Positions 1-64,000 of a DNA stretch of 64,000 nucleotides are shown here, piece after piece (position 1 is the first letter of the stretch; each line of letters opens with the position of its first letter). Made by a program: the position numbers and the translations under genes. Below the pieces are notes generated by a model that saw only the letters and a program-made list of their open reading frames with translations, made no database searches and was not told the DNA's origin. The stretch is from assembly GCA_003389385.1 (NCBI GenBank), contig QQVM01000017.1, forward strand, positions 260,443 through 324,442, read 5' to 3'. This stretch comes from Bacteroidota bacterium. GTDB taxonomy: Bacteria > Bacteroidota > Bacteroidia > AKYH767-A > 2013-40CM-41-45.

Positions 1-2
1 CT

Positions 3-1352
3 GTGACCGGTGCAAGTTCTTATGAAGTGAGCATGCTCGGAACCAAGTACATGGATTCTCTTGTTACAACAACTTCACTCTCTCGTGTGCTTCCAATCGC
101 GGATACTGTATCCACATGGTTTAGTGTGCGCGCAATCGGACCTTTCGGTGGGAAGGGTAGAAGGGCAAATGCGATCAGAAAGACCCCTGGTGTGCAGAAT
201 TGCAGTTTCGCAAATGATCTTGCCTTGCTTTCAATTCAGAGCCCGCTTGCCGGTACGCTCATTGCCTGCCAGAACCTGATCAGTGTGCCTGTTTCTCTTT
301 ATATCAGAAATGTAGGTATCAATCCGGCTACTGCTTTTAATATTCAGTACACAATGAATGGAGGATCACCGGTAGTACAGACATACAATGACACAATTGC
401 TCCGGGAGACAGCTTGCTGTTCACTTTCCCGGCTGGTGTCAATCTTTCTACGCCAGGTACTTATTCTTTTGCCATCTCGATAAATTATACTTTGGATGGT
501 AACACAAGTAATAATAGTCAGATACTCACAGTGCTTTCTCAGATGACAGCAGTAACTCCGATTACGGAAGACTTTGAAGGCGTTTTTCCTCCAGCTGGAT
601 GGAAAAATGTTCAGTCCGGAACAAGTTTCGCATGGGCTGCAAAGAGTGGTATAATGGGTAGTGGTGGAGGAATCACAACAGCTGCATGGTTCAACAACTT
701 CGGGTATAACAATCCGGGTGCAAAAGATTACCTGTCCACTTTCCTTTTCGATATGGATGGAATATCTGATGGCGTCGTAAGTTTTGATGTAGCCTATTCT
801 CAGTTCCTCACTTCCAATGACGGACTTAGTCTTGAAGTTTCCACCGACTGTGAATCAACCTACATTCCGACGTCCTATTCCAGGTCCGGTTCAACTCTTG
901 CGACAGTCGCTCCGGTGAATAATCAGTGGCAGCCAATAAATCCGTCTGACTGGAGAAGAGATTCAGTCGATCTGTCGGCATTTGCGAATACCTTATTATT
1001 CTTGCGTTTTGTAAATACAAACGATTTCGGAAACAGCATATACCTAGATAATGTAAACATTCGAAGCAGGACACTCGGTTTTAATGGTGAATTTGTTTCA
1101 CCGGCAAGTGTACGCTTGTTCCCAAATCCTTCTGCCGGATTATTCAACGTCGAATTTCAAAATGCGAAATCAGAAAATGTAAGCTTCGAGGTATTTGATA
1201 TGCAGTCAAGACTCGTTTGGAAAGTTGAAAAAATGTCTGAGAATGGTAATGCATCTGCTGTGATAGATCTTTCTTCAAACGGAAAAGGTTATTACAGTCT
1301 TCGGGTGGTGTCAGGAGAAAAATCTTATTTCCTCAAGCTAATCGTCTTATAA
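3..1352 (+). CDS. T9SS type A sorting-domain surface protein (5'-truncated)
   Basis: The reading frame is already open at the window edge, so only the last ~449 residues are visible and the GTG at the left end is not a credible start. Residues ~1-65 look like the end of a fibronectin-III-like domain. Residues ~75-180 resemble a CARDB-like beta-sandwich. Residues ~185-355 match a choice-of-anchor-J/MAM-like jelly roll, starting at EDFEGVFPPAGW and ending at YLDNVNI. The last ~75 residues are a type A T9SS sorting domain (RLFPNPSAGLFNVEF, then FDMQSRLVW, GYYSLRV and a basic KLIVL end). The protein is therefore exported by the Sec and type IX systems and anchored or released at the surface. The missing N-terminal part probably holds the enzymatic domain, often a protease in proteins of this plan, but that is inference. 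Confidence 0.85.
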   Translation: MTGASSYEVSMLGTKYMDSLVTTTSLSRVLPIADTVSTWFSVRAIGPFGGKGRRANAIRKTPGVQNCSFANDLALLSIQSPLAGTLIACQNLISVPVSLYIRNVGINPATAFNIQYTMNGGSPVVQTYNDTIAPGDSLLFTFPAGVNLSTPGTYSFAISINYTLDGNTSNNSQILTVLSQMTAVTPITEDFEGVFPPAGWKNVQSGTSFAWAAKSGIMGSGGGITTAAWFNNFGYNNPGAKDYLSTFLFDMDGISDGVVSFDVAYSQFLTSNDGLSLEVSTDCESTYIPTSYSRSGSTLATVAPVNNQWQPINPSDWRRDSVDLSAFANTLLFLRFVNTNDFGNSIYLDNVNIRSRTLGFNGEFVSPASVRLFPNPSAGLFNVEFQNAKSENVSFEVFDMQSRLVWKVEKMSENGNASAVIDLSSNGKGYYSLRVVSGEKSYFLKLIVL

Positions 1353-1376
1353 ATACAAGTGATTTAAAAAATGAAA

Positions 1377-1406
1377 AGGAGGAAGCCGGGCTTCTTCCTT
1401 TTTTTA
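1377..1406. terminator. Bidirectional rho-independent terminator
   Basis: A 10-bp stem (AGGAGGAAGC / GCTTCTTCCT, one G-U pair) with a CGG loop is followed by seven T on the plus strand and preceded by AAAA. It lies between the convergent ends of the T9SS protein and the DUF4442 gene and overlaps the latter's stop codon. Confidence 0.8.
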
Positions 1407-1916
1407 TTTATCTGTCCTGACTTTATTCCATTTTTTAATTTGCCAGTTGACTTCGCAAGTACAGATGTGAGATCCTGCTTTGTCGTGCATTTCTATGACC
1501 TGTTTGTACATCACAGCATCGGAACTTTCAAGACGAGCTAAAATCATCTCCTTCGCGTCTTTTTCACTCATCGACACTTCTGCGCTTACGTTCATCCTTC
1601 CCTGGTAATGATATGTCATATGAAGGTCTTTCATGATAAACCTAAGCTGATCACTTCGCAGAGAGTTTAACATTGCAATTCCTCCCGTGAATTCTCCTAC
1701 TGCAGCAAGTGCACAAGCATGCAGTCCGCCAAGGTGATTGAGGTTTTTTTTCTTATACGGGAGAATTGTGCGCACTTTTTCATGCCCGACCTCAATTATT
1801 TTTAGTCCATGGGGTTTATTGAACGGAATCTTATGTCTGAGAATAATGTTCAATAGCCATAACTTCCATTTCGATTGACCGGAGTCATTCAAGAGGCTGA
1901 ATATGTCAGATTTCAT
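1404..1916 (-). CDS. DUF4442 / hotdog-fold thioesterase-like protein
   Basis: This 170-residue protein has no signal peptide. It resembles the DUF4442 branch of the hotdog superfamily (PaaI/YiiD-like thioesterases): a central helix segment with NHLGGLHACALAAVGEFTGG around residues 60-80, then alternating beta strands with a conserved polar pattern. Members of this fold hydrolyse or bind acyl-CoA or acyl-ACP; the substrate cannot be read from sequence. It sits 17 bp downstream of the nitronate monooxygenase-like gene on the same strand, so the two are probably co-transcribed. They face away from a beta-oxidation cluster, which fits an acyl-CoA housekeeping role. That function is inference. Confidence 0.75.
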   Translation of the reverse strand: MKSDIFSLLNDSGQSKWKLWLLNIILRHKIPFNKPHGLKIIEVGHEKVRTILPYKKKNLNHLGGLHACALAAVGEFTGGIAMLNSLRSDQLRFIMKDLHMTYHYQGRMNVSAEVSMSEKDAKEMILARLESSDAVMYKQVIEMHDKAGSHICTCEVNWQIKKWNKVRTDK

Positions 1917-1933
1917 ATGGGAAATATTATGCC

Positions 1934-2968
1934 CTAGTAAGAATTCATTTGCTTCAATTCATTGTATGCGATGAAATATCCCCTGATAAAATCAGCAACA
2001 ATGTCTTGAATGCTCTGGATTTCGTCAACCATTTCCACCGATTGTCCGGCGCACCAAAGATTCTGGTAATTGCCTGGTTTTACTGCTGCTTCAAGCCAGT
2101 TAAAGCCTCGTCTTTGGACTAGCATCTTAAAGTATTTTTTTGTTTTCGAATTCCTGCTCATCATTTTTTCAAACCAGTTTTGTTCTGTTCCGATTTTTTG
2201 AGCAAACTCAGTATTGATCACGCTGCAAGGAGTTCCGCTTATCCTGCTTGTCATGATGATATCTTCCATCTTGTGCCGCACTATTGCCTGTTTATACTCC
2301 GCTGATACATCAGCCTCTGTGGAAGCAATAAACCTGGTGCCGCAATATCCTGCAGAAGCACCTGATGCCAAAGAGCTGAGAAGAGCACGACCATTGGCGA
2401 TTCCCCCGGCAGCCATCACAGGCAAATCAGGAAATCTTTTCTTGAGCGCTTCCGTGAGTAAGATCAGAGGATAAGGGCCTGCATGTCCGCCTGCTCCCTG
2501 TCCGACTGCGACAAATCCGTCGCATCCTGCTTTGGCGCATTTCTCAGCATGTGCCAGGTTTATCACATCACAAAATACTTTACCACCGTAAGTATGAGCT
2601 GCATTGATTGTTGATTCAGGATTTCCCAGGGAAGTAATGACCACCGGAACTTTCATGCGAATGCAGATATCCAGGTGTTTTTTAAACCAGGGATTGGCTT
2701 TTTGAACAATCAGGTTCATGCCGTAATTTCCATATTTACCCTTCCTGTTATGAATTCTGTCATTCATCTTCTCAAGTACAGATTGTAACTCAGATTCGTT
2801 CCGGTAGTTCAGAGATGGAAAGCATGCCAGAATGCCAGCCTCAATGCCTGCTGCCAACATCGCCTCGTTGCTTACAAGGAACATTGGAGCCATCACCAGT
2901 GGAAAACGGATGTTGAGCATCCTGGTCAGCTCGTTTTCTACCTTAATATTTTCGGTTTCAGTCATCAT
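1934..2968 (-). CDS. Nitronate monooxygenase family FMN-dependent oxidoreductase
   Basis: The 344-residue TIM-barrel protein has the family signatures: a start into the barrel at RFPLVMAPMF, a phosphate/FMN-binding GQGAGGHAG containing the catalytic-type histidine, then MAAGGIANGRAL and GYCGTRFIAS. Family members oxidise alkyl nitronates such as propionate-3-nitronate using FMN and oxygen; many homologues have unknown substrates and are loosely called 2-nitropropane dioxygenases. It is cytoplasmic with no signal peptide. It is first of a two-gene minus-strand unit with the DUF4442 gene, and divergent from the acyl-CoA ligase across a ~200-bp region with a 17-bp palindrome. Homologues next to fatty-acid genes may act on acyl-CoA-like compounds, but nothing here proves that. 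Confidence 0.85.
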   Translation of the reverse strand: MMTETENIKVENELTRMLNIRFPLVMAPMFLVSNEAMLAAGIEAGILACFPSLNYRNESELQSVLEKMNDRIHNRKGKYGNYGMNLIVQKANPWFKKHLDICIRMKVPVVITSLGNPESTINAAHTYGGKVFCDVINLAHAEKCAKAGCDGFVAVGQGAGGHAGPYPLILLTEALKKRFPDLPVMAAGGIANGRALLSSLASGASAGYCGTRFIASTEADVSAEYKQAIVRHKMEDIIMTSRISGTPCSVINTEFAQKIGTEQNWFEKMMSRNSKTKKYFKMLVQRRGFNWLEAAVKPGNYQNLWCAGQSVEMVDEIQSIQDIVADFIRGYFIAYNELKQMNSY

Positions 2969-3069
2969 GAGAGTACGTCGATTTTATTCAACTGATGCAA
3001 TAAACGACAATGATTTCTATGTTGAAAAGCCATGAAAAAAAAAAAATACCGGCATTCAGTTTGAACCTC

Positions 3070-3077
3070 CAAATCTA
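3070..3077 (-). promoter_or_regulatory. Possible -7 element for the nitronate monooxygenase gene
   Basis: On the minus strand this reads TAGATTTG, a match to the Bacteroidota -7 consensus TAnnTTTG, about 100 bp before the start codon. No good TTTG -33 element lies at the usual distance, so support is weak. The intergenic region also holds a run of 12 A at 3035-3046. Confidence 0.25.
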
Positions 3078-3115
3078 TTAATTTGGCGGAAACACCATAT
3101 TCTGATATTCACCCT

Positions 3116-3132
3116 TCAATTCATTGAATTGA
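3116..3132. promoter_or_regulatory. 17-bp perfect palindrome, candidate operator of the beta-oxidation genes
   Basis: TCAATTCATTGAATTGA is two perfect 8-bp arms around a single central base. It lies ~40 bp before the acyl-CoA ligase ATG in the divergent region shared with the nitronate monooxygenase gene. A compact odd palindrome there fits a dimeric repressor site of TetR/FadR type. No cognate regulator gene is adjacent, so the assignment is inference. Confidence 0.4.
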
Positions 3133-3171
3133 TGCGTTTTGTTTTGTGGAATATCATACAGGAGCCATTGC

Positions 3172-4932
3172 ATGATTAAGAGATTATTTGACATTCCGGA
3201 TTACCAAAATTCAAATTTCCCAAAACAGGATTCACTCTGCGGAAAGCTGAACGGTAACTGGAAATGCCATTCCACTTCAGAGTTTATTTCACTTTCTCAA
3301 AAGCTGAGTGCCGGACTTATGAGTCTTGGCCTCAGGAAGGACGATAAAGCAACTATCATTTCGGCAAACCGCCCGGAATGGAATATTGCTGACATGGGAA
3401 TGATGCAAATCGGGGTAGTAAACGTGCCTGTCTATACCACACTCAGCGAAAAAGATCTCATCTTCATTCTGAACGACTGTCAGGCTAAGATTTTATTCGC
3501 TGGTGACAAACTGCTGTATGAAAAGATAAGTAAAATCAAGTCAGACATACCTTCGCTGACTGATATTTTCACATTTGATCAGATTGCTGGTGCTCAGCAT
3601 TGGACTGATCTGTTGAAGGATTTTTCCGGTGATGAGCAAAAGCGTTTTGAATCAATTCGTGACAGCATTCTTCCGGGTGACCTTGCTACGATTTTATACA
3701 CTTCCGGAACAACAGGTCAGCCCAAAGGCGTGATGTTGTCACACAACAACATTGTCAGTAATGTGCTTGCTTCAAAAGATCTCTGTCCTGTGGATGAGAG
3801 ACACAAGGCTCTCAGCTTCCTGCCCCTCTGTCACAGTTATGAAAGAATGCTCACTTACCTGTATATGTACCGTGGTGTATCGATATACTATGCAGAGAGT
3901 ATGGAAAAGATCGCAGACAACCTGAAGGAAATTAAACCCGAAGTTTTTTCCACTGTGCCTCGTCTGCTGGAAAAAGTTTATGATAAGATTGTTGAGAAAG
4001 GCAAGGACCTTACAGGACTCAAGAAAATCCTGTTTTTCTGGGCGCTCAATCTTGGTCTGCGATATGAATTGAACAAAAGAAATGGTTTCTGGTATGAGTT
4101 CCAGCTTGGACTTGCCAATAAGATTATATTTTCAAAATGGAGAGAAGCACTTGGCAGCAAAGTGAAAGTGATTGTTAGCGGAGGTGCAGCTCTTCAACCG
4201 CGTCTGGCAAGGGTTTTTTGGGCAGCGAAAATACACGTACTGGAGGGTTACGGACTCACAGAAACTTCTCCAGTGGTATGCGTGAACAATCTGGAACCTA
4301 ATGGAACTAAATTCGGAACTGTCGGCCCGCCTATCAGCGGAGTGGAGGTTAAAATAGCTGAGGATGGGGAAATATTATGCAAAGGTCCGAATATAATGCT
4401 CGGGTATTACAAAAGACCGGATCTCACTGAGCAGGTTATCAAGGACGGCTGGTTTCACACAGGTGATATCGGCATCATAGAAGAAAACCGTTTTCTTAAA
4501 ATTACTGACAGGAAAAAAGAAATTTTTAAAACATCAGGAGGAAAATTCATAGCTCCACAGGCACTTGAGAATAAATTCAAGGAGTCGATTTTCATAGAGC
4601 AAATCATGGTCATCGGAGAAAATCAGAAGTTTCCTGCCGCACTGGTTGTGCCATCATTTGCCCAGCTCAAAAGGTGGTGTGAAGAATCAGGACTGGATAC
4701 ATCTTCAAATGAAACTATGATCTCTCATTCTGAGGTCGTTTCGCTCTTCAGAAAAGAAATTGAAAAACTCAATGAATCATTCGGGCGTACGGAGCAGGTC
4801 AAGAAAATAAGACTACTTCCGCGTGAATGGACAATAGACAGCGGAGAACTTACCGCTACCCTAAAGCTGAAAAGGAAAGTGATTGCAGAAAACAACTCTG
4901 CCCTGATTAGCAGTATCTATGATCAAAGTTGA
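3172..4932 (+). CDS. Long-chain acyl-CoA synthetase (AMP-forming)
   Basis: This enzyme activates fatty acids to acyl-CoA using ATP. I start it at the ATG at 3172 because AGGAG lies 7 bases upstream; that gives 586 residues, and an ATG 33 bp earlier has no such site. The adenylate-forming signatures are present: P-loop TSGTTGQPKG at 177-186, EGYGLTETSP near 358, GWFHTGDIG near 426, and the hinge region KITDRKKEIFKTSGG near 443. The motif set matches the bacterial FadD15/long-chain type. The fused dehydrogenase/hydratase gene follows after 3 bp, so this is the entry enzyme of the beta-oxidation operon. It is probably peripheral to the inner membrane and has no signal peptide. Chain-length preference cannot be told. 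Confidence 0.93.
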   Translation: MIKRLFDIPDYQNSNFPKQDSLCGKLNGNWKCHSTSEFISLSQKLSAGLMSLGLRKDDKATIISANRPEWNIADMGMMQIGVVNVPVYTTLSEKDLIFILNDCQAKILFAGDKLLYEKISKIKSDIPSLTDIFTFDQIAGAQHWTDLLKDFSGDEQKRFESIRDSILPGDLATILYTSGTTGQPKGVMLSHNNIVSNVLASKDLCPVDERHKALSFLPLCHSYERMLTYLYMYRGVSIYYAESMEKIADNLKEIKPEVFSTVPRLLEKVYDKIVEKGKDLTGLKKILFFWALNLGLRYELNKRNGFWYEFQLGLANKIIFSKWREALGSKVKVIVSGGAALQPRLARVFWAAKIHVLEGYGLTETSPVVCVNNLEPNGTKFGTVGPPISGVEVKIAEDGEILCKGPNIMLGYYKRPDLTEQVIKDGWFHTGDIGIIEENRFLKITDRKKEIFKTSGGKFIAPQALENKFKESIFIEQIMVIGENQKFPAALVVPSFAQLKRWCEESGLDTSSNETMISHSEVVSLFRKEIEKLNESFGRTEQVKKIRLLPREWTIDSGELTATLKLKRKVIAENNSALISSIYDQS

Positions 4933-4935
4933 AAT

Positions 4936-7344
4936 ATGTCAGGAAAGAGAATTATAAAAAAGGTAGCGGTGCTGGGAAGCGGAATCATGGGCAGCAGAAT
5001 TGCTTGTCATTTCGCAAATGCCGGAGTGGAAGTGCTCCTGCTCGACATCATTCCGAAAGAACTCAATGCAGCAGAAAAGAAAGCTGGCCTTGATGAGAAA
5101 TCACCTGCATTCAGGAACAGGATAGTGGATGATTCTCTTAAGCAAACACTCAAGGCATCACCTGCCGCACTTTATCACAAATCTTTCGCCAGGCGAATCC
5201 GCACCGGAAACTTCCAGGATGATATGAAGTATGTTGCCGATTGCGACTGGATTATCGAAGCGGTGATAGAAAATCTGGACATAAAAAAATCGGTTTTTTC
5301 TGAACTTGAAAAATTTCGCCGTGCTGGGACTTTGGTCACTTCCAATACTTCAGGTATCCCTATTCGCTTGATGGCTGAAGGAAGATCGGATGATTTCAGG
5401 AAAAATTTTTGCGGAACTCATTTTTTCAATCCACCAAGATACCTGCGTCTGCTTGAACTTATTCCCGGTCCGGAAACTGATGCTGAAGTACTCGAATTTT
5501 TGGCCTTATATGCCGATCTGCATCTTGGTAAAACAGTGGTTCCCTGTAAGGATACTCCCGCTTTCATTGCTAACAGAATCGGTGTGTATTCCATCATGTC
5601 GCTTTTTCACCACGTGGAAAAAATGGGACTCAGCGTGGAAGAAGTTGACAAGCTTACAGGTCCGGTTCTCGGCAGACCTAAATCAGCGACATTCCGGACA
5701 TGTGATGTGGTAGGACTGGATACGCTCGTGAAAGTAGCAAATGATGTCTATGAACGTTGTCCGAATGATGAATCCCGGGATACATTCGTTCTTCCCGGTT
5801 TTGTGAAGAAATTGATGGAGAAAGGCTGGTTCGGAGATAAAACAAAACAGGGTTTTTATAAGAAAGTGAAAGATGAGAAGGGTAAAAGTGAAATTCTCTC
5901 TCTTGATCTCGAAACTCTTGAATATAAGGAAAAGTCTAAGATTAAAATTCCTTTGCTTGATCAGGTTAAAAATGTTGATGCATATTCCGATAGAATCAAG
6001 ATCATGTTATCAGGAAATGATAAAGCTTCAGAGTTTTATCGTGCATCTTTCGCAGCTGTTTTCGCATATATCGCGAACAGGATTCCTGAAATCGCCGATA
6101 CTCCTCATGAAATTGATGAGGCCCTAAGTGCAGGCTTCGGCTGGGAGTTCGGGCCTTTCAGCACCTGGGACATGATTGGATTTGAAAAGGGAATAAAGCT
6201 GATTGAATCTCACGGACACAAGATTGCTGAGTGGTTGCTGGAAATGAGAGATAAAGGTGTTGGCAATTTTTATCAGAATGTAAAAGGCCTGAGACAATAT
6301 TATCATCCGGCTAAAAAAGCATATGAGAATATGCCTGGAGCAGGCAGGATAATTTTACTTGACAGTTTAGCAGATAAAGTTGTTTGGAAGAATTCAGGGT
6401 CCAGTCTGATTGATATTGGTGATGGTGTGATCAACCTCGAGTTTCACACTAAAATGAATACCATCGGAGGAGAGATTATTGAAGGTGTAAATAAGGCGAT
6501 TCAGATAGCTGAAAAAGATTTTAAAGGTCTTGTCATAGGTAATCAGGCTCAGAATTTCTCCGCAGGCGCCAATCTGGCTATGATTTTCATGTTCGCCACA
6601 GAACAAGAATTTGATGAAATAGACTTGGCAGTTCGTGCGTTTCAGAATATGAACATGCGTATTCGCTATTCATCTGTTCCGGTTGTTGTAGCTCCCCACG
6701 GTCTCACACTCGGAGGTGGTTGTGAGATGTCTCTACACGCCGATAAGGTTGTAGCCTCCGCAGAAACCTATATCGGACTTGTAGAATTCGGAGTGGGATT
6801 GATACCCGGAGGAGGTGGCAGCAAGGAAATGACTCTCCGTGCCAGCGATGCATACCTTGATGGAGGCATCGATGTACATGTGCTGAAAGAATATTATCTG
6901 AACATAGCTATGGCTAAAGTATCAACTTCCGCGCATGAAGCTTTCGATCTTCATATCTTCAGAGACGGACTCGATCAGGTGGTGGTTAACCCAACGCATG
7001 TAATCAGTGAAGCGAAAACTGCTGTCCTTGAACTTGCCGACAATGGCTACAGTACACCTGTTCAGCGAAGGGATATTAAGGTGCTCGGAAGAAATGCCTT
7101 AGGAATGTTCTTTGCCGGTGCCAATGCCATGAGCTCAGGAAGATTTATTTCCAGTCATGATAAACTCATTTCTGAAAAGCTGGCATACATCATGTGCGGC
7201 GGGGATCTTAGCTCAGAAAGCCAGGTGTCAGAACAATATTTGCTTGATCTTGAAAGAGAGGCATTCCTTTCTTTATGCGGTGAGAGGAAAACTCTGGAGA
7301 GAATACAAAGCATACTTACAACGGGAAAACCATTGAGAAATTAA
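4936..7344 (+). CDS. Bifunctional 3-hydroxyacyl-CoA dehydrogenase / enoyl-CoA hydratase
   Basis: This 802-residue protein catalyses two middle steps of beta-oxidation. The N-terminal half is an NAD-dependent 3-hydroxyacyl-CoA dehydrogenase: Rossmann GSGIMG at 14-19, catalytic His162 in CGTHFFNPPR, and a following glutamate in LLELIPGPE. A dehydrogenase C-terminal module continues to about residue 440. The enoyl-CoA hydratase (crotonase) domain is C-terminal, roughly 480-720, with NQAQNFSAGANL near 540 as one oxyanion strand and GLTLGGGCEMSLHADKV near 590. This dehydrogenase-first order is that of FadN-type proteins, the reverse of E. coli FadB. The gene starts 3 bp after the ligase stop and is followed 18 bp later by the MORN-type gene. 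Confidence 0.93.
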   Translation: MSGKRIIKKVAVLGSGIMGSRIACHFANAGVEVLLLDIIPKELNAAEKKAGLDEKSPAFRNRIVDDSLKQTLKASPAALYHKSFARRIRTGNFQDDMKYVADCDWIIEAVIENLDIKKSVFSELEKFRRAGTLVTSNTSGIPIRLMAEGRSDDFRKNFCGTHFFNPPRYLRLLELIPGPETDAEVLEFLALYADLHLGKTVVPCKDTPAFIANRIGVYSIMSLFHHVEKMGLSVEEVDKLTGPVLGRPKSATFRTCDVVGLDTLVKVANDVYERCPNDESRDTFVLPGFVKKLMEKGWFGDKTKQGFYKKVKDEKGKSEILSLDLETLEYKEKSKIKIPLLDQVKNVDAYSDRIKIMLSGNDKASEFYRASFAAVFAYIANRIPEIADTPHEIDEALSAGFGWEFGPFSTWDMIGFEKGIKLIESHGHKIAEWLLEMRDKGVGNFYQNVKGLRQYYHPAKKAYENMPGAGRIILLDSLADKVVWKNSGSSLIDIGDGVINLEFHTKMNTIGGEIIEGVNKAIQIAEKDFKGLVIGNQAQNFSAGANLAMIFMFATEQEFDEIDLAVRAFQNMNMRIRYSSVPVVVAPHGLTLGGGCEMSLHADKVVASAETYIGLVEFGVGLIPGGGGSKEMTLRASDAYLDGGIDVHVLKEYYLNIAMAKVSTSAHEAFDLHIFRDGLDQVVVNPTHVISEAKTAVLELADNGYSTPVQRRDIKVLGRNALGMFFAGANAMSSGRFISSHDKLISEKLAYIMCGGDLSSESQVSEQYLLDLEREAFLSLCGERKTLERIQSILTTGKPLRN

Positions 7345-7362
7345 CATACTTATAATAACAAC

Positions 7363-8046
7363 ATGAGCAGGACAACAATTAAATCGCTACAGAATTGGTT
7401 CAGGATATTAATTCTGACTTCAATCCTGTTGCCTTCATATTCATGGGCACAGGGAAGGGAGGAAAAACCAAAGTACGCACCGGGTAGGGAGAAGCACCGC
7501 AATAAGACCGACGAAATTGGTCGCAAACAGGGAACATGGATTTTCTACAATACTTTCGGAGAGAAAATCATGGAAGTGGATTTTATCAACGATAAAAAGG
7601 AGGGGATGGAAAGGAAATTCTATGGCTACAACAAAGTGCGTGAAGAGACCGAATGGCTGGGTGCTGTGAAAGAAGGCCAATATACCAGGTATTATTTTTC
7701 CGGACAGGTTCAGATGGAAGGACAGTATAACAACGGAAAGAAAGACGGTAAATGGACACGCTATTTTGAAGATGGAAGCATAAGGCAGGAAGGTTTTTAC
7801 AAGATGAATAAGAAAGACGGGATTTGGAAAACGTTCAACAGAAAAGGTCTTGTAGTAAATGAAACTACATACAAAGACGGAATGAATCTGGCTGACATCG
7901 AAGCTGCCCAAAAGAAAAAAGAAGAAGAGAAAAAAGCGGCTGAAAAGAAGGCCGCAGACGGAAAGAAGCCTGTACCAGGAGCACCTGGAACTAAAGCACC
8001 CGGAACTCCCGTACCAACTAACACCGATACTTCCAAGAAAAAGTAA
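7363..8046 (+). CDS. Exported MORN-repeat (YwqK-like) protein
   Basis: This 227-residue protein has a signal peptide (hydrophobic stretch, then SYSWAQG near residue 30). At least four MORN-like strands follow between about 50 and 180, each with a pattern such as G-WIFYNTFGEKIMEVDF, GQYTRYYFSGQVQMEGQY and KDGKWTRYFEDGSIRQEGFY. The tail (~185-227) is Lys/Ala-rich then Pro/Gly-rich and probably disordered. Databases often call such proteins YwqK-family antitoxins, but there is no toxin partner and the protein is exported, so that label does not fit. It lies inside the beta-oxidation operon, 18 bp after the dehydrogenase/hydratase and 57 bp before the thiolase. Its role is unknown; repeats of this type bind lipids or proteins at membranes. 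Confidence 0.75.
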   Translation: MSRTTIKSLQNWFRILILTSILLPSYSWAQGREEKPKYAPGREKHRNKTDEIGRKQGTWIFYNTFGEKIMEVDFINDKKEGMERKFYGYNKVREETEWLGAVKEGQYTRYYFSGQVQMEGQYNNGKKDGKWTRYFEDGSIRQEGFYKMNKKDGIWKTFNRKGLVVNETTYKDGMNLADIEAAQKKKEEEKKAAEKKAADGKKPVPGAPGTKAPGTPVPTNTDTSKKK

Positions 8047-8103
8047 TAAAGCGCGGCTTGAACTTAGTCGCGATTTAAATGTTGGTATGTAAAACCTGCA
8101 ATT

Positions 8104-9282
8104 ATGAATGCTTATATAATCGCCGCAAAAAGGTCTGCTGTTGGCAAAGCACCTAGAGGAAAATTTAAAAATGTAAGGCCCGACGATCTGGCAGCAGAAG
8201 TGATCCGGAATCTAGTGGCTTCTGTTCCTTCACTTGACAAAGAGCAGATTGACGATGTCATTGCTGGAAATGCCACTCCTGAAGCGGAACAAGGTCTGAA
8301 CATAGGCAGAATGATCTCTTTGATGGGCCTGGATACAGTAAAAGTACCGGGTATGACTGTGAACCGCTATTGTGCTTCCGGACTGGAGACGATCGCCATT
8401 GCAGCCGCCAAAATTCACAGCGGAATGTCTGATTGTATTATTGCCGGAGGAGTGGAGTGCATGTCGCCTATACCTTTTGGAGGGTGGAAAATTGTCCCTA
8501 ATTACGCATTGGTTCAGACGCATCCTGAATACTATTGGGGTATGGGGCTTACAGCTGAAGCTGTAGCTGATGAATATAAAATTTCAAGAGAAGATCAGGA
8601 TCGTTTTGGATATGAATCCAATCAGAAAGCTGTGAAAGCAATCAACGATGGGAAATTCAAAGATGAAATTGTTCCTGTCAATGTAAAAGAAGTTTACCTG
8701 GATGAAAATGAAAAAAGAAAATCCAGGGAATTTGTAGTGGATACTGATGAGGGACCTAGAGCCGATACCACGCTTGAAAAAATGGCTGCTCTCAAGCCGG
8801 TTTTTTCTGCGAAAGGCAGCGTCACTGCAGGAAACTCATCGCAAACCAGTGACGGTGCAGCTTTCGTGATTGTTGTAAGCGAGAGGATGCTCAAGCAACT
8901 GAATGTACAGCCGATTGCAAGACTGGTTGATTATGCAGTGGCAGGTGTGGAGCCTCGAATCATGGGTATCGGTCCTGTGGATGCTATTCCCAAAGTGTTG
9001 AAGCATTCAGGTATCAAACAGGAAGACATCGGCCTTATAGAGCTCAATGAAGCATTCGCATCGCAGTCTTTAGCTGTTATCCGCACTTTGGGTCTGAATC
9101 CTGAAATCGTGAATGTGAATGGCGGGGCAATAGCTCTGGGCCATCCACTCGGATGCAGCGGCGCTAAGCTTTCTGTTCAGCTATTTAGTGAAATGCGCAG
9201 AAGAAAGTCTAAATACGGAATGGTTACCATGTGTGTGGGTACAGGTCAGGGAGCTGCAGGAATCTTTGAATTTTTGAACTAA
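8104..9282 (+). CDS. fadA: Acetyl-CoA acyltransferase (3-ketoacyl-CoA thiolase)
   Basis: The 392-residue thiolase performs the last step of beta-oxidation, splitting 3-ketoacyl-CoA with CoA into acetyl-CoA and a shortened acyl-CoA. The nucleophile Cys90 lies in [11 protein letters not shown], His347 in [15 protein letters not shown], and the second cysteine Cys377 in [10 protein letters not shown]. The NEAF motif is present. Length and motifs match the degradative class. It is cytoplasmic and follows the ligase, dehydrogenase/hydratase and MORN-type genes on the same strand. The gene symbol is by function; a biosynthetic acetoacetyl-CoA thiolase cannot be fully excluded by motif, but the context favours degradation. 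Confidence 0.92.
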
Positions 9283-9309
9283 AACAGAGACGGTCTACTT
9301 GGCTGACTT

Positions 9310-9334
9310 ATACCTGATCATGTTTATCAGGTAT
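9310..9334. promoter_or_regulatory. 9-bp inverted repeat between thiolase and acyl-CoA dehydrogenase genes
   Basis: ATACCTGAT and ATCAGGTAT are perfect inverted arms around a 7-base spacer, 27 bp after the thiolase stop in a 150-bp gap. There is no T-run directly after it, so it is a poor terminator. It may be an operator for the acyl-CoA dehydrogenase gene or an attenuating hairpin. The rest of the gap is AT-rich and shows no clear -7 element. Confidence 0.35.
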
Positions 9335-9432
9335 TGTATTCATAGCTTTCATTTTTGTAATAATATACCTCCAATTACGTAACAATTCATACTGTTTTCG
9401 TATATTATAAATTGATATCATAGAACTAAATC

Positions 9433-11226
9433 ATGGAGAAAGTAAAAGAAGAAAGAGCTTTAAAAGGGGGAGAGTTTCTTGTCAGAGACACAGCCGCAGG
9501 CGAGGTATTTATCCCTGAAGAATGGACAGAAGAACAGCGAATGATCGCTCAGTCCTGTGTGGATTTTCTTGAACAGGAAGTTTATCCAAATCTCGACAGG
9601 ATAGATGCGCAGGAGGAAGGACTGATGCAGAGCATTCTGGACAAAGCCGGGGAACTCGGACTTCTTGGAATTTCCATTCCTGAAGTATATGGTGGTTTTG
9701 GAAAAGACTTCAATACTGGTATGCTTGCGACAGAATCACTTGGAGCAGGACATTCCTTTTCAGTGGCTTATGCGGCACATACGGGTATTGGTACACTTCC
9801 CATTTTGTATTATGGCAACGAGGAACAGAAGGCGAGATACATTCCAAAGCTGTCAAGCGGGGAGTGGAAGTCTGCTTATTGTCTCACAGAACCAGGTTCT
9901 GGTTCTGATGCAAATTCCGCCAAAACTAAGGCAGTTTTGTCCGCTGACGGAAAACACTATGTGATCAACGGCCAGAAAATGTGGATCACCAACGGAGGAT
10001 TTGCTGATGTGTATATCGTCTTCGCCAAAATTGATGATGATGATAATCTAAGCGCGTTCATAGTGGAAAAAGATTTTGGCGGCATTACCCTGAACCCTGA
10101 AGAACATAAAATGGGAATTAAAGGAAGTTCTACCCGACAGGTATTTTTCAACGATTGCAAAGTGCCTGTAGAAAATTTACTGAGCGACCGGGGAAATGGG
10201 TTTAAAATCGCAGTCAATATTCTGAATATAGGGAGAATCAAACTCGCCGGTGCAGCCATCGGTGGTTGCAAAAGAATTTCTACCCAGTCCGTTAAATATG
10301 CCAATGAAAGGCAACAATTTGGTCGTCCGATTTCTAAGTACGGTGCTATTCGATACAAACTCGCAGAACAAGTAATCAGAATTTTCTCCTGCGAATCTGC
10401 CATCTATCGTTGCAGCCAGAATATTGAAGATGCCATCAGTGCACTCATTGCTTCCGGCATGAATGAGAACAAAGCTAAACTCAAAGGTGTAGAGCAATTT
10501 GCTGTTGAAGCTGCCATACTGAAAGTGCATGGCAGTGAGGTACTGGATTATGTAGCAGACGAAGGTGTTCAGATTTACGGCGGAATGGGATACAGTGCTG
10601 AAGCTCCTATGGACAGGGCATACAGGGACGCAAGAATTAACAGGATTTTTGAGGGAACCAACGAGATTAACCGTATGCTGGCTGTGGATATGATGCTCAA
10701 GAAAGCCATGAAAGGTGAACTGGATTTGATGGGCCCTGCTTCCAAAGTTGCTGCTGAACTGATGCAAATTCCTGAATTCGGAAACGGAGAAATGAATCTG
10801 TTCGATGAAGAGAAAAAGATCATATCAAATTTCAAGAAAGCTGTGCTCATGGTCGCAGGTTCTGCGGTACAAAAACTCATGATGGAACTGGCAAAGGAGC
10901 AAGAAATCCTCATGAATATCGCAGACATGCTGATTGATCTGTATATCATGGAATCACTTCAGTTACGCGTTGAAAAACTGGTATCCATCAGGGGAGAGGA
11001 AGCTTGTAAAATTCAAATTGACATCATGAAAGTTGCAATTCACGATGCAGCAGACCGTATCAATAAAAACGGTAAGGATGCAATTGCTTCCTTTGCAGAA
11101 GGAGATGAATTGAGAATGCTGCTCATGGGATTAAAGAGGTTTACCAAAACCACCCCACTCAATGTGAAACAGTTAAGAAGAAATATAGCTGACCGGCTGA
11201 TCAGTGAAAACAAGTATTGTTTTTAG
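9433..11226 (+). CDS. Acyl-CoA dehydrogenase (long/very-long-chain type)
   Basis: This FAD enzyme introduces the first double bond of beta-oxidation. At 597 residues it is longer than short- and medium-chain dehydrogenases (~380) and resembles the VLCAD-like class with an extra C-terminal helical domain, here from about 430 to the end. Signatures are CLTEPGSGSDANS near 150, the FAD-contacting KMWITNGGFAD near 180, and the catalytic-base segment RINRIFEGTNEINR with Glu407. It sits 150 bp after the thiolase on the same strand, so it may have its own promoter. A strong terminator follows. The electron acceptor would be electron-transfer flavoprotein, encoded elsewhere. The protein is cytoplasmic or loosely membrane-associated. 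Confidence 0.93.
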   Translation: MEKVKEERALKGGEFLVRDTAAGEVFIPEEWTEEQRMIAQSCVDFLEQEVYPNLDRIDAQEEGLMQSILDKAGELGLLGISIPEVYGGFGKDFNTGMLATESLGAGHSFSVAYAAHTGIGTLPILYYGNEEQKARYIPKLSSGEWKSAYCLTEPGSGSDANSAKTKAVLSADGKHYVINGQKMWITNGGFADVYIVFAKIDDDDNLSAFIVEKDFGGITLNPEEHKMGIKGSSTRQVFFNDCKVPVENLLSDRGNGFKIAVNILNIGRIKLAGAAIGGCKRISTQSVKYANERQQFGRPISKYGAIRYKLAEQVIRIFSCESAIYRCSQNIEDAISALIASGMNENKAKLKGVEQFAVEAAILKVHGSEVLDYVADEGVQIYGGMGYSAEAPMDRAYRDARINRIFEGTNEINRMLAVDMMLKKAMKGELDLMGPASKVAAELMQIPEFGNGEMNLFDEEKKIISNFKKAVLMVAGSAVQKLMMELAKEQEILMNIADMLIDLYIMESLQLRVEKLVSIRGEEACKIQIDIMKVAIHDAADRINKNGKDAIASFAEGDELRMLLMGLKRFTKTTPLNVKQLRRNIADRLISENKYCF

Positions 11227-11252
11227 CAGCAGATTTCTTGGAGAATTATATC

Positions 11253-11285
11253 AAGGCCTTTTATATGAAAAAAGGCCTTTTTTAT
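11253..11285 (+). terminator. Rho-independent terminator after the acyl-CoA dehydrogenase gene
   Basis: AAGGCCTTTT pairs with AAAAGGCCTT around a 7-base loop and is followed by a T-rich run. It begins 26 bp after the stop codon and ends the beta-oxidation cluster. Confidence 0.8.
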
Positions 11286-11353
11286 TATTCCTCATGTGCC
11301 TATTGTTATTAAATATTTAATTGAAGCCCGATTTCCCATTACAATCTGTTGAG

Positions 11354-11361
11354 TACCTTTG
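11354..11361 (+). promoter_or_regulatory. -7 element abutting a start codon
   Basis: TACCTTTG matches the Bacteroidota -7 consensus TAnnTTTG and lies 4 bases before the ATG at 11366. An imperfect -33 element (TTTC) lies 18 bp upstream. If used, the transcript would begin at or next to the start codon. Confidence 0.4.
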
Positions 11362-11365
11362 CATT

Positions 11366-13990
11366 ATGATTAAAGTAAGCAAAAGACAGTGTGCCGGATT
11401 TCCGGTTGTGATGGCTTTTGCTTGTTTCATTTTGATTTTGTTTACGAGTTCCCGTCTCTTTTCTCAACCCTGCTTTGAAAAGTTTTACGGAGGAGCTTTG
11501 CAGGAGAAAGCAAATTATGTAATTCAGACTTCTGATAATGGTTATTTACTTGCTGGCTCCAGGAAGGATACTGCTTTCAATACCAGGGCTTATTTTTTAT
11601 TGAAGTTAGACAGCCTCGGGAAGGAGATGTGGTCTGCATCTTACGGTGATGCCAGAGATCAGGAAGCTTCAGCTGTGATTGAAATTCCCGATAGTGGTTA
11701 TGTATTTATCGGCACACACCATGCTGTGATTTATAATACTGTTGCTGAAATTGTCAAAACAGATTATTCTGGCAACAAAAAAACCGTGAAAGCATTTCCA
11801 CCGGCAGACGGGTGGGGAACCAACGGGATTGGAATTGTAAAAACAGCAGACACGAATTTTGCAATAACCATATTTACAGACGGTTTTATTTCTCAAAATT
11901 TCTATAGCATTCTAAAAATTGCACCTGACCTGAGTACGCAGTGGAGCAACTTTGTGTCTTTTGACGGATCGCTCATGAATGTACATGATGCAGTGCAGGC
12001 TTATGATAAAAGCTTTTATACACTGGGTTTTTATCCTGATTTCTTTTATGTGAGTCCAAGTATAAGTAATGTCACCGAAGTCAGAAAACTTGCCTCCAAC
12101 GGATCACTGATTTTTGATTCTCTGTATTTGTGGAATTCTGTATCAAAATCTGTTTCTCCTAATACTGACGGAGGTGCGGTTGTTTGTGGTTATGTGGATA
12201 CTTCAGGCAACAGGGATATTGCACTCACGCGAATTGACAGCAACGGTGCTGTGCTTTGGAATAAAAGAATCGGAGGAACAAGAAATGAGACGGGACTTCT
12301 GGCGAAAGAAACACCTGATGGCGGATATGCAATATTATCCAGTACCCCCCATGCTTACTTCCCTTTGCTCAATGATATTTTACTGACAAAGACAAATGCG
12401 AATGGAGACAGCTTGTGGTCAAGATCATTTGGTGGATATTTTAATGATGACGCTGTGCATTTTGAAATTGCAAGAGATGGTGGCTTTATAATTCTGGGAA
12501 GCAGCAACAGTTTTGACAGTTCCGGGATTTACCTCGTAAAAACCGACAGCATTGGGATTATCAGATCTCCTTATTCAATAGCATCACCGGGGAATTACCA
12601 TTGCAGAGGTGATTCCATCAGGCTGACATTGAATCCACATCCTGGTCCTGGTTCTACGGTGCATTGGTCTAATGGCATGTCTGGCGACAGCATACGGATT
12701 TCATCCACCGGAAACTACAGAGCAACGGTAATCGACAGCAGCGGTAAAGTTATTGAAACACCAAATCATTTTCTTTTTTTCGCCAACATCACTGATGCTA
12801 ATATCAGTACACTTGATACTTTTGGAATTTGTGCCGGAAGCCAACTGAAAAATCTGGCACCCGCAAGTCCCTCTTTCAGCTATCGTTGGTTTCTTGATGA
12901 CACCCTTTTAACCGGAATCACTTCAAATGCTTTGATTCCTTCAAGGCCCGGAGAATACAAACTGCAGGTAATGAATTACTGCGGAATGGATATTGACTCT
13001 GTATTCATCGATTCACTGTATCCTTTACCCTCACCTCCGGTGCTCAGCAGGACAGGAAACGTTTTTATTTGCGAAGCTGATACAATAGAATTGTTCACGA
13101 ATCCACTACCCGGACATTCTTACCAGTGGTGGTATGCGCCAAACATCAATGCCAGTCCGATTGCCGGGGCAACTGATTCTGTTCTCAGTCTGAGTCTGCC
13201 TGGAACTTATTTCGTTCAAGTAACTGAATCACATGGATGCACAAGCACATCCAATCCGCTGAATATTTTCATTGATAATTTTCCTTCATACGTCAACGTT
13301 TCTGGCCCATTGACTTTTTGCCAGGGAGGGCATGTGTTGTTAGCCGCGCCGACCGGACGAAACTACAGATGGAATACAGGTGACACACTTGGTTCCATTT
13401 CCGTTAAAGTAAGTGGGAGTTACTGGTACAGTATGACGAGCATGTTTGGATGTCCGAAAACCTCAGACACAGTAGTTGTAGATGTACTCCCCAGGCCTTT
13501 CGTAAATCTGGGACCTGATACAGTGATTTGCAGATCGCAACAAATTATTCTTGATCCTGGTCCGGGGTATTCCTCAGTAATCTGGCAAGATAATATAATT
13601 GCCCAAAGCATACTGGCAGAATATAAGCCAGGTGGACCCGACAGCGCGGTTTATATTGTCAGAGTCACAGACCAAAACAATTGCATGAATACAGATTCAA
13701 TAGTTGTTTTTTTCGACATCTGCCAAAATGTTTCTGGTTTTGAAAATCCTTCCATTTCTATTCATGCCGGAATTCTAACAGAATTTGATTTCGTTCGTAT
13801 CAATTCTCCCTACAAAGAAAATCTTGAAATGAAAATCATGGACCAATTTGGAAGGTTGTTGCAACAATTTCCTGTCAGAAGCGGACAAACAATTCAAAGG
13901 TTGAACCTAAGTAAATCGGGGATTTATTATTACAGCTTGGTAAGTGAAAGCAGGCTTTATAGTTCCGGCAAACTCTTGCTAATGAGGTGA
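11366..13990 (+). CDS. Large T9SS-exported protein with propeller-like repeats and Ig-like domains
   Basis: I use the ATG at 11366, which yields a signal peptide (MIKVSKRQ, hydrophobic core, cleavage near SRLFSQP) and 874 residues; an ATG 45 bp upstream adds a charged leader that makes no sense. Residues ~35-400 hold repeats of the form DSGYVFIGT / DGGYAILSS with ILLTKTNANGDSLWSRSFGG, each near 50-60 residues, as in a beta-propeller. Residues ~405-790 carry several Ig/PKD-like domains (VTDSNG-type strands, cysteines, SYQWWYAP). The last ~75 residues (MKIMDQFGRLLQQF to SGKLLLMR) look like a divergent type A sorting domain lacking the usual YPNP entry. The protein is probably a surface or secreted adhesin-like protein. 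The specific role is unknown, and it stands alone between a terminator and the metal-handling genes. Confidence 0.8.
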   Translation: MIKVSKRQCAGFPVVMAFACFILILFTSSRLFSQPCFEKFYGGALQEKANYVIQTSDNGYLLAGSRKDTAFNTRAYFLLKLDSLGKEMWSASYGDARDQEASAVIEIPDSGYVFIGTHHAVIYNTVAEIVKTDYSGNKKTVKAFPPADGWGTNGIGIVKTADTNFAITIFTDGFISQNFYSILKIAPDLSTQWSNFVSFDGSLMNVHDAVQAYDKSFYTLGFYPDFFYVSPSISNVTEVRKLASNGSLIFDSLYLWNSVSKSVSPNTDGGAVVCGYVDTSGNRDIALTRIDSNGAVLWNKRIGGTRNETGLLAKETPDGGYAILSSTPHAYFPLLNDILLTKTNANGDSLWSRSFGGYFNDDAVHFEIARDGGFIILGSSNSFDSSGIYLVKTDSIGIIRSPYSIASPGNYHCRGDSIRLTLNPHPGPGSTVHWSNGMSGDSIRISSTGNYRATVIDSSGKVIETPNHFLFFANITDANISTLDTFGICAGSQLKNLAPASPSFSYRWFLDDTLLTGITSNALIPSRPGEYKLQVMNYCGMDIDSVFIDSLYPLPSPPVLSRTGNVFICEADTIELFTNPLPGHSYQWWYAPNINASPIAGATDSVLSLSLPGTYFVQVTESHGCTSTSNPLNIFIDNFPSYVNVSGPLTFCQGGHVLLAAPTGRNYRWNTGDTLGSISVKVSGSYWYSMTSMFGCPKTSDTVVVDVLPRPFVNLGPDTVICRSQQIILDPGPGYSSVIWQDNIIAQSILAEYKPGGPDSAVYIVRVTDQNNCMNTDSIVVFFDICQNVSGFENPSISIHAGILTEFDFVRINSPYKENLEMKIMDQFGRLLQQFPVRSGQTIQRLNLSKSGIYYYSLVSESRLYSSGKLLLMR

Positions 13991-14029
13991 ATATTGGATT
14001 AATTTCATTTACAAATCATATTTGTTTCG

Positions 14030-14037
14030 TAAATTTG
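14030..14037 (+). promoter_or_regulatory. -7 element abutting the small Cys-rich protein gene
   Basis: TAAATTTG matches the -7 consensus TAnnTTTG and ends 2 bases before the GTG at 14040. No clear -33 element is seen. It is the same arrangement as at 11354 and 49549. Confidence 0.35.
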
Positions 14038-14039
14038 CA

Positions 14040-14462
14040 GTGTTGAAGAAAATCAAATCCATACTGGCTTTTGTTTTGATCGTGAGCATCGTGGTATCAA
14101 CCGGTGGCATTGCGGTAGCTGCTCATTTATGTAAAAACAAAGTGGATACCGCTCTTTCATTTTTCGATTCATTTGAAAATTGTTGCGGAGATTCAAAAGA
14201 CTCATGCCATAAGCCTGTCAAAGAGTTGAAGAAGCCCAGATGTTGTGAGTTAAAAATTTCTTACTTCAAAGCTGACTTGCCCAGTATTATCAATGAACCT
14301 TTAAAGGTTAACAAGCATGAGCTGATTTCATATTCAGTTTTTCATTTCAAAAGCATTTTTTCGTTTTGCAATGTTTCTGAGCTCATTCAATATAATACAG
14401 GGCCACCCAAACAGAACGGGGGAGTCAATTTTCTTCATTTTACAGGTCAACTCCTGATCTGA
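14040..14462 (+). CDS. Small Cys-rich membrane-linked protein (HYC_CC_PP-like) of a metal locus
   Basis: The frame extends to a TTG at 14022, but the -7 element overlaps that stretch, so I prefer the GTG at 14040 (or the TTG directly after it), giving 140 residues. A transmembrane or signal segment spans about 5-28. After it come H29-L-C31, a Cys pair at 48-49, C56-H57, another Cys pair at 68-69, and a GPP near the C-terminus. This layout matches a small family, seen in Bacteroidota beside TonB receptors and HMA proteins, named for its HYC, CC and PP motifs; here the first motif is HLC. The thiols and histidines suggest binding of a soft metal such as copper. It is followed 67 bp later by the TonB receptor. 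Function is inference. Confidence 0.65.
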   Translation: MLKKIKSILAFVLIVSIVVSTGGIAVAAHLCKNKVDTALSFFDSFENCCGDSKDSCHKPVKELKKPRCCELKISYFKADLPSIINEPLKVNKHELISYSVFHFKSIFSFCNVSELIQYNTGPPKQNGGVNFLHFTGQLLI

Positions 14463-14529
14463 ATTTTTATTGCTTCTTTTATCAATGGCAGAAGTCCATT
14501 AATTACAGCAATATTAATTCAGAATCAAT

Positions 14530-16806
14530 ATGGAAAAAATCAGATATAAATTAATTTCATCTGTATCATTTCGCCTCATTAGGCGAACGATACAGTCAAT
14601 TGCAATAATGCTTATCTGCATAGGCTCGTATCATGATGCAAAGAGTCAGGTGCTGATCAGAGGTAAAGTGGTGGAAATTTCTGAAAAAGGAACAGAACAA
14701 GGTCTTGCCGGCGCTAATGTGTACTGGATTCCCGGTCTTCAGGCTACAGTGACCGATGCATCTGGGGAATTCAAAATTGATGCACCCTCAGAACTGCCGT
14801 TAACATTAGTCATTTCCTTTGTCGGTTTTAAGAACGACACGATCAGAGTGGGTGATAACAAGTTCATTAAAGTATCTTTGGAAAAAACCATTGACCTTAG
14901 TGCGGTTGAAATTCAGGCACGTCAGGAAGCAACAGTTGTTTCAACCATTCAGCCCATCAATGTTGAAAAAATCACACAACAGGAGCTTCAGAAGGCCGCC
15001 TGTTGCAACCTTTCAGAATCTTTCGAGACCAGTCCTACTGTCAACGTTGCATATAAGGATGCCGTTACAGGTGCGAAAGAGATTCAAATGCTGGGACTTG
15101 CAGGAAGGTATACTCAGATAATGACGGAGAATATTCCTACTAACAGAGGAATTGGCGGTGTATATGGACTCACATTCATTCCTGGACCCTGGATGGAATC
15201 AATACAAGTAACCAAAGGCAGCGGTTCCGTAGCGAATGGATACGAATCCACAACCGGTCAGATTAATATCGAGTATCTTAAACCGGATGTGATCGAAACC
15301 CCGCGATTTCACCTCAATCTTTTTGGTGAAACCAATGGCAATATGGAAATTAACTCATACCTGAAGAAAAGGTTTAATGATAAGTGGAGTTCCATGTTGT
15401 TCGTTCATGGAAATTACATGGATAAAGAAATGGATCATAATCACGATCAGTTTCTTGATATTCCGACAGGTAATCAAATCAATATCGGAAACAGGTGGAG
15501 GTATCACAGCAGGAAGAAACTTGAATCACAGTTTGGATTCAATATCCTGAGCGATGTGAGAGAAGGCGGGCAGACCAAGGATGCACATATTCACTCCTCA
15601 AATGGTTTGTACCGCACAAAAGTTGAAAACCGCCGCGCTGAAGTGTATGGGAAACTCGGATTTATTTATCCTGATAAATTATTCAAGTCATTAGGAAATA
15701 TAATTAAGGCTGAAGTACATGACCTGCAGACGAAATTCGGACTGCGTAATTATGACGCTGTTCAAAGCAGTCTTCAGCTGCAGAGTATCTATCAGAACAC
15801 TTTTAGAAAAACAAATCATCAGTATAAAATTGGACTGAGCTATTTATATGAAAACCTTGACCAAAATTTACTCACAGAATTCTGGACTTACACAGAACAT
15901 GTGCCTGGTTTGTTCACGGAATATACATACAATCATATAGATAAGTTTACTTTGATCGCAGGGCTCAGGCAGGATCATCATTCTCAATTTGGCTGGGTTA
16001 CTACACCAAGGTTGCATATGAAATACAGTTTCAGCGAATATTTTATTGCAAGAGCAAGTGCGGGTCGCGGATTCAGAGTGCCTTACATGATTGCCGACAA
16101 TATAAGTGTGCTGGCTTCTTCCAAAGCGCTTGATTTGTTGGATAAAGTTCAACCGGAAAGAGCATGGAATTATGGATTAAATGCAACAAAGAAATTTAGT
16201 CTTTTTAACAGAGAGTCTTCTTTGTCTGCTGATTTTTACCGCACAGTATTTTCAGATCAGTTAATTATGGACCCATACAGCGATTCATCAAGAATTCTCT
16301 TTTACAATCTTGACGGGCAATCTTTCGCGAACAGTTTTCAGGCTACATTCAACATTTCTCTGATGCACAATCTTGAGTTAAGACTCGCATACAAATCAGA
16401 TGATGTTAAGATTACTTACAAAGGGCAAGGACTGATCAGAAAGCCGCTGGTAGCCAAAGAGCGCGCATTGATGAATCTTGCATTCAAAACCGGAAACGAT
16501 TTGTGGAAGCTGGATTACACACTGATAATGGAAGGAAAGAAAAGATTGCCACTAACATTTGAAGATGCTGAAATCGGTGCATTACCGGATTACTCTCCGC
16601 AATTCTATATCATGCACCTGCAACTGACTAAAGTATTCAGGAAGTTCGAGATTTACGGAGGAGTGGAAAATCTATTGGATTATACACAGGATAATCCTGT
16701 AATCAATCCGCAAAATCCGTTTTCAACCGACTTTGATGCTTCTGTAATTTGGGGGCCTATAGACGGTAGAAGAGTTTATGCAGGACTTCGTTACAATATC
16801 TATTAA
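14530..16806 (+). CDS. TonB-dependent receptor of a heavy-metal locus
   Basis: This 758-residue outer-membrane receptor has a signal region ending near DAKSQ (residue ~40), a carboxypeptidase-like regulatory domain at ~42-120 (VRG-type strand LIRGKVVEISEKG, then FVGFKNDTIRVGDN), a plug domain at ~140-260 and a 22-strand barrel to the end. The plug starts with an unusual adjacent Cys pair, C158-C159, in QKAACCNLSESF, and contains the typical MESIQVTKGSGSVANGYESTTGQINIEY. Its neighbours are a Cys-rich small protein upstream and an exported HMA metallochaperone 18 bp downstream, which points to uptake of a metal or metal complex, probably copper. The substrate is inference from context. Confidence 0.88.
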   Translation: MEKIRYKLISSVSFRLIRRTIQSIAIMLICIGSYHDAKSQVLIRGKVVEISEKGTEQGLAGANVYWIPGLQATVTDASGEFKIDAPSELPLTLVISFVGFKNDTIRVGDNKFIKVSLEKTIDLSAVEIQARQEATVVSTIQPINVEKITQQELQKAACCNLSESFETSPTVNVAYKDAVTGAKEIQMLGLAGRYTQIMTENIPTNRGIGGVYGLTFIPGPWMESIQVTKGSGSVANGYESTTGQINIEYLKPDVIETPRFHLNLFGETNGNMEINSYLKKRFNDKWSSMLFVHGNYMDKEMDHNHDQFLDIPTGNQINIGNRWRYHSRKKLESQFGFNILSDVREGGQTKDAHIHSSNGLYRTKVENRRAEVYGKLGFIYPDKLFKSLGNIIKAEVHDLQTKFGLRNYDAVQSSLQLQSIYQNTFRKTNHQYKIGLSYLYENLDQNLLTEFWTYTEHVPGLFTEYTYNHIDKFTLIAGLRQDHHSQFGWVTTPRLHMKYSFSEYFIARASAGRGFRVPYMIADNISVLASSKALDLLDKVQPERAWNYGLNATKKFSLFNRESSLSADFYRTVFSDQLIMDPYSDSSRILFYNLDGQSFANSFQATFNISLMHNLELRLAYKSDDVKITYKGQGLIRKPLVAKERALMNLAFKTGNDLWKLDYTLIMEGKKRLPLTFEDAEIGALPDYSPQFYIMHLQLTKVFRKFEIYGGVENLLDYTQDNPVINPQNPFSTDFDASVIWGPIDGRRVYAGLRYNIY

Positions 16807-16824
16807 CCAATAAAAATTATTATC

Positions 16825-17169
16825 ATGAAAAAAATGATTAAGTATATATTAAGCCTGACTATTCTGATGATGTCAGCTACAGTTTCAAGAGCTCAAAATG
16901 ATACCCTTGTGATTCAAACCAATTCTGTTTGCAATACCTGTAAAAAAATAATTGAGAGGGATATGATGTTTGAGAAGGGAGTGAAGTCCGCATCTCTCAA
17001 TGTGGAATCGAAAGAGCTTACCTTGATTTACCAGGAAGGAAAAACAGATGCAGGGAAACTCAGGATTGCGGTTTCAAAAATCGGTTACGATGCTGACAAC
17101 ATACCTGCGGATGCCAAAGCAAGGCAACGCTTACCTGACTGCTGCAAAAATCCTGATGCACATCACTGA
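16825..17169 (+). CDS. Exported heavy-metal-associated (HMA) domain protein
   Basis: The 114-residue protein has a signal peptide (cleavage near SRAQN, residue ~24) and an HMA ferredoxin-like fold. The metal site CNTC at 36-39 sits in NSVCNTCKKIIERDM, and the later strands (VKSASLNVESKELTLIYQ, then AVSKIGYDADNIPADA) follow the family. A second possible ligand cluster lies at the C-terminus: C106-C107 and the terminal His-His. HMA domains carry Cu(I), Zn or similar ions. Being periplasmic and directly behind a TonB receptor, it would accept metal entering through the outer membrane. Its last 7 bases overlap, tail to tail, the end of the amidohydrolase gene. Confidence 0.87.
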   Translation: MKKMIKYILSLTILMMSATVSRAQNDTLVIQTNSVCNTCKKIIERDMMFEKGVKSASLNVESKELTLIYQEGKTDAGKLRIAVSKIGYDADNIPADAKARQRLPDCCKNPDAHH

Positions 17170-18833
17170 TTAAGTTGTGACGGCATTAGCCTGCTAAAAA
17201 CTACTTCTCCTGCCACAATGGTAAACATAACTTTTGTAGCAGGAATTTCATCACCGCTGATATCAAGAATGTCCCTGTCCAGCACAACCAGATCTGCGAA
17301 CTTCCCTTCTTCTATACTTCCTTTTTCATCTTCCTCGAAATTAGCGTAAGCTGCCCAAATAGTCATACCTCTGAGTGCATCTTTACGCTTCAATGCATTT
17401 TCTTTCAGGAAGCCTTTTTCAGGAAAGCCTGCTAAATCTTTCCTCTGAGTTGCAGCATAAAATGTCATTATAGGACTGATGTCTTCCACTGGAAAATCAG
17501 TTCCAAGAGCAATCATATTTTCCGCCGCTATCATTATGTCTTTGTATGCATATGCATGCTTGATTTTTACCGGACCAAGTCGTTTTTCTGCCCAGTACAT
17601 ATCACTGGTTGCGTGAGTAGGCTGAACTGAAGGTATGATGCCGTAGCTGCCAAGCATCTTCATGTCTTTTGGACTCATTACCTGGCAGTGTTCCAGCCTC
17701 CATCTCTTGTTATTCTCTGTGCTAAGATGTCTTGAATATAGTTTAAGTACAGTCTCTGCTGCTGAATCTCCGATGGCATGTGTGCAAAGCTGAAAGCCGT
17801 TTTCCAGTGCTTCATCTGCGATCTCCTCCATATTAGCTAAAGTATGCAAGAGAAATCCGCGATGTCCGGGTTGGTCAGCATAATCTTTTTTAAGACACGC
17901 GCCTCTTGATCCAAGAGCTCCGTCAGCATACATTTTTAAAGCACGCACGGTAAGTCGTTCAGCTTTCAACGGACCTCTCTTAAGAAAATATTTTCTGGCC
18001 TCATCATTGTCTGATACCATAGCATAAACTCTCATTTTCAAACGTCCGTCTTTCTGCAAAGAATAGATATGCTCAATAGAGTCTTTCCCGAGACCGGCGT
18101 CGGTGACAGTGGTAATCCCGTGTTCGAAACAATTTTGTTCTGCTCGAATAAGGGAATTATCTATTTCCTCCCTGCTGAATGCTGGAATCTTATTTTTAAC
18201 AATGTCTACAGCATTATCGAGCAACAATCCTGTGAGGGCGCCATCCTTCATGAGGATTTCACCTCCGAATATTTTGGTGGATGAAGTAATTCCGGCAATC
18301 TCAAGTGCTTTCGAATTGCAGAGAACAGCATGTCCATCTATTCTTAATGCAAATACCGGTTTTTCTGGGAAAAGACTGTCAAGCATTTCTTTTGTTGGAA
18401 ATTCCTTCTCAGTCCAGTCGTTCTGATCCCAACCTCTCGCCAGAAGCCAGGAAAAATCGTTCGTCTTTTCGAATTCAATCATTCGCTGCAAGGCTTCCTC
18501 AAATGAGTTTGTTCCGGTCAGGTTGCATTTCATTAAATCAGTCGCATATCCGTAGAAATGACAGTGTGCGTCAATAAATCCGGGATAGACAGCCTTCCCT
18601 TCAAGATCAATCATTTGAGATGATGTAAATTCCTCTAGTATGTCTTCTGTCTTGCCAACTCTGTATATTTGGCCTTTCCTGATGGCTATTGCTTCTGCTA
18701 CAGAGAATGCATTATCAACAGTGTATACGATTCCGTTATACAAGATCAGATCGACATTCTTTTTTCCTCCGCAGGCTAACATGCCTACCACTATTGTTAT
18801 CAGAATAAATAATTTTATCAGGCTGATTTTCAT
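17163..18833 (-). CDS. Amidohydrolase (YtcJ-like) lipoprotein
   Basis: I start at 18833, which gives a lipoprotein signal (MKISLIKLF..., lipobox GMLACGG) and 556 residues; a longer frame to 18863 would bury that signal. The metal-dependent hydrolase fold is shown by the early PGFIDAHCHFYG (HxH ligands), LARGWDQNDW, the LRIDGHAVLCNS segment, ADGALGSRGACL, LCTHAIGD, WRLEHCQVMSP and the late ALGTDFPVEDISP, all typical of the YtcJ/amidohydrolase-3 group. Such enzymes hydrolyse C-N bonds of amides, formamides or cyclic substrates; the substrate is unknown here. It would be anchored in the periplasm or outer membrane. It is divergent from the BstA-like gene and overlaps the HMA gene end to end by 7 bp. 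Confidence 0.88.
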   Translation of the reverse strand: MKISLIKLFILITIVVGMLACGGKKNVDLILYNGIVYTVDNAFSVAEAIAIRKGQIYRVGKTEDILEEFTSSQMIDLEGKAVYPGFIDAHCHFYGYATDLMKCNLTGTNSFEEALQRMIEFEKTNDFSWLLARGWDQNDWTEKEFPTKEMLDSLFPEKPVFALRIDGHAVLCNSKALEIAGITSSTKIFGGEILMKDGALTGLLLDNAVDIVKNKIPAFSREEIDNSLIRAEQNCFEHGITTVTDAGLGKDSIEHIYSLQKDGRLKMRVYAMVSDNDEARKYFLKRGPLKAERLTVRALKMYADGALGSRGACLKKDYADQPGHRGFLLHTLANMEEIADEALENGFQLCTHAIGDSAAETVLKLYSRHLSTENNKRWRLEHCQVMSPKDMKMLGSYGIIPSVQPTHATSDMYWAEKRLGPVKIKHAYAYKDIMIAAENMIALGTDFPVEDISPIMTFYAATQRKDLAGFPEKGFLKENALKRKDALRGMTIWAAYANFEEDEKGSIEEGKFADLVVLDRDILDISGDEIPATKVMFTIVAGEVVFSRLMPSQLNQ

Positions 18834-18892
18834 TTCAAGGTTAATTGTATTAATTTCATGCAAAGTAATAAACTAAATTAAAAATATCTGTC

Positions 18893-19441
18893 ATGTCCCA
18901 AACGCTAGTTGATGATGCCGTCCGATATCCTATCGGAAAGTTCAAAACGCCTGAATCTTATACGGATGATGATTTTCGAAAGTGGATTCATGCAATTGAT
19001 CATTTACCCTCAGCTTTGAAAAAAGCTGTTACCGGACTCAGCGACTCTCAGCTCGATACTCCTTACCGGGACGACGGTTGGACTATCAGGCAAGTGGTGC
19101 ATCATCTTGCAGACAGTCATATGAACAGTTATTGCAGGTTCAAACTTGCTCTCACTGAAGAAATACCCTCGATCAGGCCTTACTTTGAAGATCGCTGGGC
19201 AAAGCAGGCGGATGCAAAACACGCTCCTGTAGATGTGTCACTAAAATTGCTCGAAGCTCTTCATCAGAGGTGGGTTTATTTCTTACGGTCCATGGGCCCC
19301 AAAGACTGGGAACGCAAGTTTTATCATCCGGAATCCAGGAAAGAGTTTGAACTCCGGACAATTCTAGCTTTGTACGCCTGGCACGGGGAGCATCATCTCA
19401 ATCATATTCTGAATCTGAAGAAAAAAATGGGTTGGAAATGA
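18893..19441 (+). CDS. DinB-family putative metal-dependent hydrolase (YfiT/BstA-like)
   Basis: The 182-residue cytoplasmic protein begins its core with YPIGKFKTPESY, the hallmark start of the YfiT/BstA group. The four-helix DinB fold carries three expected metal ligands: a His in QVVHHLADSHMNSY near residue 70 and two His in WHGEHHLNHI near 163-170. Relatives in Firmicutes transfer bacillithiol, and others are annotated as metal-dependent hydrolases. Whether this organism makes bacillithiol cannot be judged here. The gene starts 59 bp from the divergent amidohydrolase lipoprotein and is followed 31 bp later by the exported YciI-like gene. Confidence 0.87.
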   Translation: MSQTLVDDAVRYPIGKFKTPESYTDDDFRKWIHAIDHLPSALKKAVTGLSDSQLDTPYRDDGWTIRQVVHHLADSHMNSYCRFKLALTEEIPSIRPYFEDRWAKQADAKHAPVDVSLKLLEALHQRWVYFLRSMGPKDWERKFYHPESRKEFELRTILALYAWHGEHHLNHILNLKKKMGWK

Positions 19442-19472
19442 ATCCATCACATTCTAATAAATCGGGTTAATA

Positions 19473-19871
19473 ATGAAAAAGATTTTATCTAGAATTTTGA
19501 CTCTGTTGATTTTAATGCTACTGACACCTTTCTTACAGGTTCATGCACAGGATAAAAATCCGTCTGATGAAATGAAGAAATATTATTTTGTTTTGCTGAT
19601 GAAAGGTCCGAACAGAAATCAGGATTCCCTTGCTGTGCAGGAAATTCAGAAAGGACATCTGGATAATATTTCACGACTTTATGAAGAAGGTAAAATTGAT
19701 CTTGCGGGTCCTTTTCTGGCTGATACTGCCTGGAGAGGTATATTCGTTTTTAACTCAAACACTGAGGAAGAAGTCAGAGAATTGCTAAAATCTGATCCTG
19801 CCATCAGTTCTGGCCGACTTGATTATGTCATTCTTCCATGGTATAGCAAGAGAGGTGCAATGCTCAGATAG
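19473..19871 (+). CDS. Exported YciI-like domain protein
   Basis: The 132-residue protein has a clear signal peptide (MKKILSRILTLLILMLLTPF, cleavage near VHAQD, residue ~26). A YciI/dimeric alpha-beta barrel domain follows: KYYFVLLMKGPNR at the first strand, a His in EIQKGHLDNISRLYEEGKI, AGPFLAD, WRGIFVFNSNTEEEVRELLKSDPA and the final strand LDYVILPWYSKRG. YciI-like proteins are small enzymes or chlorite-dismutase-fold relatives; the exported versions are uncharacterised. It lies between the BstA-like gene and the S41 peptidase gene on the same strand. No function can be assigned. Confidence 0.82.
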   Translation: MKKILSRILTLLILMLLTPFLQVHAQDKNPSDEMKKYYFVLLMKGPNRNQDSLAVQEIQKGHLDNISRLYEEGKIDLAGPFLADTAWRGIFVFNSNTEEEVRELLKSDPAISSGRLDYVILPWYSKRGAMLR

Positions 19872-19988
19872 GCATATAACAGAACTTACCTGAAAATTCA
19901 GGATAAATTAACGTATTGTTAAATCCTCTAAAGGCAATTTTTTACTTTCTTGCAATTCCTTCCTGCGGGAAATTCACAAACCAATACT

Positions 19989-21758
19989 ATGTATAAAAAT
20001 TTCATGTCAGTTAAAAGAGCCAAGAAGGCTGTAGTGATAGGCGCCATCGTCACAAGTTCCGCCCTCTCCATGAGTTTTGTGGAGGATTATTATTTTGAGG
20101 TGAGTAAGAACCTGGACATTTTTACGACTCTGTTCAGGGATGTAAATACATACTACGTAGACAGCGTGCAGCCGGGTGACCTGATGAAAAAAGGTATAGA
20201 TGCCATGCTGGGAAGCCTTGATCCATACACTGTGTTCATTCCTGAAAGTGATATTGAGGATTACAGGATGACACATGTCAGCTCTGAGTACGGAGGAATC
20301 GGTGCACTTGTGCATCAGCGAAACGGGGCCATCGAGATCAGCGAAGTTTATGAGGGTTTTCCTGCACACAAGGCAAATTTGAAGCCGGGTGACAGGATAA
20401 TTTCCGTTAACGGCAATACTGCTACCGGCAGAAAGGTTGATGACGTTACAAATTTCATGAAAGGACAGAAGGGAACTACAGTTCGCCTGATGATTCAGCG
20501 TGAAGGAGTTCTGCAGCCATTCGAAGTTGCTATAGTAAGGGATGAAATCAAGTTCAAAAATGTTCCGTACTACGGAATGCTGGACAACTCTACAGGTTAT
20601 ATCAAACTAACACAGTTCCTTGAACACGCAGCGGAGGATGTTCGACAGGCTTTTGTTTCACTCAAGCAAAATCCGGGGATGAAAAACCTGGTACTTGATC
20701 TTAGAGGGAATGGCGGAGGTTTACTGCGTGAGGCAGTTGACATAGTCAACCTGTTTGTTGACAAAGGCCAAAAAGTGGTTTCTCAGAGAGGCAAAGTGAA
20801 AGAAATGAACATGGAATACTTTGCCACTAAAACTGCTGTGGATACTGAAATTCCAATTGTCGTATTAGTAGACCGGGGATCTGCCTCAGCCTCTGAAATT
20901 GTTAGCGGAGCTATACAGGAGTTAGACCGTGGAGTCGTAATTGGCCAGAGAACATTTGGAAAAGGACTTGTGCAGCAAACTTACAATCTTTCATACAACA
21001 CTCTTCTGAAAGTGACTATCGCAAAGTACTATACGCCTTCAGGCAGATGCATTCAGGCTCTTGATTACACTCATAAAACCTCGGACGGACTGGTCACAAA
21101 AGTTCCGGATTCTCTCATTAACGAATTCAAGACTAAGAATAACAGATCAGTGTTTGATGGCAGCGGAATCTTTCCAGACATATATACTGAGCCTAAGTTT
21201 TATTCAAGCATCACAATTGCACTACTTCGGAATTTCCACATATTCGATTATGCCAACAAGTTTGAAAGGGAAAATAAAAGCATTGCTTCAGCCAAAGATT
21301 TCTTGCTTACTGAAGCAGAATATGAGCGGTTTATCTCATATCTCTCAGACAAGGAGTATGAATACAAGGATAAAAGTGAGAGTGAACTTGAAGAGTTTAA
21401 GAAAATGGCTGCCAAGGAGAAACGCCTTGATAAACTGTCTGCAGAATTCAGCGCACTAGAAAAAAAATACTCAGAACATAAGAAGCAGGACTTGAGAAAT
21501 ATGCATGATGAGATCAAAGAGATTCTTGAAGCGGAAATTTCAAAGAGATATTACTTCCAGAAAGGCCGTATAGAAACCGCATTCAGAAACGACCGCGAGA
21601 TAAAAAAAGCTAAAGAAATATTTTCGAATGCGTCAATGTATGCATCAATTCTTCGTGGGGATGCATCTTACAAAGTCATCGGCAAGCCTGGAAGTGAAGC
21701 TCAGCTAAAGGCGACTTCAGATCTTGAAGTGCTGACTGAAGATATGGAATTGGAATAA
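19989..21758 (+). CDS. S41 family C-terminal processing peptidase (CtpA/Prc-like)
   Basis: I start at the ATG at 19989 (589 residues); an upstream start would only lengthen the basic leader. A single membrane segment at ~13-33 anchors it in the inner membrane facing the periplasm. The PDZ domain lies at ~90-185 (YGGIGALVHQRNGAIEISEV... LKPGDRIISVNGN). The protease core follows (LVLDLRGNGGGLL) with the Ser/Lys/Gln set: Ser300 in GSASASEI, Lys325 in TFGKG and Gln329, at the spacing known from Tsp and CtpB. A charged helical extension of ~180 residues (~410-589), partly coiled coil, ends the protein, as in several Bacteroidota homologues. Such proteases trim the C-termini of periplasmic proteins. 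It is followed 135 bp later by yebC with its own promoter. Confidence 0.92.
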   Translation: MYKNFMSVKRAKKAVVIGAIVTSSALSMSFVEDYYFEVSKNLDIFTTLFRDVNTYYVDSVQPGDLMKKGIDAMLGSLDPYTVFIPESDIEDYRMTHVSSEYGGIGALVHQRNGAIEISEVYEGFPAHKANLKPGDRIISVNGNTATGRKVDDVTNFMKGQKGTTVRLMIQREGVLQPFEVAIVRDEIKFKNVPYYGMLDNSTGYIKLTQFLEHAAEDVRQAFVSLKQNPGMKNLVLDLRGNGGGLLREAVDIVNLFVDKGQKVVSQRGKVKEMNMEYFATKTAVDTEIPIVVLVDRGSASASEIVSGAIQELDRGVVIGQRTFGKGLVQQTYNLSYNTLLKVTIAKYYTPSGRCIQALDYTHKTSDGLVTKVPDSLINEFKTKNNRSVFDGSGIFPDIYTEPKFYSSITIALLRNFHIFDYANKFERENKSIASAKDFLLTEAEYERFISYLSDKEYEYKDKSESELEEFKKMAAKEKRLDKLSAEFSALEKKYSEHKKQDLRNMHDEIKEILEAEISKRYYFQKGRIETAFRNDREIKKAKEIFSNASMYASILRGDASYKVIGKPGSEAQLKATSDLEVLTEDMELE

Positions 21759-21843
21759 TCAGCGATTCCAATTGAATTAAGTCAATTGTCGCAAGTTGCA
21801 GATGACTCATGCCGGTCAAATGGTGTTATCAATCTGGAACTCA

Positions 21844-21875
21844 TTTGTTAAATCTTTTGCAATCCATTAGGTTTG
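21844..21875 (+). promoter_or_regulatory. Bacteroidota-type promoter of yebC
   Basis: TTTG at 21844-21847, a 20-bp spacer and TAGGTTTG at 21868-21875 match the TTTG / TAnnTTTG consensus. The ATG of yebC follows 18 bp after the -7 element. An inverted repeat CAATTGA-N6-TCAATTG lies further upstream near 21770, after the S41 gene. Confidence 0.6.
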
Positions 21876-21893
21876 CGGTAAAATAGTTCATTT

Positions 21894-22604
21894 ATGGGAA
21901 GGATATTTGAAAAGCGTAAACACAAGATGTTTGCGAGGTATGACAAGATGGCCAAAGCCTTTACCAAAGTTGGAAGGGAAATTGCCATAGCTGTGAAGGC
22001 CGGAGGCCCTGATCCTGAATACAATCCAAGGCTTCGCACTGCGATTTTGAATGCAAAGGGGCTCAATATGCCTAAAGACAGGATCGATAATGCTATTAAA
22101 CGGGCAAGTTCAAAGGATGAAGGTAATTATGAGGAAACTGTTTACGAAGGATACGGACCTTACGGTGTAGCTATCGTTGTAGAAACGGCAACAGACAACC
22201 CAACAAGAACAGTAGCAAATATCCGGATGTATTTTAACAGGGGAGATGGCACACTGGGAAAGACCGGTTCCCTTGATTTCATGTTTCAACGTAAAGGTGT
22301 TTTCAGAATTGCTAAAGACGGTAAATTCAGTTTGGAAGATCTTGAACTTGAACTGATTGATTTCGGTTTGGAAAGCCTTGAGTCGGACGATGAAGAAATA
22401 ATCATTTATACTGCATTCGAAGATTTCGGAAAAATGTCGAAAGCACTCGAAGATAAAGGTATTGAAATTAAGAAATCAGCTGCAGAGCGAATTCCTACTA
22501 CGACAGTAGAACTTAGCGAAGAGCAGACTGACGAGATACTCCAGCTCATTGATAAGTTTGAAGAAGATGATGACGTTCAGGCGGTTTACCACAATCTGAA
22601 ATAA
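21894..22604 (+). CDS. yebC: YebC/PmpR family transcription/translation factor
   Basis: The 236-residue protein is a full-length member of the YebC (TACO1) family. It begins MGRIFEKRKHKMFARYDKMAKAFTKVGREI, a Bacteroidota variant of the usual GHSKWANIKHRK start, and continues with NPRLRTAILNAKGLNMPKDRIDNAIKRA and the three-domain arrangement through YEGYGPYGVAIVVE, FMFQRKG and an acidic C-terminal domain. YebC proteins have been described as DNA-binding regulators and, more recently, as translation factors that help ribosomes through proline-rich stretches. It has its own promoter and ends at a strong bidirectional terminator shared with the PorU2-like gene. Confidence 0.93.
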   Translation: MGRIFEKRKHKMFARYDKMAKAFTKVGREIAIAVKAGGPDPEYNPRLRTAILNAKGLNMPKDRIDNAIKRASSKDEGNYEETVYEGYGPYGVAIVVETATDNPTRTVANIRMYFNRGDGTLGKTGSLDFMFQRKGVFRIAKDGKFSLEDLELELIDFGLESLESDDEEIIIYTAFEDFGKMSKALEDKGIEIKKSAAERIPTTTVELSEEQTDEILQLIDKFEEDDDVQAVYHNLK

Positions 22605-22631
22605 AAAAGAGCGGGACTCCCGCTCTTTTTT
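22603..22631. terminator. Strong bidirectional terminator between yebC and the PorU2-like gene
   Basis: A perfect 13-bp stem AAAAAAGAGCGGG / CCCGCTCTTTTTT around the loop ACT, with A and T tracts on its two sides, serves both convergent genes. It begins within the yebC stop codon region. Confidence 0.9.
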
Positions 22632-22633
22632 AT

Positions 22634-25600
22634 TTATCTCATCAGATACATTTTACCCCATCCTTTTCGGAAATATTTATCTGCATCAGTTTCACGTTTT
22701 TCAATTTTTTCTCCGTGAATGTCTGTAATTACACGATAGAGGTAAAGTCCGTTCGCAAGTTTGTCGCCGTATTCGTCGCGTCCATCCCATGCATATTCGG
22801 TGATGTTCCTGCCAATGTGAATGTTTCCAAGTTCTTCTGTGGTAATCTCCCGGACAATTTTACCGGACACAGTCATGATCTGGATTTTCATGTAGCTGGG
22901 AATTTCATTGCCCGTGAGCGTGAATACAAAACGTGTTGATGTGGAGAAAGGATTTGGGTAATTCAGCACTTCAGTGATGGTGGAACGGTTTATTACTTCA
23001 AATGAAATCTTGTAATTGTATTTACCGGATTCATTTTTTGATGCGTCTGTTGCTTCCACTTCAAGCATGTAAATTCCGTCCTGTGTGAATTCAGGATTCC
23101 ATTCTATACGGCAACTGTTTTTCGGAAGGATGGCTGGTGTGAAATTCATGGCAGGATACTGCACGGCGGTGAAATAAACTCTTTGCATGCTGTTGGAGCC
23201 AGGTGGTCTTATGTATACTTTGAAATTAGATGTGTCATTGAGAGCAAGGAATTTGTTTTCATCGTGCAGCTGAATGGTAATGTTCGGTCTCCCTGATACA
23301 ATGTCCTTGTCAAGTATGTGAATGCCATCGAAGGTGACATCCAAAACAGGATTGATCTGATCCCGGTTCATCTTGAATCGTATTTCCGCAAGATTATTGA
23401 AATGATATTTTTCGGTTTGATGTAATGTGTCGAGAGGATTTGCTTCCACCCAAAGACTGTTTGAACCAGCAAGTCCGAAAGTGGAATCCACGAGAAGGCT
23501 GGCAGTCAGGCTTTGTCCGACTCTTAGAGAGTCCAGCTTGAGCAGCTTAAGATCTCTTCTGTTGCGGTTATTGTCATATAGGTAGAATTTCACAGCCAGG
23601 CTGTCCATTGGAAGAATGCCTACATTATCTATAGCTACACTCAGCCTTAAAGTATCACCTTCATCAAGGGGATCTGAATGAAATACAAATGTTCTGGAAG
23701 GGTTCAGTGCGCATTCTGGAACTTCATCAAAGTAAATTCTCCAATATTGCATTTGTGCGGGAGTGCGTGCATCGTCATCCTGAGTGAAAGCCTGCAAACG
23801 AATATATGCATATTGCGAAGCAGAAATCCAACTCAGACTTGTGTCAATGCCGCTTGGTGTGAACTGCAGTTTTTTGTAGAGAGTATCCCAGTTTTTTGTT
23901 ATTCTGTTTAGACCAAGCAGATTCAGGTAAATTATATCTGTAGTCGGATTCTCAGAAGCAATCTGATTCCAGTGCAGCGATTCCCAACTTCTCGCCGGAC
24001 CAATGATGTCAGAATTAACAGTGCCCCTGTTCCAGATGCTTGTGAGAAGAGATTGAATGTTCAATGTATCGCTTGTTCCGCTTCCGAACATTTCAATTTT
24101 AGAAGAAGGATTACCTTTTTGTATGAATAAGGCAAAAGGAGCTGTATCCTGCAAAGCTGCCATGTTGAAGCCAAGTGAATTGAAAGTATTCACAAATGAA
24201 GGATCTGCAGCTGAATAGTAGTCAGTAAACCAGTTATATGCGATAATATAATTGCCGTTTGGTACAGAATTTATAAATGCAGGAATGCTTTGAATCTGTG
24301 CAGGAGTGCCAAATCTGAACATGAAATAATTTTCCGGTCTTGTCCTGTTGCAACCGGGTATCACACCGATTGGATTTTGGTTGCAAGTGCCACTTGTGAG
24401 TATAAACTGATTTGCCTGGCCTACATTGTAGTTGCATGTAGTCCAAGGATTGAGACTTACTGAGTCAAGGACGGCGATGAAAACCGCAGGGCTTGCCTGA
24501 CAACCGTTATATTCTACAACAGCATTGTTCAGATAATAGCCCATTTCATTTTGAGCAGCAATGCTTGCCGGATTACCGTAAGTGAGAACACGAAGTGACT
24601 TATTGTTTTCTACAAAATTGAATTTGCGTTCATCCTGAGAATATTTCACATTTTCATATTCGTCGTTTCTGAACTGGAAAAAATGCGACTGTGCCCATCC
24701 GGTTTTTCCGGGGATGTACATGAATGAACTTTCCTGCCATTTGAATCTTTGAGGGTCGAACTGAATAGAATCATTGGCAACACGCCAGAAATACACCGCG
24801 CTGTCCAACAGAGTATATGCTGGTGGCGTCCATTCAATCAATCCGCCGCTTCCTGTAATTGTGGTTGAACGATACAGCGGACTCCTTTGCATACCGGGTG
24901 TTGTATCTGCCACCATCAGATCTACTGTGTCCAATTCGAATCGGTATGTTCCCTGAGTGGCAAGTGGATTTGAAGTACTTGCTTTCATTGACACAGTATT
25001 GAAAGGATGAATCGCAAAACGGTAAGGATAAACCGGCACTATGTCGTTTGAGGTGATGAAGAGTGTTGTATTGGCCAGGTTGTTTGATATATTGTCAAAC
25101 TCATCCACCGAATCAGGAAAGTCGACCTCTACCTTAAACCTGTTGATTCCTGCCGCTTTGAAATTTCCTGTTTCAAGATTAAGTGTCAGTTCATCCTGAT
25201 AAAAACAATTTCCTCGCTTCACCACATACACTGAATCTGTACCATCAGGAAATGTTCTTGTGATTCTCACATCGAATGAGTCGGTGACAGCTTTGCCGAT
25301 ATTTCTTGTGATAATGCTCACCGAAAAACTATCAAGATCTGTTGAAACACTTGGCGGATCAAAGTAGATTTGCGATTCACTGATCACGTAGTCCGGTTTG
25401 CTGAAATAGTTGAGCCGCAAGGCAGGGTCTCCGTGAAGCGACATCTCATTACACACAACCTGAATATTTTGAATTCCGGGAATCTGTATGGTCTCTATCG
25501 CTTTTTTCATGAGAAAACCTACAGTAGCCCCGTAGTTATATTGTGAAGCATGTTCGAACAAAGCATTAGTGTAAGAGAATAAATCGTTGGGGATTCCAAG

Positions 25601-27694
25601 TCCGACGCTGGCGATGAATCCTATGGCAGCTTTTTCCGGCTCCATGACGAATTTCTCGCTGATACTACGTTGTGAAGTGTGAATGTCACCTGCAAAACAG
25701 GAGTTGGCAACTATGAGAGGGTAGCGGCCATGATTTCCATATTCATGCGGCTCGTCGGTGCTCTGGTCAAATCCAGACCCCGAAGCATGACCAAAGAATG
25801 TCATAAGCGCGACTCCTTCGTCGATTTTAGCCTGCAGAGAATCTGACTGATTGATCACAATCGGATTTGTGCTGGTCTTAAGGTATGTTGTGACGTTGCC
25901 TCCGAAATAACTTCCTTCAAGAACATTTTCATAAATCCTGAGATAGTTGGAGAGCTGGTATTGCTGAGCCGGACTGTCACCTCCGCCAAAGTGAAGGATT
26001 TCCTTCATCCAGGGTTGCGGAGGTCCTGACTGAGCGGCTTCATATTCTTCTACTTTATGCCTGTAATTAGAGACGTCGCTGAGATTTTGCGCGCTTAATC
26101 TTCCAATCGGAATTGTAGGTTCGTAGAGCGATCCGTTAATTCCTGATGTCAAAAGAAGGTCTGATGTCGGAACTCCGTATGATGGAACCAGGTTAGCAGC
26201 ATACAATGCAGTGTTGTTTCTGGAATCAGCCGGACTGATAGATTTTCCGATCAGGAACATATGCTGAGGCGGTGCTACAGTGATCCATCGGTCAAGAAGG
26301 AACCTGCTGAAATTTTTAATCGACATTGGATGCTTTCGAATTCCGTACGCAAACTGATCGTATAATTCTTCAACATCTACAATGATCACCTTGTTGCCTG
26401 TGGTAATGTCCCGGTAGTTTTTATAGAGCATTGCTTCATTCCATAGATTGCGGTGAGTCACGATTATATAAGCAGAATCCCTTATATAAGATGAGCCTAG
26501 GAAGTCGTTAAAATATCCAAAGCTGCTGCCGGCATAGCTTATCCCGCTTACTTCAGTGATATCTTTAACCTGTGATTCTGCTGCTATGAAACACTCTTTC
26601 GGTTCAATTCCTGCATCATTATCGACTAGTGCTCTGTAATTGCTTCCTGAAAGACTTACAGTGATTTTTGCATTGTTGGTGAGGTCGTACAATATTGGCG
26701 CCTGACTGCCGCCTGCGAAATTGCTCATGTCCAGATAAGCTTTTCCGCCTGCTTCATCAGGAACATACATTCTGAAAGTGCTTGCTCCTTCCATGTTAAA
26801 TGTGTGTGGGTATTTGACAGATAACCAAAACAAGGAGTTGTATTCAGGAGTGTCTATCGGTGTGGTTACATCAAAGGTGAAGAGCGTGTTTGATCCGGTA
26901 AACTGAGATAGTGGTGCAGTGAATGTGTAACGCCTGAGTGATTGCGACAGATAATAATCGGTGAATGTGGTTCCGGGAAATGCAATTCTGATTTTATGGG
27001 GGATGTTGTTCACTCCCGCTACTGCAGTTTTAATCTCAACATTAGGGCCTGTTGCCGCCATGTTGGAAGTGTTCACAGTAACAGACAAAGGATATTGTCC
27101 TCCGGAATAATTACCAAAGATTGCTCCCCATCCCTCGCTTTCGACATAATCACTCAACTTGTCATTCATTCCTCTGTTGTACACACTGGAAAATTCCTGG
27201 TAAGAATTTTTAATGAAGTAGGGGGAAGGAGTATATGATGCGTAATTGGTGTTGTTTTGAATTGACAGGCGTTTACCATTCACGTTGTTGTCCCAGGTGA
27301 TGAAATAGGTGGCGGTGTCATTGAACAGACTGAAATTTTTGTTTGCCTGCCACATTGAATCTGCATACATCCTTGTATCCAACTTGCCATCGTTTTTTCT
27401 TCCGTAGAATTCAATGTAATCACTCGAATCAAAGACTCCATCTGATTCGCCCTGGATGTATATGTGCTGCTCAACTCCGTCACGAATGATCTGAATTTTT
27501 CGTGGATCAACTGTGCTGATCGGAAACCCGCCGAACTGCAGTGCTGAATAACGAATGCGGTAAATGCCATCCTGCCATACTTTTACCTTAAAGTATTGCT
27601 GATTGTAATTAATCCATGAGTTCTCATGAGTCTGGGCCTGTAGGCCAAGGCTGGTAAGAACTATAGCTGCAACAAGAAAGTAGAGTTTTATCAT
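22634..27694 (-). CDS. porU2: PorU2-like type IX secretion C25 (gingipain-fold) surface protein
   Basis: The 1686-residue protein has a signal peptide (MIKLYFLVAAIVLTSLG, cleavage near LQAQTH), an N-terminal beta-rich region (~22-400), a C25 peptidase domain (~405-770), then a long series of beta-sandwich segments and a FlgD-Ig-like C-terminal end (NYPNPFSTSTRF ... NGLYLYRV). The catalytic pair of C25 proteases is intact: His636 in TFFGHASGSG and Cys666 in VANSCFAGD. PorU is the T9SS sortase that cuts sorting domains and attaches LPS, and PorU2-like paralogues share its fold but are larger. The PorV/PorQ-family gene lies 17 bp upstream in the same direction, as expected for a PorU2-PorV2 pair. 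The gene ends at a strong terminator. The exact cleavage target is not known. Confidence 0.82.
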   Translation of the reverse strand: MIKLYFLVAAIVLTSLGLQAQTHENSWINYNQQYFKVKVWQDGIYRIRYSALQFGGFPISTVDPRKIQIIRDGVEQHIYIQGESDGVFDSSDYIEFYGRKNDGKLDTRMYADSMWQANKNFSLFNDTATYFITWDNNVNGKRLSIQNNTNYASYTPSPYFIKNSYQEFSSVYNRGMNDKLSDYVESEGWGAIFGNYSGGQYPLSVTVNTSNMAATGPNVEIKTAVAGVNNIPHKIRIAFPGTTFTDYYLSQSLRRYTFTAPLSQFTGSNTLFTFDVTTPIDTPEYNSLFWLSVKYPHTFNMEGASTFRMYVPDEAGGKAYLDMSNFAGGSQAPILYDLTNNAKITVSLSGSNYRALVDNDAGIEPKECFIAAESQVKDITEVSGISYAGSSFGYFNDFLGSSYIRDSAYIIVTHRNLWNEAMLYKNYRDITTGNKVIIVDVEELYDQFAYGIRKHPMSIKNFSRFLLDRWITVAPPQHMFLIGKSISPADSRNNTALYAANLVPSYGVPTSDLLLTSGINGSLYEPTIPIGRLSAQNLSDVSNYRHKVEEYEAAQSGPPQPWMKEILHFGGGDSPAQQYQLSNYLRIYENVLEGSYFGGNVTTYLKTSTNPIVINQSDSLQAKIDEGVALMTFFGHASGSGFDQSTDEPHEYGNHGRYPLIVANSCFAGDIHTSQRSISEKFVMEPEKAAIGFIASVGLGIPNDLFSYTNALFEHASQYNYGATVGFLMKKAIETIQIPGIQNIQVVCNEMSLHGDPALRLNYFSKPDYVISESQIYFDPPSVSTDLDSFSVSIITRNIGKAVTDSFDVRITRTFPDGTDSVYVVKRGNCFYQDELTLNLETGNFKAAGINRFKVEVDFPDSVDEFDNISNNLANTTLFITSNDIVPVYPYRFAIHPFNTVSMKASTSNPLATQGTYRFELDTVDLMVADTTPGMQRSPLYRSTTITGSGGLIEWTPPAYTLLDSAVYFWRVANDSIQFDPQRFKWQESSFMYIPGKTGWAQSHFFQFRNDEYENVKYSQDERKFNFVENNKSLRVLTYGNPASIAAQNEMGYYLNNAVVEYNGCQASPAVFIAVLDSVSLNPWTTCNYNVGQANQFILTSGTCNQNPIGVIPGCNRTRPENYFMFRFGTPAQIQSIPAFINSVPNGNYIIAYNWFTDYYSAADPSFVNTFNSLGFNMAALQDTAPFALFIQKGNPSSKIEMFGSGTSDTLNIQSLLTSIWNRGTVNSDIIGPARSWESLHWNQIASENPTTDIIYLNLLGLNRITKNWDTLYKKLQFTPSGIDTSLSWISASQYAYIRLQAFTQDDDARTPAQMQYWRIYFDEVPECALNPSRTFVFHSDPLDEGDTLRLSVAIDNVGILPMDSLAVKFYLYDNNRNRRDLKLLKLDSLRVGQSLTASLLVDSTFGLAGSNSLWVEANPLDTLHQTEKYHFNNLAEIRFKMNRDQINPVLDVTFDGIHILDKDIVSGRPNITIQLHDENKFLALNDTSNFKVYIRPPGSNSMQRVYFTAVQYPAMNFTPAILPKNSCRIEWNPEFTQDGIYMLEVEATDASKNESGKYNYKISFEVINRSTITEVLNYPNPFSTSTRFVFTLTGNEIPSYMKIQIMTVSGKIVREITTEELGNIHIGRNITEYAWDGRDEYGDKLANGLYLYRVITDIHGEKIEKRETDADKYFRKGWGKMYLMR

Positions 27695-27711
27695 GATTTA
27701 ATTTCAGCCTC

Positions 27712-28794
27712 TTATTCTGATTTGCTTCTTTTGTTTACATCCAGTCTGAGTGAAAAAACATTTGAGTAAAGTGTTTCCTGGCTGCCTATGTTCGTTAAGG
27801 CATAATCAACTGAAAGCCTTCCTAGTTTTACTCCAACACCCATATTCGGTTGAAAAATTGTTGAAGTTGATCCATCCTGTTCCTTCACTTTTTGAATGTT
27901 TTGGATTCCGCCTCTGATGAAAACAAAATCACCGTATCCGAGTTCAAGTCCGATGTGAGGATCAACACTCATTGGATCATTGCTTATCAATACGTTTCTC
28001 TGTCCGTCAAACGTCATGTCCAGATTGATTTCCATCAGAAGGGAAATTTTTTCATTCAGGTTTTGTTTATTTCCTGCTCCAAGAATCAGTTTTGGAAGTG
28101 TGATTTCAGTGGAGTTCTTGGGAATTTCATTTCCGGTTTTTGCAAAGGTTTCTTCAAACAGCTCAGTCTGATAACTCCAGGCATTGAATGTGGATGTGAT
28201 GTCCTTTGCCATCACTCCGAACAGCCAGTCGCTGCTGCTGTACTGAGCTCCCAGGTCAAAGCCAAATCCCCAGGCTTTGCCAAAGTCACCAGCTTTGCGA
28301 TGAATGATTTTAGCATTACCTCCATACCTGAGCCCTTCCACAGGAGAAATTTTAGAGTAGGATACGAGAAAAGCATAATCTGCAACAGAGAATGACCGGA
28401 TTTTAGAGTAGTCGATAACTCCGTTTGCATCGATCAGATCCAAAGTGTTTGGAATGTCGTCTGTTCCGAAGCGTATGATAGAAAATGCAAGGGATCTCTT
28501 GTCATCCATTTTAGTTGCCAAAGTGGCATAGTCGAATTTTGAAATACCTGCGAAAAGTTCAGCATGCATGGCTGCAATCTGTAAATCGCTTTTTATGCCG
28601 CTGAGGCCTGCTGGATTCCATGCAGCAGATGTGGCGTCATTCACGTTAGCTACCACTGCGCCGGACATACCCATCGCTCTGGCGCCAACTCCTATTGAAA
28701 GGAATTCGTTGGAAAACTTGGGCGCCTGTGAAAGTGAAGTTATTGAAAATGACAATAGGGCAATGAATGCCAGTAGGACGGATTTAACAGTCAT
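27712..28794 (-). CDS. porV2: PorV/PorQ family outer-membrane protein (PorV2-like)
   Basis: The 360-residue protein has a signal peptide (MTVKSVLLAFIALLSFSITSLS, then QAPKF) and a FadL-like barrel start, FLSIGVGARAMGMSGAVVANVNDATSAAWNPAGLSG, the signature of the PorV/PorQ family. It would form a ~14-strand outer-membrane barrel. PorV delivers T9SS substrates from the translocon to the PorU sortase. Here the PorU2-like gene follows by 17 bp on the same strand, so the two are probably a matched shuttle and sortase-like unit. The symbol reflects that pairing; true PorV would normally accompany PorU. Confidence 0.82.
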   Translation of the reverse strand: MTVKSVLLAFIALLSFSITSLSQAPKFSNEFLSIGVGARAMGMSGAVVANVNDATSAAWNPAGLSGIKSDLQIAAMHAELFAGISKFDYATLATKMDDKRSLAFSIIRFGTDDIPNTLDLIDANGVIDYSKIRSFSVADYAFLVSYSKISPVEGLRYGGNAKIIHRKAGDFGKAWGFGFDLGAQYSSSDWLFGVMAKDITSTFNAWSYQTELFEETFAKTGNEIPKNSTEITLPKLILGAGNKQNLNEKISLLMEINLDMTFDGQRNVLISNDPMSVDPHIGLELGYGDFVFIRGGIQNIQKVKEQDGSTSTIFQPNMGVGVKLGRLSVDYALTNIGSQETLYSNVFSLRLDVNKRSKSE

Positions 28795-28994
28795 TTTTTT
28801 AATATTCTTTTAAGATACTATTTAACGCCCGGTTCGTTGCTTTATTCTTAAAGATTAAATCCCATGTTGGCAATAATCTGACAGTTTCATGATGCAAACC
28901 GTAGCATGTATGAAAGTATCAATTCCAGCACGAAAAATAATTGAATTTCAAGCTTGTTTTATACCAGTTTCAAACAATCTTCAACACTAAAAAG

Positions 28995-29024
28995 TTTGTA
29001 TTTTCTGGGGAAAAGCTACTTTTG
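28995..29024 (+). promoter_or_regulatory. Bacteroidota-type promoter of pssA-purS
   Basis: TTTG at 28995-28998, an 18-bp spacer and TACTTTTG at 29017-29024 match the TTTG / TAnnTTTG consensus. The ATG of pssA follows 15 bp after the -7 element. The rest of the 245-bp divergent gap towards the PorV2-like gene shows no clear minus-strand promoter. Confidence 0.65.
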
Positions 29025-29039
29025 ATGGCCTAAAAGAAC

Positions 29040-29753
29040 ATGAAAAGACATATACCAAACATCATGACCTGCATCAATCTGTTATTAGGTTGCATTGCAG
29101 CGGTAATGGTATTCAGAAACAATCTTGAGTCGGCAGCTTATCTGATTTTATTGGCTGCCTTTTTCGATTTCCTGGATGGTACTATGGCGAGAATTTTCAA
29201 TGCCTATACCTCTTTTGGAAAAGAGTTGGATTCACTGGCCGATATTGTAAGTTTTGGCTTTGTGCCCGGGGCTATTCTCTTTAAAATGCTTCAGAATACG
29301 GAGCCTGAAACCTGGCCGCTGAGCGGAACCGCTGCGCAGTTAGTTCAGTTCATTCCGTTTACGGTGACGGTCTTTTCAGCTTTGCGTCTTGCTAAGTTCA
29401 ATACAGATACGCGACAAACCAGTTCTTTCATCGGCCTTCCCACCCCTGCAAATTCAATATTGATTTGTTCTCTTCCGATTGTTGCCATACAACAAGCAGG
29501 TGAGATTGGAGAACTGATTTCTTCGTTCTGGTTTATCATGACAATTGCCATTATCCTTTCTTTGCTGCTCGTTTCTGGATTAAAACTCATGTCTCTTAAG
29601 CTGAAAAGCGCTACTTTTTCCGAAAATAAATACCGTTACATGCTTTTGATATTCACCCTGATTCTCGTTCCAATACTTCAATGGAGTTCAGTTCCTGTAA
29701 TTTTTGTGTTGTATATTTTCTTTTCTTTGCTCAGCGAAAAAGCTACGACCTGA
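29040..29753 (+). CDS. pssA: CDP-diacylglycerol--serine O-phosphatidyltransferase
   Basis: This 237-residue inner-membrane enzyme makes phosphatidylserine, the precursor of phosphatidylethanolamine, from CDP-diacylglycerol and serine. The CDP-alcohol phosphatidyltransferase motif is complete: D43, D46-G47, A50-R51, G60, D64, D68 (DFLDGTMARIF... GKELDSLAD). About seven membrane segments follow the expected pattern. The small purS gene begins 15 bp after the stop on the same strand and is likely co-transcribed from the promoter upstream. Confidence 0.92.
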   Translation: MKRHIPNIMTCINLLLGCIAAVMVFRNNLESAAYLILLAAFFDFLDGTMARIFNAYTSFGKELDSLADIVSFGFVPGAILFKMLQNTEPETWPLSGTAAQLVQFIPFTVTVFSALRLAKFNTDTRQTSSFIGLPTPANSILICSLPIVAIQQAGEIGELISSFWFIMTIAIILSLLLVSGLKLMSLKLKSATFSENKYRYMLLIFTLILVPILQWSSVPVIFVLYIFFSLLSEKATT

Positions 29754-29768
29754 TACAATTCCAAGAAT

Positions 29769-30020
29769 ATGAAATTTACAGCTGAAATTGATGTAATGCC
29801 ACTCAAAGCTTTGCTCGACCCTCAGGGCAAAGCGGTTAAACACGGATTGAAAAACATCGGACTCAGTACGATTGAGAATGTAAGGATAGGCAAACACATT
29901 ACAATTGAGATTGAAGCTTCAAACCGTGAAGAAGCACAGGTGAAAATTGAAGAAGCCTGTAAAAAACTTTTATCCAATCCGGTAATGGAAAGTTACCACT
30001 TCAGCATATCTGAAAATTGA
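29769..30020 (+). CDS. purS: Phosphoribosylformylglycinamidine synthase subunit PurS
   Basis: The 83-residue protein matches PurS in size and pattern: MKFTAEIDVMPLKALLDPQGKAVKHGLKNIG, then VRIGKHITIEIEA and the helix EEACKKLLSNPVMESYHF. PurS bridges PurQ and small PurL in the fourth step of purine synthesis, transferring ammonia to FGAR. Its presence implies a split PurL/PurQ/PurS enzyme; neither partner is in the window. It follows pssA by 15 bp and its stop is 13 bp from the convergent lptB end. Confidence 0.9.
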   Translation: MKFTAEIDVMPLKALLDPQGKAVKHGLKNIGLSTIENVRIGKHITIEIEASNREEAQVKIEEACKKLLSNPVMESYHFSISEN

Positions 30021-30033
30021 AGTTCAAAAGAGC

Positions 30034-30762
30034 TTATCTCCTGAGTTCAAAACTCTGACCCAGGTAAACTTTTCTTACCTGCTCATCTGCAGCCAGTTCT
30101 TCGGCTGTTCCTGCCTTTAAAATTCTTCCTTCGAACAGCAGATACGCGCGGTCGGTGATGCTTAAAGTCTCATGTACATTATGATCTGTAATAAGGACTC
30201 CGATATTGCGCTCTTTGAGATGCGAGACTATTGATTGTATGTCTTCAACTGCGATTGGATCCACTCCTGCGAAGGGCTCATCCAGCAGAATGAATTTTGG
30301 ATCCACAGCAAGGGCACGTGCGATTTCTGTTCGCCTTCTTTCGCCGCCTGAAAGCAAATCTCCCCGATTGCGACGAATCCTTTGAAGACCGAATTCGTCC
30401 AGAAGGGATTCCAAACGTTTGTTTTGTTCATTCTTGTTAAGCGAAGTCATTTCCAGCACAGCACGAATATTATCTTCAACACTTAGTTTGCGAAATACTG
30501 AAGCTTCCTGGGCAAGGTAACCTATGCCCAGCTTGGCACGCTTGTACATGGGAAGATGAGTGATGTCCTTATCTTCAAGAAAAATATTTCCCGAATTAGG
30601 TTTGATCAGGCCTACAATCATGTAAAATGAAGTTGTCTTTCCTGCTCCATTCGGCCCAAGCAATCCGACAATTTCACCCTGCTTTACCTGGATCGAAACA
30701 TTGTCCACTACGGTCCTTTGCTTGTATTTCTTCACAAGATTTTCCGAACGAAGGCTGATCAT
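30034..30762 (-). CDS. lptB: LPS export ABC transporter ATP-binding protein LptB
   Basis: The 242-residue ATPase powers LptB2FG, which extracts lipopolysaccharide from the inner membrane. Walker A is GPNGAGKT at 36-43, the signature is [17 protein letters not shown], Walker B is [13 protein letters not shown], and the LptB-typical stretch [18 protein letters not shown] follows Walker A. It is the last gene of a minus-strand run after DUF5686, 61 bp downstream. With KdsD in the same run, this links to outer-membrane biogenesis. It is convergent with purS. Confidence 0.95.
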
Positions 30763-30823
30763 ATAAACTGGACTTGAATTTTAAATGTCTGCAAAGATGC
30801 AGATTCGATGCAATAAGCCAAAA

Positions 30824-33316
30824 TCAGAATGCTATGGAAATTGTACCCATCAATGCTACTCTGGTCACATTCTGGTTTTCAAGATAGGACAGACGCCAGA
30901 CATTGTCTACACGGAGTATTTTGAAAATATTTTCAACTCCTACACTCATTTCCACATAAGGCTTTCTGCCAAGGTTTGAGAAGGCGCCCGGATCGGCAAG
31001 CAATTCCCTGTTTTTGGATGAGAGGCGACCCGTGACCGCGCTGATTGAAGCTACTTCCCTCCATTTCAACTTTCGCAGTGCAGGTATTCTGTCAAGAAAG
31101 ATTCCTCCGAAATGATGTTCTGCTTTGAAGCTCATATATTCATCGCTCACGAATTCGTAGTAATTCATCAGGTTAAATGCCGTGCGATCATACACAAAAG
31201 AGTTGTTTCCCGGGTGAATAAATAGCAGCGGATAGGGAAGTGGCTGAAAAATCTTACCGATTTCCATGCTGAAACTGAACAAGCCAAAATTTCCAAGGTA
31301 GAGGTTGTCTTCGACACGAAACATCAGCTTGTCGTATTCGAAAGTGCTGTTCAGTATGTCACGCATTCCCCTGCTGTATAAGAGATTCAGCACAGGATAT
31401 TTTGTCCCAAGGGAAATTCTGTCCACCTTTCCGCTTACAAATCTCTCCTTGTATGCGAAACGCACATGAAGACAGAATTCTGAATTGTTAAGTGTCCTGC
31501 TTGAATCGCTCCTTCCGTCATTCAGGTAATATGTGAAATCAAGATTGCCAAGTGGATTGTATTCGGAATGCATAAGCATGATCCGGGTTGATAAACCTGG
31601 AATCCATTCGTGCTCGAAATAAGCCTTTTGTCTGATTACATCGTTCAGTTTATCGCTGGGATTTCTTCTGAGAACAGTAGCGAAGACATTGTCATCAGCA
31701 AATGCATTGGGGCTTTTTCCTAATTGTTCGACGTCATTTTTATATTCAAGGCCTAAGTATTGCCGGGGCTGCTTGCTTGTGAAAAATCTTGCCTCTGCTC
31801 CGTGTTTGTACTTTTTATCTTTGATTCCGTAAGCCGCATATCCGCCAAGAACCAGTTTTGTGCTGAAATTGTTTCCTGTCTGTCCTCCAAATCTCAGCCG
31901 CAGACCTTCAACCTCGTTGGCACTGATGAATTTATAAACCGGTCCAATCTCGAAAAGTCCCGCTTCAGTGTATCCAGTTGCGAGAACCCTGACTACATTT
32001 GCGTAGCGCTTGTATGCTGGAATGGTCTTGATCGTGTCGATCATGGCGTAAATGCGCTTTTCATTATCGGACAAATCTTCACCACGTGCACCGTCCCAGT
32101 ATTCATCGCTTTTGGATGTTGAGTTCTCCTGAAAATCGATTTCTGTTCCTTTGTAAAATGAATCAGGCAGAGGAGAATTCAGTATGAAGTTTCGGTAATA
32201 AGTAGTTTTTCTGCCTATGAATCCTGTGGTTACTTTACTTTTTGTTTCTGTCGGTGCGAGATTAACAACCAGCACTTCTTTCTGAAGCATCCATTGCATG
32301 TCTGCTACATGGCAATAATCCTGAACAACCGCGAGATCCTCAATGAAATTAATGTTGGCATCAGGGCTTATTCGCATATTGAGTTTGCGAATTGCAAAAG
32401 TAGTGTCATGCACCCAGATGTCTCCGTTGAAAGTAAGTTCCTGCTTTCTTCTCGGGAAAAACGTAATCTTATAGCACCATTTATTCTCTATAAAGGCGCT
32501 GTCCATCAGCATGTACTTGTAATATATCTGTGAAAGTCCGGCCAAAGGACTCACAAATCCCTTCCCGAAAAGATAGATGTAATTGTCGTAAATATTGATG
32601 TTTGAATATAAGTCGCCGAGATATTGGTTGACGGTTTGATTTTCCACTCCTGACACCTTGCTGGCCTTGATAACTTCTTTTTTCTGTTTGGGATTGTTTT
32701 TAAAATATACTTCGGATACTGTTTCCGACAGGAAGACCGGCAGAAAAGGTTTTTGATTTGTAGCGTTAGTGTCTGTGTAATCAAAAATAAAATCAAATGG
32801 ACGAAAGAGTTTTTTATTTCTGAATTTCTCAGTGATGTTGTTGATGTCGAACTCAAGCTTGTTGTATACCTCATATTGAAAGGAGTTGAGGCCTTCCCGG
32901 TCATTGTCAGGCTTGTGCTCCTGCACCTTTCTCATCAGTATTAGTGCGGGATTTTCTCCGGCTCTTATCACCACTTCAGGAAGATCAAATTTGTTTTGTC
33001 TCAGTGCAATCTCCATTTCCTGCACTTTGCCTCGCCGAACTGGAAGTGTTTCGGTCAGATATCCGACAAAAGAAACTCTGATGCTATCGGCCGGCAAATG
33101 AGTGCTAAGCTCAAACTTACCGTCAATATCACTCGTGGTTCCTGAAGGTGTCCCTACAAAAATGATGGCTGCAAATGGTACAGGTTCTTTGGTGAGCGGA
33201 TCAATAATTTTGCCTCTGACAATAGTATGTTGGGCTGATAATGCAAAAGGAAACAGTACGCTTATGCTAAGCGAAAAAATAAAGCGTGTCAACTGTATCC
33301 TGATGCTTTTCTTCAT
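30824..33316 (-). CDS. DUF5686 outer-membrane protein with carboxypeptidase-like domain
   Basis: The 830-residue protein has a signal peptide (cleavage near ALSAQ, residue ~30) and a carboxypeptidase-regulatory-like domain at ~30-115 (VRGKIIDPLTKEPVPFAAIIF... VSFVGYLTETLPV). A long DUF5686 region to the C-terminus is rich in beta strands typical of an outer-membrane barrel (TRIMLMHSEYNPLGNLDF, the aromatic-ended final strand). The function of DUF5686 is not established; TonB-receptor-like N-domains without a plug suggest an outer-membrane assembly or transport role. It begins within the end of the AhpD-like gene (4-bp ATGA overlap) and precedes lptB. Confidence 0.83.
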   Translation of the reverse strand: MKKSIRIQLTRFIFSLSISVLFPFALSAQHTIVRGKIIDPLTKEPVPFAAIIFVGTPSGTTSDIDGKFELSTHLPADSIRVSFVGYLTETLPVRRGKVQEMEIALRQNKFDLPEVVIRAGENPALILMRKVQEHKPDNDREGLNSFQYEVYNKLEFDINNITEKFRNKKLFRPFDFIFDYTDTNATNQKPFLPVFLSETVSEVYFKNNPKQKKEVIKASKVSGVENQTVNQYLGDLYSNINIYDNYIYLFGKGFVSPLAGLSQIYYKYMLMDSAFIENKWCYKITFFPRRKQELTFNGDIWVHDTTFAIRKLNMRISPDANINFIEDLAVVQDYCHVADMQWMLQKEVLVVNLAPTETKSKVTTGFIGRKTTYYRNFILNSPLPDSFYKGTEIDFQENSTSKSDEYWDGARGEDLSDNEKRIYAMIDTIKTIPAYKRYANVVRVLATGYTEAGLFEIGPVYKFISANEVEGLRLRFGGQTGNNFSTKLVLGGYAAYGIKDKKYKHGAEARFFTSKQPRQYLGLEYKNDVEQLGKSPNAFADDNVFATVLRRNPSDKLNDVIRQKAYFEHEWIPGLSTRIMLMHSEYNPLGNLDFTYYLNDGRSDSSRTLNNSEFCLHVRFAYKERFVSGKVDRISLGTKYPVLNLLYSRGMRDILNSTFEYDKLMFRVEDNLYLGNFGLFSFSMEIGKIFQPLPYPLLFIHPGNNSFVYDRTAFNLMNYYEFVSDEYMSFKAEHHFGGIFLDRIPALRKLKWREVASISAVTGRLSSKNRELLADPGAFSNLGRKPYVEMSVGVENIFKILRVDNVWRLSYLENQNVTRVALMGTISIAF

Positions 33317-33660
33317 TTGTTGCGGTTTAATTCATCCCAGAATTCTACAGCCCTGCGCAGGTGTGGAATCACGATCGTGCCTCCCACTATGTTTGCGATT
33401 GCAAAAACTTCAAACAATTCTTTTTCACTGATTCCAGTATCATGACATTTTTCTATGTGATAACGTATGCAGTCGTCACACCTTAATACCATTGAAGCGA
33501 CCAGGCCAAGCATTTCTTTTGTCTTGACATCAAGTGCGCCATCCGTGTAAGTATTTGTGTCAAGGTTGAAGAGTCTTTTTATAACCAGGTTGTCTGCACT
33601 CAGGATTCTCTCGTTCATCCTGGTTCTGTAATCATTGAATTCTTCGACTTGTGACTTCAT
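33313..33660 (-). CDS. AhpD-like carboxymuconolactone decarboxylase family protein
   Basis: The 115-residue protein carries the AhpD-type redox motif C61-D-D-C64 followed by His68 (CxxCxxxH) in LRCDDCIRYHIEKCHDTGISEKEL, then VVGGTIVIPHLRRA. AhpD-like enzymes reduce peroxide-handling partners via these cysteines, while others are decarboxylase relatives, and the CXXCXXXH pattern favours the former. No signal peptide. It overlaps the DUF5686 start by 4 bp and lies 21 bp after tatC, so it is translationally coupled within the kdsD-tatC-lptB run. Confidence 0.85.
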   Translation of the reverse strand: MKSQVEEFNDYRTRMNERILSADNLVIKRLFNLDTNTYTDGALDVKTKEMLGLVASMVLRCDDCIRYHIEKCHDTGISEKELFEVFAIANIVGGTIVIPHLRRAVEFWDELNRNK

Positions 33661-33681
33661 TGGAATTGGGTTTAATAATAA

Positions 33682-34500
33682 TCAGACCTGTTGTTTTTTT
33701 ACTACATATGCGCTCACGAATATGCTCAGTTCATAGAGCACATAGAGTGGAATGGCAACCAGCATCAGAGTAGTGGCATCTGATGTTGGTGTAATGACGG
33801 CAGCGAGAATCAGGATAATCACAACAGCGTGCCTGCGGTAGGTTCTCATGAAGGTCGGATTGAGAATTCCGATCTTGGAAAGGAAGTAGACGATAATCGG
33901 CAGTTCGAAAATTATTCCGGAAATTATGGTCATCGTCGTTATAGTGGAAATGAACGAGCTCAGGGTAATTGTATTTTTCACAGATTCACTGACCTGGTAG
34001 CTTCCGAGGAAGTTGATAGTCATTGGTGAAATAACATAGTAACCGAATAAAACACCGCACAGAAATAGGAAGGATGTGTAAAACACAATTCCTCTTGCGT
34101 ATCTTCTTTCTTGTTTGTGTAGTGCGGGTTTGATAAACCTCCATAATTCCCAGATGATATACGGGAAAGCGCAAACGAAGCCACCAATAAACGCTACCCA
34201 CATATGAGTGGTGAATTGGGCTGACAGGTCTGTGCTGATAAGTACAAAAGGTATTTCTCTGATGCAAAAATCTTCACCCAGGTTCATCCACAAAGCAATC
34301 TTGCAAAGTTGACGGTAGGTGAAGAAATCCGGATTTTTCGGAGCCAGAAGCACCTCGTCGAAAACAAATTCTTTGAAAGCGAACAATGCAATGGCGAAAA
34401 CCATCAGCACTGATACTGAACGTACAAGATGCCAGCGCAATTCCTCAAGATGACCAAGGAAAGTCATCTCGGCCTGAGGATTCTCCGAGTCAGATTTCAT
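33682..34500 (-). CDS. tatC: Twin-arginine translocase subunit TatC
   Basis: The 272-residue polytopic protein is TatC, the receptor of the twin-arginine export pathway for folded proteins. I start at 34500 because the conserved entry MTFLGHLEELRWHLVRS follows within the first 15 residues; a longer frame to 34530 has no support. Six transmembrane segments are visible, with the conserved FIKPALHKQERRYARGIVFYTSFLF between the second and third. TatA/B is not in the window. It follows kdsD by 80 bp and precedes the AhpD-like gene. Confidence 0.93.
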   Translation of the reverse strand: MKSDSENPQAEMTFLGHLEELRWHLVRSVSVLMVFAIALFAFKEFVFDEVLLAPKNPDFFTYRQLCKIALWMNLGEDFCIREIPFVLISTDLSAQFTTHMWVAFIGGFVCAFPYIIWELWRFIKPALHKQERRYARGIVFYTSFLFLCGVLFGYYVISPMTINFLGSYQVSESVKNTITLSSFISTITTMTIISGIIFELPIIVYFLSKIGILNPTFMRTYRRHAVVIILILAAVITPTSDATTLMLVAIPLYVLYELSIFVSAYVVKKQQV

Positions 34501-34580
34501 GATGGAAGTAAAAATAATTGAATCTGTCAAGGGGATTACTCGCAGATGGCGAAAATTATCACCTCCTGACTATTAAGAAA

Positions 34581-35546
34581 TCAGATGATTCCTTCCCGAA
34601 TAAGATCATGGATGTGAATCATGCCCACATATTTTTCCTTGTCCTTTACAAGGAGTTGGGAAATATTATTTTCGTTCATCACATTCAATGCGTCTGCTGC
34701 CATGGCGTCTTTGTCTATGGTTTTCGGATTCTCGCTCATGATCATCCGGGCTTTGATGCTTTCAAACTTATTCGAGTTAAGTAGCATTCTTCTCAAATCT
34801 CCGTCTGTAATCACTCCGATGATTTTATCTTTTTCCAGGACAGCTGCTGCGCCAAGGCGCTTACTGGAAATTTCAACAATCACTTTCTTTATGTCATCGT
34901 CAGGTCCCACTGATGGAGCGGCATTTCCGGGATAAATATCCTTCACTTTAAGGTAAAGTTTCTTGCCCAGTGAACCACCCGGGTGATACTTGGCAAAATC
35001 TTTAGGAGAGAAACCGCGTAAATCGAGAAGGCATACAGCAAGGGCATCACCCATGGCCATCTGCGCGACTGTGGAGCTTGTAGGGGCAAGATTATTCGGA
35101 CATGCCTCTTGCTCAACGGTAGTGTTCAGGACAATATCTGAATGACGTGCGAGATATGAAGCGACATTGCCGGTCATCCCGATAAGTTTGTTTCCCCAGT
35201 TTTTCAAAAGAGGGATCAGTACCTTAATTTCAGAAGTGTCGCCGCTTTTAGATATGCAAAGAATGATGTCGTTTTGTTGAATGTTACCCAGATCACCGTG
35301 AATGGCATCCGCAGCATGCATGAATATAGAAGGAGTGCCTGTTGAATTTAATGTCGCAACAATTTTCTGCCCGATGATTGCGCTTTTTCCTATGCCAGTA
35401 ACCACCACTCTTCCTTTTGAAGCATAAATCTGGTTCACACACTCGGCAAACTGATCGTCGATAAAATTTTTCAACCCGGCTATTGATGCGCTTTCTATCT
35501 CCAGCGTCTTCAAAGCCAATGTTTTAATTTTGTCCTGTTTCTTCAA
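34581..35546 (-). CDS. kdsD: KpsF/GutQ family arabinose-5-phosphate isomerase
   Basis: The 321-residue enzyme interconverts ribulose-5-phosphate and arabinose-5-phosphate, the first step to KDO for lipopolysaccharide. An SIS domain (~35-170) shows GRVVVTGIGKSAIIGQKIVATLNSTGTPS and HGDLGNIQQNDIILCISKSGDT. A conserved linker PKDFAKYHPGGSLGKKL follows, then a tandem CBS pair (~205-321). It starts a minus-strand run (kdsD, tatC, AhpD-like, DUF5686, lptB) and is divergent from recQ. Length and domain order are normal for the family. Confidence 0.93.
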   Translation of the reverse strand: MKKQDKIKTLALKTLEIESASIAGLKNFIDDQFAECVNQIYASKGRVVVTGIGKSAIIGQKIVATLNSTGTPSIFMHAADAIHGDLGNIQQNDIILCISKSGDTSEIKVLIPLLKNWGNKLIGMTGNVASYLARHSDIVLNTTVEQEACPNNLAPTSSTVAQMAMGDALAVCLLDLRGFSPKDFAKYHPGGSLGKKLYLKVKDIYPGNAAPSVGPDDDIKKVIVEISSKRLGAAAVLEKDKIIGVITDGDLRRMLLNSNKFESIKARMIMSENPKTIDKDAMAADALNVMNENNISQLLVKDKEKYVGMIHIHDLIREGII

Positions 35547-35595
35547 TGTTGGAAAATTTTTTGGTGAATGTAGCGTTTGGCATTAGCTTATTTGG

Positions 35596-35603
35596 CAAAA
35601 TTA
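35596..35603 (-). promoter_or_regulatory. Possible -7 element of the kdsD operon
   Basis: On the minus strand this reads TAATTTTG, matching TAnnTTTG, 50 bp before the kdsD start. A -33 element at the right distance is not evident. On the other strand, TAAATTGC near 35640 is only a weak match for recQ. Confidence 0.3.
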
Positions 35604-35679
35604 TTTATTTTTATTGTCGAATCATGCGGGGGGATTCAACTAAATTGCAAGTTAAATAACTAAAAATAAAGACATTACT

Positions 35680-37872
35680 ATGTTAGTGGCGGAGAAGCCT
35701 TTGAAGACCTACTTACAGAAATACTTCGGGTTTGATAAATTCAAGGGTGAACAGGAAGATATTATTAAGAACGTTCTATCAGGCAAGGACACATTTGTGA
35801 TTATGCCGACCGGTGGCGGGAAATCCATGTGTTATCAGCTTCCTTCTCTCATCATGGAAGGAACTGCAGTGGTGGTTTCTCCCTTAATTGCACTGATGAA
35901 GAATCAGGTTGATGCCATGCGTGGCTTCAGCAATGAGAATGGAGTTGCACACTTTTTAAACTCATCTCTCAACAAAGGCGAGATCGCCACGGTGAAGGAT
36001 GATATCAAGAGAGGACGGACTAAATTATTATATGTCGCACCTGAATCACTTACCAAGGAAGAAAACATTGAGTTTTTAAAGAATGTGAATGTATCATTCT
36101 TTGCGATTGATGAAGCACATTGCATTTCTGAATGGGGGCATGATTTCAGGCCAGAATACCGACGCTTGAGACCCATCATGGAAGCAATTGGCAAAGTTCC
36201 GGTGATAGCCCTTACAGCCACAGCTACTCCAAAGGTTCAGCTCGACATACAGAAAAATCTTGGCATGATGGACGCTACTGTGTACAAGGCTTCCTTCAAC
36301 CGTGCCAATCTTTATTATGAAGTAAGACCCAAGCTTGATGTTGCCAAGGAAATCATTAAATTCATTAAACAAAATAGCGGCAAATCCGGAATCATTTATT
36401 GTCTCAGCCGCAAGAAAGTGGAGGAGATTGCCTCGATACTTTCAGTGAATGGCATCAAGGCATTGCCTTATCATGCAGGCCTGGAAGCTGCTGTACGAGC
36501 CAAGACACAGGATAAATTCCTGATGGAAGACATTGATGTAATTGTCGCAACGATCGCCTTCGGCATGGGAATTGACAAGCCGGATGTACGCTTTGTTATT
36601 CACCATGATATCCCCAAAAGCCTTGAAGGATATTACCAGGAAACGGGGCGTGCCGGCAGGGATGGCAGGGAAGGGAAATGTCTCACTTTCTACAGCTACA
36701 AGGATATAGAGAAACTTGAGAAGTTCATGAAAGGGAAGCCTGTAGCAGAACAGGAAGTGGGGAAACAACTGCTTCTCGAAACTGTAGGTTATGCTGAAAC
36801 TTCAGTTTGCAGACGAAAAGTGCTGCTGAATTATTTCGGAGAAAACTACACTGAAACTGATTGTAAAAATTGCGATAACTGCCTTCATCCTAAAAAGAGT
36901 TTTGACGGACAAGAGGAGGTTTGCACTGTCCTTGAGACTGTGATTGCCGTGAAAGAAAAATTCGCGATGGATCACATAGTGAATGTAATAACTGGCAAGG
37001 AGGAAAATGCAGTAAAGCTGCATGGACATGATCAGCTCGAGATTTTCGGCGAAGGAGAAGAGCATGATCCTAAATACTGGATCGCCATAGTAAGGCAATC
37101 TCTTCTTGAAGGTCTTTTATCCAAGGATATTGAAACCTACGGAACATTAAAGATTACTGACAAGGGTCGAGCGTTTCTGAAAAAGCCTGTTAAAATCCTC
37201 ATGGTCGAGGACAAAGATTACAGCAACACTGAAAGCGATGATGACGAAGAGTTCAGCGGCGGGGGCGGTTCCGCTCCGGCAGATCCGGAGCTTTTTGCTG
37301 CACTCAAGGATCTGCGAAAGAAAATAGCCAAACAGAAAAATGTTCCTCCCTTTGTCGTTTTCCAGGATCCCTCTCTGGAGGAAATGGCCATACAATATCC
37401 CATAACGATTGAAGAGTTGAAGAACATTTCCGGTGTGGGATCAGGAAAAGCAGCCAAGTTTGGTAAGCCATTCGTTGAGCTCATTGAAAAGTATGTAGAG
37501 GAAAATGAAATTGAAAGACCGATGGATCTCGTAGTGAAATCGGTAGTAAATAAAAGCGGACTTAAGGTTTATCTCATCCAGAATATCGACCGAAAAATTT
37601 CATTGCATGACATGGTCAAAGCCAAGGGGATTAACTTTAGTGATCTGTTAGGGGAGATAGAAAGTATTGTGGCCTCAGGCACTCGTCTCGACCTGAACTA
37701 TTATATCAATGAAGTGATTGATCAGGACAGGCAGGAGGAAGTTTTTGATTATTTCAAAACTGCTGAAACTGACTCAGCAGAAGACGCGATGAAGGAACTG
37801 GGCGAAAATGATTATTCGCTGGATGATATCAGACTGATGCGCATCAAATTCCTCAGTGAAATGGGTAATTGA
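35680..37872 (+). CDS. recQ: ATP-dependent DNA helicase RecQ
   Basis: The 730-residue enzyme unwinds DNA 3' to 5' during repair and restart. Walker A is MPTGGGKS at 42-49, the DEAH box at 144-147 continues as CISEWGHDFRPEY, and the C-terminal helicase half has FGMGIDKPDVRFVIHHDIPKS and QETGRAGRDG. The RQC zinc site is Cys377, Cys395, Cys398 and Cys401. A winged-helix region and an HRDC domain (~560-610, FVVFQDPSLEEMAIQYP) follow. The last ~110 residues extend past the HRDC, as in Bacteroidota homologues. It is divergent from kdsD and convergent with the SprB-repeat gene. Confidence 0.95.
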   Translation: MLVAEKPLKTYLQKYFGFDKFKGEQEDIIKNVLSGKDTFVIMPTGGGKSMCYQLPSLIMEGTAVVVSPLIALMKNQVDAMRGFSNENGVAHFLNSSLNKGEIATVKDDIKRGRTKLLYVAPESLTKEENIEFLKNVNVSFFAIDEAHCISEWGHDFRPEYRRLRPIMEAIGKVPVIALTATATPKVQLDIQKNLGMMDATVYKASFNRANLYYEVRPKLDVAKEIIKFIKQNSGKSGIIYCLSRKKVEEIASILSVNGIKALPYHAGLEAAVRAKTQDKFLMEDIDVIVATIAFGMGIDKPDVRFVIHHDIPKSLEGYYQETGRAGRDGREGKCLTFYSYKDIEKLEKFMKGKPVAEQEVGKQLLLETVGYAETSVCRRKVLLNYFGENYTETDCKNCDNCLHPKKSFDGQEEVCTVLETVIAVKEKFAMDHIVNVITGKEENAVKLHGHDQLEIFGEGEEHDPKYWIAIVRQSLLEGLLSKDIETYGTLKITDKGRAFLKKPVKILMVEDKDYSNTESDDDEEFSGGGGSAPADPELFAALKDLRKKIAKQKNVPPFVVFQDPSLEEMAIQYPITIEELKNISGVGSGKAAKFGKPFVELIEKYVEENEIERPMDLVVKSVVNKSGLKVYLIQNIDRKISLHDMVKAKGINFSDLLGEIESIVASGTRLDLNYYINEVIDQDRQEEVFDYFKTAETDSAEDAMKELGENDYSLDDIRLMRIKFLSEMGN

Positions 37873-37922
37873 TTGCCTCAAAATCAATCCATCTAATTTT
37901 ATTTTAAAATGTGCAGTGTTGA

Positions 37923-40900
37923 TCAGTTTAGCAAACTGATTTTTCCTGTGTACAAATGCTCTTCACCGGCCTCGTCAGCAAGTTTCACCCTGTATGTGTA
38001 AACTGACTCCTGACAAAGCTCTCCGCTTTTCTGATGTGTTCCGTTCCAGCCATTGTGAAGATCGTCGGAATGAAATATTTCATTTCCCCAACGATCGAAA
38101 ATTCTTATTTCTCCTTTTGAAATTCCAATTCCTGCTATATTGAAATGATCATTGATGCCATCGCCATTCGGGCTGAATGCATTTGGAATGAAAACTGAAA
38201 AATCTTCCCTCACAGTAATTTTACCGAAGACAGTATCTGAACATCCTGCAGAATTTTTGACTATCAGTCGGATGTCAAATGTGCCGGTGTTCTGGTAAGT
38301 ATGCACTGGATTGAACACATTTGAAACTGTTGTTCCGTCACCTAAGTCCCATTCATAGCTGCTTCCTCCAATACTTTGATTGAATAAAGTGAGAGTGGCA
38401 TTTGATCTTGTTAAGTGGTTTTCGGACAAGCTGAATAATGCTTCAGGAGCAGCATGGACAATTACGTGGCCGGGCATTGTGATTTCATTGATGCATCCTG
38501 CCTGTGATACAGCCCTGAGACGAACCGAAAATACACCGGGTGTATGGTAAACATGTGAGGCATGAATTGAACTTTGTTCCTGGCTGCCGTCTCCAAAATT
38601 CCATGTGTAGGTGATTTCGGGGCTTACAGGTGATAGATTTGTGAATCGGACATTTACAGGTGCGCATTCAGGTCTGGCATCTGAAGTAAAGTTCACTGCG
38701 GGAATCGTTTCAACCTGTATGTAAATCTGTGCAGAAACCGGAGTTGTACCGCATCCGTCACTTACTGTTACCTGATAATTTGTTCCTGATGTCGGTGAAA
38801 CGAAAACGGATGCTGAATCGGTTGTACTATGCATCCAGGAATAAGTGTAATCGCCGTCACCACCGGACACAGACACATGAAGATTGGTTCCGCTGCCAGT
38901 ACAACTGATATTGTTGCCTGATAAGCTTACACTCAGCGAATCCCGTACTAAGACATAATGATATTGAGACATAGCTGTGCATCCGTATGCATCAGTAACA
39001 GTGAAAGAATAACCTGTGTGTGCAATAGGTTGAATAATGGCATTCATGGAAACCTGGCCGTCATCCCATAAATAGGTATAAGGTTGAGTGCCGCCTGAAA
39101 CTGTAGAGAGAATTGTGCCTGTCTGACCCTGACACATTACGGAAGGCCCATTTATGGATATGTTCCAAGGGCTTGGTTCAACGATGTTGAACTGGCTAAT
39201 TGAAGTACAGTTATTGGCATCCGTCACTACCACCGTATAAGATCCTGTTCCCAGGCCAGTTACTGAATTCCCTGATGGATTTCCTGCTGACCATGAATAA
39301 TTGTATGGTGCGGTTCCACCTGCTATTGAGACTTGCGCAGATCCGTCAATTCCGCCTGGACATGTGATGTTTGTACTTACAGTATTAAGTTGCATTCCGC
39401 TTCCTGCATTTACATTTATACTTGAAGTTTGTGTGCATGCGTTTGCATCTGTAACTGTTACTGTGTACAAACCGGCAGGAAGATTGTTGATTGATGCTGT
39501 GCTCGCTCCGCTTGGATTCCAAAGATACTGATAGGGAGGTGTGCCGCCATTCACTGTCACTCCGGCGCTACCATCAGTTCCGCCATTGCAGCTTGCCGGA
39601 ATGCTGGACGGAGTGATTTGAAGGGAAGCAGGCTGGCCGATGCTTAGAGTTACCTGAGCCTGGCATCCGTTCAAATCGGTAATGCTCACTGTATAGTTGC
39701 CTGCTGTAAGTAAACTTGCAGTTGAAAGAGTTCCTCCTGACGGTGACCAGTTATATGTATATGGGGCTGTTCCGCCTGATGCAGTTACTCCTGCGCTGCC
39801 GTCATTCCCACCGTTGCAACTGACATCGGAAATGGAAGCAACATTGGCAAGCATAGCCCCTGAGCCGTTCACTGTAAAACTTTGTTGAAGCTGACAGGAA
39901 TTTGCGTCACTCACAGTCAAAATATAATTTCCGGCCGAAAGGTTCTGCAGTATTGAACCGCTGCCTGAAGGTTGCCAGTTGTAGTTAAGAACCCCTGTGC
40001 CTCCTGTTGCATTCACACTGATCGATCCGTCGTTCTGTCCTGAACAGGAAGCGCTCTGAACATTGGAGGAACTGATTTGAATAGGAGGTGGATCAGTCAA
40101 AAAATAGTTGGAGGAAGCACTGCATCCGTTTGCGTCAGTTACGGTGAGTGCATGCATTCCGGCTGATAATCCGGTTAATACTGCAGTGCCGGGATTTCCG
40201 TTCCAACTGTAAGAAAATGCACCGGTGCCTCCAATGGAAGAAACGCTGATTGTTCCGTCATTCCCTCCGGCACACAAAGGGTCGCTAGAGCTAAGCAGTG
40301 AAACGACAATAGGCGATGGTTCAACAATTGAGGTGCCGGATGAAAAAGTGCAGCCGTTGTTATCAGTGACAATGAGAGTGTAATTTCCGGGTCCCAGGTT
40401 GCCGACACTGGAAGAACTTCCAACTGAAGGTTGCCAGGAATATGAATATGGTGCTAGTCCTCCGCTGATGCTTGAGGTGATACTTCCATTCATGTAGCCA
40501 GAGCAAGTGATATGTGCTGGTGTAAGTGAAATGTTTGCCGGTGGGGGTTCGACAATAATCGCAGTGGCTTGGCCAAGACATCCGTTTGCATCCCTGATGC
40601 TCACATTATATGCTCCTGAACTAAGTCCGCTCAAGGATGAAGAAGTAGAACCGCCAGGAGTCCAGATGTATGTATATGGAGCTGTTCCACTGGTAGGTAT
40701 TACAATTGCTGAGCCGTCTGCTCTTCCATTACAACTTACAGGGATAGTATTCACGGTAGCATTCACACTGGAATTTGAGCCAATAGTCACACTGGCTTGC
40801 GCAAAACAACCATACATATCCGTTACGGTGACAGTATATGTTCCAGTAGTCAATCCGTTAGCAATAGCTCCGGTCCCACCTGAAGGAGACCAGGAATATC

Positions 40901-42263
40901 GATAAGCAGGATTTCCGCCGCTGGCAAGCACTGTAGCTGAACCCGTATTGCTGCTTCCACAAGCAATGTCACGAAATGTGGAAATTGTGGCGCTAAGAGG
41001 ATTTGATTCTGCAATGTTTATGCTCAGAGATGTGGCGCATCCGCTCCCGTCGGTGACAGTTACAGTATAGATGCCACCCGCAAGATTACTAGCGGTAGGT
41101 CCATTTCCTCCTGATGGTGACCATGAATAAGAATAGGGTAGAGTGCCACCACTGACGCTGACTGTGGCAGATCCGGTATTCATCCCGTAACAGGCAATAC
41201 TGGTCGAGGCAGACATGTTAACTGTTGGACCGCTGCTGTTACTCACTCCGAGGTGGGATGTCATGCTGCAACCGTTCCCGTCAGTAATTGTGATGCTATA
41301 AGAACCAGCCGGTAAATTGGATGCGACTGATGATGTTCCTCCAATGGGAGACCATTGATAACTATATGGTGCTTGTCCTCCTGCTGGTGTTACTGACAAT
41401 GCACCATCACTCATGCCGCAGCTAGCATCAGTGGAATTATAAGTGATATAGATTGAAGAAACGGGTGTGATGTTGGTGGTTTCCGAATATGTACATCCGT
41501 TATCATCTGTAACTGTCATCGTATAAAGTCCTGCAGAAAGATTCGAAGCCAGGGAAAAATTGCCTCCGCTTGGAGACCAACTGTAAGAATATGGTGCAAC
41601 ACCTCCCGACACATTTACTGCAGACGTTCCATTGGCAGAACCGGTGCAACTGGCAGGCGTATTGTTGAATAAAATGCTTAACGGGGCAGGTTGACTTATT
41701 GTAACATTCGCGCTTGCTGAACAGCCTCCAAGGTCTGTCACGCTCACTGTATAGTTACCTGCGATCAGATTCCTCGCTATGGCCCCACTGCCTCCGTTGG
41801 GCGACCAAGAGTACAAATATCCAGGACTGCCGCCGCTTACACTAACAGTTGCGGATCCGGTATTTAAACCATTGCATGCTACGTTATTATAGTTTTGGAT
41901 TACGGCGAGCAGAGGTGCTGGTTCTGTTAATAAAATTGTCTCGGTAACACTGAATCCTGTGGCATCAGTCACAAGTACAGAATATGTTCCAGCGGAAAGT
42001 CCGCTTGCAGTTGAACTGCTACCACCGGACGGAGACCAGGAAAAGGTAAATGGCGGAGTTCCACCGTTTGTTGAAGCGGTAATTGAACCATTATTGCCTC
42101 CTGCACAGGAAGGACCAAATGGGTTGAGCGAGACAGTGAATGGGAGATTGTTTGCCGATGAAGAATTCGAAAGAACCTTGCTGTCAAGTCCATGAACTGC
42201 TTCATTGAAAAATGCCAGAGATAGAAACAGTAGTAACAGAAATGTAGAATTGATTCTGTGCAT
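37923..42263 (-). CDS. SprB-repeat protein with PKD domains and T9SS type B sorting domain
   Basis: The 1446-residue protein has a signal peptide (cleavage near EAVHG, residue ~25), then about 13 SprB repeats of ~75-80 residues, each with a CxGxxDGS-type start, APYSYSWSPSGG and AGNYTVTVTDxNGC. Two less regular Ig-like units follow, then two PKD domains (TWNFGDGSQEQ and EWDLGDGTTVSN). The last ~90 residues are a type B (gliding-motility-associated) sorting domain: FIPNAFSPNGDGINDHFNI, IFDRWGNEIFHS, then TYRVKL and GKISLLN. It would be exported by T9SS and displayed on the cell surface as an adhesin. SprB of Flavobacterium johnsoniae is a gliding adhesin; whether this organism glides is unknown. 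Internal repeat DNA is divergent rather than identical. Confidence 0.92.
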   Translation of the reverse strand: MHRINSTFLLLLFLSLAFFNEAVHGLDSKVLSNSSSANNLPFTVSLNPFGPSCAGGNNGSITASTNGGTPPFTFSWSPSGGSSSTASGLSAGTYSVLVTDATGFSVTETILLTEPAPLLAVIQNYNNVACNGLNTGSATVSVSGGSPGYLYSWSPNGGSGAIARNLIAGNYTVSVTDLGGCSASANVTISQPAPLSILFNNTPASCTGSANGTSAVNVSGGVAPYSYSWSPSGGNFSLASNLSAGLYTMTVTDDNGCTYSETTNITPVSSIYITYNSTDASCGMSDGALSVTPAGGQAPYSYQWSPIGGTSSVASNLPAGSYSITITDGNGCSMTSHLGVSNSSGPTVNMSASTSIACYGMNTGSATVSVSGGTLPYSYSWSPSGGNGPTASNLAGGIYTVTVTDGSGCATSLSINIAESNPLSATISTFRDIACGSSNTGSATVLASGGNPAYRYSWSPSGGTGAIANGLTTGTYTVTVTDMYGCFAQASVTIGSNSSVNATVNTIPVSCNGRADGSAIVIPTSGTAPYTYIWTPGGSTSSSLSGLSSGAYNVSIRDANGCLGQATAIIVEPPPANISLTPAHITCSGYMNGSITSSISGGLAPYSYSWQPSVGSSSSVGNLGPGNYTLIVTDNNGCTFSSGTSIVEPSPIVVSLLSSSDPLCAGGNDGTISVSSIGGTGAFSYSWNGNPGTAVLTGLSAGMHALTVTDANGCSASSNYFLTDPPPIQISSSNVQSASCSGQNDGSISVNATGGTGVLNYNWQPSGSGSILQNLSAGNYILTVSDANSCQLQQSFTVNGSGAMLANVASISDVSCNGGNDGSAGVTASGGTAPYTYNWSPSGGTLSTASLLTAGNYTVSITDLNGCQAQVTLSIGQPASLQITPSSIPASCNGGTDGSAGVTVNGGTPPYQYLWNPSGASTASINNLPAGLYTVTVTDANACTQTSSINVNAGSGMQLNTVSTNITCPGGIDGSAQVSIAGGTAPYNYSWSAGNPSGNSVTGLGTGSYTVVVTDANNCTSISQFNIVEPSPWNISINGPSVMCQGQTGTILSTVSGGTQPYTYLWDDGQVSMNAIIQPIAHTGYSFTVTDAYGCTAMSQYHYVLVRDSLSVSLSGNNISCTGSGTNLHVSVSGGDGDYTYSWMHSTTDSASVFVSPTSGTNYQVTVSDGCGTTPVSAQIYIQVETIPAVNFTSDARPECAPVNVRFTNLSPVSPEITYTWNFGDGSQEQSSIHASHVYHTPGVFSVRLRAVSQAGCINEITMPGHVIVHAAPEALFSLSENHLTRSNATLTLFNQSIGGSSYEWDLGDGTTVSNVFNPVHTYQNTGTFDIRLIVKNSAGCSDTVFGKITVREDFSVFIPNAFSPNGDGINDHFNIAGIGISKGEIRIFDRWGNEIFHSDDLHNGWNGTHQKSGELCQESVYTYRVKLADEAGEEHLYTGKISLLN

Positions 42264-42609
42264 CCTGACTGGATCAGTTTAATATCAGAAAATTTATTGC
42301 TGGGTTTATAATTACGACAGTGTCAAATTTCCCGTAAATGCCACCGGAACGATGCTCAGGTGTATTGAACTCCTGGCTGACCGTTCGGAATATTTCACGA
42401 AATTTAAACAAAATTCTTGAGATTTCAAGCTATTGGGAGCATGTATCAGCCCTGAAAAGTGTAGTCAGGACAGGCTTGAATTCAGCGATAATTTATCCCA
42501 TACTATAATTGATAGCTGATAGTTTTTAATAAAATTCAACATTTCTCCTTTTATTATCGCACGAAGCTTTCTAATTTCGCATGAATTCAAATATTAAAAC
42601 AGGCAAAAT
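42264..42609. other. 346-bp divergent intergenic region
   Basis: This is the only gap over 300 bp. It separates the SprB-repeat gene start from mdh. I see no ORF with a plausible start, no tRNA cloverleaf and no strong hairpin. A near -7 sequence TAATTTCG lies at 42572-42579, 30 bp before mdh; it departs from TAnnTTTG by one base and lacks a clear -33. Confidence 0.6.
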
Positions 42610-43554
42610 ATGAAAGTAACAGTAGTGGGTGCGGGAAATGTCGGTGCAACTTGTGCGGATGTGATCGCCCGCCGGGAATTTGTTCATGAAGTGGTCCTTC
42701 TTGACATCAAAGAAGGAATTGCTGAAGGAAAGTCACTTGACATGTGGCAGACAGCTCCGATCAATCTTTATGATACTAGGATGTATGGCTCCACGAATGA
42801 TTATGCGAAGACTGCTAACTCTGATGTGGTGGTGATCACATCCGGATTACCGAGAAAGCCGGGCATGTCCAGAGATGATCTGATCGCTACCAATGCAGGG
42901 ATTGTTCGTTCTGTTACGGAAAACATTGTAAAGTATTCACCGGATACAATCATCATCGTTGTTTCAAATCCGCTCGACGTGATGACATATTGTGCATATC
43001 TTACTTCGAAGTTTGATCCGGCGCGTGTTTTCGGAATGGCCGGAATCCTGGATACTGCACGTTACCGTGCCTTCCTGGCCGAAGCAATCAATGTGAGTCC
43101 GAAAGACATTCAGGCAGTGCTTATGGGTGGCCACGGCGATACCATGGTTCCGCTTCCACGTTATACCACAGTTTCCGGAATTCCTGTGACGGAATTAATC
43201 TCCAGGCAGGAACTGGATGCAATTGTTGATCGCACTAAGAAAGGTGGTGGAGAACTTGTTAACCTGATGGGTACTTCCGCATGGTACGCTCCCGGAGCGG
43301 CTGCAGCTCAAATGGTTGAAGCGGTTATCAAAGATCAGAAAAGGATATTCCCTTGTTGCGCATGGCTGCAGGGTGAATATGGATTAAAAGATATTTATCT
43401 GGGAGTGCCGGTGAAACTTGGCCGTAAGGGAATAGAACAGATTATCGAACTTAAACTTAATAAGGATGAAATGGAACTGTTGAACGGTTCCGCTAAAGCT
43501 GTGAAGGAAGTCATGGAAGTTCTGGATGGGATGAATCAGCCAGCATCTAAATAA
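42610..43554 (+). CDS. mdh: Malate dehydrogenase
   Basis: The 314-residue NAD-dependent enzyme oxidises malate to oxaloacetate in the TCA cycle. The Rossmann motif GAGNVG is at 7-12, the NAD-binding acidic residue follows strand two (LLDIKEG), the mobile loop is GLPRKPGMSRDDL, VSNPLDVMTY follows, and the catalytic His175 sits in MGGHGDTMVPL. Sequence and length match the LDH-like bacterial MDH class (MDH3). It stands alone with a terminator directly after it. Confidence 0.95.
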   Translation: MKVTVVGAGNVGATCADVIARREFVHEVVLLDIKEGIAEGKSLDMWQTAPINLYDTRMYGSTNDYAKTANSDVVVITSGLPRKPGMSRDDLIATNAGIVRSVTENIVKYSPDTIIIVVSNPLDVMTYCAYLTSKFDPARVFGMAGILDTARYRAFLAEAINVSPKDIQAVLMGGHGDTMVPLPRYTTVSGIPVTELISRQELDAIVDRTKKGGGELVNLMGTSAWYAPGAAAAQMVEAVIKDQKRIFPCCAWLQGEYGLKDIYLGVPVKLGRKGIEQIIELKLNKDEMELLNGSAKAVKEVMEVLDGMNQPASK

Positions 43555-43572
43555 TATCAGCAAACTCAAATG

Positions 43573-43602
43573 AAAGGCATCCGCATCCGGATGCCTTTTT
43601 TT
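43573..43602 (+). terminator. Rho-independent terminator after mdh
   Basis: AAAGGCATCCG pairs perfectly with CGGATGCCTTT around the 4-base loop CATC, followed by a run of T. It ends 6 bp before the retropepsin-like gene, which therefore needs its own start or readthrough. Confidence 0.85.
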
Positions 43603-43607
43603 ATCAC

Positions 43608-44045
43608 ATGAAAAAAATAATTCTGCCATTGAAGATCCGGCTGATTGAAGACGATGGATGTCATATTACCCTTTGCGCTGAAATAAACGGAAAGAATGCC
43701 GAGCTTCTTGTAGATACAGGGGCATCAAGAACAGTTTTCGATCTGGAAAGAATAAAAGCATTTGTCAGTGCATCGGATTTTAAGCCCCATCATAAATTAT
43801 CAACCGGACTCGGCACAAATTCCATGGAAACGCAGGCTGTAATGATTGAGTCACTTACTCTGGGTGAATTGCTTATTTCAAATCATGAAGCAATCCTTCT
43901 TGATCTCAGACATGTGAATGAATCTTATTCTCAGCTGGAGCTTCCGGAGATTGACGGTGTGATCGGAAGCGATATTCTGCTTGCACACAAGGCAATTATT
44001 GATTTCGCAAAAAGGAAGATTACTTTTTATATTGAACAGGACTAG
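43608..44045 (+). CDS. Retropepsin-like aspartic protease domain protein
   Basis: The 145-residue protein is one retroviral-type aspartic protease lobe: NGKNAELLVDTGASRTVFD with catalytic-type Asp36-Thr-Gly, a flap-like stretch, and a second signature GVIGSDILLAHKAIIDFAKRKI near the end. Such single-lobe proteins act as dimers. No signal peptide or membrane segment is visible, so it is probably cytoplasmic. Substrates of bacterial homologues are largely unknown. The gene starts 6 bp after the mdh terminator and its end overlaps the convergent DCC gene by 4 bp, so no terminator fits between them. Confidence 0.8.
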   Translation: MKKIILPLKIRLIEDDGCHITLCAEINGKNAELLVDTGASRTVFDLERIKAFVSASDFKPHHKLSTGLGTNSMETQAVMIESLTLGELLISNHEAILLDLRHVNESYSQLELPEIDGVIGSDILLAHKAIIDFAKRKITFYIEQD

Positions 44046-44443
44046 GTTAAAAATTTCGAGCGAATTTTTTTATCCAGAGAACAATATTTAGCAGTCCCGA
44101 ATATCTTATAACGATTGTTGGCAACGATACGGTATATTTTTTCTCTTATTGAAGTCGGCATAATACCGTACGTTTTTCGTAGGAATGAAACGCCATTCAG
44201 TTTCTTCAGAATTGCCATTACTGCATTTGAACCTGAGTAATACTGATTATCTTCAATCATGATAATTGACTCCAAGCTGATTCCAGACATGCCGTACTTC
44301 GCCAGGATTATTCTGCCATGTTCAGACTGAAGTCCGGTTATTCTGAATTCATCTTGTTTGTCATAACGGGCAATCCATACAGCCAGCCGGTTGCATAATG
44401 CGCACTCATCATCTATCAGGATAAATGCGTGCGATGATTTCAT
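44042..44443 (-). CDS. DCC-family (DUF393) thiol-disulfide oxidoreductase-like protein
   Basis: The 133-residue protein has the DCC motif near its start: IDDECALCNRLAVWI, DxxCxxC at ~12-18. It ends with NRYKIFGTAKYC, also typical of DUF393. The family is predicted to have a thioredoxin-like fold with a redox CXXC; biochemical roles are not settled. No signal peptide is present. Its ATG overlaps the preceding stop by one base (TAATG), so it is the last, translationally coupled gene of the 44-49.5 kb operon. The coupling hints at a redox role for that system, which is inference. Confidence 0.82.
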   Translation of the reverse strand: MKSSHAFILIDDECALCNRLAVWIARYDKQDEFRITGLQSEHGRIILAKYGMSGISLESIIMIEDNQYYSGSNAVMAILKKLNGVSFLRKTYGIMPTSIREKIYRIVANNRYKIFGTAKYCSLDKKIRSKFLT

Positions 44444-45924
44444 TACTTTTTGTATTCGACAAAATATGGAAAAGTGAGCAGTTCATTCCGGTAAACAAAA
44501 CTTGATCCATCGGGCTGGGTTTTCCTGTATAGCGAGAGATTGCTCATATTTATTGCAGTCATATATCCGTTTCTTCCTCCACATCCGGTAGAGTGGTGTG
44601 GCGTGGGACCGTTACTGTCAGAATTCAGGTGAGCTACATAAACAATGTCTTTATCGTCGTTCACTGCAATGCCATGTGGCTGATATCCTGTATAGACTGA
44701 AGTGATCAAAGAATTTGTCTGATAATTTATCACATATACATTACCTTTCCTGTTTGTTCCGGACGGGTCATCGGTGCAGGAAATAAAAAGATAGGGACGG
44801 GTAGAAGATATGCTGAACTCTTGTGGACGATGGCCTACAGGTATAATGCCTAACAGACTGTCGTTTGCCGTGCGGAAAATCCTTACTTCATTGCTTGCCT
44901 GACAACTAACGAAATACTTCTGTCCGTCAGGACTCAGAATCATTTCATGTGCATCATATCTCGACGCAGTTGTTTTACTTTCTCCCGGCTGCAGTATTAC
45001 AGGATCATAATTGTAAAATACATTGCTTATATCCACCTTATTGACAAAGTTGCCGAGTTGAGAAGTCAGATACAGGTAATTTCCGTCCGGCGTGATAAAT
45101 CCTCCATGTGGAAACTCAGGAAAAATGCTTGTTTCTACTACCATATTCTCCAGATCAATGACAGTTGTTTTCTGAAGGAGAGTAGCACTTACAAATCCTT
45201 TTTTACCGTCAGGCGTGATGATAATTGTGTTCCAGTCTCCTGTGCCGATATTAACAGTGCCTACAGGTGTATCATCTTCAGTTCGGAATTTCTGAATGAT
45301 TTTTCCGTTAAAGAAAACTACATACCAGTACCTTCCGTCAGGAGATAATCTGACCATGTGTGGCGCTTCTGTATTTTCAGGGCTGATGCCAACTGATACG
45401 TACTTCATAATATTACCGCTCTCTGCGTCGATTACCGCAACCTGGTCGCAACCCTGCATGCATATGTATGCTTTTTTTCTTGAAGCTCCGTCAGGATATC
45501 TCAACTCACCTGATTTGTTACGTCCACCGTTGGCAATCCAGTTTACCAATGTCTGATACTCGGCACTACTCAAAGCTTCAGCTCCTATCGGCATTCTCGG
45601 TTCAAGAGTCGGACCTAATGATGTGTCTGAATTGACAAAATACAACAGGAAACTGTAGTCTGTACTGAATGGAATTACACTGCTTCCGCTTCTGCCGCCA
45701 GCATACATACTTTCCCAGGAACTGAAATCAAGTCCGCCGGCATTCTGGTAACTGATGTTGTTGTGACATCCTGCGGTTGCGCACTTGGTAGTGATGATTG
45801 CGGAAACTTCAGATGGGAAATTGCTTTCAGGGATCAATTCCTGCTTGTCATAGGTGCATGAGAATTGTAACAATGCTGTAATTGCAAGTACAATCAATGT
45901 AAATGAATTTTTTATTGCATTCAT
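44443..45924 (-). CDS. Cytochrome c-domain / YncE-like beta-propeller lipoprotein
   Basis: The 493-residue protein is a lipoprotein (lipobox FSC23). An N-terminal cytochrome c-like domain (~35-135) has the attachment site C48-x4-C53-H54 (CATAGCH), one step longer than the canonical CxxCH, and a plausible Met111 axial ligand in EPRMPIGAEALS, followed by the usual helix YQTLVNWIANGG. A seven-bladed-type YVTN/YncE propeller fills ~150-480 (AYICMQGCDQVAVIDAESG, RLSPDGRYWYVVFFNG, FVSCQASNEVRIFRT). It overlaps the upstream lipoprotein gene by 4 bp and the DCC gene by 1 bp. An electron-transfer role at the outer membrane or periplasm is likely; the donor and acceptor are unknown. Confidence 0.83.
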   Translation of the reverse strand: MNAIKNSFTLIVLAITALLQFSCTYDKQELIPESNFPSEVSAIITTKCATAGCHNNISYQNAGGLDFSSWESMYAGGRSGSSVIPFSTDYSFLLYFVNSDTSLGPTLEPRMPIGAEALSSAEYQTLVNWIANGGRNKSGELRYPDGASRKKAYICMQGCDQVAVIDAESGNIMKYVSVGISPENTEAPHMVRLSPDGRYWYVVFFNGKIIQKFRTEDDTPVGTVNIGTGDWNTIIITPDGKKGFVSATLLQKTTVIDLENMVVETSIFPEFPHGGFITPDGNYLYLTSQLGNFVNKVDISNVFYNYDPVILQPGESKTTASRYDAHEMILSPDGQKYFVSCQASNEVRIFRTANDSLLGIIPVGHRPQEFSISSTRPYLFISCTDDPSGTNRKGNVYVINYQTNSLITSVYTGYQPHGIAVNDDKDIVYVAHLNSDSNGPTPHHSTGCGGRNGYMTAINMSNLSLYRKTQPDGSSFVYRNELLTFPYFVEYKK

Positions 45925-46322
45925 TCTCCGGCCATCAATAGGATTGAAGTTTTATTTCCGCTGTCACCTGATAATGTTATCGGCACATAAGCCCTTACAT
46001 TCGCCCCAAACCAGGCATCATAACCGCTGGCATACAAGTAGTAATTTCCAGGATAAAGATTTTCAAACAGAACCGTGCCATATGAATCGCTCAGTAATTT
46101 AAATTCGTACAAAGTGCTGTCATAGCCGGGGAATTCCACTGCATTTCTTTTCAGATAAACCCAAACGCCTGGAACTTCCCATGTGTGATGCACCACTTTG
46201 GCTTCAAGCATCAGATTTCCGGGAACTACAACTCCTTCATCTTTCCTGCGTTCAGATTTTTCACACGAGAAAATAATCTGTGCAAGAATGGCTAAAAGAA
46301 TAAAACCACGGAAACCAATCAT
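45921..46322 (-). CDS. Small lipoprotein with His-His motif, paralogue of its upstream neighbour
   Basis: The 133-residue protein has a lipoprotein signal (IIFSC20). The mature part is beta-rich and aligns with the 46319-46732 product: VHH at 44-46, a V-W/Y-I/L-K-x-NA stretch, then GTVLFENLYPGNYYLYASGYDAWFG and VRAYVPI. The shared GxYYxYASG(W/Y)D block looks like a carboxypeptidase-regulatory or transthyretin-like fold. The adjacent His pair at identical residue numbers 45-46 in both proteins suggests metal binding. I do not recognise a named family. Both ends overlap neighbours by 4 bp, showing tight coupling between its paralogue and the cytochrome-propeller gene. Confidence 0.75.
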   Translation of the reverse strand: MIGFRGFILLAILAQIIFSCEKSERRKDEGVVVPGNLMLEAKVVHHTWEVPGVWVYLKRNAVEFPGYDSTLYEFKLLSDSYGTVLFENLYPGNYYLYASGYDAWFGANVRAYVPITLSGDSGNKTSILLMAGE

Positions 46323-46732
46323 TCAGTTACAAATATTTCCAATGGAATTTCTCCCGTTCCCTGATTAAATGATAATGATCTTCCGCCTCTTACAACTTCA
46401 GAAATATTTGAATCCCATCCAGAGGCGTAGAAGTAATAATCTCCGCATTTTAGGCCGTTTATATGCACATGGTCTTCGCCAAATTCACCGATGAACCTGG
46501 CATCATATCCACTAGGAGCACTAGCCCAGTCTATAGCGTTGTATTTAATCCAGACAGTGTCTGGCCTCAAGCTGTCATTCGGAATCAGCACATCGTGATG
46601 CAAAAGTCTTGCAGTAACATTGACACCGCCGCCGCTTCCTGCTTCACATTTATTTTCTTTTTTACAAGATGAAAGTGAAAGAAAAAAAATACTTGCTCCT
46701 ATAATGGAGAGAACCCCCAAATTTCTATTCAT
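46319..46732 (-). CDS. Small lipoprotein with His-His motif, first of a paralogous pair
   Basis: The 137-residue protein has a lipoprotein signal (LSLSSC23) and a short Lys/Cys/Gly-rich linker before the folded part, which matches its downstream paralogue: LLHH at 43-46, VWIKYNAIDW, then GLKCGDYYFYASGWDS and VVRGGRSLSF. An extra Cys29 lies just after the linker, and Cys in GLKCG is absent from the paralogue. No named family is recognised. The gene begins 105 bp after the TonB receptor stop, and a minus-strand -7 element in that gap could start a separate transcript. Confidence 0.75.
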   Translation of the reverse strand: MNRNLGVLSIIGASIFFLSLSSCKKENKCEAGSGGGVNVTARLLHHDVLIPNDSLRPDTVWIKYNAIDWASAPSGYDARFIGEFGEDHVHINGLKCGDYYFYASGWDSNISEVVRGGRSLSFNQGTGEIPLEIFVTE

Positions 46733-46774
46733 AATTTTAATTTGATTTATTGATTATAACACTTGACTGAATTA

Positions 46775-46782
46775 CAAAGTTA
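46775..46782 (-). promoter_or_regulatory. Possible -7 element before the lipoprotein-cytochrome genes
   Basis: On the minus strand this reads TAACTTTG, matching TAnnTTTG, 42 bp before the 46732 start codon and inside the 105-bp gap after the TonB receptor gene. No TTTG -33 at the usual spacing is seen. Confidence 0.35.
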
Positions 46783-46837
46783 TCCAATTATTAAGGTATT
46801 TGCGGTCGAAATTCTGTCAAATTTTACAATTCACCAC

Positions 46838-49138
46838 TCATTTCGGATTTTTTATTCCAAAAGGAAGGCTTATACCTGCGGTGATGTTGATTCCCTGTTC
46901 CATGATTCCGGCAGCCTTAAGCCTGCTCAGATGATCATAATATGCTTTGTCCAATAGGTTGTTCACGCTAATAAACATGTTCATTTCCTGATTCGATAGT
47001 TTAATATTTGCTCCTGCAGATAAATTGATTACTGCTGCACCTGGTGTAATTGTTTCGAATTGGTCTATTTTTTTTTGCTTTAACCGGGAGTGAACTCCAA
47101 GCTTTACATAGGGATCACTTATTTTTTTCTTTTTATCGGTATGGATGTCATAACGCAGTTCATTAACAATAGTGAGTGGCGGAATGTAGGGGAGTGACAT
47201 GCCGATGTCTGTATTCCTGCCATCTACGAAGGAAAGTGTGTTTTCAAAGTGAATATCTTCGTGCGGATGAAAATCGAGTGTGAATTCAAATCCTTTCATT
47301 TCGACAGTGCCCTGAACGTATTGGAATCTGGGGAGTTCTTCCCCGTCTATAATAATAACTTCATTTCCTTCATTGCGTGCATAAATAAAGTTGTTGATTC
47401 TGTTGGCAAAGAGATCAGCAGCGATGCTGATGTGTTCACTGTCATAGGAAAAACCAATATCAGCCTGAACTGATGTTTCCGCTTTCAGAGTAGGATTTCC
47501 GGTTTCAAATCTGTATAAACCTTCGTGAATTCCGTTTGCGGTCAGTTCAGAGATATTCGGAGCCCTGTAGCCACGACTCAAATTCAGGCGCATACTTAAC
47601 TTTTCAGAAAGTGAATAGCTTAAGCCTGCTGCAGCACTGAAGTTTCCGAAATTAAATGTTTGCTTAAGAAAAATTGCAGCGGAATCCTCAACATGCGCAG
47701 CGCTTTCCATTGTCCGAGTATCATATCTTAATCCTGCATTGATTGAAGTTTTCGAATAAGACTTTTTAATATTGAAATAAACACCGGCATCCTGAAGATC
47801 GTAATCAGGAATTAATAGTTCTTCACCGGAATTTTTATTTTCCTGAATCATTCCTGAAATGCCTATTGCTGTTGAAATTGAATTGCGCTCAGGAAAGTGA
47901 AGTCGCACATCAGCAGTCGCAGTGCGCAGGTTCATCCCCAGCTCAGCTTCACTCTCTTCACTTTCGTATTCCTCACGGATGTTTTCCTGGATGCCTGCAT
48001 TTACCCTTAACTGGTTTTTTCCAAGAATGAAATTACTTACTGAACTGAGCTTTCTGTGTTTTATATCCTGGAATGGAGTAAAAATATCTCTTGATAGTAG
48101 TTCACTTTCAGTTGCCGGTAATCCTTCATGATTGAGTAGCCTGGAGCTTACTGTGTCTCTTTCTCCTTCAGGAATTCCAGCCTTGGATTTCCACCTGGAA
48201 AAGTGAAGGTGGGAGAACCCCCAGGATTTGTGCATGCCAATCATAGCGTCAGAATAATATTCCCTGAAACCTGAATTATACACCCTCTCTGCAGGAGTTT
48301 TATATGAAATAGCATTCTTCAAAAAATGCCTTGTTCTCCAAATGAAGCCGCTGTGGGAGCCTTCAGCCATGACTGACCCTGATGCATTCCTGTTATTGGA
48401 TGAATATTGCGAAATGACTTCTCCTCTGACTGAGCCATCAGGGGCCGGAATCGGTTCGAGGACATTGATAACTCCTCCTAAGGCATCTGAGCCATATAAG
48501 AGGCTGGATGGCCCTTTAAGAATTTCAATTCTGTCCACAGAAAACTTGTCAATTTCCAGTCCGTGTTCATCTCCCCACTGCTGGCCTTCTTGTCTGACCC
48601 CGTTATTGATAACCAAAACCCTGTTGAATGAAAGGCCCCGGATGACCGGCTTAGCAATTCCGGACCCTGTACTGATAGCGGCGACTCCTGGAATTTGAGA
48701 AAGCGCAGTACTCAAATTGTCGCCCGGTGAAGTAATTATTTTCATTTTTTCTACCGGTGTGACAGGCACACTGCTTATCTTTGGATCAGTTGTAAAAGGA
48801 CTGCCAGTAACAATCACTTCTTTCTTTTCAATTGCCGTCATTTGTAAAAAGAAATCCTGAGTGCTGATATAATTCAAGTCAATTAGAACGCTGACGGATG
48901 CGTATCCAAGCATTTTTACCTGAACTAAAAATTTTCCTTTTGGTAATTTTGAAAGATAGTATTTTCCTTCCTGGTTTGTTATTGTTCCTGTTTTCAGGTC
49001 AGGAATATAAATAACAGCTCCCGGCAAACTTTCTCTGGAATTTAAGTCGTATATATAACCCTGGAGGGACTGTCCCATGACAGATTGTATTAATAGGAGC
49101 TTTGCTATAAGCAAATACTCTTTTATAGAGAATTTCAT
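46838..49138 (-). CDS. TonB-dependent receptor (ZnuD-like), second metal-type locus
   Basis: The 766-residue receptor has a signal peptide (cleavage near VMGQS, residue ~23), a carboxypeptidase-like domain at ~23-110 (LQGYIYDLNSRESLPGAVIY), a plug at ~125-235 (SRIPGVAAIST-type GSGIAKPVIRGLSFNRVLVINNGVRQ, then IEILKGPSSLLYGSDALGGVINV), and a barrel ending in the aromatic-free ISLPFGIKNPK. The plug resembles receptors of the ZnuD type for zinc or other metals. Upstream by 82 bp is a His-rich small protein, and downstream lie the His-His lipoproteins. The substrate is probably a metal ion or complex, by inference. No TonB or inner-membrane importer is present in the window. Confidence 0.88.
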   Translation of the reverse strand: MKFSIKEYLLIAKLLLIQSVMGQSLQGYIYDLNSRESLPGAVIYIPDLKTGTITNQEGKYYLSKLPKGKFLVQVKMLGYASVSVLIDLNYISTQDFFLQMTAIEKKEVIVTGSPFTTDPKISSVPVTPVEKMKIITSPGDNLSTALSQIPGVAAISTGSGIAKPVIRGLSFNRVLVINNGVRQEGQQWGDEHGLEIDKFSVDRIEILKGPSSLLYGSDALGGVINVLEPIPAPDGSVRGEVISQYSSNNRNASGSVMAEGSHSGFIWRTRHFLKNAISYKTPAERVYNSGFREYYSDAMIGMHKSWGFSHLHFSRWKSKAGIPEGERDTVSSRLLNHEGLPATESELLSRDIFTPFQDIKHRKLSSVSNFILGKNQLRVNAGIQENIREEYESEESEAELGMNLRTATADVRLHFPERNSISTAIGISGMIQENKNSGEELLIPDYDLQDAGVYFNIKKSYSKTSINAGLRYDTRTMESAAHVEDSAAIFLKQTFNFGNFSAAAGLSYSLSEKLSMRLNLSRGYRAPNISELTANGIHEGLYRFETGNPTLKAETSVQADIGFSYDSEHISIAADLFANRINNFIYARNEGNEVIIIDGEELPRFQYVQGTVEMKGFEFTLDFHPHEDIHFENTLSFVDGRNTDIGMSLPYIPPLTIVNELRYDIHTDKKKKISDPYVKLGVHSRLKQKKIDQFETITPGAAVINLSAGANIKLSNQEMNMFISVNNLLDKAYYDHLSRLKAAGIMEQGINITAGISLPFGIKNPK

Positions 49139-49220
49139 TATATGTTAATTTTAAGCAGTTAATAATAGCAAGAACGGGATACTGATCAGTATACCATCTG
49201 CAGGAGTAAAAAAGAAATGC

Positions 49221-49544
49221 TCAAACTACGGGAGGGCCGCGCAGGTTTATTCTGCCTCTATTTTCGCTTAATGTAATGGATTGCCTTTGCTTGTAGTATT
49301 CAGGCAATACGATTCTATCAGGAAGTTCAAAGAAAAAGTATGAAGGTTTCATGCTGCTGATTGCAAATTGCAATAGCTCGCAATGATCATGCTGCAGACT
49401 AATTTGAGTCTCACCTGAGGGAGTGCAATGCCCGTGCTCCTGATGTGCATGATGAACCAGGCCGTGCAGGTAAATTTCGGGAACCAAATTGGTTACCAAT
49501 ACAGCAAAAAGAAGCCATGCAATGTGTAGCTTTAGCCGGTTCAT
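49221..49544 (-). CDS. Small His-rich membrane-linked protein heading the TonB operon
   Basis: The 107-residue protein has an N-terminal hydrophobic segment (~8-24, probably a signal anchor) and a dense ligand cluster directly after it: His27, His31, His32, His34, His37, His39, Cys40, then H52-x-H54-C55. The C-terminus ends RGPPVV. In position and plan it parallels the small Cys-rich protein before the other TonB receptor, which also has a GPP near its end. The cluster suggests zinc or copper binding on the periplasmic side. No named family is recognised with certainty. It is followed by the TonB receptor gene, 82 bp downstream. Confidence 0.65.
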   Translation of the reverse strand: MNRLKLHIAWLLFAVLVTNLVPEIYLHGLVHHAHQEHGHCTPSGETQISLQHDHCELLQFAISSMKPSYFFFELPDRIVLPEYYKQRQSITLSENRGRINLRGPPVV

Positions 49545-49548
49545 GCTG

Positions 49549-49556
49549 CAAATATA
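49549..49556 (-). promoter_or_regulatory. -7 element abutting the His-rich protein gene
   Basis: On the minus strand this reads TATATTTG, matching TAnnTTTG, with only CAGC between it and the ATG at 49544. No clear -33. Transcription would begin at or near the start codon. Confidence 0.4.
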
Positions 49557-49734
49557 GAATTTTATAAAGAAACGGAGTATTACACTATATCGGGGCTTAA
49601 ACTCCGAATATGATTTCTGGCTATTATAAAAAATTACTACGTGACGGAATTTGCTTTTTTGAATGTCAATAGTCAGTTTACTTTGTATTCACGATCTCAG
49701 GTTTGAATTAAAATCTAATTGAATTTTACTTCAC

Positions 49735-50970
49735 TCAATTTTTAATGAACGAGCCATCGTACACTTCTCCTTTATCAGAAATTAATTCAATGAAATACAT
49801 TCCATCTGCAATCTGATCCACGGAAATCAAATTAGTATTTTTGGATAATGTATTTTCGAGAATTAGTTTACCCGACCGGTCAAAAATTCTGTACGATTCA
49901 AAACTCAAGTTTTTTATTGAGCCTCTTACACGAATAAAATCAGAAGTGGGATTCGGATAAACTTCTATATCCTCAAAATTTGGAGAAGCTGTTCTCATCG
50001 TGATACCATTAGGCAGTTTCCAAAAATCTCGAAGAAGAGTGGCATTTGAAATAACAAAACTGTTATTCCCGCCTCCTCCAAGATAAATATCGTTTGATAT
50101 TGCAAAGCCACCTGCATAGCCCCTGGGAATTCCGGGAAATGTTCCTATTAATATCCAGGAATCACTCGAAGGACTGTATTTAAAGCATGTATTCATTGGG
50201 TTATGTTCTATATTTTGATATTGATAGTAATATCCACAGAGAACATAAGCATCGGAACTCGTACTAATAGTAGTTGATGCATCAATAGCAATCAAAGGAA
50301 AATCGCTTTTGCGAGTCCAGGTATCGTTTAGAGGATTGTATTCATATAAATCGTTGTAGTTAATTATAGATTGTGCACTGGCACCTAAGCCAATGTATCC
50401 TTTATTGCCTGCAGAGAACCCTACTGCAGTGCTCCTTGGACCACCAGGTAAATCTGCTTTCCTTGTCCATGAATCAGTAGAAGGATCGTATTCATAAAAA
50501 TCCTGAAATGCCGCAGAAGAATGATATCCTGTCCCAACATAACCTTTTGCTCCGATAGAAAATGCTACAGCATTTTGCCTGGGTGATCCGGGGAAACTAG
50601 CCTTTTGAGTCCAAAGATCATTTACAGGATTGTATTCCCAAATGTCATTTAAATTTCCTGAGCCAGATTGGCCGGTGACCACATATCCTTTTCCATTAAT
50701 TACAAATGAAGGTGCGCCATTTCTACCCGGACCTGGAAGGTCTGCTTTTCTGGTCCAGGTATTTGATGCAGGATTAAATTCATACCATTCATTAGTTTTC
50801 TGGCTCAGGCTGTCTATCCCTAATCCCATATAACCTTTGCCGTTTATGGAAAAATAGGATACTCCTGATATTCCTCGTCCCGGAAAGTTTTGAAGTCTTA
50901 ACCAGTTATATTGTGCATTCGTAACTGATATTGTATTGCAAAAAAAGAGCAACAAGATGATTTTTTTCAT
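49735..50970 (-). CDS. Kelch-repeat protein with T9SS type A sorting domain
   Basis: The 411-residue protein has a signal peptide (cleavage near VTNAQ, residue ~20). Six or so Kelch repeats of ~50 residues run from ~25 to 320, each with a hydrophobic-GG/GKGYVG strand and WTRKADLPG-type ending (for example NDIWEYNPVNDLWTQKASFPG). A propeller fold follows. The last ~75 residues are a type A sorting domain: YPNPTSDFIRV, YRIFDRSGKLILEN, DGMYFIELIS and SFIKN. The protein is exported by T9SS; its binding partner is unknown. It is flanked by ~190-bp gaps on both sides in which I see no other gene. Confidence 0.9.
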   Translation of the reverse strand: MKKIILLLFFCNTISVTNAQYNWLRLQNFPGRGISGVSYFSINGKGYMGLGIDSLSQKTNEWYEFNPASNTWTRKADLPGPGRNGAPSFVINGKGYVVTGQSGSGNLNDIWEYNPVNDLWTQKASFPGSPRQNAVAFSIGAKGYVGTGYHSSAAFQDFYEYDPSTDSWTRKADLPGGPRSTAVGFSAGNKGYIGLGASAQSIINYNDLYEYNPLNDTWTRKSDFPLIAIDASTTISTSSDAYVLCGYYYQYQNIEHNPMNTCFKYSPSSDSWILIGTFPGIPRGYAGGFAISNDIYLGGGGNNSFVISNATLLRDFWKLPNGITMRTASPNFEDIEVYPNPTSDFIRVRGSIKNLSFESYRIFDRSGKLILENTLSKNTNLISVDQIADGMYFIELISDKGEVYDGSFIKN

Positions 50971-51157
50971 GGTTTAATTTAGTTTTGATAGATGATATCC
51001 AAGAATGAAAAATGACAATTTTAAGAGAAATGTGATATTTGCTATGATGAATATTCAATTGGAGGATAAATGTAAAAGAATTATTTGGCTTCCCAATTCC
51101 TAATTTCTCCAGTCTTTAATTATAATGCATCCTCATCCTGTTACTGAAAAGTTTTGT

Positions 51158-51751
51158 ATGAAGTTATATTTCAAAATATACAAACCCTACGGTATGCTTT
51201 CGCAGTTTACACCTGAAGGAAATAACAAATCCCTTGCGGATCTTGATTATGCTTTTCCACGAGATGTATATCCTGTGGGAAGGCTTGACGCAGACAGTGA
51301 AGGTTTGTTGATTCTTACAAATGATACCAGGGTTAATTCACTATTGCTCGATCCGACCCGGAAGCATTTACGAACTTATCTTGTGCAGGTAGAGGGGAAT
51401 TTCAGCACGGAGGCTGCGATGAAATTGGAATCAGGAGTTACCATTTCCGTAGCTGGTAAAAAATACATAACGAAACCTTGTAAAGTCAGACGGCTGACTC
51501 ATATACCTGATCTGCCTGATAGAAATCCGCCTGTCAGGTACAGAAAAACTGTGTCTGATTCATGGATAGAGATATCACTCGCTGAAGGCAAGAACAGGCA
51601 AGTGAGAAAAATGACAGCTGCGTGCGGCTTTCCGACCCTAAGGTTGGTCAGGATAAAAATTGAAGAACTTTCTCTTGAAAGTATGCAGCCATGCGAGGTA
51701 AAGCAAATCCCGGCAAGTGATTTTTTTAAAAAAACCAAGATTCATGCATAA
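51158..51751 (+). CDS. RluE-like rRNA pseudouridine synthase
   Basis: The 197-residue enzyme isomerises uridine to pseudouridine in large-subunit rRNA. I start at 51158 because KIYKPYGMLSQF is the normal N-terminus of this short family; an ATG at 51125 adds an unrelated leader. The catalytic Asp44 sits in GRLDADSEGLLILTND, and the later motifs KHLRTYLVQVEG and AEGKNRQVRKMTAACGFPTLRLVRIKI are typical. There is no S4 domain, which matches RluE rather than RluB/RluF. Position specificity is assumed from the family. It stands alone upstream of the M43 protease. Confidence 0.9.
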   Translation: MKLYFKIYKPYGMLSQFTPEGNNKSLADLDYAFPRDVYPVGRLDADSEGLLILTNDTRVNSLLLDPTRKHLRTYLVQVEGNFSTEAAMKLESGVTISVAGKKYITKPCKVRRLTHIPDLPDRNPPVRYRKTVSDSWIEISLAEGKNRQVRKMTAACGFPTLRLVRIKIEELSLESMQPCEVKQIPASDFFKKTKIHA

Positions 51752-51786
51752 AATTTTACAGAACTGTGGGAAACTGATTCATAATG

Positions 51787-51818
51787 TTTAAAAAGCTGAT
51801 GCGAAATTGTTACTTTTG
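51787..51818 (+). promoter_or_regulatory. Promoter-like elements of the M43 protease gene
   Basis: TACTTTTG at 51811-51818 matches the -7 consensus TAnnTTTG. A TTTA at 51787-51790, 20 bp upstream, is an imperfect -33. The ATG follows 40 bp after the -7 element. Confidence 0.4.
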
Positions 51819-51858
51819 CTGAAAGTCAAACACGCGTAACTATATAGAATTAAGCTAC

Positions 51859-53145
51859 ATGAGCATTAGAAAATTATTTTTGGCAGGCCTATTTTCTGTC
51901 TGCTTTCTTTCATTGAATGCCCACAATCCATCCAATGGTAAAATCCGATGTGGAACTGCTGAAAACACAAAACGCCTTATTGAAAAGAATCCAGAACTGT
52001 CTGAAATAATCGCAAAAGACCAGCAGTTTCTTGAAACGTTAATTCAACAAGACCAATCTGTTCACAGGAGCAGCGGAAATGTGGTGCATACCATTCCGGT
52101 GGTAGTACATGTAGTGTACAGGACCGCTTCCCAAAATATTTCAGACGCCCAGATTCTTTCTCAGATCGATGCTTTGAATGAAGACTTCGGGAAGACAAAT
52201 GCTGATACAGGATTGGTTCCTGCTCCTTGGAAATCACTTGCTGCTAATACCAATTTCCAGTTTTGTCTGGCTCAAGTTGATCCTAACGGAAATGCTACGA
52301 ACGGCATCGAAAGAAGACAAACAACAATGACAAGTTTCAATGACGATAAAGTAAAATCATTTTCCACCGGTGGACTTAACGCCTGGGACGTCAGCCGTTA
52401 CTTCAATATTTGGGTTTGCAATCTTGGTGGAGGACTTCTCGGTTATGCAGAAATCCCCACATCCACTCCTTCAAATACCTACGGAGTAGTCATTGGCTAT
52501 GATTCGTTTGGAAGAACCGCTAATCTGTCACCTCCATACAATAAAGGAAGAACAACTACTCATGAAGTAGGCCACTGCTTTAGTTTGTATCATATCTGGG
52601 GTGATGATAATGGGTCATGTTCCGGTGATGACGGAATTACAGATACTCCAAGGCAGGCATCCGAGAATTATGACTGTCAGGTTTGGCCAAAGTACGATGC
52701 ATGCACAGGTCCTACCGGAAACGGCTACATGTTTATGAATTACATGGATTACACAGATGACGCATGCATGTATATGTTCACCAATGGTCAGGCGAACAGA
52801 ATGGCGCTTGCAATGTCTTCATTCTATCCATCGCTGCTGACTTCAAATGCATGCACTTTCCCTAACGCGATTACTGAAGGACCTGATAATTTCAGCTTCA
52901 GCATTTATCCTAATCCGAGTGATGGTATTTTGAACCTTGATATGAATCTTACCAGAAATCTTGGATCTGAGCTCACAATCACAGTTCATTCAGTGATTGG
53001 CAAAACAATTCACCAGGAGAAAATTTACAATCCTTCAGGTTCAATCCATCAGCTGGACCTTTCTGCTAATCCATCCGGAATTTATTTTATTACTCTTCAA
53101 AACGAAAGTTTCAAAAAGACGCTTCGTTTCGAATTGGCAAAATAA
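51859..53145 (+). CDS. M43-family zinc metalloprotease with T9SS type A sorting domain
   Basis: The 428-residue protein has a signal peptide (cleavage near SLNAHN, residue ~22), a propeptide region to about 75, and a pappalysin/cytophagalysin catalytic domain at ~75-335. The zinc site HExxHxxxxxH is at 235-245 (TTHEVGHCFSLYH); the residue at the usual metzincin glycine position is Ser242. The Met-turn segment FMNYMDYTDDACMYMFT and NGQANRM follow. The last ~75 residues are a type A sorting domain (SIYPNPSDGILNLDM, HSVIGKTIHQEKIY, SGIYFITLQN, KTLRFELAK). It is a secreted or surface-anchored protease; targets are unknown. A bidirectional terminator separates it from the convergent mqnA operon. 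Confidence 0.92.
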   Translation: MSIRKLFLAGLFSVCFLSLNAHNPSNGKIRCGTAENTKRLIEKNPELSEIIAKDQQFLETLIQQDQSVHRSSGNVVHTIPVVVHVVYRTASQNISDAQILSQIDALNEDFGKTNADTGLVPAPWKSLAANTNFQFCLAQVDPNGNATNGIERRQTTMTSFNDDKVKSFSTGGLNAWDVSRYFNIWVCNLGGGLLGYAEIPTSTPSNTYGVVIGYDSFGRTANLSPPYNKGRTTTHEVGHCFSLYHIWGDDNGSCSGDDGITDTPRQASENYDCQVWPKYDACTGPTGNGYMFMNYMDYTDDACMYMFTNGQANRMALAMSSFYPSLLTSNACTFPNAITEGPDNFSFSIYPNPSDGILNLDMNLTRNLGSELTITVHSVIGKTIHQEKIYNPSGSIHQLDLSANPSGIYFITLQNESFKKTLRFELAK

Positions 53146-53163
53146 GATCTAATAATACATTGT

Positions 53164-53195
53164 AAAAAGCGAGGCAGTACAGTTTCGCTTTTTTT
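53164..53195. terminator. Bidirectional terminator between the M43 protease and the efflux/mqnA operon
   Basis: AAAAAGCGA pairs with TCGCTTTTT, extended by wobble pairs towards a 6-base loop, and is followed by T on one side with A on the other. It touches the last base of the mqnA stop region. Confidence 0.75.
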
Positions 53196-53964
53196 ATTTC
53201 TCGCTGACAGGAAGTTTTTCTAATTTGGATAAAAATGCATCCATCCCGTCTTTTGTGTTTTGATCCAGACGAAAAATGATTTTTTCCTGTAAATATTTTA
53301 GCGCATAATCCGGATCGATTCCATCTTGATCATATGCCTGGATTACAGCATCCAGACTGTTTATTCCGAATTCAAATGCCTCTTCCAACTCTGAGTTCAG
53401 TTCCGTACTGATCTCTCTGTTTGACACCCAGCAGGCAAAAACAAATGGAAGGCCCGTCAGTTGTTTCCAGGCTTCTGACAAATCATATTTATACCGAAAT
53501 GAATTCTGAATTTTCATGGCTCTGTCTCCTATCACAACTGCTGCTGTGCTTCCAGAAATTTCATTTTCAAAGCCCTGACTGGCATCAATCCATTCAGGTT
53601 CAATTTGCCAAAATTCTGAAGCCAATATTTTAACAAGACGTACAGAGGTCATCGATTGGTAATCAAGCATTATTTTGCTGATTTGATTCAAAGGTTTTTC
53701 GCTGAGCAGTAATACAGAATCTACGGCACCATCAGCAGCGATACAATGATTTGCCACCATACGATGAAACGGGAGGGTGGGGATCATGGCCACTGGAACT
53801 AATCCTATGTGTGATTCACCGCTCAGCAGTTTCCGTGCGCATTCAGAAGGTGTATCTCTTGTGAGGATGATTTTATTGCTTACGGCATGATTCTGTAAGC
53901 CAAACACAAATGGCATGCTATTCAGATAAGAAACAACAGAAATTTTAGTCAGCGACTCTTTCAT
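53194..53964 (-). CDS. mqnA: Chorismate dehydratase MqnA (futalosine pathway)
   Basis: The 256-residue protein matches MqnA: KISVVSYLNSMPFVFGL at the start, CARKLLSGESHIGLVPVAMIP, NHCIAADGAVDSVLLLSEKP, then LDYQSMTSVRLVKIL and a periplasmic-binding-protein fold (SBP type) without signal peptide. MqnA dehydrates chorismate to enolpyruvylbenzoate, the first step of futalosine-dependent menaquinone synthesis. The other pathway genes (mqnB-E) are not in the window. Its start overlaps the ABC ATPase stop by 4 bp (ATGA), placing it as the last gene of the efflux operon, an unusual location. Confidence 0.9.
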   Translation of the reverse strand: MKESLTKISVVSYLNSMPFVFGLQNHAVSNKIILTRDTPSECARKLLSGESHIGLVPVAMIPTLPFHRMVANHCIAADGAVDSVLLLSEKPLNQISKIMLDYQSMTSVRLVKILASEFWQIEPEWIDASQGFENEISGSTAAVVIGDRAMKIQNSFRYKYDLSEAWKQLTGLPFVFACWVSNREISTELNSELEEAFEFGINSLDAVIQAYDQDGIDPDYALKYLQEKIIFRLDQNTKDGMDAFLSKLEKLPVSEK

Positions 53965-54644
53965 TTTGATACTATCTCTCCGTCGTGCAAAGTAATAATT
54001 CTATCTGCTTGTTCGGCAAGACTCATATCGTGCGTGACCATGCAAATTGTCTGTTTGAATTCATTTTTCAGACTATGGAAAATATCCAGCACATTATCCG
54101 AATTTTTGGAATCAAGATTTCCAGTTGGCTCATCTCCGAATACTATCCCGGGATCATTTATCAAGGCTCTGGCAATTGCAGCCCTTTGCTGTTGCCCTCC
54201 TGAAAGTTTGTTGGCCTTCTTTAAAGCCTGATCTCCCAGTCCGAGCAACTCCAGTTTTTCCATTGCGGATATAAAAATTTCTTCCTTACTTTTTCGTCCT
54301 AATTTCATTGCGGGCAGGGCAACGTTATCCAGTACTGTGAATTCAGGCAGTAGGTAGTGGAACTGAAACACAAATCCGATTTTTTCATTGCGAAGTTCTG
54401 CCTGCCTGTCACCGGATAAACCTTTTAAATCTTTTCCATCAAAAATTATCTGACCTTCATAATCAGTGTCAAGTGTGCTTAATACGTATAACAAAGTCGA
54501 CTTTCCGCTGCCGGATGCACCTGTAATCGCAATGAGTTCTCCGCGCTGTATATCAAGGTCAATATTTTTTAAAGCCTGAAATTCGACCGGATCATGATAG
54601 AATTTATTCAGTCCCTTTGTTTGTATGATTGGCCCGGAGTTCAT
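53961..54644 (-). CDS. ABC transporter ATP-binding protein (LolD/MacB-like)
   Basis: I start at 54644 (227 residues); the longer frame from 54674 would overlap the permease by 23 bp, whereas this start leaves a 7-bp gap. Walker A is GASGSGKS at 42-49, the signature is LSGGQQQRAAIARAL, and Walker B is IVFGDEPTGNLDSKNSD, the pattern of MacB/LolD ATPases. It partners the FtsX-like permease encoded directly upstream, and an adaptor protein precedes that. Together they resemble a MacAB-type exporter fed by adaptor and TolC. It overlaps mqnA by 4 bp. Confidence 0.92.
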   Translation of the reverse strand: MNSGPIIQTKGLNKFYHDPVEFQALKNIDLDIQRGELIAITGASGSGKSTLLYVLSTLDTDYEGQIIFDGKDLKGLSGDRQAELRNEKIGFVFQFHYLLPEFTVLDNVALPAMKLGRKSKEEIFISAMEKLELLGLGDQALKKANKLSGGQQQRAAIARALINDPGIVFGDEPTGNLDSKNSDNVLDIFHSLKNEFKQTICMVTHDMSLAEQADRIITLHDGEIVSK

Positions 54645-54651
54645 ATTCAGT

Positions 54652-55914
54652 TTATTTAGCCCGGATGATATCAATAGGATCCACCTTGGCAGCTTTGCGG
54701 GCAGGAAAATAACCGGCCAGTGATGTTGCGATCAGTGCGAATACAAATGCAAAGATATAGAACAGGGGAGAGGTGTTGAAGTGGAGGTATTCCATCGTGA
54801 TAAAACCTTTTACATTCATGGGTATGCTGCCTACTATTAAGGTCATCAGGTATCCGAGAATCAGACCTAGTATTCCACCGGTGATGCCTATTAGCATTGA
54901 CTGAATTAGGAATATTTTTCTGATGTCCTTGTCTTTGTATCCAATTGCCTTCAGTATCGCGATGTCAGGCATCTTTTCGTAAATGATCATCATAAGGATG
55001 TTGAAGATTCCGAAGCCGGATACGATTAGAATGGATACGATGATTAAATATGTCACCATGTTCTGAATTCTGAACACTCCGAAGATGTTTGCATTTGCCT
55101 GCTTCCAATCTTCAGTATTGTAGCCGAATTTTTCTCTGAATTCAGCTGCGAGTACTTCAGCTTTATTGATATCCTTTAGCTTTATGTTTAGGTCTGTGAT
55201 ATAGGAATGGTCTACTCCAAGCAATTTTTGTGCATTTCTGATACTGATATATGCACGGTTTCTGTCTACTTCAGTAAGTCCGGTATGGTTGATACCAACT
55301 ACTTTCATGTTATTGGCCGTGCCTGTCGGTGCGATTACCGTGATGTTATCATTTATTCCTATTCCCAGACGTTCGGCAAGACCATCGCCGAGTATTATGC
55401 CATTGTTGGTTGTTTTAAGACGGCTTACATCGCCCTCTGTCATATAATCGGAAACGTTAAATAGCAGATCTTCCCGGTCAATGTCAACACCTGCAAGTCT
55501 TCCGCTGTACTGTACAATTCCTGCGCGCAAGATTGCTTGTGTGCCAAGAAAAGGTGACACCCCGTGGACTTCCGGATGATGCTCAATAATTCTCATTATC
55601 TGGAAACCATTGCGAATCTTATTCAGTTCGTCTTTCGGCTTTTGGTTGCGCAGTACTACCCATTTATTTTTTTCCGGATTTAATTTGCTGATGATACTTT
55701 CTCTATTGTTATCAGGCTCATTGAATATGTGAATGTTCGCAGTGAGGTTTACTGTTTGGTCAATAAACGTGCTTTGAAACCCGGTTATGAGTCCGGCCTG
55801 AAAAATGAATACCATGATGCCGAACATCACTCCCAGTGTGGCAACAATCGTTTGCCTCTTCTTTGCTATCAGATGAGTTAAAGCAATTCTGATTACCGGG
55901 TTATTCAGATTCAT
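54652..55914 (-). CDS. ABC transporter permease (FtsX/MacB/LolC-like)
   Basis: The 420-residue permease has an N-terminal membrane segment (~21-42), a large periplasmic MacB_PCD-type domain (~45-280) and three C-terminal membrane segments (~285-400) with the FtsX signature at the end (LAGYFPARKAAKVDPIDIIRAK). There is no fused ATPase, which is encoded separately just downstream. It follows the second adaptor gene by 8 bp. The substrate could be a lipoprotein, a peptide or a toxic compound; sequence does not decide. A LolCDE role is possible but the adaptor next to it favours an efflux role. Confidence 0.9.
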   Translation of the reverse strand: MNLNNPVIRIALTHLIAKKRQTIVATLGVMFGIMVFIFQAGLITGFQSTFIDQTVNLTANIHIFNEPDNNRESIISKLNPEKNKWVVLRNQKPKDELNKIRNGFQIMRIIEHHPEVHGVSPFLGTQAILRAGIVQYSGRLAGVDIDREDLLFNVSDYMTEGDVSRLKTTNNGIILGDGLAERLGIGINDNITVIAPTGTANNMKVVGINHTGLTEVDRNRAYISIRNAQKLLGVDHSYITDLNIKLKDINKAEVLAAEFREKFGYNTEDWKQANANIFGVFRIQNMVTYLIIVSILIVSGFGIFNILMMIIYEKMPDIAILKAIGYKDKDIRKIFLIQSMLIGITGGILGLILGYLMTLIVGSIPMNVKGFITMEYLHFNTSPLFYIFAFVFALIATSLAGYFPARKAAKVDPIDIIRAK

Positions 55915-55922
55915 GTATTTAA

Positions 55923-57017
55923 CTAAAAGCGGACCAAAGTCACATGCTCGTCAATTCCGCTAATTACTTCTACGTATTCAAGATCTTCAATACCCTTAAC
56001 AATGGTTCTTGGCTTGTCTTCACCTTTTACCATCACCTGATTTCCTGAACGAACAAATTCACGCGGTATTACAAGTGCTTTTTTTCCTTCTTCAATCACT
56101 ATATTAGCTTCAAGTGAGAGCCCGCTGAAAAGACTCAATGAATCCGGATTTTCAAATGTTGCGGTTACACGGCATGTCTTGGTAAGTGCATTCACTTTTG
56201 GATAAATTCTGGTGATGACTCCGGAGAAATTCCTGTCACGGTATGCGTCAATTGAATAAACCACCTTTTGCCCTTCTTTGATAAAACTTATATCTGTTTC
56301 ATCAATTTCAAGTTCCGCTTCATATTCAGATGCGTCACCGATATCAAACAATGGTTTAATACTGCTCACCAGTCCTCCGGGATCTGCATTGACATCATAT
56401 ATTTTTCCGTTGATAAGGGAGTGGATGTCATAATCGCCCTTTGCGCTGATCAGCGACTGAAGCTGGTTATAAGCATTCAGTTTTTCAACCTGCAAGCGAT
56501 TTTTAGCCACTGAAAAATTTTCAGCAGCACGACGATAATTATGTTTGGAAATTGCGTACTGTGTTTCAGACTGGTCGAAAGTTGATTTTGAAACCGCTTG
56601 TTTCTCAATCAGGCTTTTGTTCCTAATGTAATTTATACTGTCCAGCAGAAACTTGGATCGGGCACTTTCCACTTCCTGCTTCAGCGCAATCATCATGGAG
56701 CCTTTTTCGTCAGCGTTCTCTTCGGCTAGTTTGTATTGATTTCTGGCGTTGGCAATCGAATATTCATTCATTTCATTCTTGATTGAAATGAGAGGAGCAC
56801 CTGCATTAATCACCTGACCAGATTCAACATGCACCTGGATTACATATCCAGGGAACTTGCTGAATACCTGGTAGTGATTTTGTGGAAGAACTTTTCCAGA
56901 AGCATATACCGCATGTATGATTTCACGGTACTCTGGACTTGCGCTGTTTTCTTTTTTTCCGCATGAATAAAATAATGCAGATTGGATGATGAACAATGTA
57001 AAAAGAACCTTATTCAT
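55923..57017 (-). CDS. Second periplasmic adaptor (HlyD/MacA-like) lipoprotein
   Basis: The 364-residue adaptor is a lipoprotein (lipobox FYSC19). Its plan is barrel-sandwich and lipoyl half (GYVIQVHVESGQVINAGAPLISIKNE), a helical hairpin of ~75-190 (coiled coil), the second lipoyl half (INGKIYDVNADPGGLVSS), a beta-barrel (YEAELEIDETDISFIKEGQKVVYSI) and a membrane-proximal end. It lies 3 bp after the RND gene and 8 bp before the FtsX-like permease, so it may serve the ABC half, although association with the RND pump cannot be excluded. Confidence 0.9.
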   Translation of the reverse strand: MNKVLFTLFIIQSALFYSCGKKENSASPEYREIIHAVYASGKVLPQNHYQVFSKFPGYVIQVHVESGQVINAGAPLISIKNEMNEYSIANARNQYKLAEENADEKGSMMIALKQEVESARSKFLLDSINYIRNKSLIEKQAVSKSTFDQSETQYAISKHNYRRAAENFSVAKNRLQVEKLNAYNQLQSLISAKGDYDIHSLINGKIYDVNADPGGLVSSIKPLFDIGDASEYEAELEIDETDISFIKEGQKVVYSIDAYRDRNFSGVITRIYPKVNALTKTCRVTATFENPDSLSLFSGLSLEANIVIEEGKKALVIPREFVRSGNQVMVKGEDKPRTIVKGIEDLEYVEVISGIDEHVTLVRF

Positions 57018-57020
57018 AAA

Positions 57021-60000
57021 TCAGAAGTTTTCAACTTTCATCAGCTCCTCGTATTTTTTTGCTGCCACCCCTTTATCAACTGGCTTTCCTGTCAACTTTT
57101 TTAACTTGTTTTTCATCTGTTCTGAAATCAGATACATGACAGGTACCATGAATAAAGTCAGAAAGGTAGCAAAACCCAACCCGAAAATCATGGTCCAGGA
57201 AAGAGGTCCCCAGAAAGCAGTGTTGTCTCCTCCGAAATAAATTCCCGGTTTAAAATCTCTGAACAAGGCTTCAAAATCGATATTCAGACCTACAGCAAGT
57301 GGGATCAAACCAAGAATGGCCGCAAGTGCAGTGAGTATCACCGGCGTCATCCTGGTTTTACCTGCTTCAGCAATAGAGTCAAAAACAGGAACACCTTTTT
57401 CCCTTAGCAAATCTGTAAATTCAACAAGAAGAATTCCGTTTCGAACAACAATGCCTGCAAGAGCGATAATTCCCACACCGCTCATCACAATTGAGAATTC
57501 CATTTTGAAGAGCGAGAATCCGATAAATACACCAATTATACTGAATACTATTTCTGTGAGGATGATGATCGGCTTTGAAACTGAGTTAAACTGGAGTACA
57601 AGTATCAGTACAATCAAAAGGAGGGATGCCATCATCGCCCATCCCAAAAATGCAGATGTCTCGGCTTGTTCTTCCTGAGATCCTGTCATTTCAATATTTA
57701 CTCCGTTCAATTTTCCAAACGAGTTTATCGCTTTTTGAACTTCCTGTACTACTTCATTTTCATTGTATCCTCCCAAGACGTTGGATGAAATGGTTACAAC
57801 CCTCTTTTGGTTTTTTCGCTTGATAATTCCGTAGGTGTCGGAATACTTGACTTCGGCAAAAGAGGACAATGGCACATTTCTCACAATACCGCCCATGTTC
57901 ATGTCGCGATAAAGTATTTTCAGATTTCGAAGCATGTCTACATTATACCGCTGGTCATCCTTATACTTTATAACAATGTTGTGATCGTCATTCAAATCTC
58001 TGTACTTTGAAATATCAGCCCCAAGAACACCCATGAAAATTTCATTTCCAATCATGTATGTTGAAATGCCTTCTCTGTTTGCTCTTTCCCTGTCTATATT
58101 GAAAACAACCTGAGGTTTTTGATCCTGCAAATCGCTGCGCAGTTCTTCCACGCCATCGATTTTGAGACTGTCGAGGTATCGCTTTAAATCCTTACTGCTT
58201 GATACAAGGTCCTCATAATTATCCCCGCTCACTTCAATATTTACAGGTTTTCCTACTGGTGGCCCCCCTTGCTCCTGGGCAACGGTGATTTCGGCTCCAG
58301 GTATGCCTTTCACCGCTTCACGTATTTTGTCCAAATATTGTGCGGTCGATTCACCATTTCTTTTCCCGTATTCTACAAAGGCTACTGAAACTTTGCTTTT
58401 GTTCGGGTAACTGTTTTGATCTTCGTCGGATGGATCTGTCACACTTACAGTGACATTAGCAATGACCGATTTTACAATTGGATTGGGCCAGTTGATTGTT
58501 TTATAAACTCTGTCCTCAACAATTTTTGTAATTGAATCAGTGTATGCCTGATCTGTTCCCACAGGCAAGCTTGTATATACATAAATAAAATTTGGGTCCG
58601 CCACTGGAAAGAAACTTATACCACCATTTCTTATTATCAGCATGAAAATCGACAAGAAGAAAATCCCCACAGTAAGAAACATCATCTTCCATGGCCGGTG
58701 GAGACAATAAACCAATGCACGTTTGTATCTCTCCTGAAATGCCGGCCAGGTTTTAATCTGGAAATTTTTGACAATTTTTTGCAGCCAAAATTTATGAACT
58801 ATAAACAAGAGTAATGTCAACACGGCAAAGTTTCCAGTACCTCTGCCCATTAAATATCCAAATACAATAGCAACTCCGAAAAAAATCAATGAAGTGCGCA
58901 GGGATTTTTTCTTTCGTTCCTCTGAATCATTGTGAGGGCGCATAAACTGCGCAGCAAAAACCGGGTTGATAATGTATGCGACTACTAAAGATCCCATAAG
59001 AGTCACGATGAGTGTAACTGGAAGGAAGAACATAAACTTGCCGATGATTCCTTTCCAGAAAAGCAAGGGAATGAATGGAGCAAGGGTAGTCAGAGTTCCG
59101 GATAATACAGGAAGAAAAACTTCTCCGGCGGCTAGCTTGGCTGCTTCAGTAATGGATTTTTTACCGTTTGAAAAAATCCTGTGTGTATTTTCTATGACTA
59201 CAATCGCATCGTCCACCACAATTCCCAGCGCAAGCAGAAATGAAAACAATACAATCATATTCAGCGTGAAGCCTATGGTCGGCATCACTATGAAGGCAAG
59301 GAACATGGAAAGAGGGACCGAGGCGGCCACAAAGAATGCGTTTGTTGCACCCATAAAGAACATCAGTATTATGAATACAAGTACAAAGCCAATGATGATA
59401 GTATTGATAAGGTCATGTAGGGTTAGCCTGGTTTGTGCGCTCTGATCTCCGGTAAGAGTTACTTTGATGTCTTTCGGCCATTTGTTTTCTTTCAGATCTT
59501 TGATTAGAGCAGAAATTTTATCTGAAGCTTCAATTAAATTCTCGCCTTTTCTTTTGATAACATTCAGTGTAATTACATTCTGCTTATCTAGACGAGCATA
59601 GCTCTCCTGTTCACGGTATGAATCTTTGACCTCTGCAATGTCTTTTAAATAAACAGCTTTTCCTTCAATGGAGTTGATCACAAGGTTAGCGACCTGATCG
59701 ACATTTTTAAATTCACCGCTGACACTGAGTGATCTTCTGACTCCGTCAATGTTCACACTTCCTCCGGGTATAGTCAGGTTCTCCGATTGAACTGCCCTAG
59801 CGATATCACCCATTCCAATACCAACCGCCTGCATTTTGAGCATGTCTACATTGATCTGTATCTCTCTTTCCAATGCCCCAATCATCTCCACCTTTTTGAT
59901 TTCCTTCATGCTTTCAAGGTAATCCTTGGCATCGTCAGCATATTGCTTGAGCTTATTAAGATCATAGTCTCCACTGATATTTACCTGCATGATTGGCAGA

Positions 60001-60428
60001 TCAGCAAAATTGATTTCAATTATTTCAGGCTCGTTCTTTAAGTCTTTCGGAAGATCTCTCTTTGCCCTGTCAACTGCATCTTTCACTTTCTGTCGTGCAT
60101 CGTCAATTTTTACATCCGATCCGAATTCGACTACCACATTGCAATAATCCTGCAGAGAGCTGCTTTTAATTTTTTTGACTCCGGCAATATTTTTACATTC
60201 TTTTTCTATAGGGCGTACGATCAGGTTTTCCATGTCCTTAGGTGAAGTGCCCGGATGTACAACGCTGACGTATATATTAGGAAGCGATATGTCCGGAAAG
60301 CTCTCCTTAGGAAGTCCTTGATATGCCAGGATTCCGGAAATTGTGAGCATGACAGTCAGGATAAAAATTGACACCTTGTTGTCTATGGCCCAGGATGAAG
60401 GCTTGAATTCTTTTTTTATTTCTTTCAT
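57021..60428 (-). CDS. RND efflux transporter, HAE1/AcrB-like
   Basis: The 1135-residue pump has the 12-segment RND topology with two large periplasmic loops. The start KVSIFILTVMLTISGILAYQGLPKESFPDI and the TM4 proton-relay pair in ALGIVVDDAIVVIENTHRIF are typical; the conserved RPIEKECKNI and the second repeat (GMALAGIVVRNGILLVEFTD-like GIIALAGIVVRNGILLVEF) confirm it. It exports drugs, solvents or other compounds using the proton gradient. It lies 35 bp after the first adaptor gene. About 100 residues more than AcrB are distributed in the loops between segments 6 and 7. The substrate is unknown. Confidence 0.93.
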   Translation of the reverse strand: MKEIKKEFKPSSWAIDNKVSIFILTVMLTISGILAYQGLPKESFPDISLPNIYVSVVHPGTSPKDMENLIVRPIEKECKNIAGVKKIKSSSLQDYCNVVVEFGSDVKIDDARQKVKDAVDRAKRDLPKDLKNEPEIIEINFADLPIMQVNISGDYDLNKLKQYADDAKDYLESMKEIKKVEMIGALEREIQINVDMLKMQAVGIGMGDIARAVQSENLTIPGGSVNIDGVRRSLSVSGEFKNVDQVANLVINSIEGKAVYLKDIAEVKDSYREQESYARLDKQNVITLNVIKRKGENLIEASDKISALIKDLKENKWPKDIKVTLTGDQSAQTRLTLHDLINTIIIGFVLVFIILMFFMGATNAFFVAASVPLSMFLAFIVMPTIGFTLNMIVLFSFLLALGIVVDDAIVVIENTHRIFSNGKKSITEAAKLAAGEVFLPVLSGTLTTLAPFIPLLFWKGIIGKFMFFLPVTLIVTLMGSLVVAYIINPVFAAQFMRPHNDSEERKKKSLRTSLIFFGVAIVFGYLMGRGTGNFAVLTLLLFIVHKFWLQKIVKNFQIKTWPAFQERYKRALVYCLHRPWKMMFLTVGIFFLSIFMLIIRNGGISFFPVADPNFIYVYTSLPVGTDQAYTDSITKIVEDRVYKTINWPNPIVKSVIANVTVSVTDPSDEDQNSYPNKSKVSVAFVEYGKRNGESTAQYLDKIREAVKGIPGAEITVAQEQGGPPVGKPVNIEVSGDNYEDLVSSSKDLKRYLDSLKIDGVEELRSDLQDQKPQVVFNIDRERANREGISTYMIGNEIFMGVLGADISKYRDLNDDHNIVIKYKDDQRYNVDMLRNLKILYRDMNMGGIVRNVPLSSFAEVKYSDTYGIIKRKNQKRVVTISSNVLGGYNENEVVQEVQKAINSFGKLNGVNIEMTGSQEEQAETSAFLGWAMMASLLLIVLILVLQFNSVSKPIIILTEIVFSIIGVFIGFSLFKMEFSIVMSGVGIIALAGIVVRNGILLVEFTDLLREKGVPVFDSIAEAGKTRMTPVILTALAAILGLIPLAVGLNIDFEALFRDFKPGIYFGGDNTAFWGPLSWTMIFGLGFATFLTLFMVPVMYLISEQMKNKLKKLTGKPVDKGVAAKKYEELMKVENF

Positions 60429-60463
60429 AATGATTTAATACTTTGAAAAAGATCCTGCAAGCA

Positions 60464-61585
60464 TTATAACTTAATGATGTCTCCTTCAATCACATTTTGA
60501 TAGCCGAATGTGATGACTCTGTCGCCTTCTTCCAGTCCACCGGTGATTTCGGTATAACCATTATATGTCATACCGCTTATTACGCTTTTACGAAGAGCAA
60601 CTGTTTTTCCGTTTTCTGTGCCTGCCACGTACAAGAATTCACCTTCTTTTGATTTCTGAATTGATCCGACGGGAACTACAAATGCTTTTTCGTTTTCATA
60701 GTCTACAATTCTGAGAACAGCAACCATATTGGGTAAGTAATTGCCGTCCTTTTCATTTAACCTGACTTCTACATTGAATGTCCTGTTCATGGGATTAATT
60801 GCTCTTCCTGCATAGTCGAGTTTGCTTCTTATCTCTTTGTTCATGTCAGGAAATGAAATAATCACTTCATTTCCTTTATTTACTTTGCTTATGAATGATT
60901 CAGCCACTTCTGCAGTAACTTTGAGCGAGTTTGTGTTCACCACCCTGAAAGCAGGCATTCCGGGAGCTACTGTTTGACCTGTTTTAATATAAACCTGGTC
61001 AACAGTTCCGTTTATTGGAGATTTGATGCGCGTCATGTCCAATTGCTCACGAAGTGTGGCCATTCTTTTTTCCAGACTTTCCTTGTTTGTTTTTGCCTGT
61101 AAATATTGTACTTCACTGCCTATTTTCTGAGTCCAGAGGTTTTGCTGCTTGTGATACAAATGAGTTGCAAGGTCAAGCTGTGTCTGAACTTCAGCGATAC
61201 TTTGCATGATGATCCTGTCATCAGTCGATGCAAGAAGCTGCCCTTTAGAAACTTTATCGCCCGGGCGTGCATTCACTTTCATTAAGGTCCCCATACTTTC
61301 TGCACTGACAATGACGTCTTCATCTCCTTCAACCTTTGCCTGAACTTCAATAAAATGAAGAAAGGGTGCTGTCTTCATTTCGGTCACTACCACATTTTTA
61401 GCTCGTGCTTCTAAAGTGGTATCGCTGTTTGCGAGTTCAGTTTCGAGCTCAGTGATTTGCTGCTTTAATTCAGATTGTTGCTTGCGCAGTTCCTGCAGCT
61501 TTGCCTGCTTGTCAACATTATTCTGGCCGCTGGAGCAGGAATAAGCTACAGCTATTAGTGAATAGAAAAAAATTCTGTTTTTCAT
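60464..61585 (-). CDS. First periplasmic adaptor (RND membrane-fusion) lipoprotein
   Basis: The 373-residue protein is a lipoprotein (lipobox AYSC17). A charged coiled-coil stretch lies at ~25-55 (KLQELRKQQSELKQQITELE), then lipoyl halves (MGTLMKVNARPGDKVSKGQLLAS and SPINGTVDQVYIKTGQTVAPG), a helical hairpin at ~115-165, a beta-barrel and the membrane-proximal domain (GGLEEGDRVITFGYQNVIEGDIIKL). It connects the RND pump encoded next (35 bp away) to TolC. It follows the TolC gene by 20 bp. The extra N-terminal coiled coil before the first lipoyl half is common in Bacteroidota adaptors. Confidence 0.92.
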   Translation of the reverse strand: MKNRIFFYSLIAVAYSCSSGQNNVDKQAKLQELRKQQSELKQQITELETELANSDTTLEARAKNVVVTEMKTAPFLHFIEVQAKVEGDEDVIVSAESMGTLMKVNARPGDKVSKGQLLASTDDRIIMQSIAEVQTQLDLATHLYHKQQNLWTQKIGSEVQYLQAKTNKESLEKRMATLREQLDMTRIKSPINGTVDQVYIKTGQTVAPGMPAFRVVNTNSLKVTAEVAESFISKVNKGNEVIISFPDMNKEIRSKLDYAGRAINPMNRTFNVEVRLNEKDGNYLPNMVAVLRIVDYENEKAFVVPVGSIQKSKEGEFLYVAGTENGKTVALRKSVISGMTYNGYTEITGGLEEGDRVITFGYQNVIEGDIIKL

Positions 61586-61605
61586 ATATATGATGTGATT
61601 GAATT

Positions 61606-62949
61606 TTAATAAATGGAATTGCCCATTGATTTGTCAAGTTCTATTTTGGAAATCACTGCTTCGTACATTGCAGAGAAGTAATTTGTTTGGGCATCCTTTA
61701 ATGACGTTTCTGCATCCATGATTTCCAGGCTGGAACCGACTCCCTGATCATATTTTATTTTGGATATATTATAGATATCTGTTGCCAATTGAAGGTTTTG
61801 CTCCTGAACCTCGAGGGAGTTTAAAGCGTCAACGAGTGAATTTCTCTTCGCAGAAATTTCAATCAATGCACCCTGCTCAAAGGATTTAATTTCATTTCTG
61901 ATTTTTTGCAGTGAAAGTTTTTCCTGTCTGATTTTCGAGTTTTTTTGCAGGCCATCAAAAATTGGAAAACGAACAGTGGCTCCCACTACGGCTGTACTGA
62001 ACCATCTTCTGTCGGAGTCAAAGAAATTCATTTCGGTGCGCTGGGCATTCGCGCTCAGGCTTCCGTATGCATGAAGGGTGGGGTAGTATCCTGCCCTGTA
62101 CCTTCTAATATTGTATTCCTGGAGCTGAGACTGAGTTTGCAAAATTGAATATTCTATTCTTTTTGTCACATCTGCCTTTTCAAGAGGAACAGAAATGTTT
62201 TTGATGTCAGAAGATGAAAGTGAATCTGTAAGAATAAGTTTCATCTGAGCATTCATTCCAATTTGAAATTTCAGGATCTGATCAGACAGAAGAATCAGTC
62301 TTCCGAACTTGTCTTGTTCAGAGCGAATGTTGTTCAATTCAAGTTTCACCCTGTCATAGTCGAGCTTTTCTACAAATCCGTTTTCATACAAAGCCTTTGT
62401 GTCATCATGAAGTTTTGTAATTCGCTGAACGTTTGCATCCAGAACTTTTCTTCTTTCAATAAGAAGCAGATTGTTATAGTAGGCTTTGTAAACGTTAAGG
62501 GCTGTTTCCGTTTCAGTGCGTGATAAATTTCTTGTAGCCAGTTCATGAAATGTTCTTGTTGCTTTTACACCCAATAAGTAAGTAGGATCAAACAGCAATT
62601 GTGAAGCGCTGAGATTACCGGTCGCATTCCATTTTGTGCCGAACTGTATAGGAATAAATTCTCCCGCTTCTCCTTCAAAAAATTCAGCAGGAAGCAAAGA
62701 TGTTGGCAGTTCCACGAAATGCTGCACATCAAAACTGCTGTTCACCTGTGGAAGTCCTATGCCTACGATCTCCCTCACCTGAGCTTTGGAAATTCCTGCA
62801 TCGAGTCTTGCATTCTGTACATCCATTTGATTCTGAAGAGCGTATTCAACTGCCTGCTTTGCTGAAAACCGGTAAACGCTGTCCTGAACAATCGAATGAG
62901 CCCTTTGCCCGTACAAAAGAAGCAATAGTCCGATTAGTGTTTTTTTCAT
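61606..62949 (-). CDS. TolC family outer-membrane efflux protein
   Basis: The 447-residue protein has a signal peptide (MKKTLIGLLLLLYG, cleavage near AHSIV) and the two-repeat helical pattern of TolC (SAKQAVEYALQNQMDVQNARLDAGISKAQ, a tunnel helix region, then QIRRYRAG-type YNIRRYRAGYYPTLHAYGSLS and the second repeat to residue ~440). No lipobox is seen. It is the shared outer-membrane channel for the RND adaptor and probably for the ABC adaptor of the same operon. It lies 23 bp after the TetR gene. Confidence 0.92.
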   Translation of the reverse strand: MKKTLIGLLLLLYGQRAHSIVQDSVYRFSAKQAVEYALQNQMDVQNARLDAGISKAQVREIVGIGLPQVNSSFDVQHFVELPTSLLPAEFFEGEAGEFIPIQFGTKWNATGNLSASQLLFDPTYLLGVKATRTFHELATRNLSRTETETALNVYKAYYNNLLLIERRKVLDANVQRITKLHDDTKALYENGFVEKLDYDRVKLELNNIRSEQDKFGRLILLSDQILKFQIGMNAQMKLILTDSLSSSDIKNISVPLEKADVTKRIEYSILQTQSQLQEYNIRRYRAGYYPTLHAYGSLSANAQRTEMNFFDSDRRWFSTAVVGATVRFPIFDGLQKNSKIRQEKLSLQKIRNEIKSFEQGALIEISAKRNSLVDALNSLEVQEQNLQLATDIYNISKIKYDQGVGSSLEIMDAETSLKDAQTNYFSAMYEAVISKIELDKSMGNSIY

Positions 62950-62972
62950 AAAATTAGTTTTGAGAAAAATTA

Positions 62973-63614
62973 TTATTCTTCTTCTTCTTCAATGTTTTTG
63001 TATTTGTTAACCAACTTGTGCCCTTTTAATGTAACCACACCTTGCAGGAAATGATCCAGCAAGGTAACCTGCACTTCTCCCACATTAAATTGATCTGGAG
63101 GAAAAGCTTCAGGATTAAATGCCAGCTCGACTTGTTCCAGACGCAGTCTTGCTAGGATTTTTACTTTCAGATCGCTCCTGTAGAGGTTTTGTTTCATGCC
63201 CATTTTAAGGTTGTCTTCGATAAATCCGGTAAGCTCTTTCTCTCTGAATGATTTAAAATGTTTCCAAGATGCCGAGTGATATTTTTGCAGGTCATAAAAC
63301 AGAATAGGGTTCATAGTTTGGAATTTGTTTCCCATGTATTGCATCATCTGCATAAGCTCATGAATCGCGTTGGTAGAGGATTCCCTGATTCCATGCATGT
63401 CCTCCAGCTGCTTTTTTAATTCCGATAAGACCAGTTCAGTTACCAGGTTTTGTTTGTCCTTGCAGGTTTTGTAAATGGTTTTTTTTGACATGCCCAATTT
63501 TGCAGCAATGTCATCCATTGTTACACTTTTCACGCCGTGTCTGAAAAACAATTCTCTTGCAGCATTGAGTATTCTCTCAGAAATCAAATGACTGTGGTCT
63601 GTAACTTGTTCCAT
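62973..63614 (-). CDS. TetR-family regulator of the efflux operon
   Basis: The 213-residue protein has the TetR DNA-binding domain at its N-terminus: helix-turn-helix ARELFFRHGVKSVTMDDIAAKLGMSKKTIYKTCKDKQNLV (~17-55). The ligand domain fills the rest and ends in a run of glutamates. It is the first gene of the eight-gene efflux operon, 23 bp before tolC. A 30-bp palindrome overlapping its promoter lies directly upstream, so it probably represses its own operon and is released by a pump substrate. The inducer is unknown. Confidence 0.9.
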   Translation of the reverse strand: MEQVTDHSHLISERILNAARELFFRHGVKSVTMDDIAAKLGMSKKTIYKTCKDKQNLVTELVLSELKKQLEDMHGIRESSTNAIHELMQMMQYMGNKFQTMNPILFYDLQKYHSASWKHFKSFREKELTGFIEDNLKMGMKQNLYRSDLKVKILARLRLEQVELAFNPEAFPPDQFNVGEVQVTLLDHFLQGVVTLKGHKLVNKYKNIEEEEE

Positions 63615-63621
63615 TAGGACG

Positions 63622-63652
63622 CAAAACTATGGAAACTTTTAGGATACATAAA
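63622..63652 (-). promoter_or_regulatory. Promoter-like elements of the TetR-efflux operon
   Basis: On the minus strand the -7 element TAGTTTTG (63629-63622) matches TAnnTTTG, with an imperfect -33 TTTA (63652-63649) 19 bp upstream. The ATG at 63614 follows 7 bases after the -7 element. The palindromic operator overlies the spacer and -33. Confidence 0.45.
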
Positions 63653-63659
63653 GTTTCCA
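63630..63659. promoter_or_regulatory. 30-bp palindrome, candidate TetR operator
   Basis: TGGAAACTTT and AAAGTTTCCA are perfect 10-bp arms separated by 10 bases, starting directly at the -7 element of the efflux operon and covering the -33 position. TetR dimers bind such sites, and its placement would block RNA polymerase. It also lies ~120 bp from the divergent purB start. Confidence 0.55.
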
Positions 63660-63775
63660 AGTATTTTTCGTATAATATTTATTGGATACCTGATTTATGG
63701 AGTTAATTCTTGGAAATTATTCGAAAATCAGCATTACTGAGTTTTGATTTTCTTACCTTCGTGCTATAATTACTG

Positions 63776-64000
63776 ATGCACGACCTGAACTCACTCAATG
63801 CAGTATCCCCGGTTGACGGGCGTTACCGTAATCAAACACTAGTGCTTTCGGATTTCTTCTCCGAGCAAGCTTTGATTCGTTACCGACTCCAGGTAGAGGT
63901 GGAGTATTTCCTTGCTCTCTGTGAAATCCCACTTCCGGAACTTGCCGGAATCAATGCCACATCTGCAGAGAAATTTCGTGATCTGTACAGAAAATTTAAT
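63776..64000 (+). CDS. purB: Adenylosuccinate lyase PurB (3'-truncated by window end)
   Basis: The first 75 codons are present and the frame runs to the window edge. The start MHDLNSLNAVSPVDGRYRN matches the N-terminus of PurB, as in the E. coli-type enzyme with its LTAVSPVDGRY, and continues with FFSEQALIRYRLQVEVEYFLALCEIP. PurB is used twice in purine synthesis, releasing fumarate from SAICAR and adenylosuccinate. It is divergent from the TetR-efflux operon. A near -7 sequence TACCTTCG at 63754-63761 precedes the ATG. Catalytic residues lie beyond the window. Confidence 0.9.
   Translation, partial: MHDLNSLNAVSPVDGRYRNQTLVLSDFFSEQALIRYRLQVEVEYFLALCEIPLPELAGINATSAEKFRDLYRKFN

Follow-up and report, generated by a model that had tools for sequence, protein, structure and literature searches.

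Three genes in the window, a 64,000-nucleotide stretch of DNA from a Bacteroidota bacterium, may form an acquisition unit for a copper-type metal (Cu(I), perhaps Ag(I)), in which two thiols in the plug of a TonB-dependent receptor would deliver the metal to a periplasmic HMA protein. We put the probability of this reading at about 0.5. We infer the Cu(I)-like identity of the metal, its inward direction, its binding by the cysteine pair and its hand-over to the HMA protein. The genes lie in the order HYC_CC_PP gene, receptor gene, HMA gene, the last beginning 18 bases past the receptor stop codon, and each of the three products has its own cysteine motifs, namely HLC and CC for HYC_CC_PP, a plug CC for the receptor, and CxxC with a tail CC for the HMA protein. 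The features are as follows.

14040..14462, + strand: HYC_CC_PP family protein, cysteine-rich, with a signal-like start (NCBIfam NF047658, 35.1 bits against a cut-off of 28)
14530..16806, + strand: TonB-dependent receptor of 758 aa, with CarboxypepD_reg-like domain, plug and barrel (Pfam PF13715, PF07715, PF00593)
14953..15258, + strand: plug domain, residues 142-243 (Pfam PF07715)
15001..15006, + strand: adjacent cysteine pair C158-C159, codons TGT TGC (direct reading and conservation)
15433..15459, + strand: DxNxDxFxD motif, residues 302-310, between two barrel strands (alignment of 82 sequences; loop place from the AF2 model)
16825..17169, + strand: HMA protein of 114 aa with a signal-like start (Pfam PF00403, 27.1 bits against a cut-off of 24.8)
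16930..16941, + strand: CNTC metal-site motif of the HMA domain, C36 and C39 (direct reading)
17140..17145, + strand: second CC pair of the HMA protein, in an LPxCC tail near the C-terminus (direct reading)

The product of 14530-16806 is a predicted TonB-dependent outer-membrane receptor, with both Plug and beta-barrel domains, and its three Pfam matches all score above the cut-offs. The vitamin B12 receptor model for BtuB, NF007926, gave it 39.9 bits against a cut-off of 836. The original prediction had placed C158-C159 at the beginning of the plug, and the pair indeed sits 16-17 residues inside the Plug match. By direct reading the receptor has cysteines at 30, 158 and 159 and no others; C30 falls within the N-terminus that reads as signal-like (by reading, not by a signal predictor), suggesting that C158-C159 are very probably the sole thiol site of the mature receptor. 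The claim that such a pair is rare in plugs was borne out: among the 22 Plug matches of the window's genome, CC occurs in the frame of one, the window receptor, with some of the frames incomplete because the loci covered only about 3.3 kb each.

The product of 16825-17169 is, by its Pfam match and its CxxC, a predicted HMA-domain protein. This agrees with the earlier statement that the next gene exports a CxxC HMA protein: the start is signal-like and CNTC occupies residues 36-39. In 43 aligned HMA proteins C36 was invariant and C39 was kept in at least 90%, and 101 of the 117 HMA proteins adjacent to receptors have a CC beyond residue 80. The window protein scored 27 bits with the MerP model TIGR02052 (cut-off 92.55) and 27.5 bits with the CopZ chaperone model NF033795 (cut-off 91), below both. 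The HYC_CC_PP gene likely starts at GTG 14040 or TTG 14043, as against 14022 in the list of open reading frames.

To sample the receptor family we searched 395 genomes of the phylum by whole-protein similarity at E 1e-40, which gave a match in 149 genomes. Family and paralogs were divided by bit score: the 105 genomes with a receptor frame of at least 289 bits were taken as the family, and a second group reached at most 223 bits among the matches listed. All 105 family loci (L035-L139) and 15 paralog loci of the second group (L140-L154) were fetched. By this division the receptor is common in Bacteroidota-type bacteria (105 of the 395 sampled genomes), and a HYC_CC_PP profile match lay within the fetched stretch of 86 of the 105 loci.

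The CC pair, which the search had not used, stood at the plug site of every family member (105 of 105), and the 15 sampled paralogs all lacked it. The pair was also present in 80 of 80 further named loci, a biased set, since ACC was part of one of the two patterns used to find them. An alignment of 82 sequences, made up of the window receptor and 81 of the 92 further members without a fusion (the 11 omitted were mostly near-copies), had 30 invariant positions out of 758, and C158-C159 were the only cysteines among them. Shared descent accounts for part of this conservation. In the same alignment D302, D306 and D310 of the DxNxDxFxD motif were invariant, and N304 and F308 were kept in at least 90%; this barrel loop, perhaps extracellular, resembles a calcium-type loop and may have a calcium role. 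The paralogs, which form the nearest paralogous receptor family, themselves carry a CxxC in the plug, further on than the CC site, in all 15 loci read (NCNVCNTGDI or DCAVCGTNNI type), and these 15 loci show no HMA neighbours.

The AF2 model of the window receptor (pLDDT 91) matched Cir with Z 34.3, BtuB with Z 33.9 and OprC with Z 30.7; Cir and BtuB are the nearest solved structures, the VIA-align comparison being confined to Foldseek's own matches. In the model C158-C159 occupy a short loop flanked by helices 150-155 and 161-164. When E. coli BtuB was added to the family alignment, the pair aligned with S39-T40 (mature numbering with a 20-residue signal, L23 being consistent with the available text of PMC5413942), with a weak overall match of 7.1 bits, and the Cir alignments gave the same place in the plug. 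Residues 23-73 of BtuB are described in that text as the segment that unfolds under TonB pulling (PMC5413942). The alignments thus support a position of the pair in the TonB-proximal plug segment, corresponding to the pulled part of BtuB.

The link between the receptor and the HMA protein proved extensive. In the 105 family loci an HMA gene lay downstream of the receptor in 45 and upstream in 21, and in 12 the HMA domain was fused to the receptor N-terminus, so that the two were adjacent in 66 and adjacent or fused in 78. For the remaining 27 loci, an HMA protein was encoded elsewhere in the stretch in 2 and none was found in 25, of which 4 were at contig ends. The counts in the 80 named loci were as follows (downstream 35, upstream 15, fused 19, elsewhere in the stretch 2, none found 9), and at least one HMA-linked case occurred in 22 of the 25 families, by family code, that carry the receptor. 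The 12 fusions each read as a signal-like start, HMA domain, CC tail, linker and plug; several had the HMA unit doubled, and no CarboxypepD_reg-like part was seen by eye. An AF2 model of a fused receptor showed an HMA-like fold, then a segment with pLDDT below 50 at residues 117-140, then the plug. On a FastTree tree built with the pair masked, two counting methods gave 4 to 5 changes for the fused label, and all linkage states taken together required 25 to 31; strongly supported branches of the FastTree tree force at least three changes of the fused label.

Co-occurrence across genomes gave the same picture. At E 1e-18 the HMA profile matched 98 of the 105 genomes with the receptor versus 37 of the 290 without it, an odds ratio of 96; as the genomes are related by kinship, the Fisher p value should not be read as a true probability. 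In 12 of the 98 the receptor is a fusion, and its HMA domain may account for the match. The seven receptor genomes without an HMA match at that threshold were G064, G066, G109, G158, G180, G184 and G373, and in G064 and G158 a weaker HMA match adjoins the receptor. When 21 unlinked genomes were searched whole, an HMA protein of the family profile was encoded elsewhere in 18 (E 2.9e-21 or better) and none was found in G066, G184 and G373. In G184 and G373 a YHS protein is encoded 27 bases downstream of the receptor. YHS proteins stand beside five family members in all, and two of these, L127 and L130, come from genomes that also have an HMA protein. The YHS-type protein that adjoins the receptor in these loci (L046, L047, L187, L127 and L130) has a signal-like start, Pfam YHS having been run for L046 and L127.

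Because HMA genes adjoin the receptor on either side, are fused to its N-terminus and co-occur with it across genomes, a functional coupling of the CC receptor with the HMA protein is strongly supported, as far as gene order and content can speak. A search of plasmid records gave four hits, and in two of the three examined an HMA protein is annotated as adjoining the receptor; the Haliscomenobacter plasmid record has no HMA annotated in the stretch and a CusA/CzcA pump further along. The HMA neighbour in L126 has lost the second cysteine of its CxxC while the receptor keeps its pair. The HMA protein of L129 has perhaps undergone the same loss.

The original prediction had offered the pair as something to be compared between receptors with and without HMA neighbours, and as a mark of HMA linkage we reject it: the pair is invariant in every member examined, including all 27 unlinked receptors of the 105. 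Its absence from most HMA-linked receptors had been named as evidence against the hand-over, and here the pair was present in every one examined. Since the pair is independent of local HMA linkage, it seems to serve the core work of the receptor, with the partner mostly encoded elsewhere when it is not nearby. The equal invariance in the 27 unlinked receptors nonetheless counts against the copper-import reading, as do the seven receptor genomes without an HMA match and the cysteine lost from the HMA protein in L126.

The same observation favors the main rival explanation, which we consider unlikely: that the pair is redox-active or structural, forming a disulfide, either vicinal or mixed with the HYC or HMA protein, by which the plug is stiffened or gated, while no metal is held there and the HMA protein collects periplasmic metal downstream. 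The periplasm is oxidising, which also fits. Moreover, 67 of the 92 non-fused receptors have no further cysteine after residue 30, so that an internal disulfide in these chains could join only the neighbours C158-C159. The buried structural disulfide that had been named as an objection to the original prediction therefore fails for those 67 as a bond with a third cysteine, and survives as a vicinal one. On the other side, none of the 15 paralogs sampled from the same fold family has the pair, nor do the remaining 21 plug frames of the window's genome, suggesting that plugs in general can be stable without it.

We then considered which metal the receptor might serve, using the genes near it in all 185 family loci. 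P-type ATPases, picked by DKTGT plus any of CPC, CPH, SPC or TPC, were in the fetched stretch of 7 loci, and all 7 bear CPC. CusA-like frames were found by motif in 2 loci (L102, confirmed by profile, and L127, by motif alone), an HMA-MauE membrane protein in 14, several of them at gaps of 0-16 bases (a fifteenth hit, in L056, is the ATPase already counted), and an AraC-type regulator near the receptor in 13. Combined, 28 of the 185 loci have at least one such neighbour, L041 being a weak case (opposite strand, other length), and 157 have none of the copper-type neighbours sought. All four kinds of neighbour were absent from the 15 paralog loci. The ATPase of L058 scored 577 with the copper-ATPase model TIGR01511 (cut-off 397). 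Both this ATPase and that of L301 exceeded the copper-translocating cut-off and, at lower scores, that of the cadmium family, TIGR01512; neither reached the CopA equivalog cut-off.

Loci of related HMA proteins were also inspected: 16 of the 20 fetched were read, 12 of them from genomes that lack the receptor. CusA- or CusB-like frames are present in six of the 12 (L290-L293, L296 and L306, with L292, L293 and L296 judged by eye), and in L294 and L297 no metal genes were seen nearby. The CusA/CzcA profile TIGR00914, one model for both pumps, scored above its cut-off in L291, L306 and L102. In L291 a related HMA protein adjoins the CusA/CzcA pump and a HYC protein. By profile, L290 and L300 encode an RND adaptor with a heavy-metal-binding domain. 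In L300, from a receptor genome, an HMA domain of the receptor-associated type is fused to the C-terminus of this CusB-like adaptor (L300:3687-5282), which scored 117 against the CusB cut-off of 390.

Taken together, these neighbours point to copper as the likeliest metal, which is not to say proven: the ATPase and pump models also fit other metals, and copper is thus not singled out. A service to heme-copper oxidases is a weak candidate, as at least three receptor genomes (G238, G347 and G351) had no COX1 match at E 1e-40, in a test of low power because COX1 is present in 371 of the 395 genomes.

It is accordingly conceivable, though decidedly unlikely in our judgment, that the receptor serves another soft ion or metalloid (Zn, Cd, Hg, As or Ag) and that the copper-type neighbours are general metal-stress gene sets. 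HMA and YHS domains are not specific to copper, the L058 and L301 ATPases pass the cadmium-family cut-off, the pumps fit a CusA/CzcA model, and the receptor of L223 (4731-8304) lies between a thioredoxin-like gene and genes that by eye resemble arsR and arsenate reductase. Against this, the ATPase filter would equally have listed SPC, CPH or TPC and all seven were CPC, and the copper model outscored the cadmium model in both ATPases tested. Finally, it is very improbable that the receptor takes up iron or an organic ligand and gives an indirect protection against copper, as is reported in the available text on the TonB receptor CciT of Caulobacter (PMC12004943), with the HMA protein an independent resistance gene of the same operon: receptors with such copper phenotypes exist (PMC12004943) and the fold is closest to Cir and BtuB, but independent action would leave the repeated HMA-receptor fusions without a ready explanation.

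In the copper-import reading that we prefer, the receptor would bring the metal across the outer membrane with energy from TonB, and C158-C159, located in the early plug segment that TonB presumably draws out, would act as a transient two-thiol site. As the plug segment is drawn into the periplasm, the metal might pass to the CxxC of the HMA protein, perhaps also to its tail CC; this partner would be a free protein in the window's genome, whereas other genomes have it covalently joined to the receptor. It could then serve other copper proteins, for which the HMA-MauE, CopA-like and Cus-like neighbours are candidates. A more specific version, in which the plug is itself a metal carrier, TonB force exposing a two-thiol Cu(I) site to a sometimes tethered chaperone so that copper is never free, is one we propose tentatively, as a possibility somewhat short of probable. 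The soft-metal hand-over that had been suggested from the window thus gained a receptor-HMA coupling, soft-metal surroundings with copper most likely, and a TonB-proximal place for the pair, and lost the tie between pair and HMA linkage.

To our knowledge, little is understood of the way in which a metal departs from a TonB receptor and is safely guarded in the periplasm. With a fixed thiol site whose position in the plug is defined, natural fusions of receptor and chaperone, and what look like natural partner swaps (HMA or YHS), this family makes the hand-over step open to direct testing. If the metal is copper-like, these features suggest that it may go straight from receptor to chaperone.

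Several known systems resemble this one in part. OprC of Pseudomonas aeruginosa is likewise TonB-dependent and has a cysteine copper ligand in its plug (Cys143, with Met147); the available text of PMC8610252 describes CxxxM in the plug and HxM in the barrel wall, and mentions no fused or adjacent HMA protein. By direct reading the window receptor has neither CxxxM nor HxM, which sets it apart from the OprC type of copper receptor, and CxxxM occurs at the pair position in 0 of 185 relatives. For Bizionia argentinensis, a member of the Bacteroidota, an OprC-like protein has been put forward as the receptor for copper; it is said in the available text to bear CxxxM-HxM and by that description would differ from the window family (PMC11213822). 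The absence of both motifs from the window receptor and the proposal of this other receptor weigh against the copper-import reading. The CrtA/BfrG family, reported mainly in beta- and gamma-Proteobacteria, consists of TonB-dependent copper transporters, as proposed here, but the site described is formed by His, Glu, Gln, Arg, Trp and Tyr, with no cysteine mentioned in the available main text (PMC12914433). COX17 binds one Cu(I) through adjacent surface cysteines, Cys22/Cys23, and passes the copper on (PMC7582641, available text), yet it is a small soluble mitochondrial protein of unrelated fold. CusA/CusB-type systems also tie a periplasmic metal chaperone to a membrane machine by gene order or fusion, the machine there being an efflux RND pump and here a TonB receptor. 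E. coli BtuB shares the fold and plug topology of the window receptor (Z 33.9, as above), but has no cysteine pair at the aligned site and takes vitamin B12 as its substrate. Neither an HMA-receptor fusion nor a CC pair in the plug was named in any title or abstract among the matches listed, in a search that most subscription journals lay outside.

Two further observations concern the window's own genome. Directly upstream of the operon, at 11321-13990, lies a gene for a large protein with an Ig_7 domain and a type IX secretion tail. The paralog encoded in this genome (G000:C7:81042-83042; L002, L151) adjoins a gene that by eye resembles a DtxR/MntR-type regulator.

Follow-up and report, generated by a model that had tools for sequence, protein, structure and literature searches.

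What would a TonB-dependent receptor do in one operon with a small His-rich protein, two lipoproteins carrying a His-His pair, a lipoprotein that joins a cytochrome c domain to a beta-propeller and a DCC1-like thiol protein, and which ligand would these proteins handle? The operon lies in a stretch of 64,000 nucleotides of a Bacteroidota bacterium (contig QQVM01000017.1), referred to here as the window. Judged from sequence, our preferred answer, with a probability of about 0.6, is that it is an outer-membrane metal-acquisition operon under nascent-peptide control.

Operon layout and conservation

ORF calls place six genes on the minus strand from 49544 to 44042, in the order leader, TonB receptor, two His-His lipoproteins, cytochrome-propeller lipoprotein and DCC protein. 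The last four genes overlap by 4, 4 and 1 bp, and the two gaps further upstream, between leader and receptor and between receptor and lipoprotein a, are 82 and 105 nt. The coordinates, sizes and overlaps bear out the arrangement of six same-strand genes that an earlier note on this DNA had claimed. The features discussed below are:

49549..49556, minus strand: perfect match TATATTTG to the presumed Bacteroidota -7 promoter element, 12 nt before the leader ATG; a near-leaderless mRNA is predicted
49221..49544, minus strand: leader ORF, 107 aa, with signal sequence, His-rich, with a metal motif and a C-terminal arrest motif; CruR/CutF-type anatomy (PMC9426467, PMC12992588)
49380..49391, minus strand: HDHC motif, leader residues 52-55, putative metal sensor, 46 residues from RxPP as in the HxHC leaders compared
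49230..49241, minus strand: RGPP motif, leader residues 102-105 of 107, putative ribosome-arrest motif (from sequence and PMC12992588)
46838..49138, minus strand: TonB-dependent receptor, ZnuD-like, 766 aa; best solved relative ZnuD (4rdr)
48563..48568, minus strand: receptor E191-H192 at the plug apex, aligned with ZnuD Asp99-His100; E in 93% and H in 99% of 73 receptors
47525..47527, minus strand: receptor H538, aligned with ZnuD His499; in 95% of 73 receptors
46319..46732, minus strand: His-His lipoprotein a, 137 aa, predicted beta-sandwich (AlphaFold pLDDT 91)
45921..46322, minus strand: His-His lipoprotein b, 133 aa, paralog of a
44443..45924, minus strand: lipoprotein with mono-heme cytochrome c domain and beta-propeller, 493 aa; C-X4-C-H, Met111 and ring histidines (AlphaFold pLDDT 95; Foldseek)
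45763..45783, minus strand: heme-binding CATAGCH (C48-X4-C53-H54); C48, C53 and H54 invariant in 73/73 sequences
44042..44443, minus strand: DCC1-like thiol protein, 133 aa, CxxC at residues 14-17 (PF04134, E 3e-23)
43608..44045, plus strand: convergent aspartyl-protease-like gene, a conserved neighbour outside the operon that adjoins the DCC gene in relatives
42610..43554, plus strand: malate dehydrogenase-like gene (mdh), named from sequence; conserved neighbour and synteny anchor

Pfam and NCBIfam matches agree with the TonB receptor, DCC protein and cytochrome/propeller protein named before, the cytochrome domain being sub-threshold with an invariant heme site. The receptor contains TonB plug and barrel domains (Pfam, E 2e-20 and 3e-36). 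The DCC protein belongs to the DCC1-like family PF04134 (83.6 bits, cut-off 27.8), and its C14 and C17 are invariant among 10 sequences. An Rfam scan of the window returned no RNA family, and RNA folding of the leader-receptor gap gave a z of -1.5, which is not notable.

Conservation of the gene order, on which the earlier note had staked its reading beforehand, was found in relatives. The order is complete in a genome of the same genus (G001, L034/L201), where leader, receptor, lipoproteins a and b, cytochrome-propeller and DCC genes are again followed by the aspartyl-protease-like gene and mdh, and most of it recurs in L035/L075 and L033. In other families of the taxonomic order, lipoprotein a, cytochrome-propeller and DCC genes are kept together, mostly adjoining mdh (L050, L054, L055, L056 and L069). 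Among 61 genomes, comprising the organism's own and its relatives, 42 encode a His-His lipoprotein and 45 a cytochrome-propeller, and a His-His lipoprotein gene lies within 4 kb of 24 of the 50 cytochrome-propeller genes (expected fraction 0.0025, P 6e-49, a value that takes genes as independent and is made optimistic by kinship). A scan of GTDB genomes gave 80 loci, nearly all in Bacteroidota, several of them named Chitinophagaceae or Chitinophagales, and our literature search found no description of this operon in Bacteroidota. The operon is a real, conserved unit whose putative function is metal acquisition. Several cytochrome-propeller loci are without a nearby TonB receptor, and this protein may therefore have a separate role.

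The leader gene and its control region

The first gene encodes a signal sequence, HDHC and, after 46 residues, RGPP two residues ahead of the stop. In Bordetella, CruR carries CXXC, then 45 residues, then RAPP three residues from its end; it is a copper sensor that governs a TonB receptor (PMC9426467). Ribosome arrest at the CruR RAPP, and by RGPP in other peptides, has been shown in vitro (PMC12992588). The EMBO J 2025 survey (PMC12992588) reported RAPP/RGPP leaders ahead of TonB genes across Gram-negative bacteria, but no Cu-related ones in groups that include Bacteroidota; Bacteroidota are among the phyla shown for leaders like CutF (PMC9973294), which senses copper and combines CxxxC with a proline-rich end.

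A profile built from five leaders found relatives in 91 of 295 Bacteroidia genomes. The best 30 all have RAPP or RGPP close to the C-terminus, 1-6 residues away from it, and for 29 of them a TonB receptor gene follows at a distance of 23-156 nt; in a larger set a TonB receptor follows 66 of 78 leaders. The metal motif of the best 30 is CxxC in 23 and HxHC in 7, with a spacing to RxPP of 43-45 residues for CxxC and exactly 46 for HxHC; the profile was made from sequences with this layout and favours similar lengths, which limits but does not cancel the argument from spacing. The largest set gave 46 or 47 residues for HxxC, with one leader at 45, and one divergent CxxC leader at 41. The sequence between metal motif and RxPP is unconserved across leaders. 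The cytochrome-propeller accompanies 6 of 23 HxHC leaders and 1 of 51 CxxC leaders (P 0.003, indicative only since the loci are related).

The window leader has the CruR spacing of about 45 residues from metal motif to a near-terminal RGPP; the CXXC copper motif of CruR is absent, with HDHC in its stead. Pfam gave no significant match for the leader. The CruR family, DUF2946 (PF11162), did not match it and was weak in relatives (best E 0.012, 2 of 24 members, below the cut-off), and membership of this family was rejected as not significant. By its anatomy the leader looks like a CruR/CutF-type arrest-peptide leader; on sequence it is CruR-like in layout, yet has neither the CXXC nor the DUF2946 match of CruR. 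The earlier note had taken this small protein for a part of the metal machinery, and its anatomy is instead that of a regulatory leader. An ordinary secreted His-rich metal-binding protein with no regulatory role would also be His-rich with a signal sequence, but we consider this very unlikely given a spacing fixed at 43-46 residues although the sequence between is unconserved, the closeness of RxPP to the C-terminus (1-6 residues) in the 30 best relatives and the position of the gene at the head of the operon.

A perfect TAnnTTTG, which we take to be the Bacteroidota -7 element, lies 12-22 nt ahead of the start codon in 25 of 77 leaders and 8 of 175 control starts (P 1e-8). Read in this way, its place before the leaders suggests that their mRNAs are leaderless or near-leaderless. 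The earlier note had suggested a check for Zur, CueR or Fur-type sites upstream, and an inverted-repeat search gave no case for any of them before the leader, because the sole pair (49704-49733) is AT-rich and lies far from the promoter element.

Receptor, lipoproteins and cytochrome-propeller protein

The best solved relative of the receptor is ZnuD (4rdr), with E 3e-29 for the single sequence and 4.8e-55 for a profile, the next best being 2e-34. The zinc ligands of ZnuD are Asp99, His100, Glu340 and His499 (PMC4557270), to which we aligned the receptor; the numbering offset of 14 was calculated manually from the alignment as printed. Across 21 receptors R388 and E390 do not vary, the equivalence of E390 to Glu340 being uncertain. 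The receptor scores 134.7 bits with NCBIfam ZnuD (cut-off 950) and 86.9 bits with the OprC-type copper receptor TIGR01778 (curated cut-off 472), in each case under the cut-off. Two receptor types can be told apart, EHG, as in the window, which occurs alone or with cytochrome/MbnP genes, and EHAP, which occurs with a different lipoprotein.

The two lipoproteins, claimed before as paralogs, proved to be distant ones, with 29% identity by search (E 1.7e-4) and 24% in alignment. The lipobox Cys, His45-His46 and Asp107 are conserved. Neither has an assigned family in Pfam or NCBIfam, and Foldseek of lipoprotein a gave no PDB match with E below 1e-3. MbnP, present at about 2 copies per genome, lies within 4 kb of 12 of the 65 His-His lipoprotein genes, where a fraction of 0.005 is expected (P 5e-16). 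Four operons (L041, L043, L045, L046) combine MbnP, MauG and lipoprotein a, two (L125, L128) combine MbnP, a cytochrome, a His-His lipoprotein and the cytochrome-propeller, and one (L185) runs leader, TonB receptor, MbnP, MauG, OMP, lipoprotein a and cytochrome-propeller. L044, which is related to the window locus, has a CxxxC leader in front of TonB receptor and MbnP. Such CxxxC leaders, which head MbnP/His-His operons, resemble CutF and have 64-65 residues to a terminal PP motif in 17 of 17, and related loci also carry HMA-domain proteins with TCSAC, a Met-rich OMP and a multicopper oxidase. MbnP (PF20243) and MbnH profiles matched none of the window operon proteins, and two MbnP/MbnH pairs lie elsewhere in the genome, outside the operon. 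The earlier note had seen a resemblance to MbnP/MbnH loci in logic only; it was right that the window proteins are themselves not MbnP or MbnH, but the link is stronger than that, as MbnP, joined in several cases by a MauG/MbnH-type di-heme protein, shares an operon with their relatives (L185, L125, L128, L041 and L044).

In the cytochrome-propeller, a lactonase/YVTN-type propeller match (E 3e-7) follows an N-terminal PSCyt1-like cytochrome domain that is sub-threshold in Pfam and NCBIfam. Met111 is, like the CATAGCH ligands, invariant in 73 sequences; with a covalent heme site and axial ligand residues the sequence is that of a c-type cytochrome, and heme is predicted. Among the same sequences the propeller ring histidines H189, H273, H326 and H417 are kept in 69 and H443-H444 in every one; E369 is present in 68 and N232 in 58. 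In the AlphaFold model (pLDDT 95), residues 189, 232, 273, 326 and 417 each occupy the second position of the first, innermost strand of their blades, which would place them along one face of the central channel. Foldseek matched YVTN proteins, YncE, cytochrome cd1, thiocyanate dehydrogenase, NosZ and BtuG. Identity with L-NosZ (NF052460) was rejected on a score of 39 bits, the curated cut-off being 700. A lipoprotein export signal was also considered; the lipobox Cys is mostly followed by one acidic residue, too few to claim surface exposure. The sequence indicates that this protein probably does metal redox or capture.

Function, metal and comparison with known systems

In the mechanism that we propose, metal would bind the leader HxHC while the leader is being translated and alter how the ribosome is arrested at RGPP, and receptor and lipoproteins would in consequence be made mainly under metal scarcity, as with CruR. 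The His-His lipoproteins would hold metal, the cytochrome-propeller would capture it or change its oxidation state and the receptor would import it. The outer-membrane metal-capture system proposed at first is well supported, and the gene order is conserved. We also entertain a wider proposal, which we hold as doubtful: HxHC-46-RGPP leaders could form a separate class of nascent-peptide metal sensor, possibly the first for zinc, and the cytochrome-propeller could be a new metal oxidoreductase with a His-ring metal site, working with or replacing MbnP/MbnH.

Two other functions have to be weighed. A TonB receptor with a propeller lipoprotein is the plan of BtuG/XusB (PMC13142918; Foldseek 8ptf, 8ptd, 8blw), and TonB-hemin is the top-scoring HMM for the receptor (176 bits, cut-off 317), as might be expected if the operon took up a siderophore, heme or other chelate in the BtuBG or XusAB manner, the propeller being a lid that hands the chelate to the receptor. 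However, the receptor keeps ZnuD-type ion ligands, a heme domain and conserved ring histidines are undescribed for BtuG or XusB and the association is with MbnP, and chelate uptake appears quite unlikely to us. Alternatively, the cytochrome-propeller could be an enzyme that uses copper as NosZ or thiocyanate dehydrogenase does, with a copper cluster in the His-lined channel, electrons passing via the heme domain and the other genes supplying copper. The conserved ring histidines, the structural similarity that Foldseek finds to thiocyanate dehydrogenase, NosZ and cytochrome cd1 and the weak L-NosZ HMM match would suit it, but that HMM match leaves the protein outside the family and Foldseek also returns BtuG, YncE and other non-enzymatic propellers; we regard it as unlikely.

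Metal acquisition remains the preferred reading, and copper is somewhat more likely the metal, at about even odds, with zinc second and another metal or a chelate third. Copper is favoured because the His-His and cytochrome-propeller genes keep company with MbnP, HMA proteins and CutF-like leaders, and because a heme protein is present; it is not secured, because leaders of this family stand before zinc-type genes too and the receptor is similar to one for zinc. ZnuA-ZnuB and COG0523 are typical of zinc-limitation regulons, and in the larger leader set four leaders head an OMP-ZnuA-ZnuB ABC operon and two a COG0523 GTPase. With ZnuD far ahead of the next solved relative and the residues aligned with three of its ligands conserved, it is possible, though not our favoured view, that zinc is what the operon acquires: the arrest leader would sense zinc, the receptor would be a zinc receptor of the ZnuD type, the His-His lipoproteins would bind zinc and the cytochrome-propeller would be an accessory with another role. 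Yet all six zinc-type cases have CxxC leaders and none HxHC (6/51 and 0/23, P 0.17, not significant), ZnuA, ZnuB and COG0523 were not matched in the His-His/cytochrome-propeller loci, whereas MbnP, HMA and CutF-like leaders were in many, and zinc gives a heme protein no evident use. CPC-type metal ATPases lie near four of these loci and could be copper or zinc pumps.

Copper and zinc import over the Bacteroidota outer membrane is so far poorly described. The main gains over the first reading are the regulatory leader and the MbnP linkage: the RAPP/RGPP leader class can now be linked with particular receptors, metal motifs and MbnP-type partners, with putative nascent-chain metal sensing in which His replaces Cys, and a heme-propeller lipoprotein without known function is conserved across many Bacteroidota.

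Among known systems, the CruR-BfrG/CrtA-PepSY_TM copper operon of Bordetella (PMC9426467, PMC12914433) shares the small exported first gene, the metal motif, about 45 residues, a near-C-terminal RAPP/RGPP and the TonB receptor that follows; the window, in another phylum, differs in having HxHC for CXXC, a ZnuD-like receptor and His-His and cytochrome-propeller lipoproteins, and no PepSY_TM. CutF-like leaders (PMC9973294) are likewise exported, with a Cys/His metal motif and a proline-rich C-terminus upstream of metal genes, but the window leader is HxHC/RGPP, and the CutF-like CxxxC-65-FHPP class is found in the related MbnP loci and not in the window. ZnuD (4rdr; PMC4557270) is the closest solved receptor, with E191/H192 and H538 of the window receptor in the places of its D99/H100 and H499, although the window receptor is far under the NCBIfam cut-off, has Glu for Asp99, carries a CarboxypepD_reg domain and has other genomic partners. 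BtuBG and XusAB (PMC10404256, PMC13142918) likewise pair a TonB receptor with a propeller lipoprotein in Bacteroidota, whereas in the window the propeller is joined to a cytochrome c domain and its ring histidines are conserved. NosZ, L-NosZ, thiocyanate dehydrogenase and cytochrome cd1 share the propeller fold and a His-lined or heme-linked redox centre, but the window sequence is far under the family cut-offs and its cytochrome domain has C-X4-C-H. Finally, MbnP and MauG/MbnH-type genes, known from MbnP/MbnH pairs and methanobactin loci (PMC3621798), share operons with relatives of the window genes, whereas the window operon itself is without MbnP or MbnH and its cytochrome is mono-heme, not di-heme.

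Genes flanking the operon

The six-gene operon on the reverse strand is bordered in the window by:

49735-50970, (-), Kelch-type propeller protein that carries a type IX secretion tail; immediate upstream neighbour of the operon, on the same strand
43608-44045, (+), aspartyl-protease-like gene whose 3' end shares 4 bp with the 3' end of the DCC gene
42610-43554, (+), malate dehydrogenase-like gene, adjoining the aspartyl-protease-like gene

The layout of DCC, aspartyl-protease-like and malate dehydrogenase-like genes is kept across the order.

Companions in related loci

Proteins of ~740 residues with FG-GAP repeats and a type IX secretion tail are repeated neighbours of the cytochrome-propeller and leader-TonB receptor genes (loci L050, L079, L082, L086, L105, L127, L185, L207 and others), and the cytochrome-propeller protein is accompanied by small mono-heme lipoproteins (115-162 residues) with the same C-X4-C-H site in L077, L125 and L078. 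In ~26 loci, EHAP-type receptors are followed by a lipoprotein of ~190-226 residues without a Pfam match (L189, L192, L193, L204, L221, L231 and others).

Leader promoters and zinc-type genes

At 49549-49556 in the window, a TAnnTTTG promoter element lies ahead of the leader start codon, and the same element was found 12-22 nt 5' of the start codon in 25 of 77 related leaders; this short spacing suggests that the leader mRNAs are near-leaderless. CxxC-RxPP leaders of the window-leader family also head OMP-ZnuA-ZnuB operons (L214, L232, L236, L240) and COG0523 genes (L212, L238), which suggests that zinc genes in Bacteroidia are under nascent-peptide control.

MbnP-MauG genes and CutF-like leaders

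Elsewhere than at this operon, the window's own genome carries two MbnP-MauG pairs, at G000:C3:203928 (L182) and G000:C3:226876 (L183). Operons of MbnP, MauG, His-His lipoprotein and TonB receptor genes are headed by a second leader class (L036, L041, L043, L044, L045, L046, L053, L059 and L060, and further L064, L077, L092, L104, L111, L112, L116 and L125), in which CxxxC (CNGKC) is separated by 64-65 residues from an FHPP-like motif at the terminus, and this class resembles the copper-sensing leader CutF.
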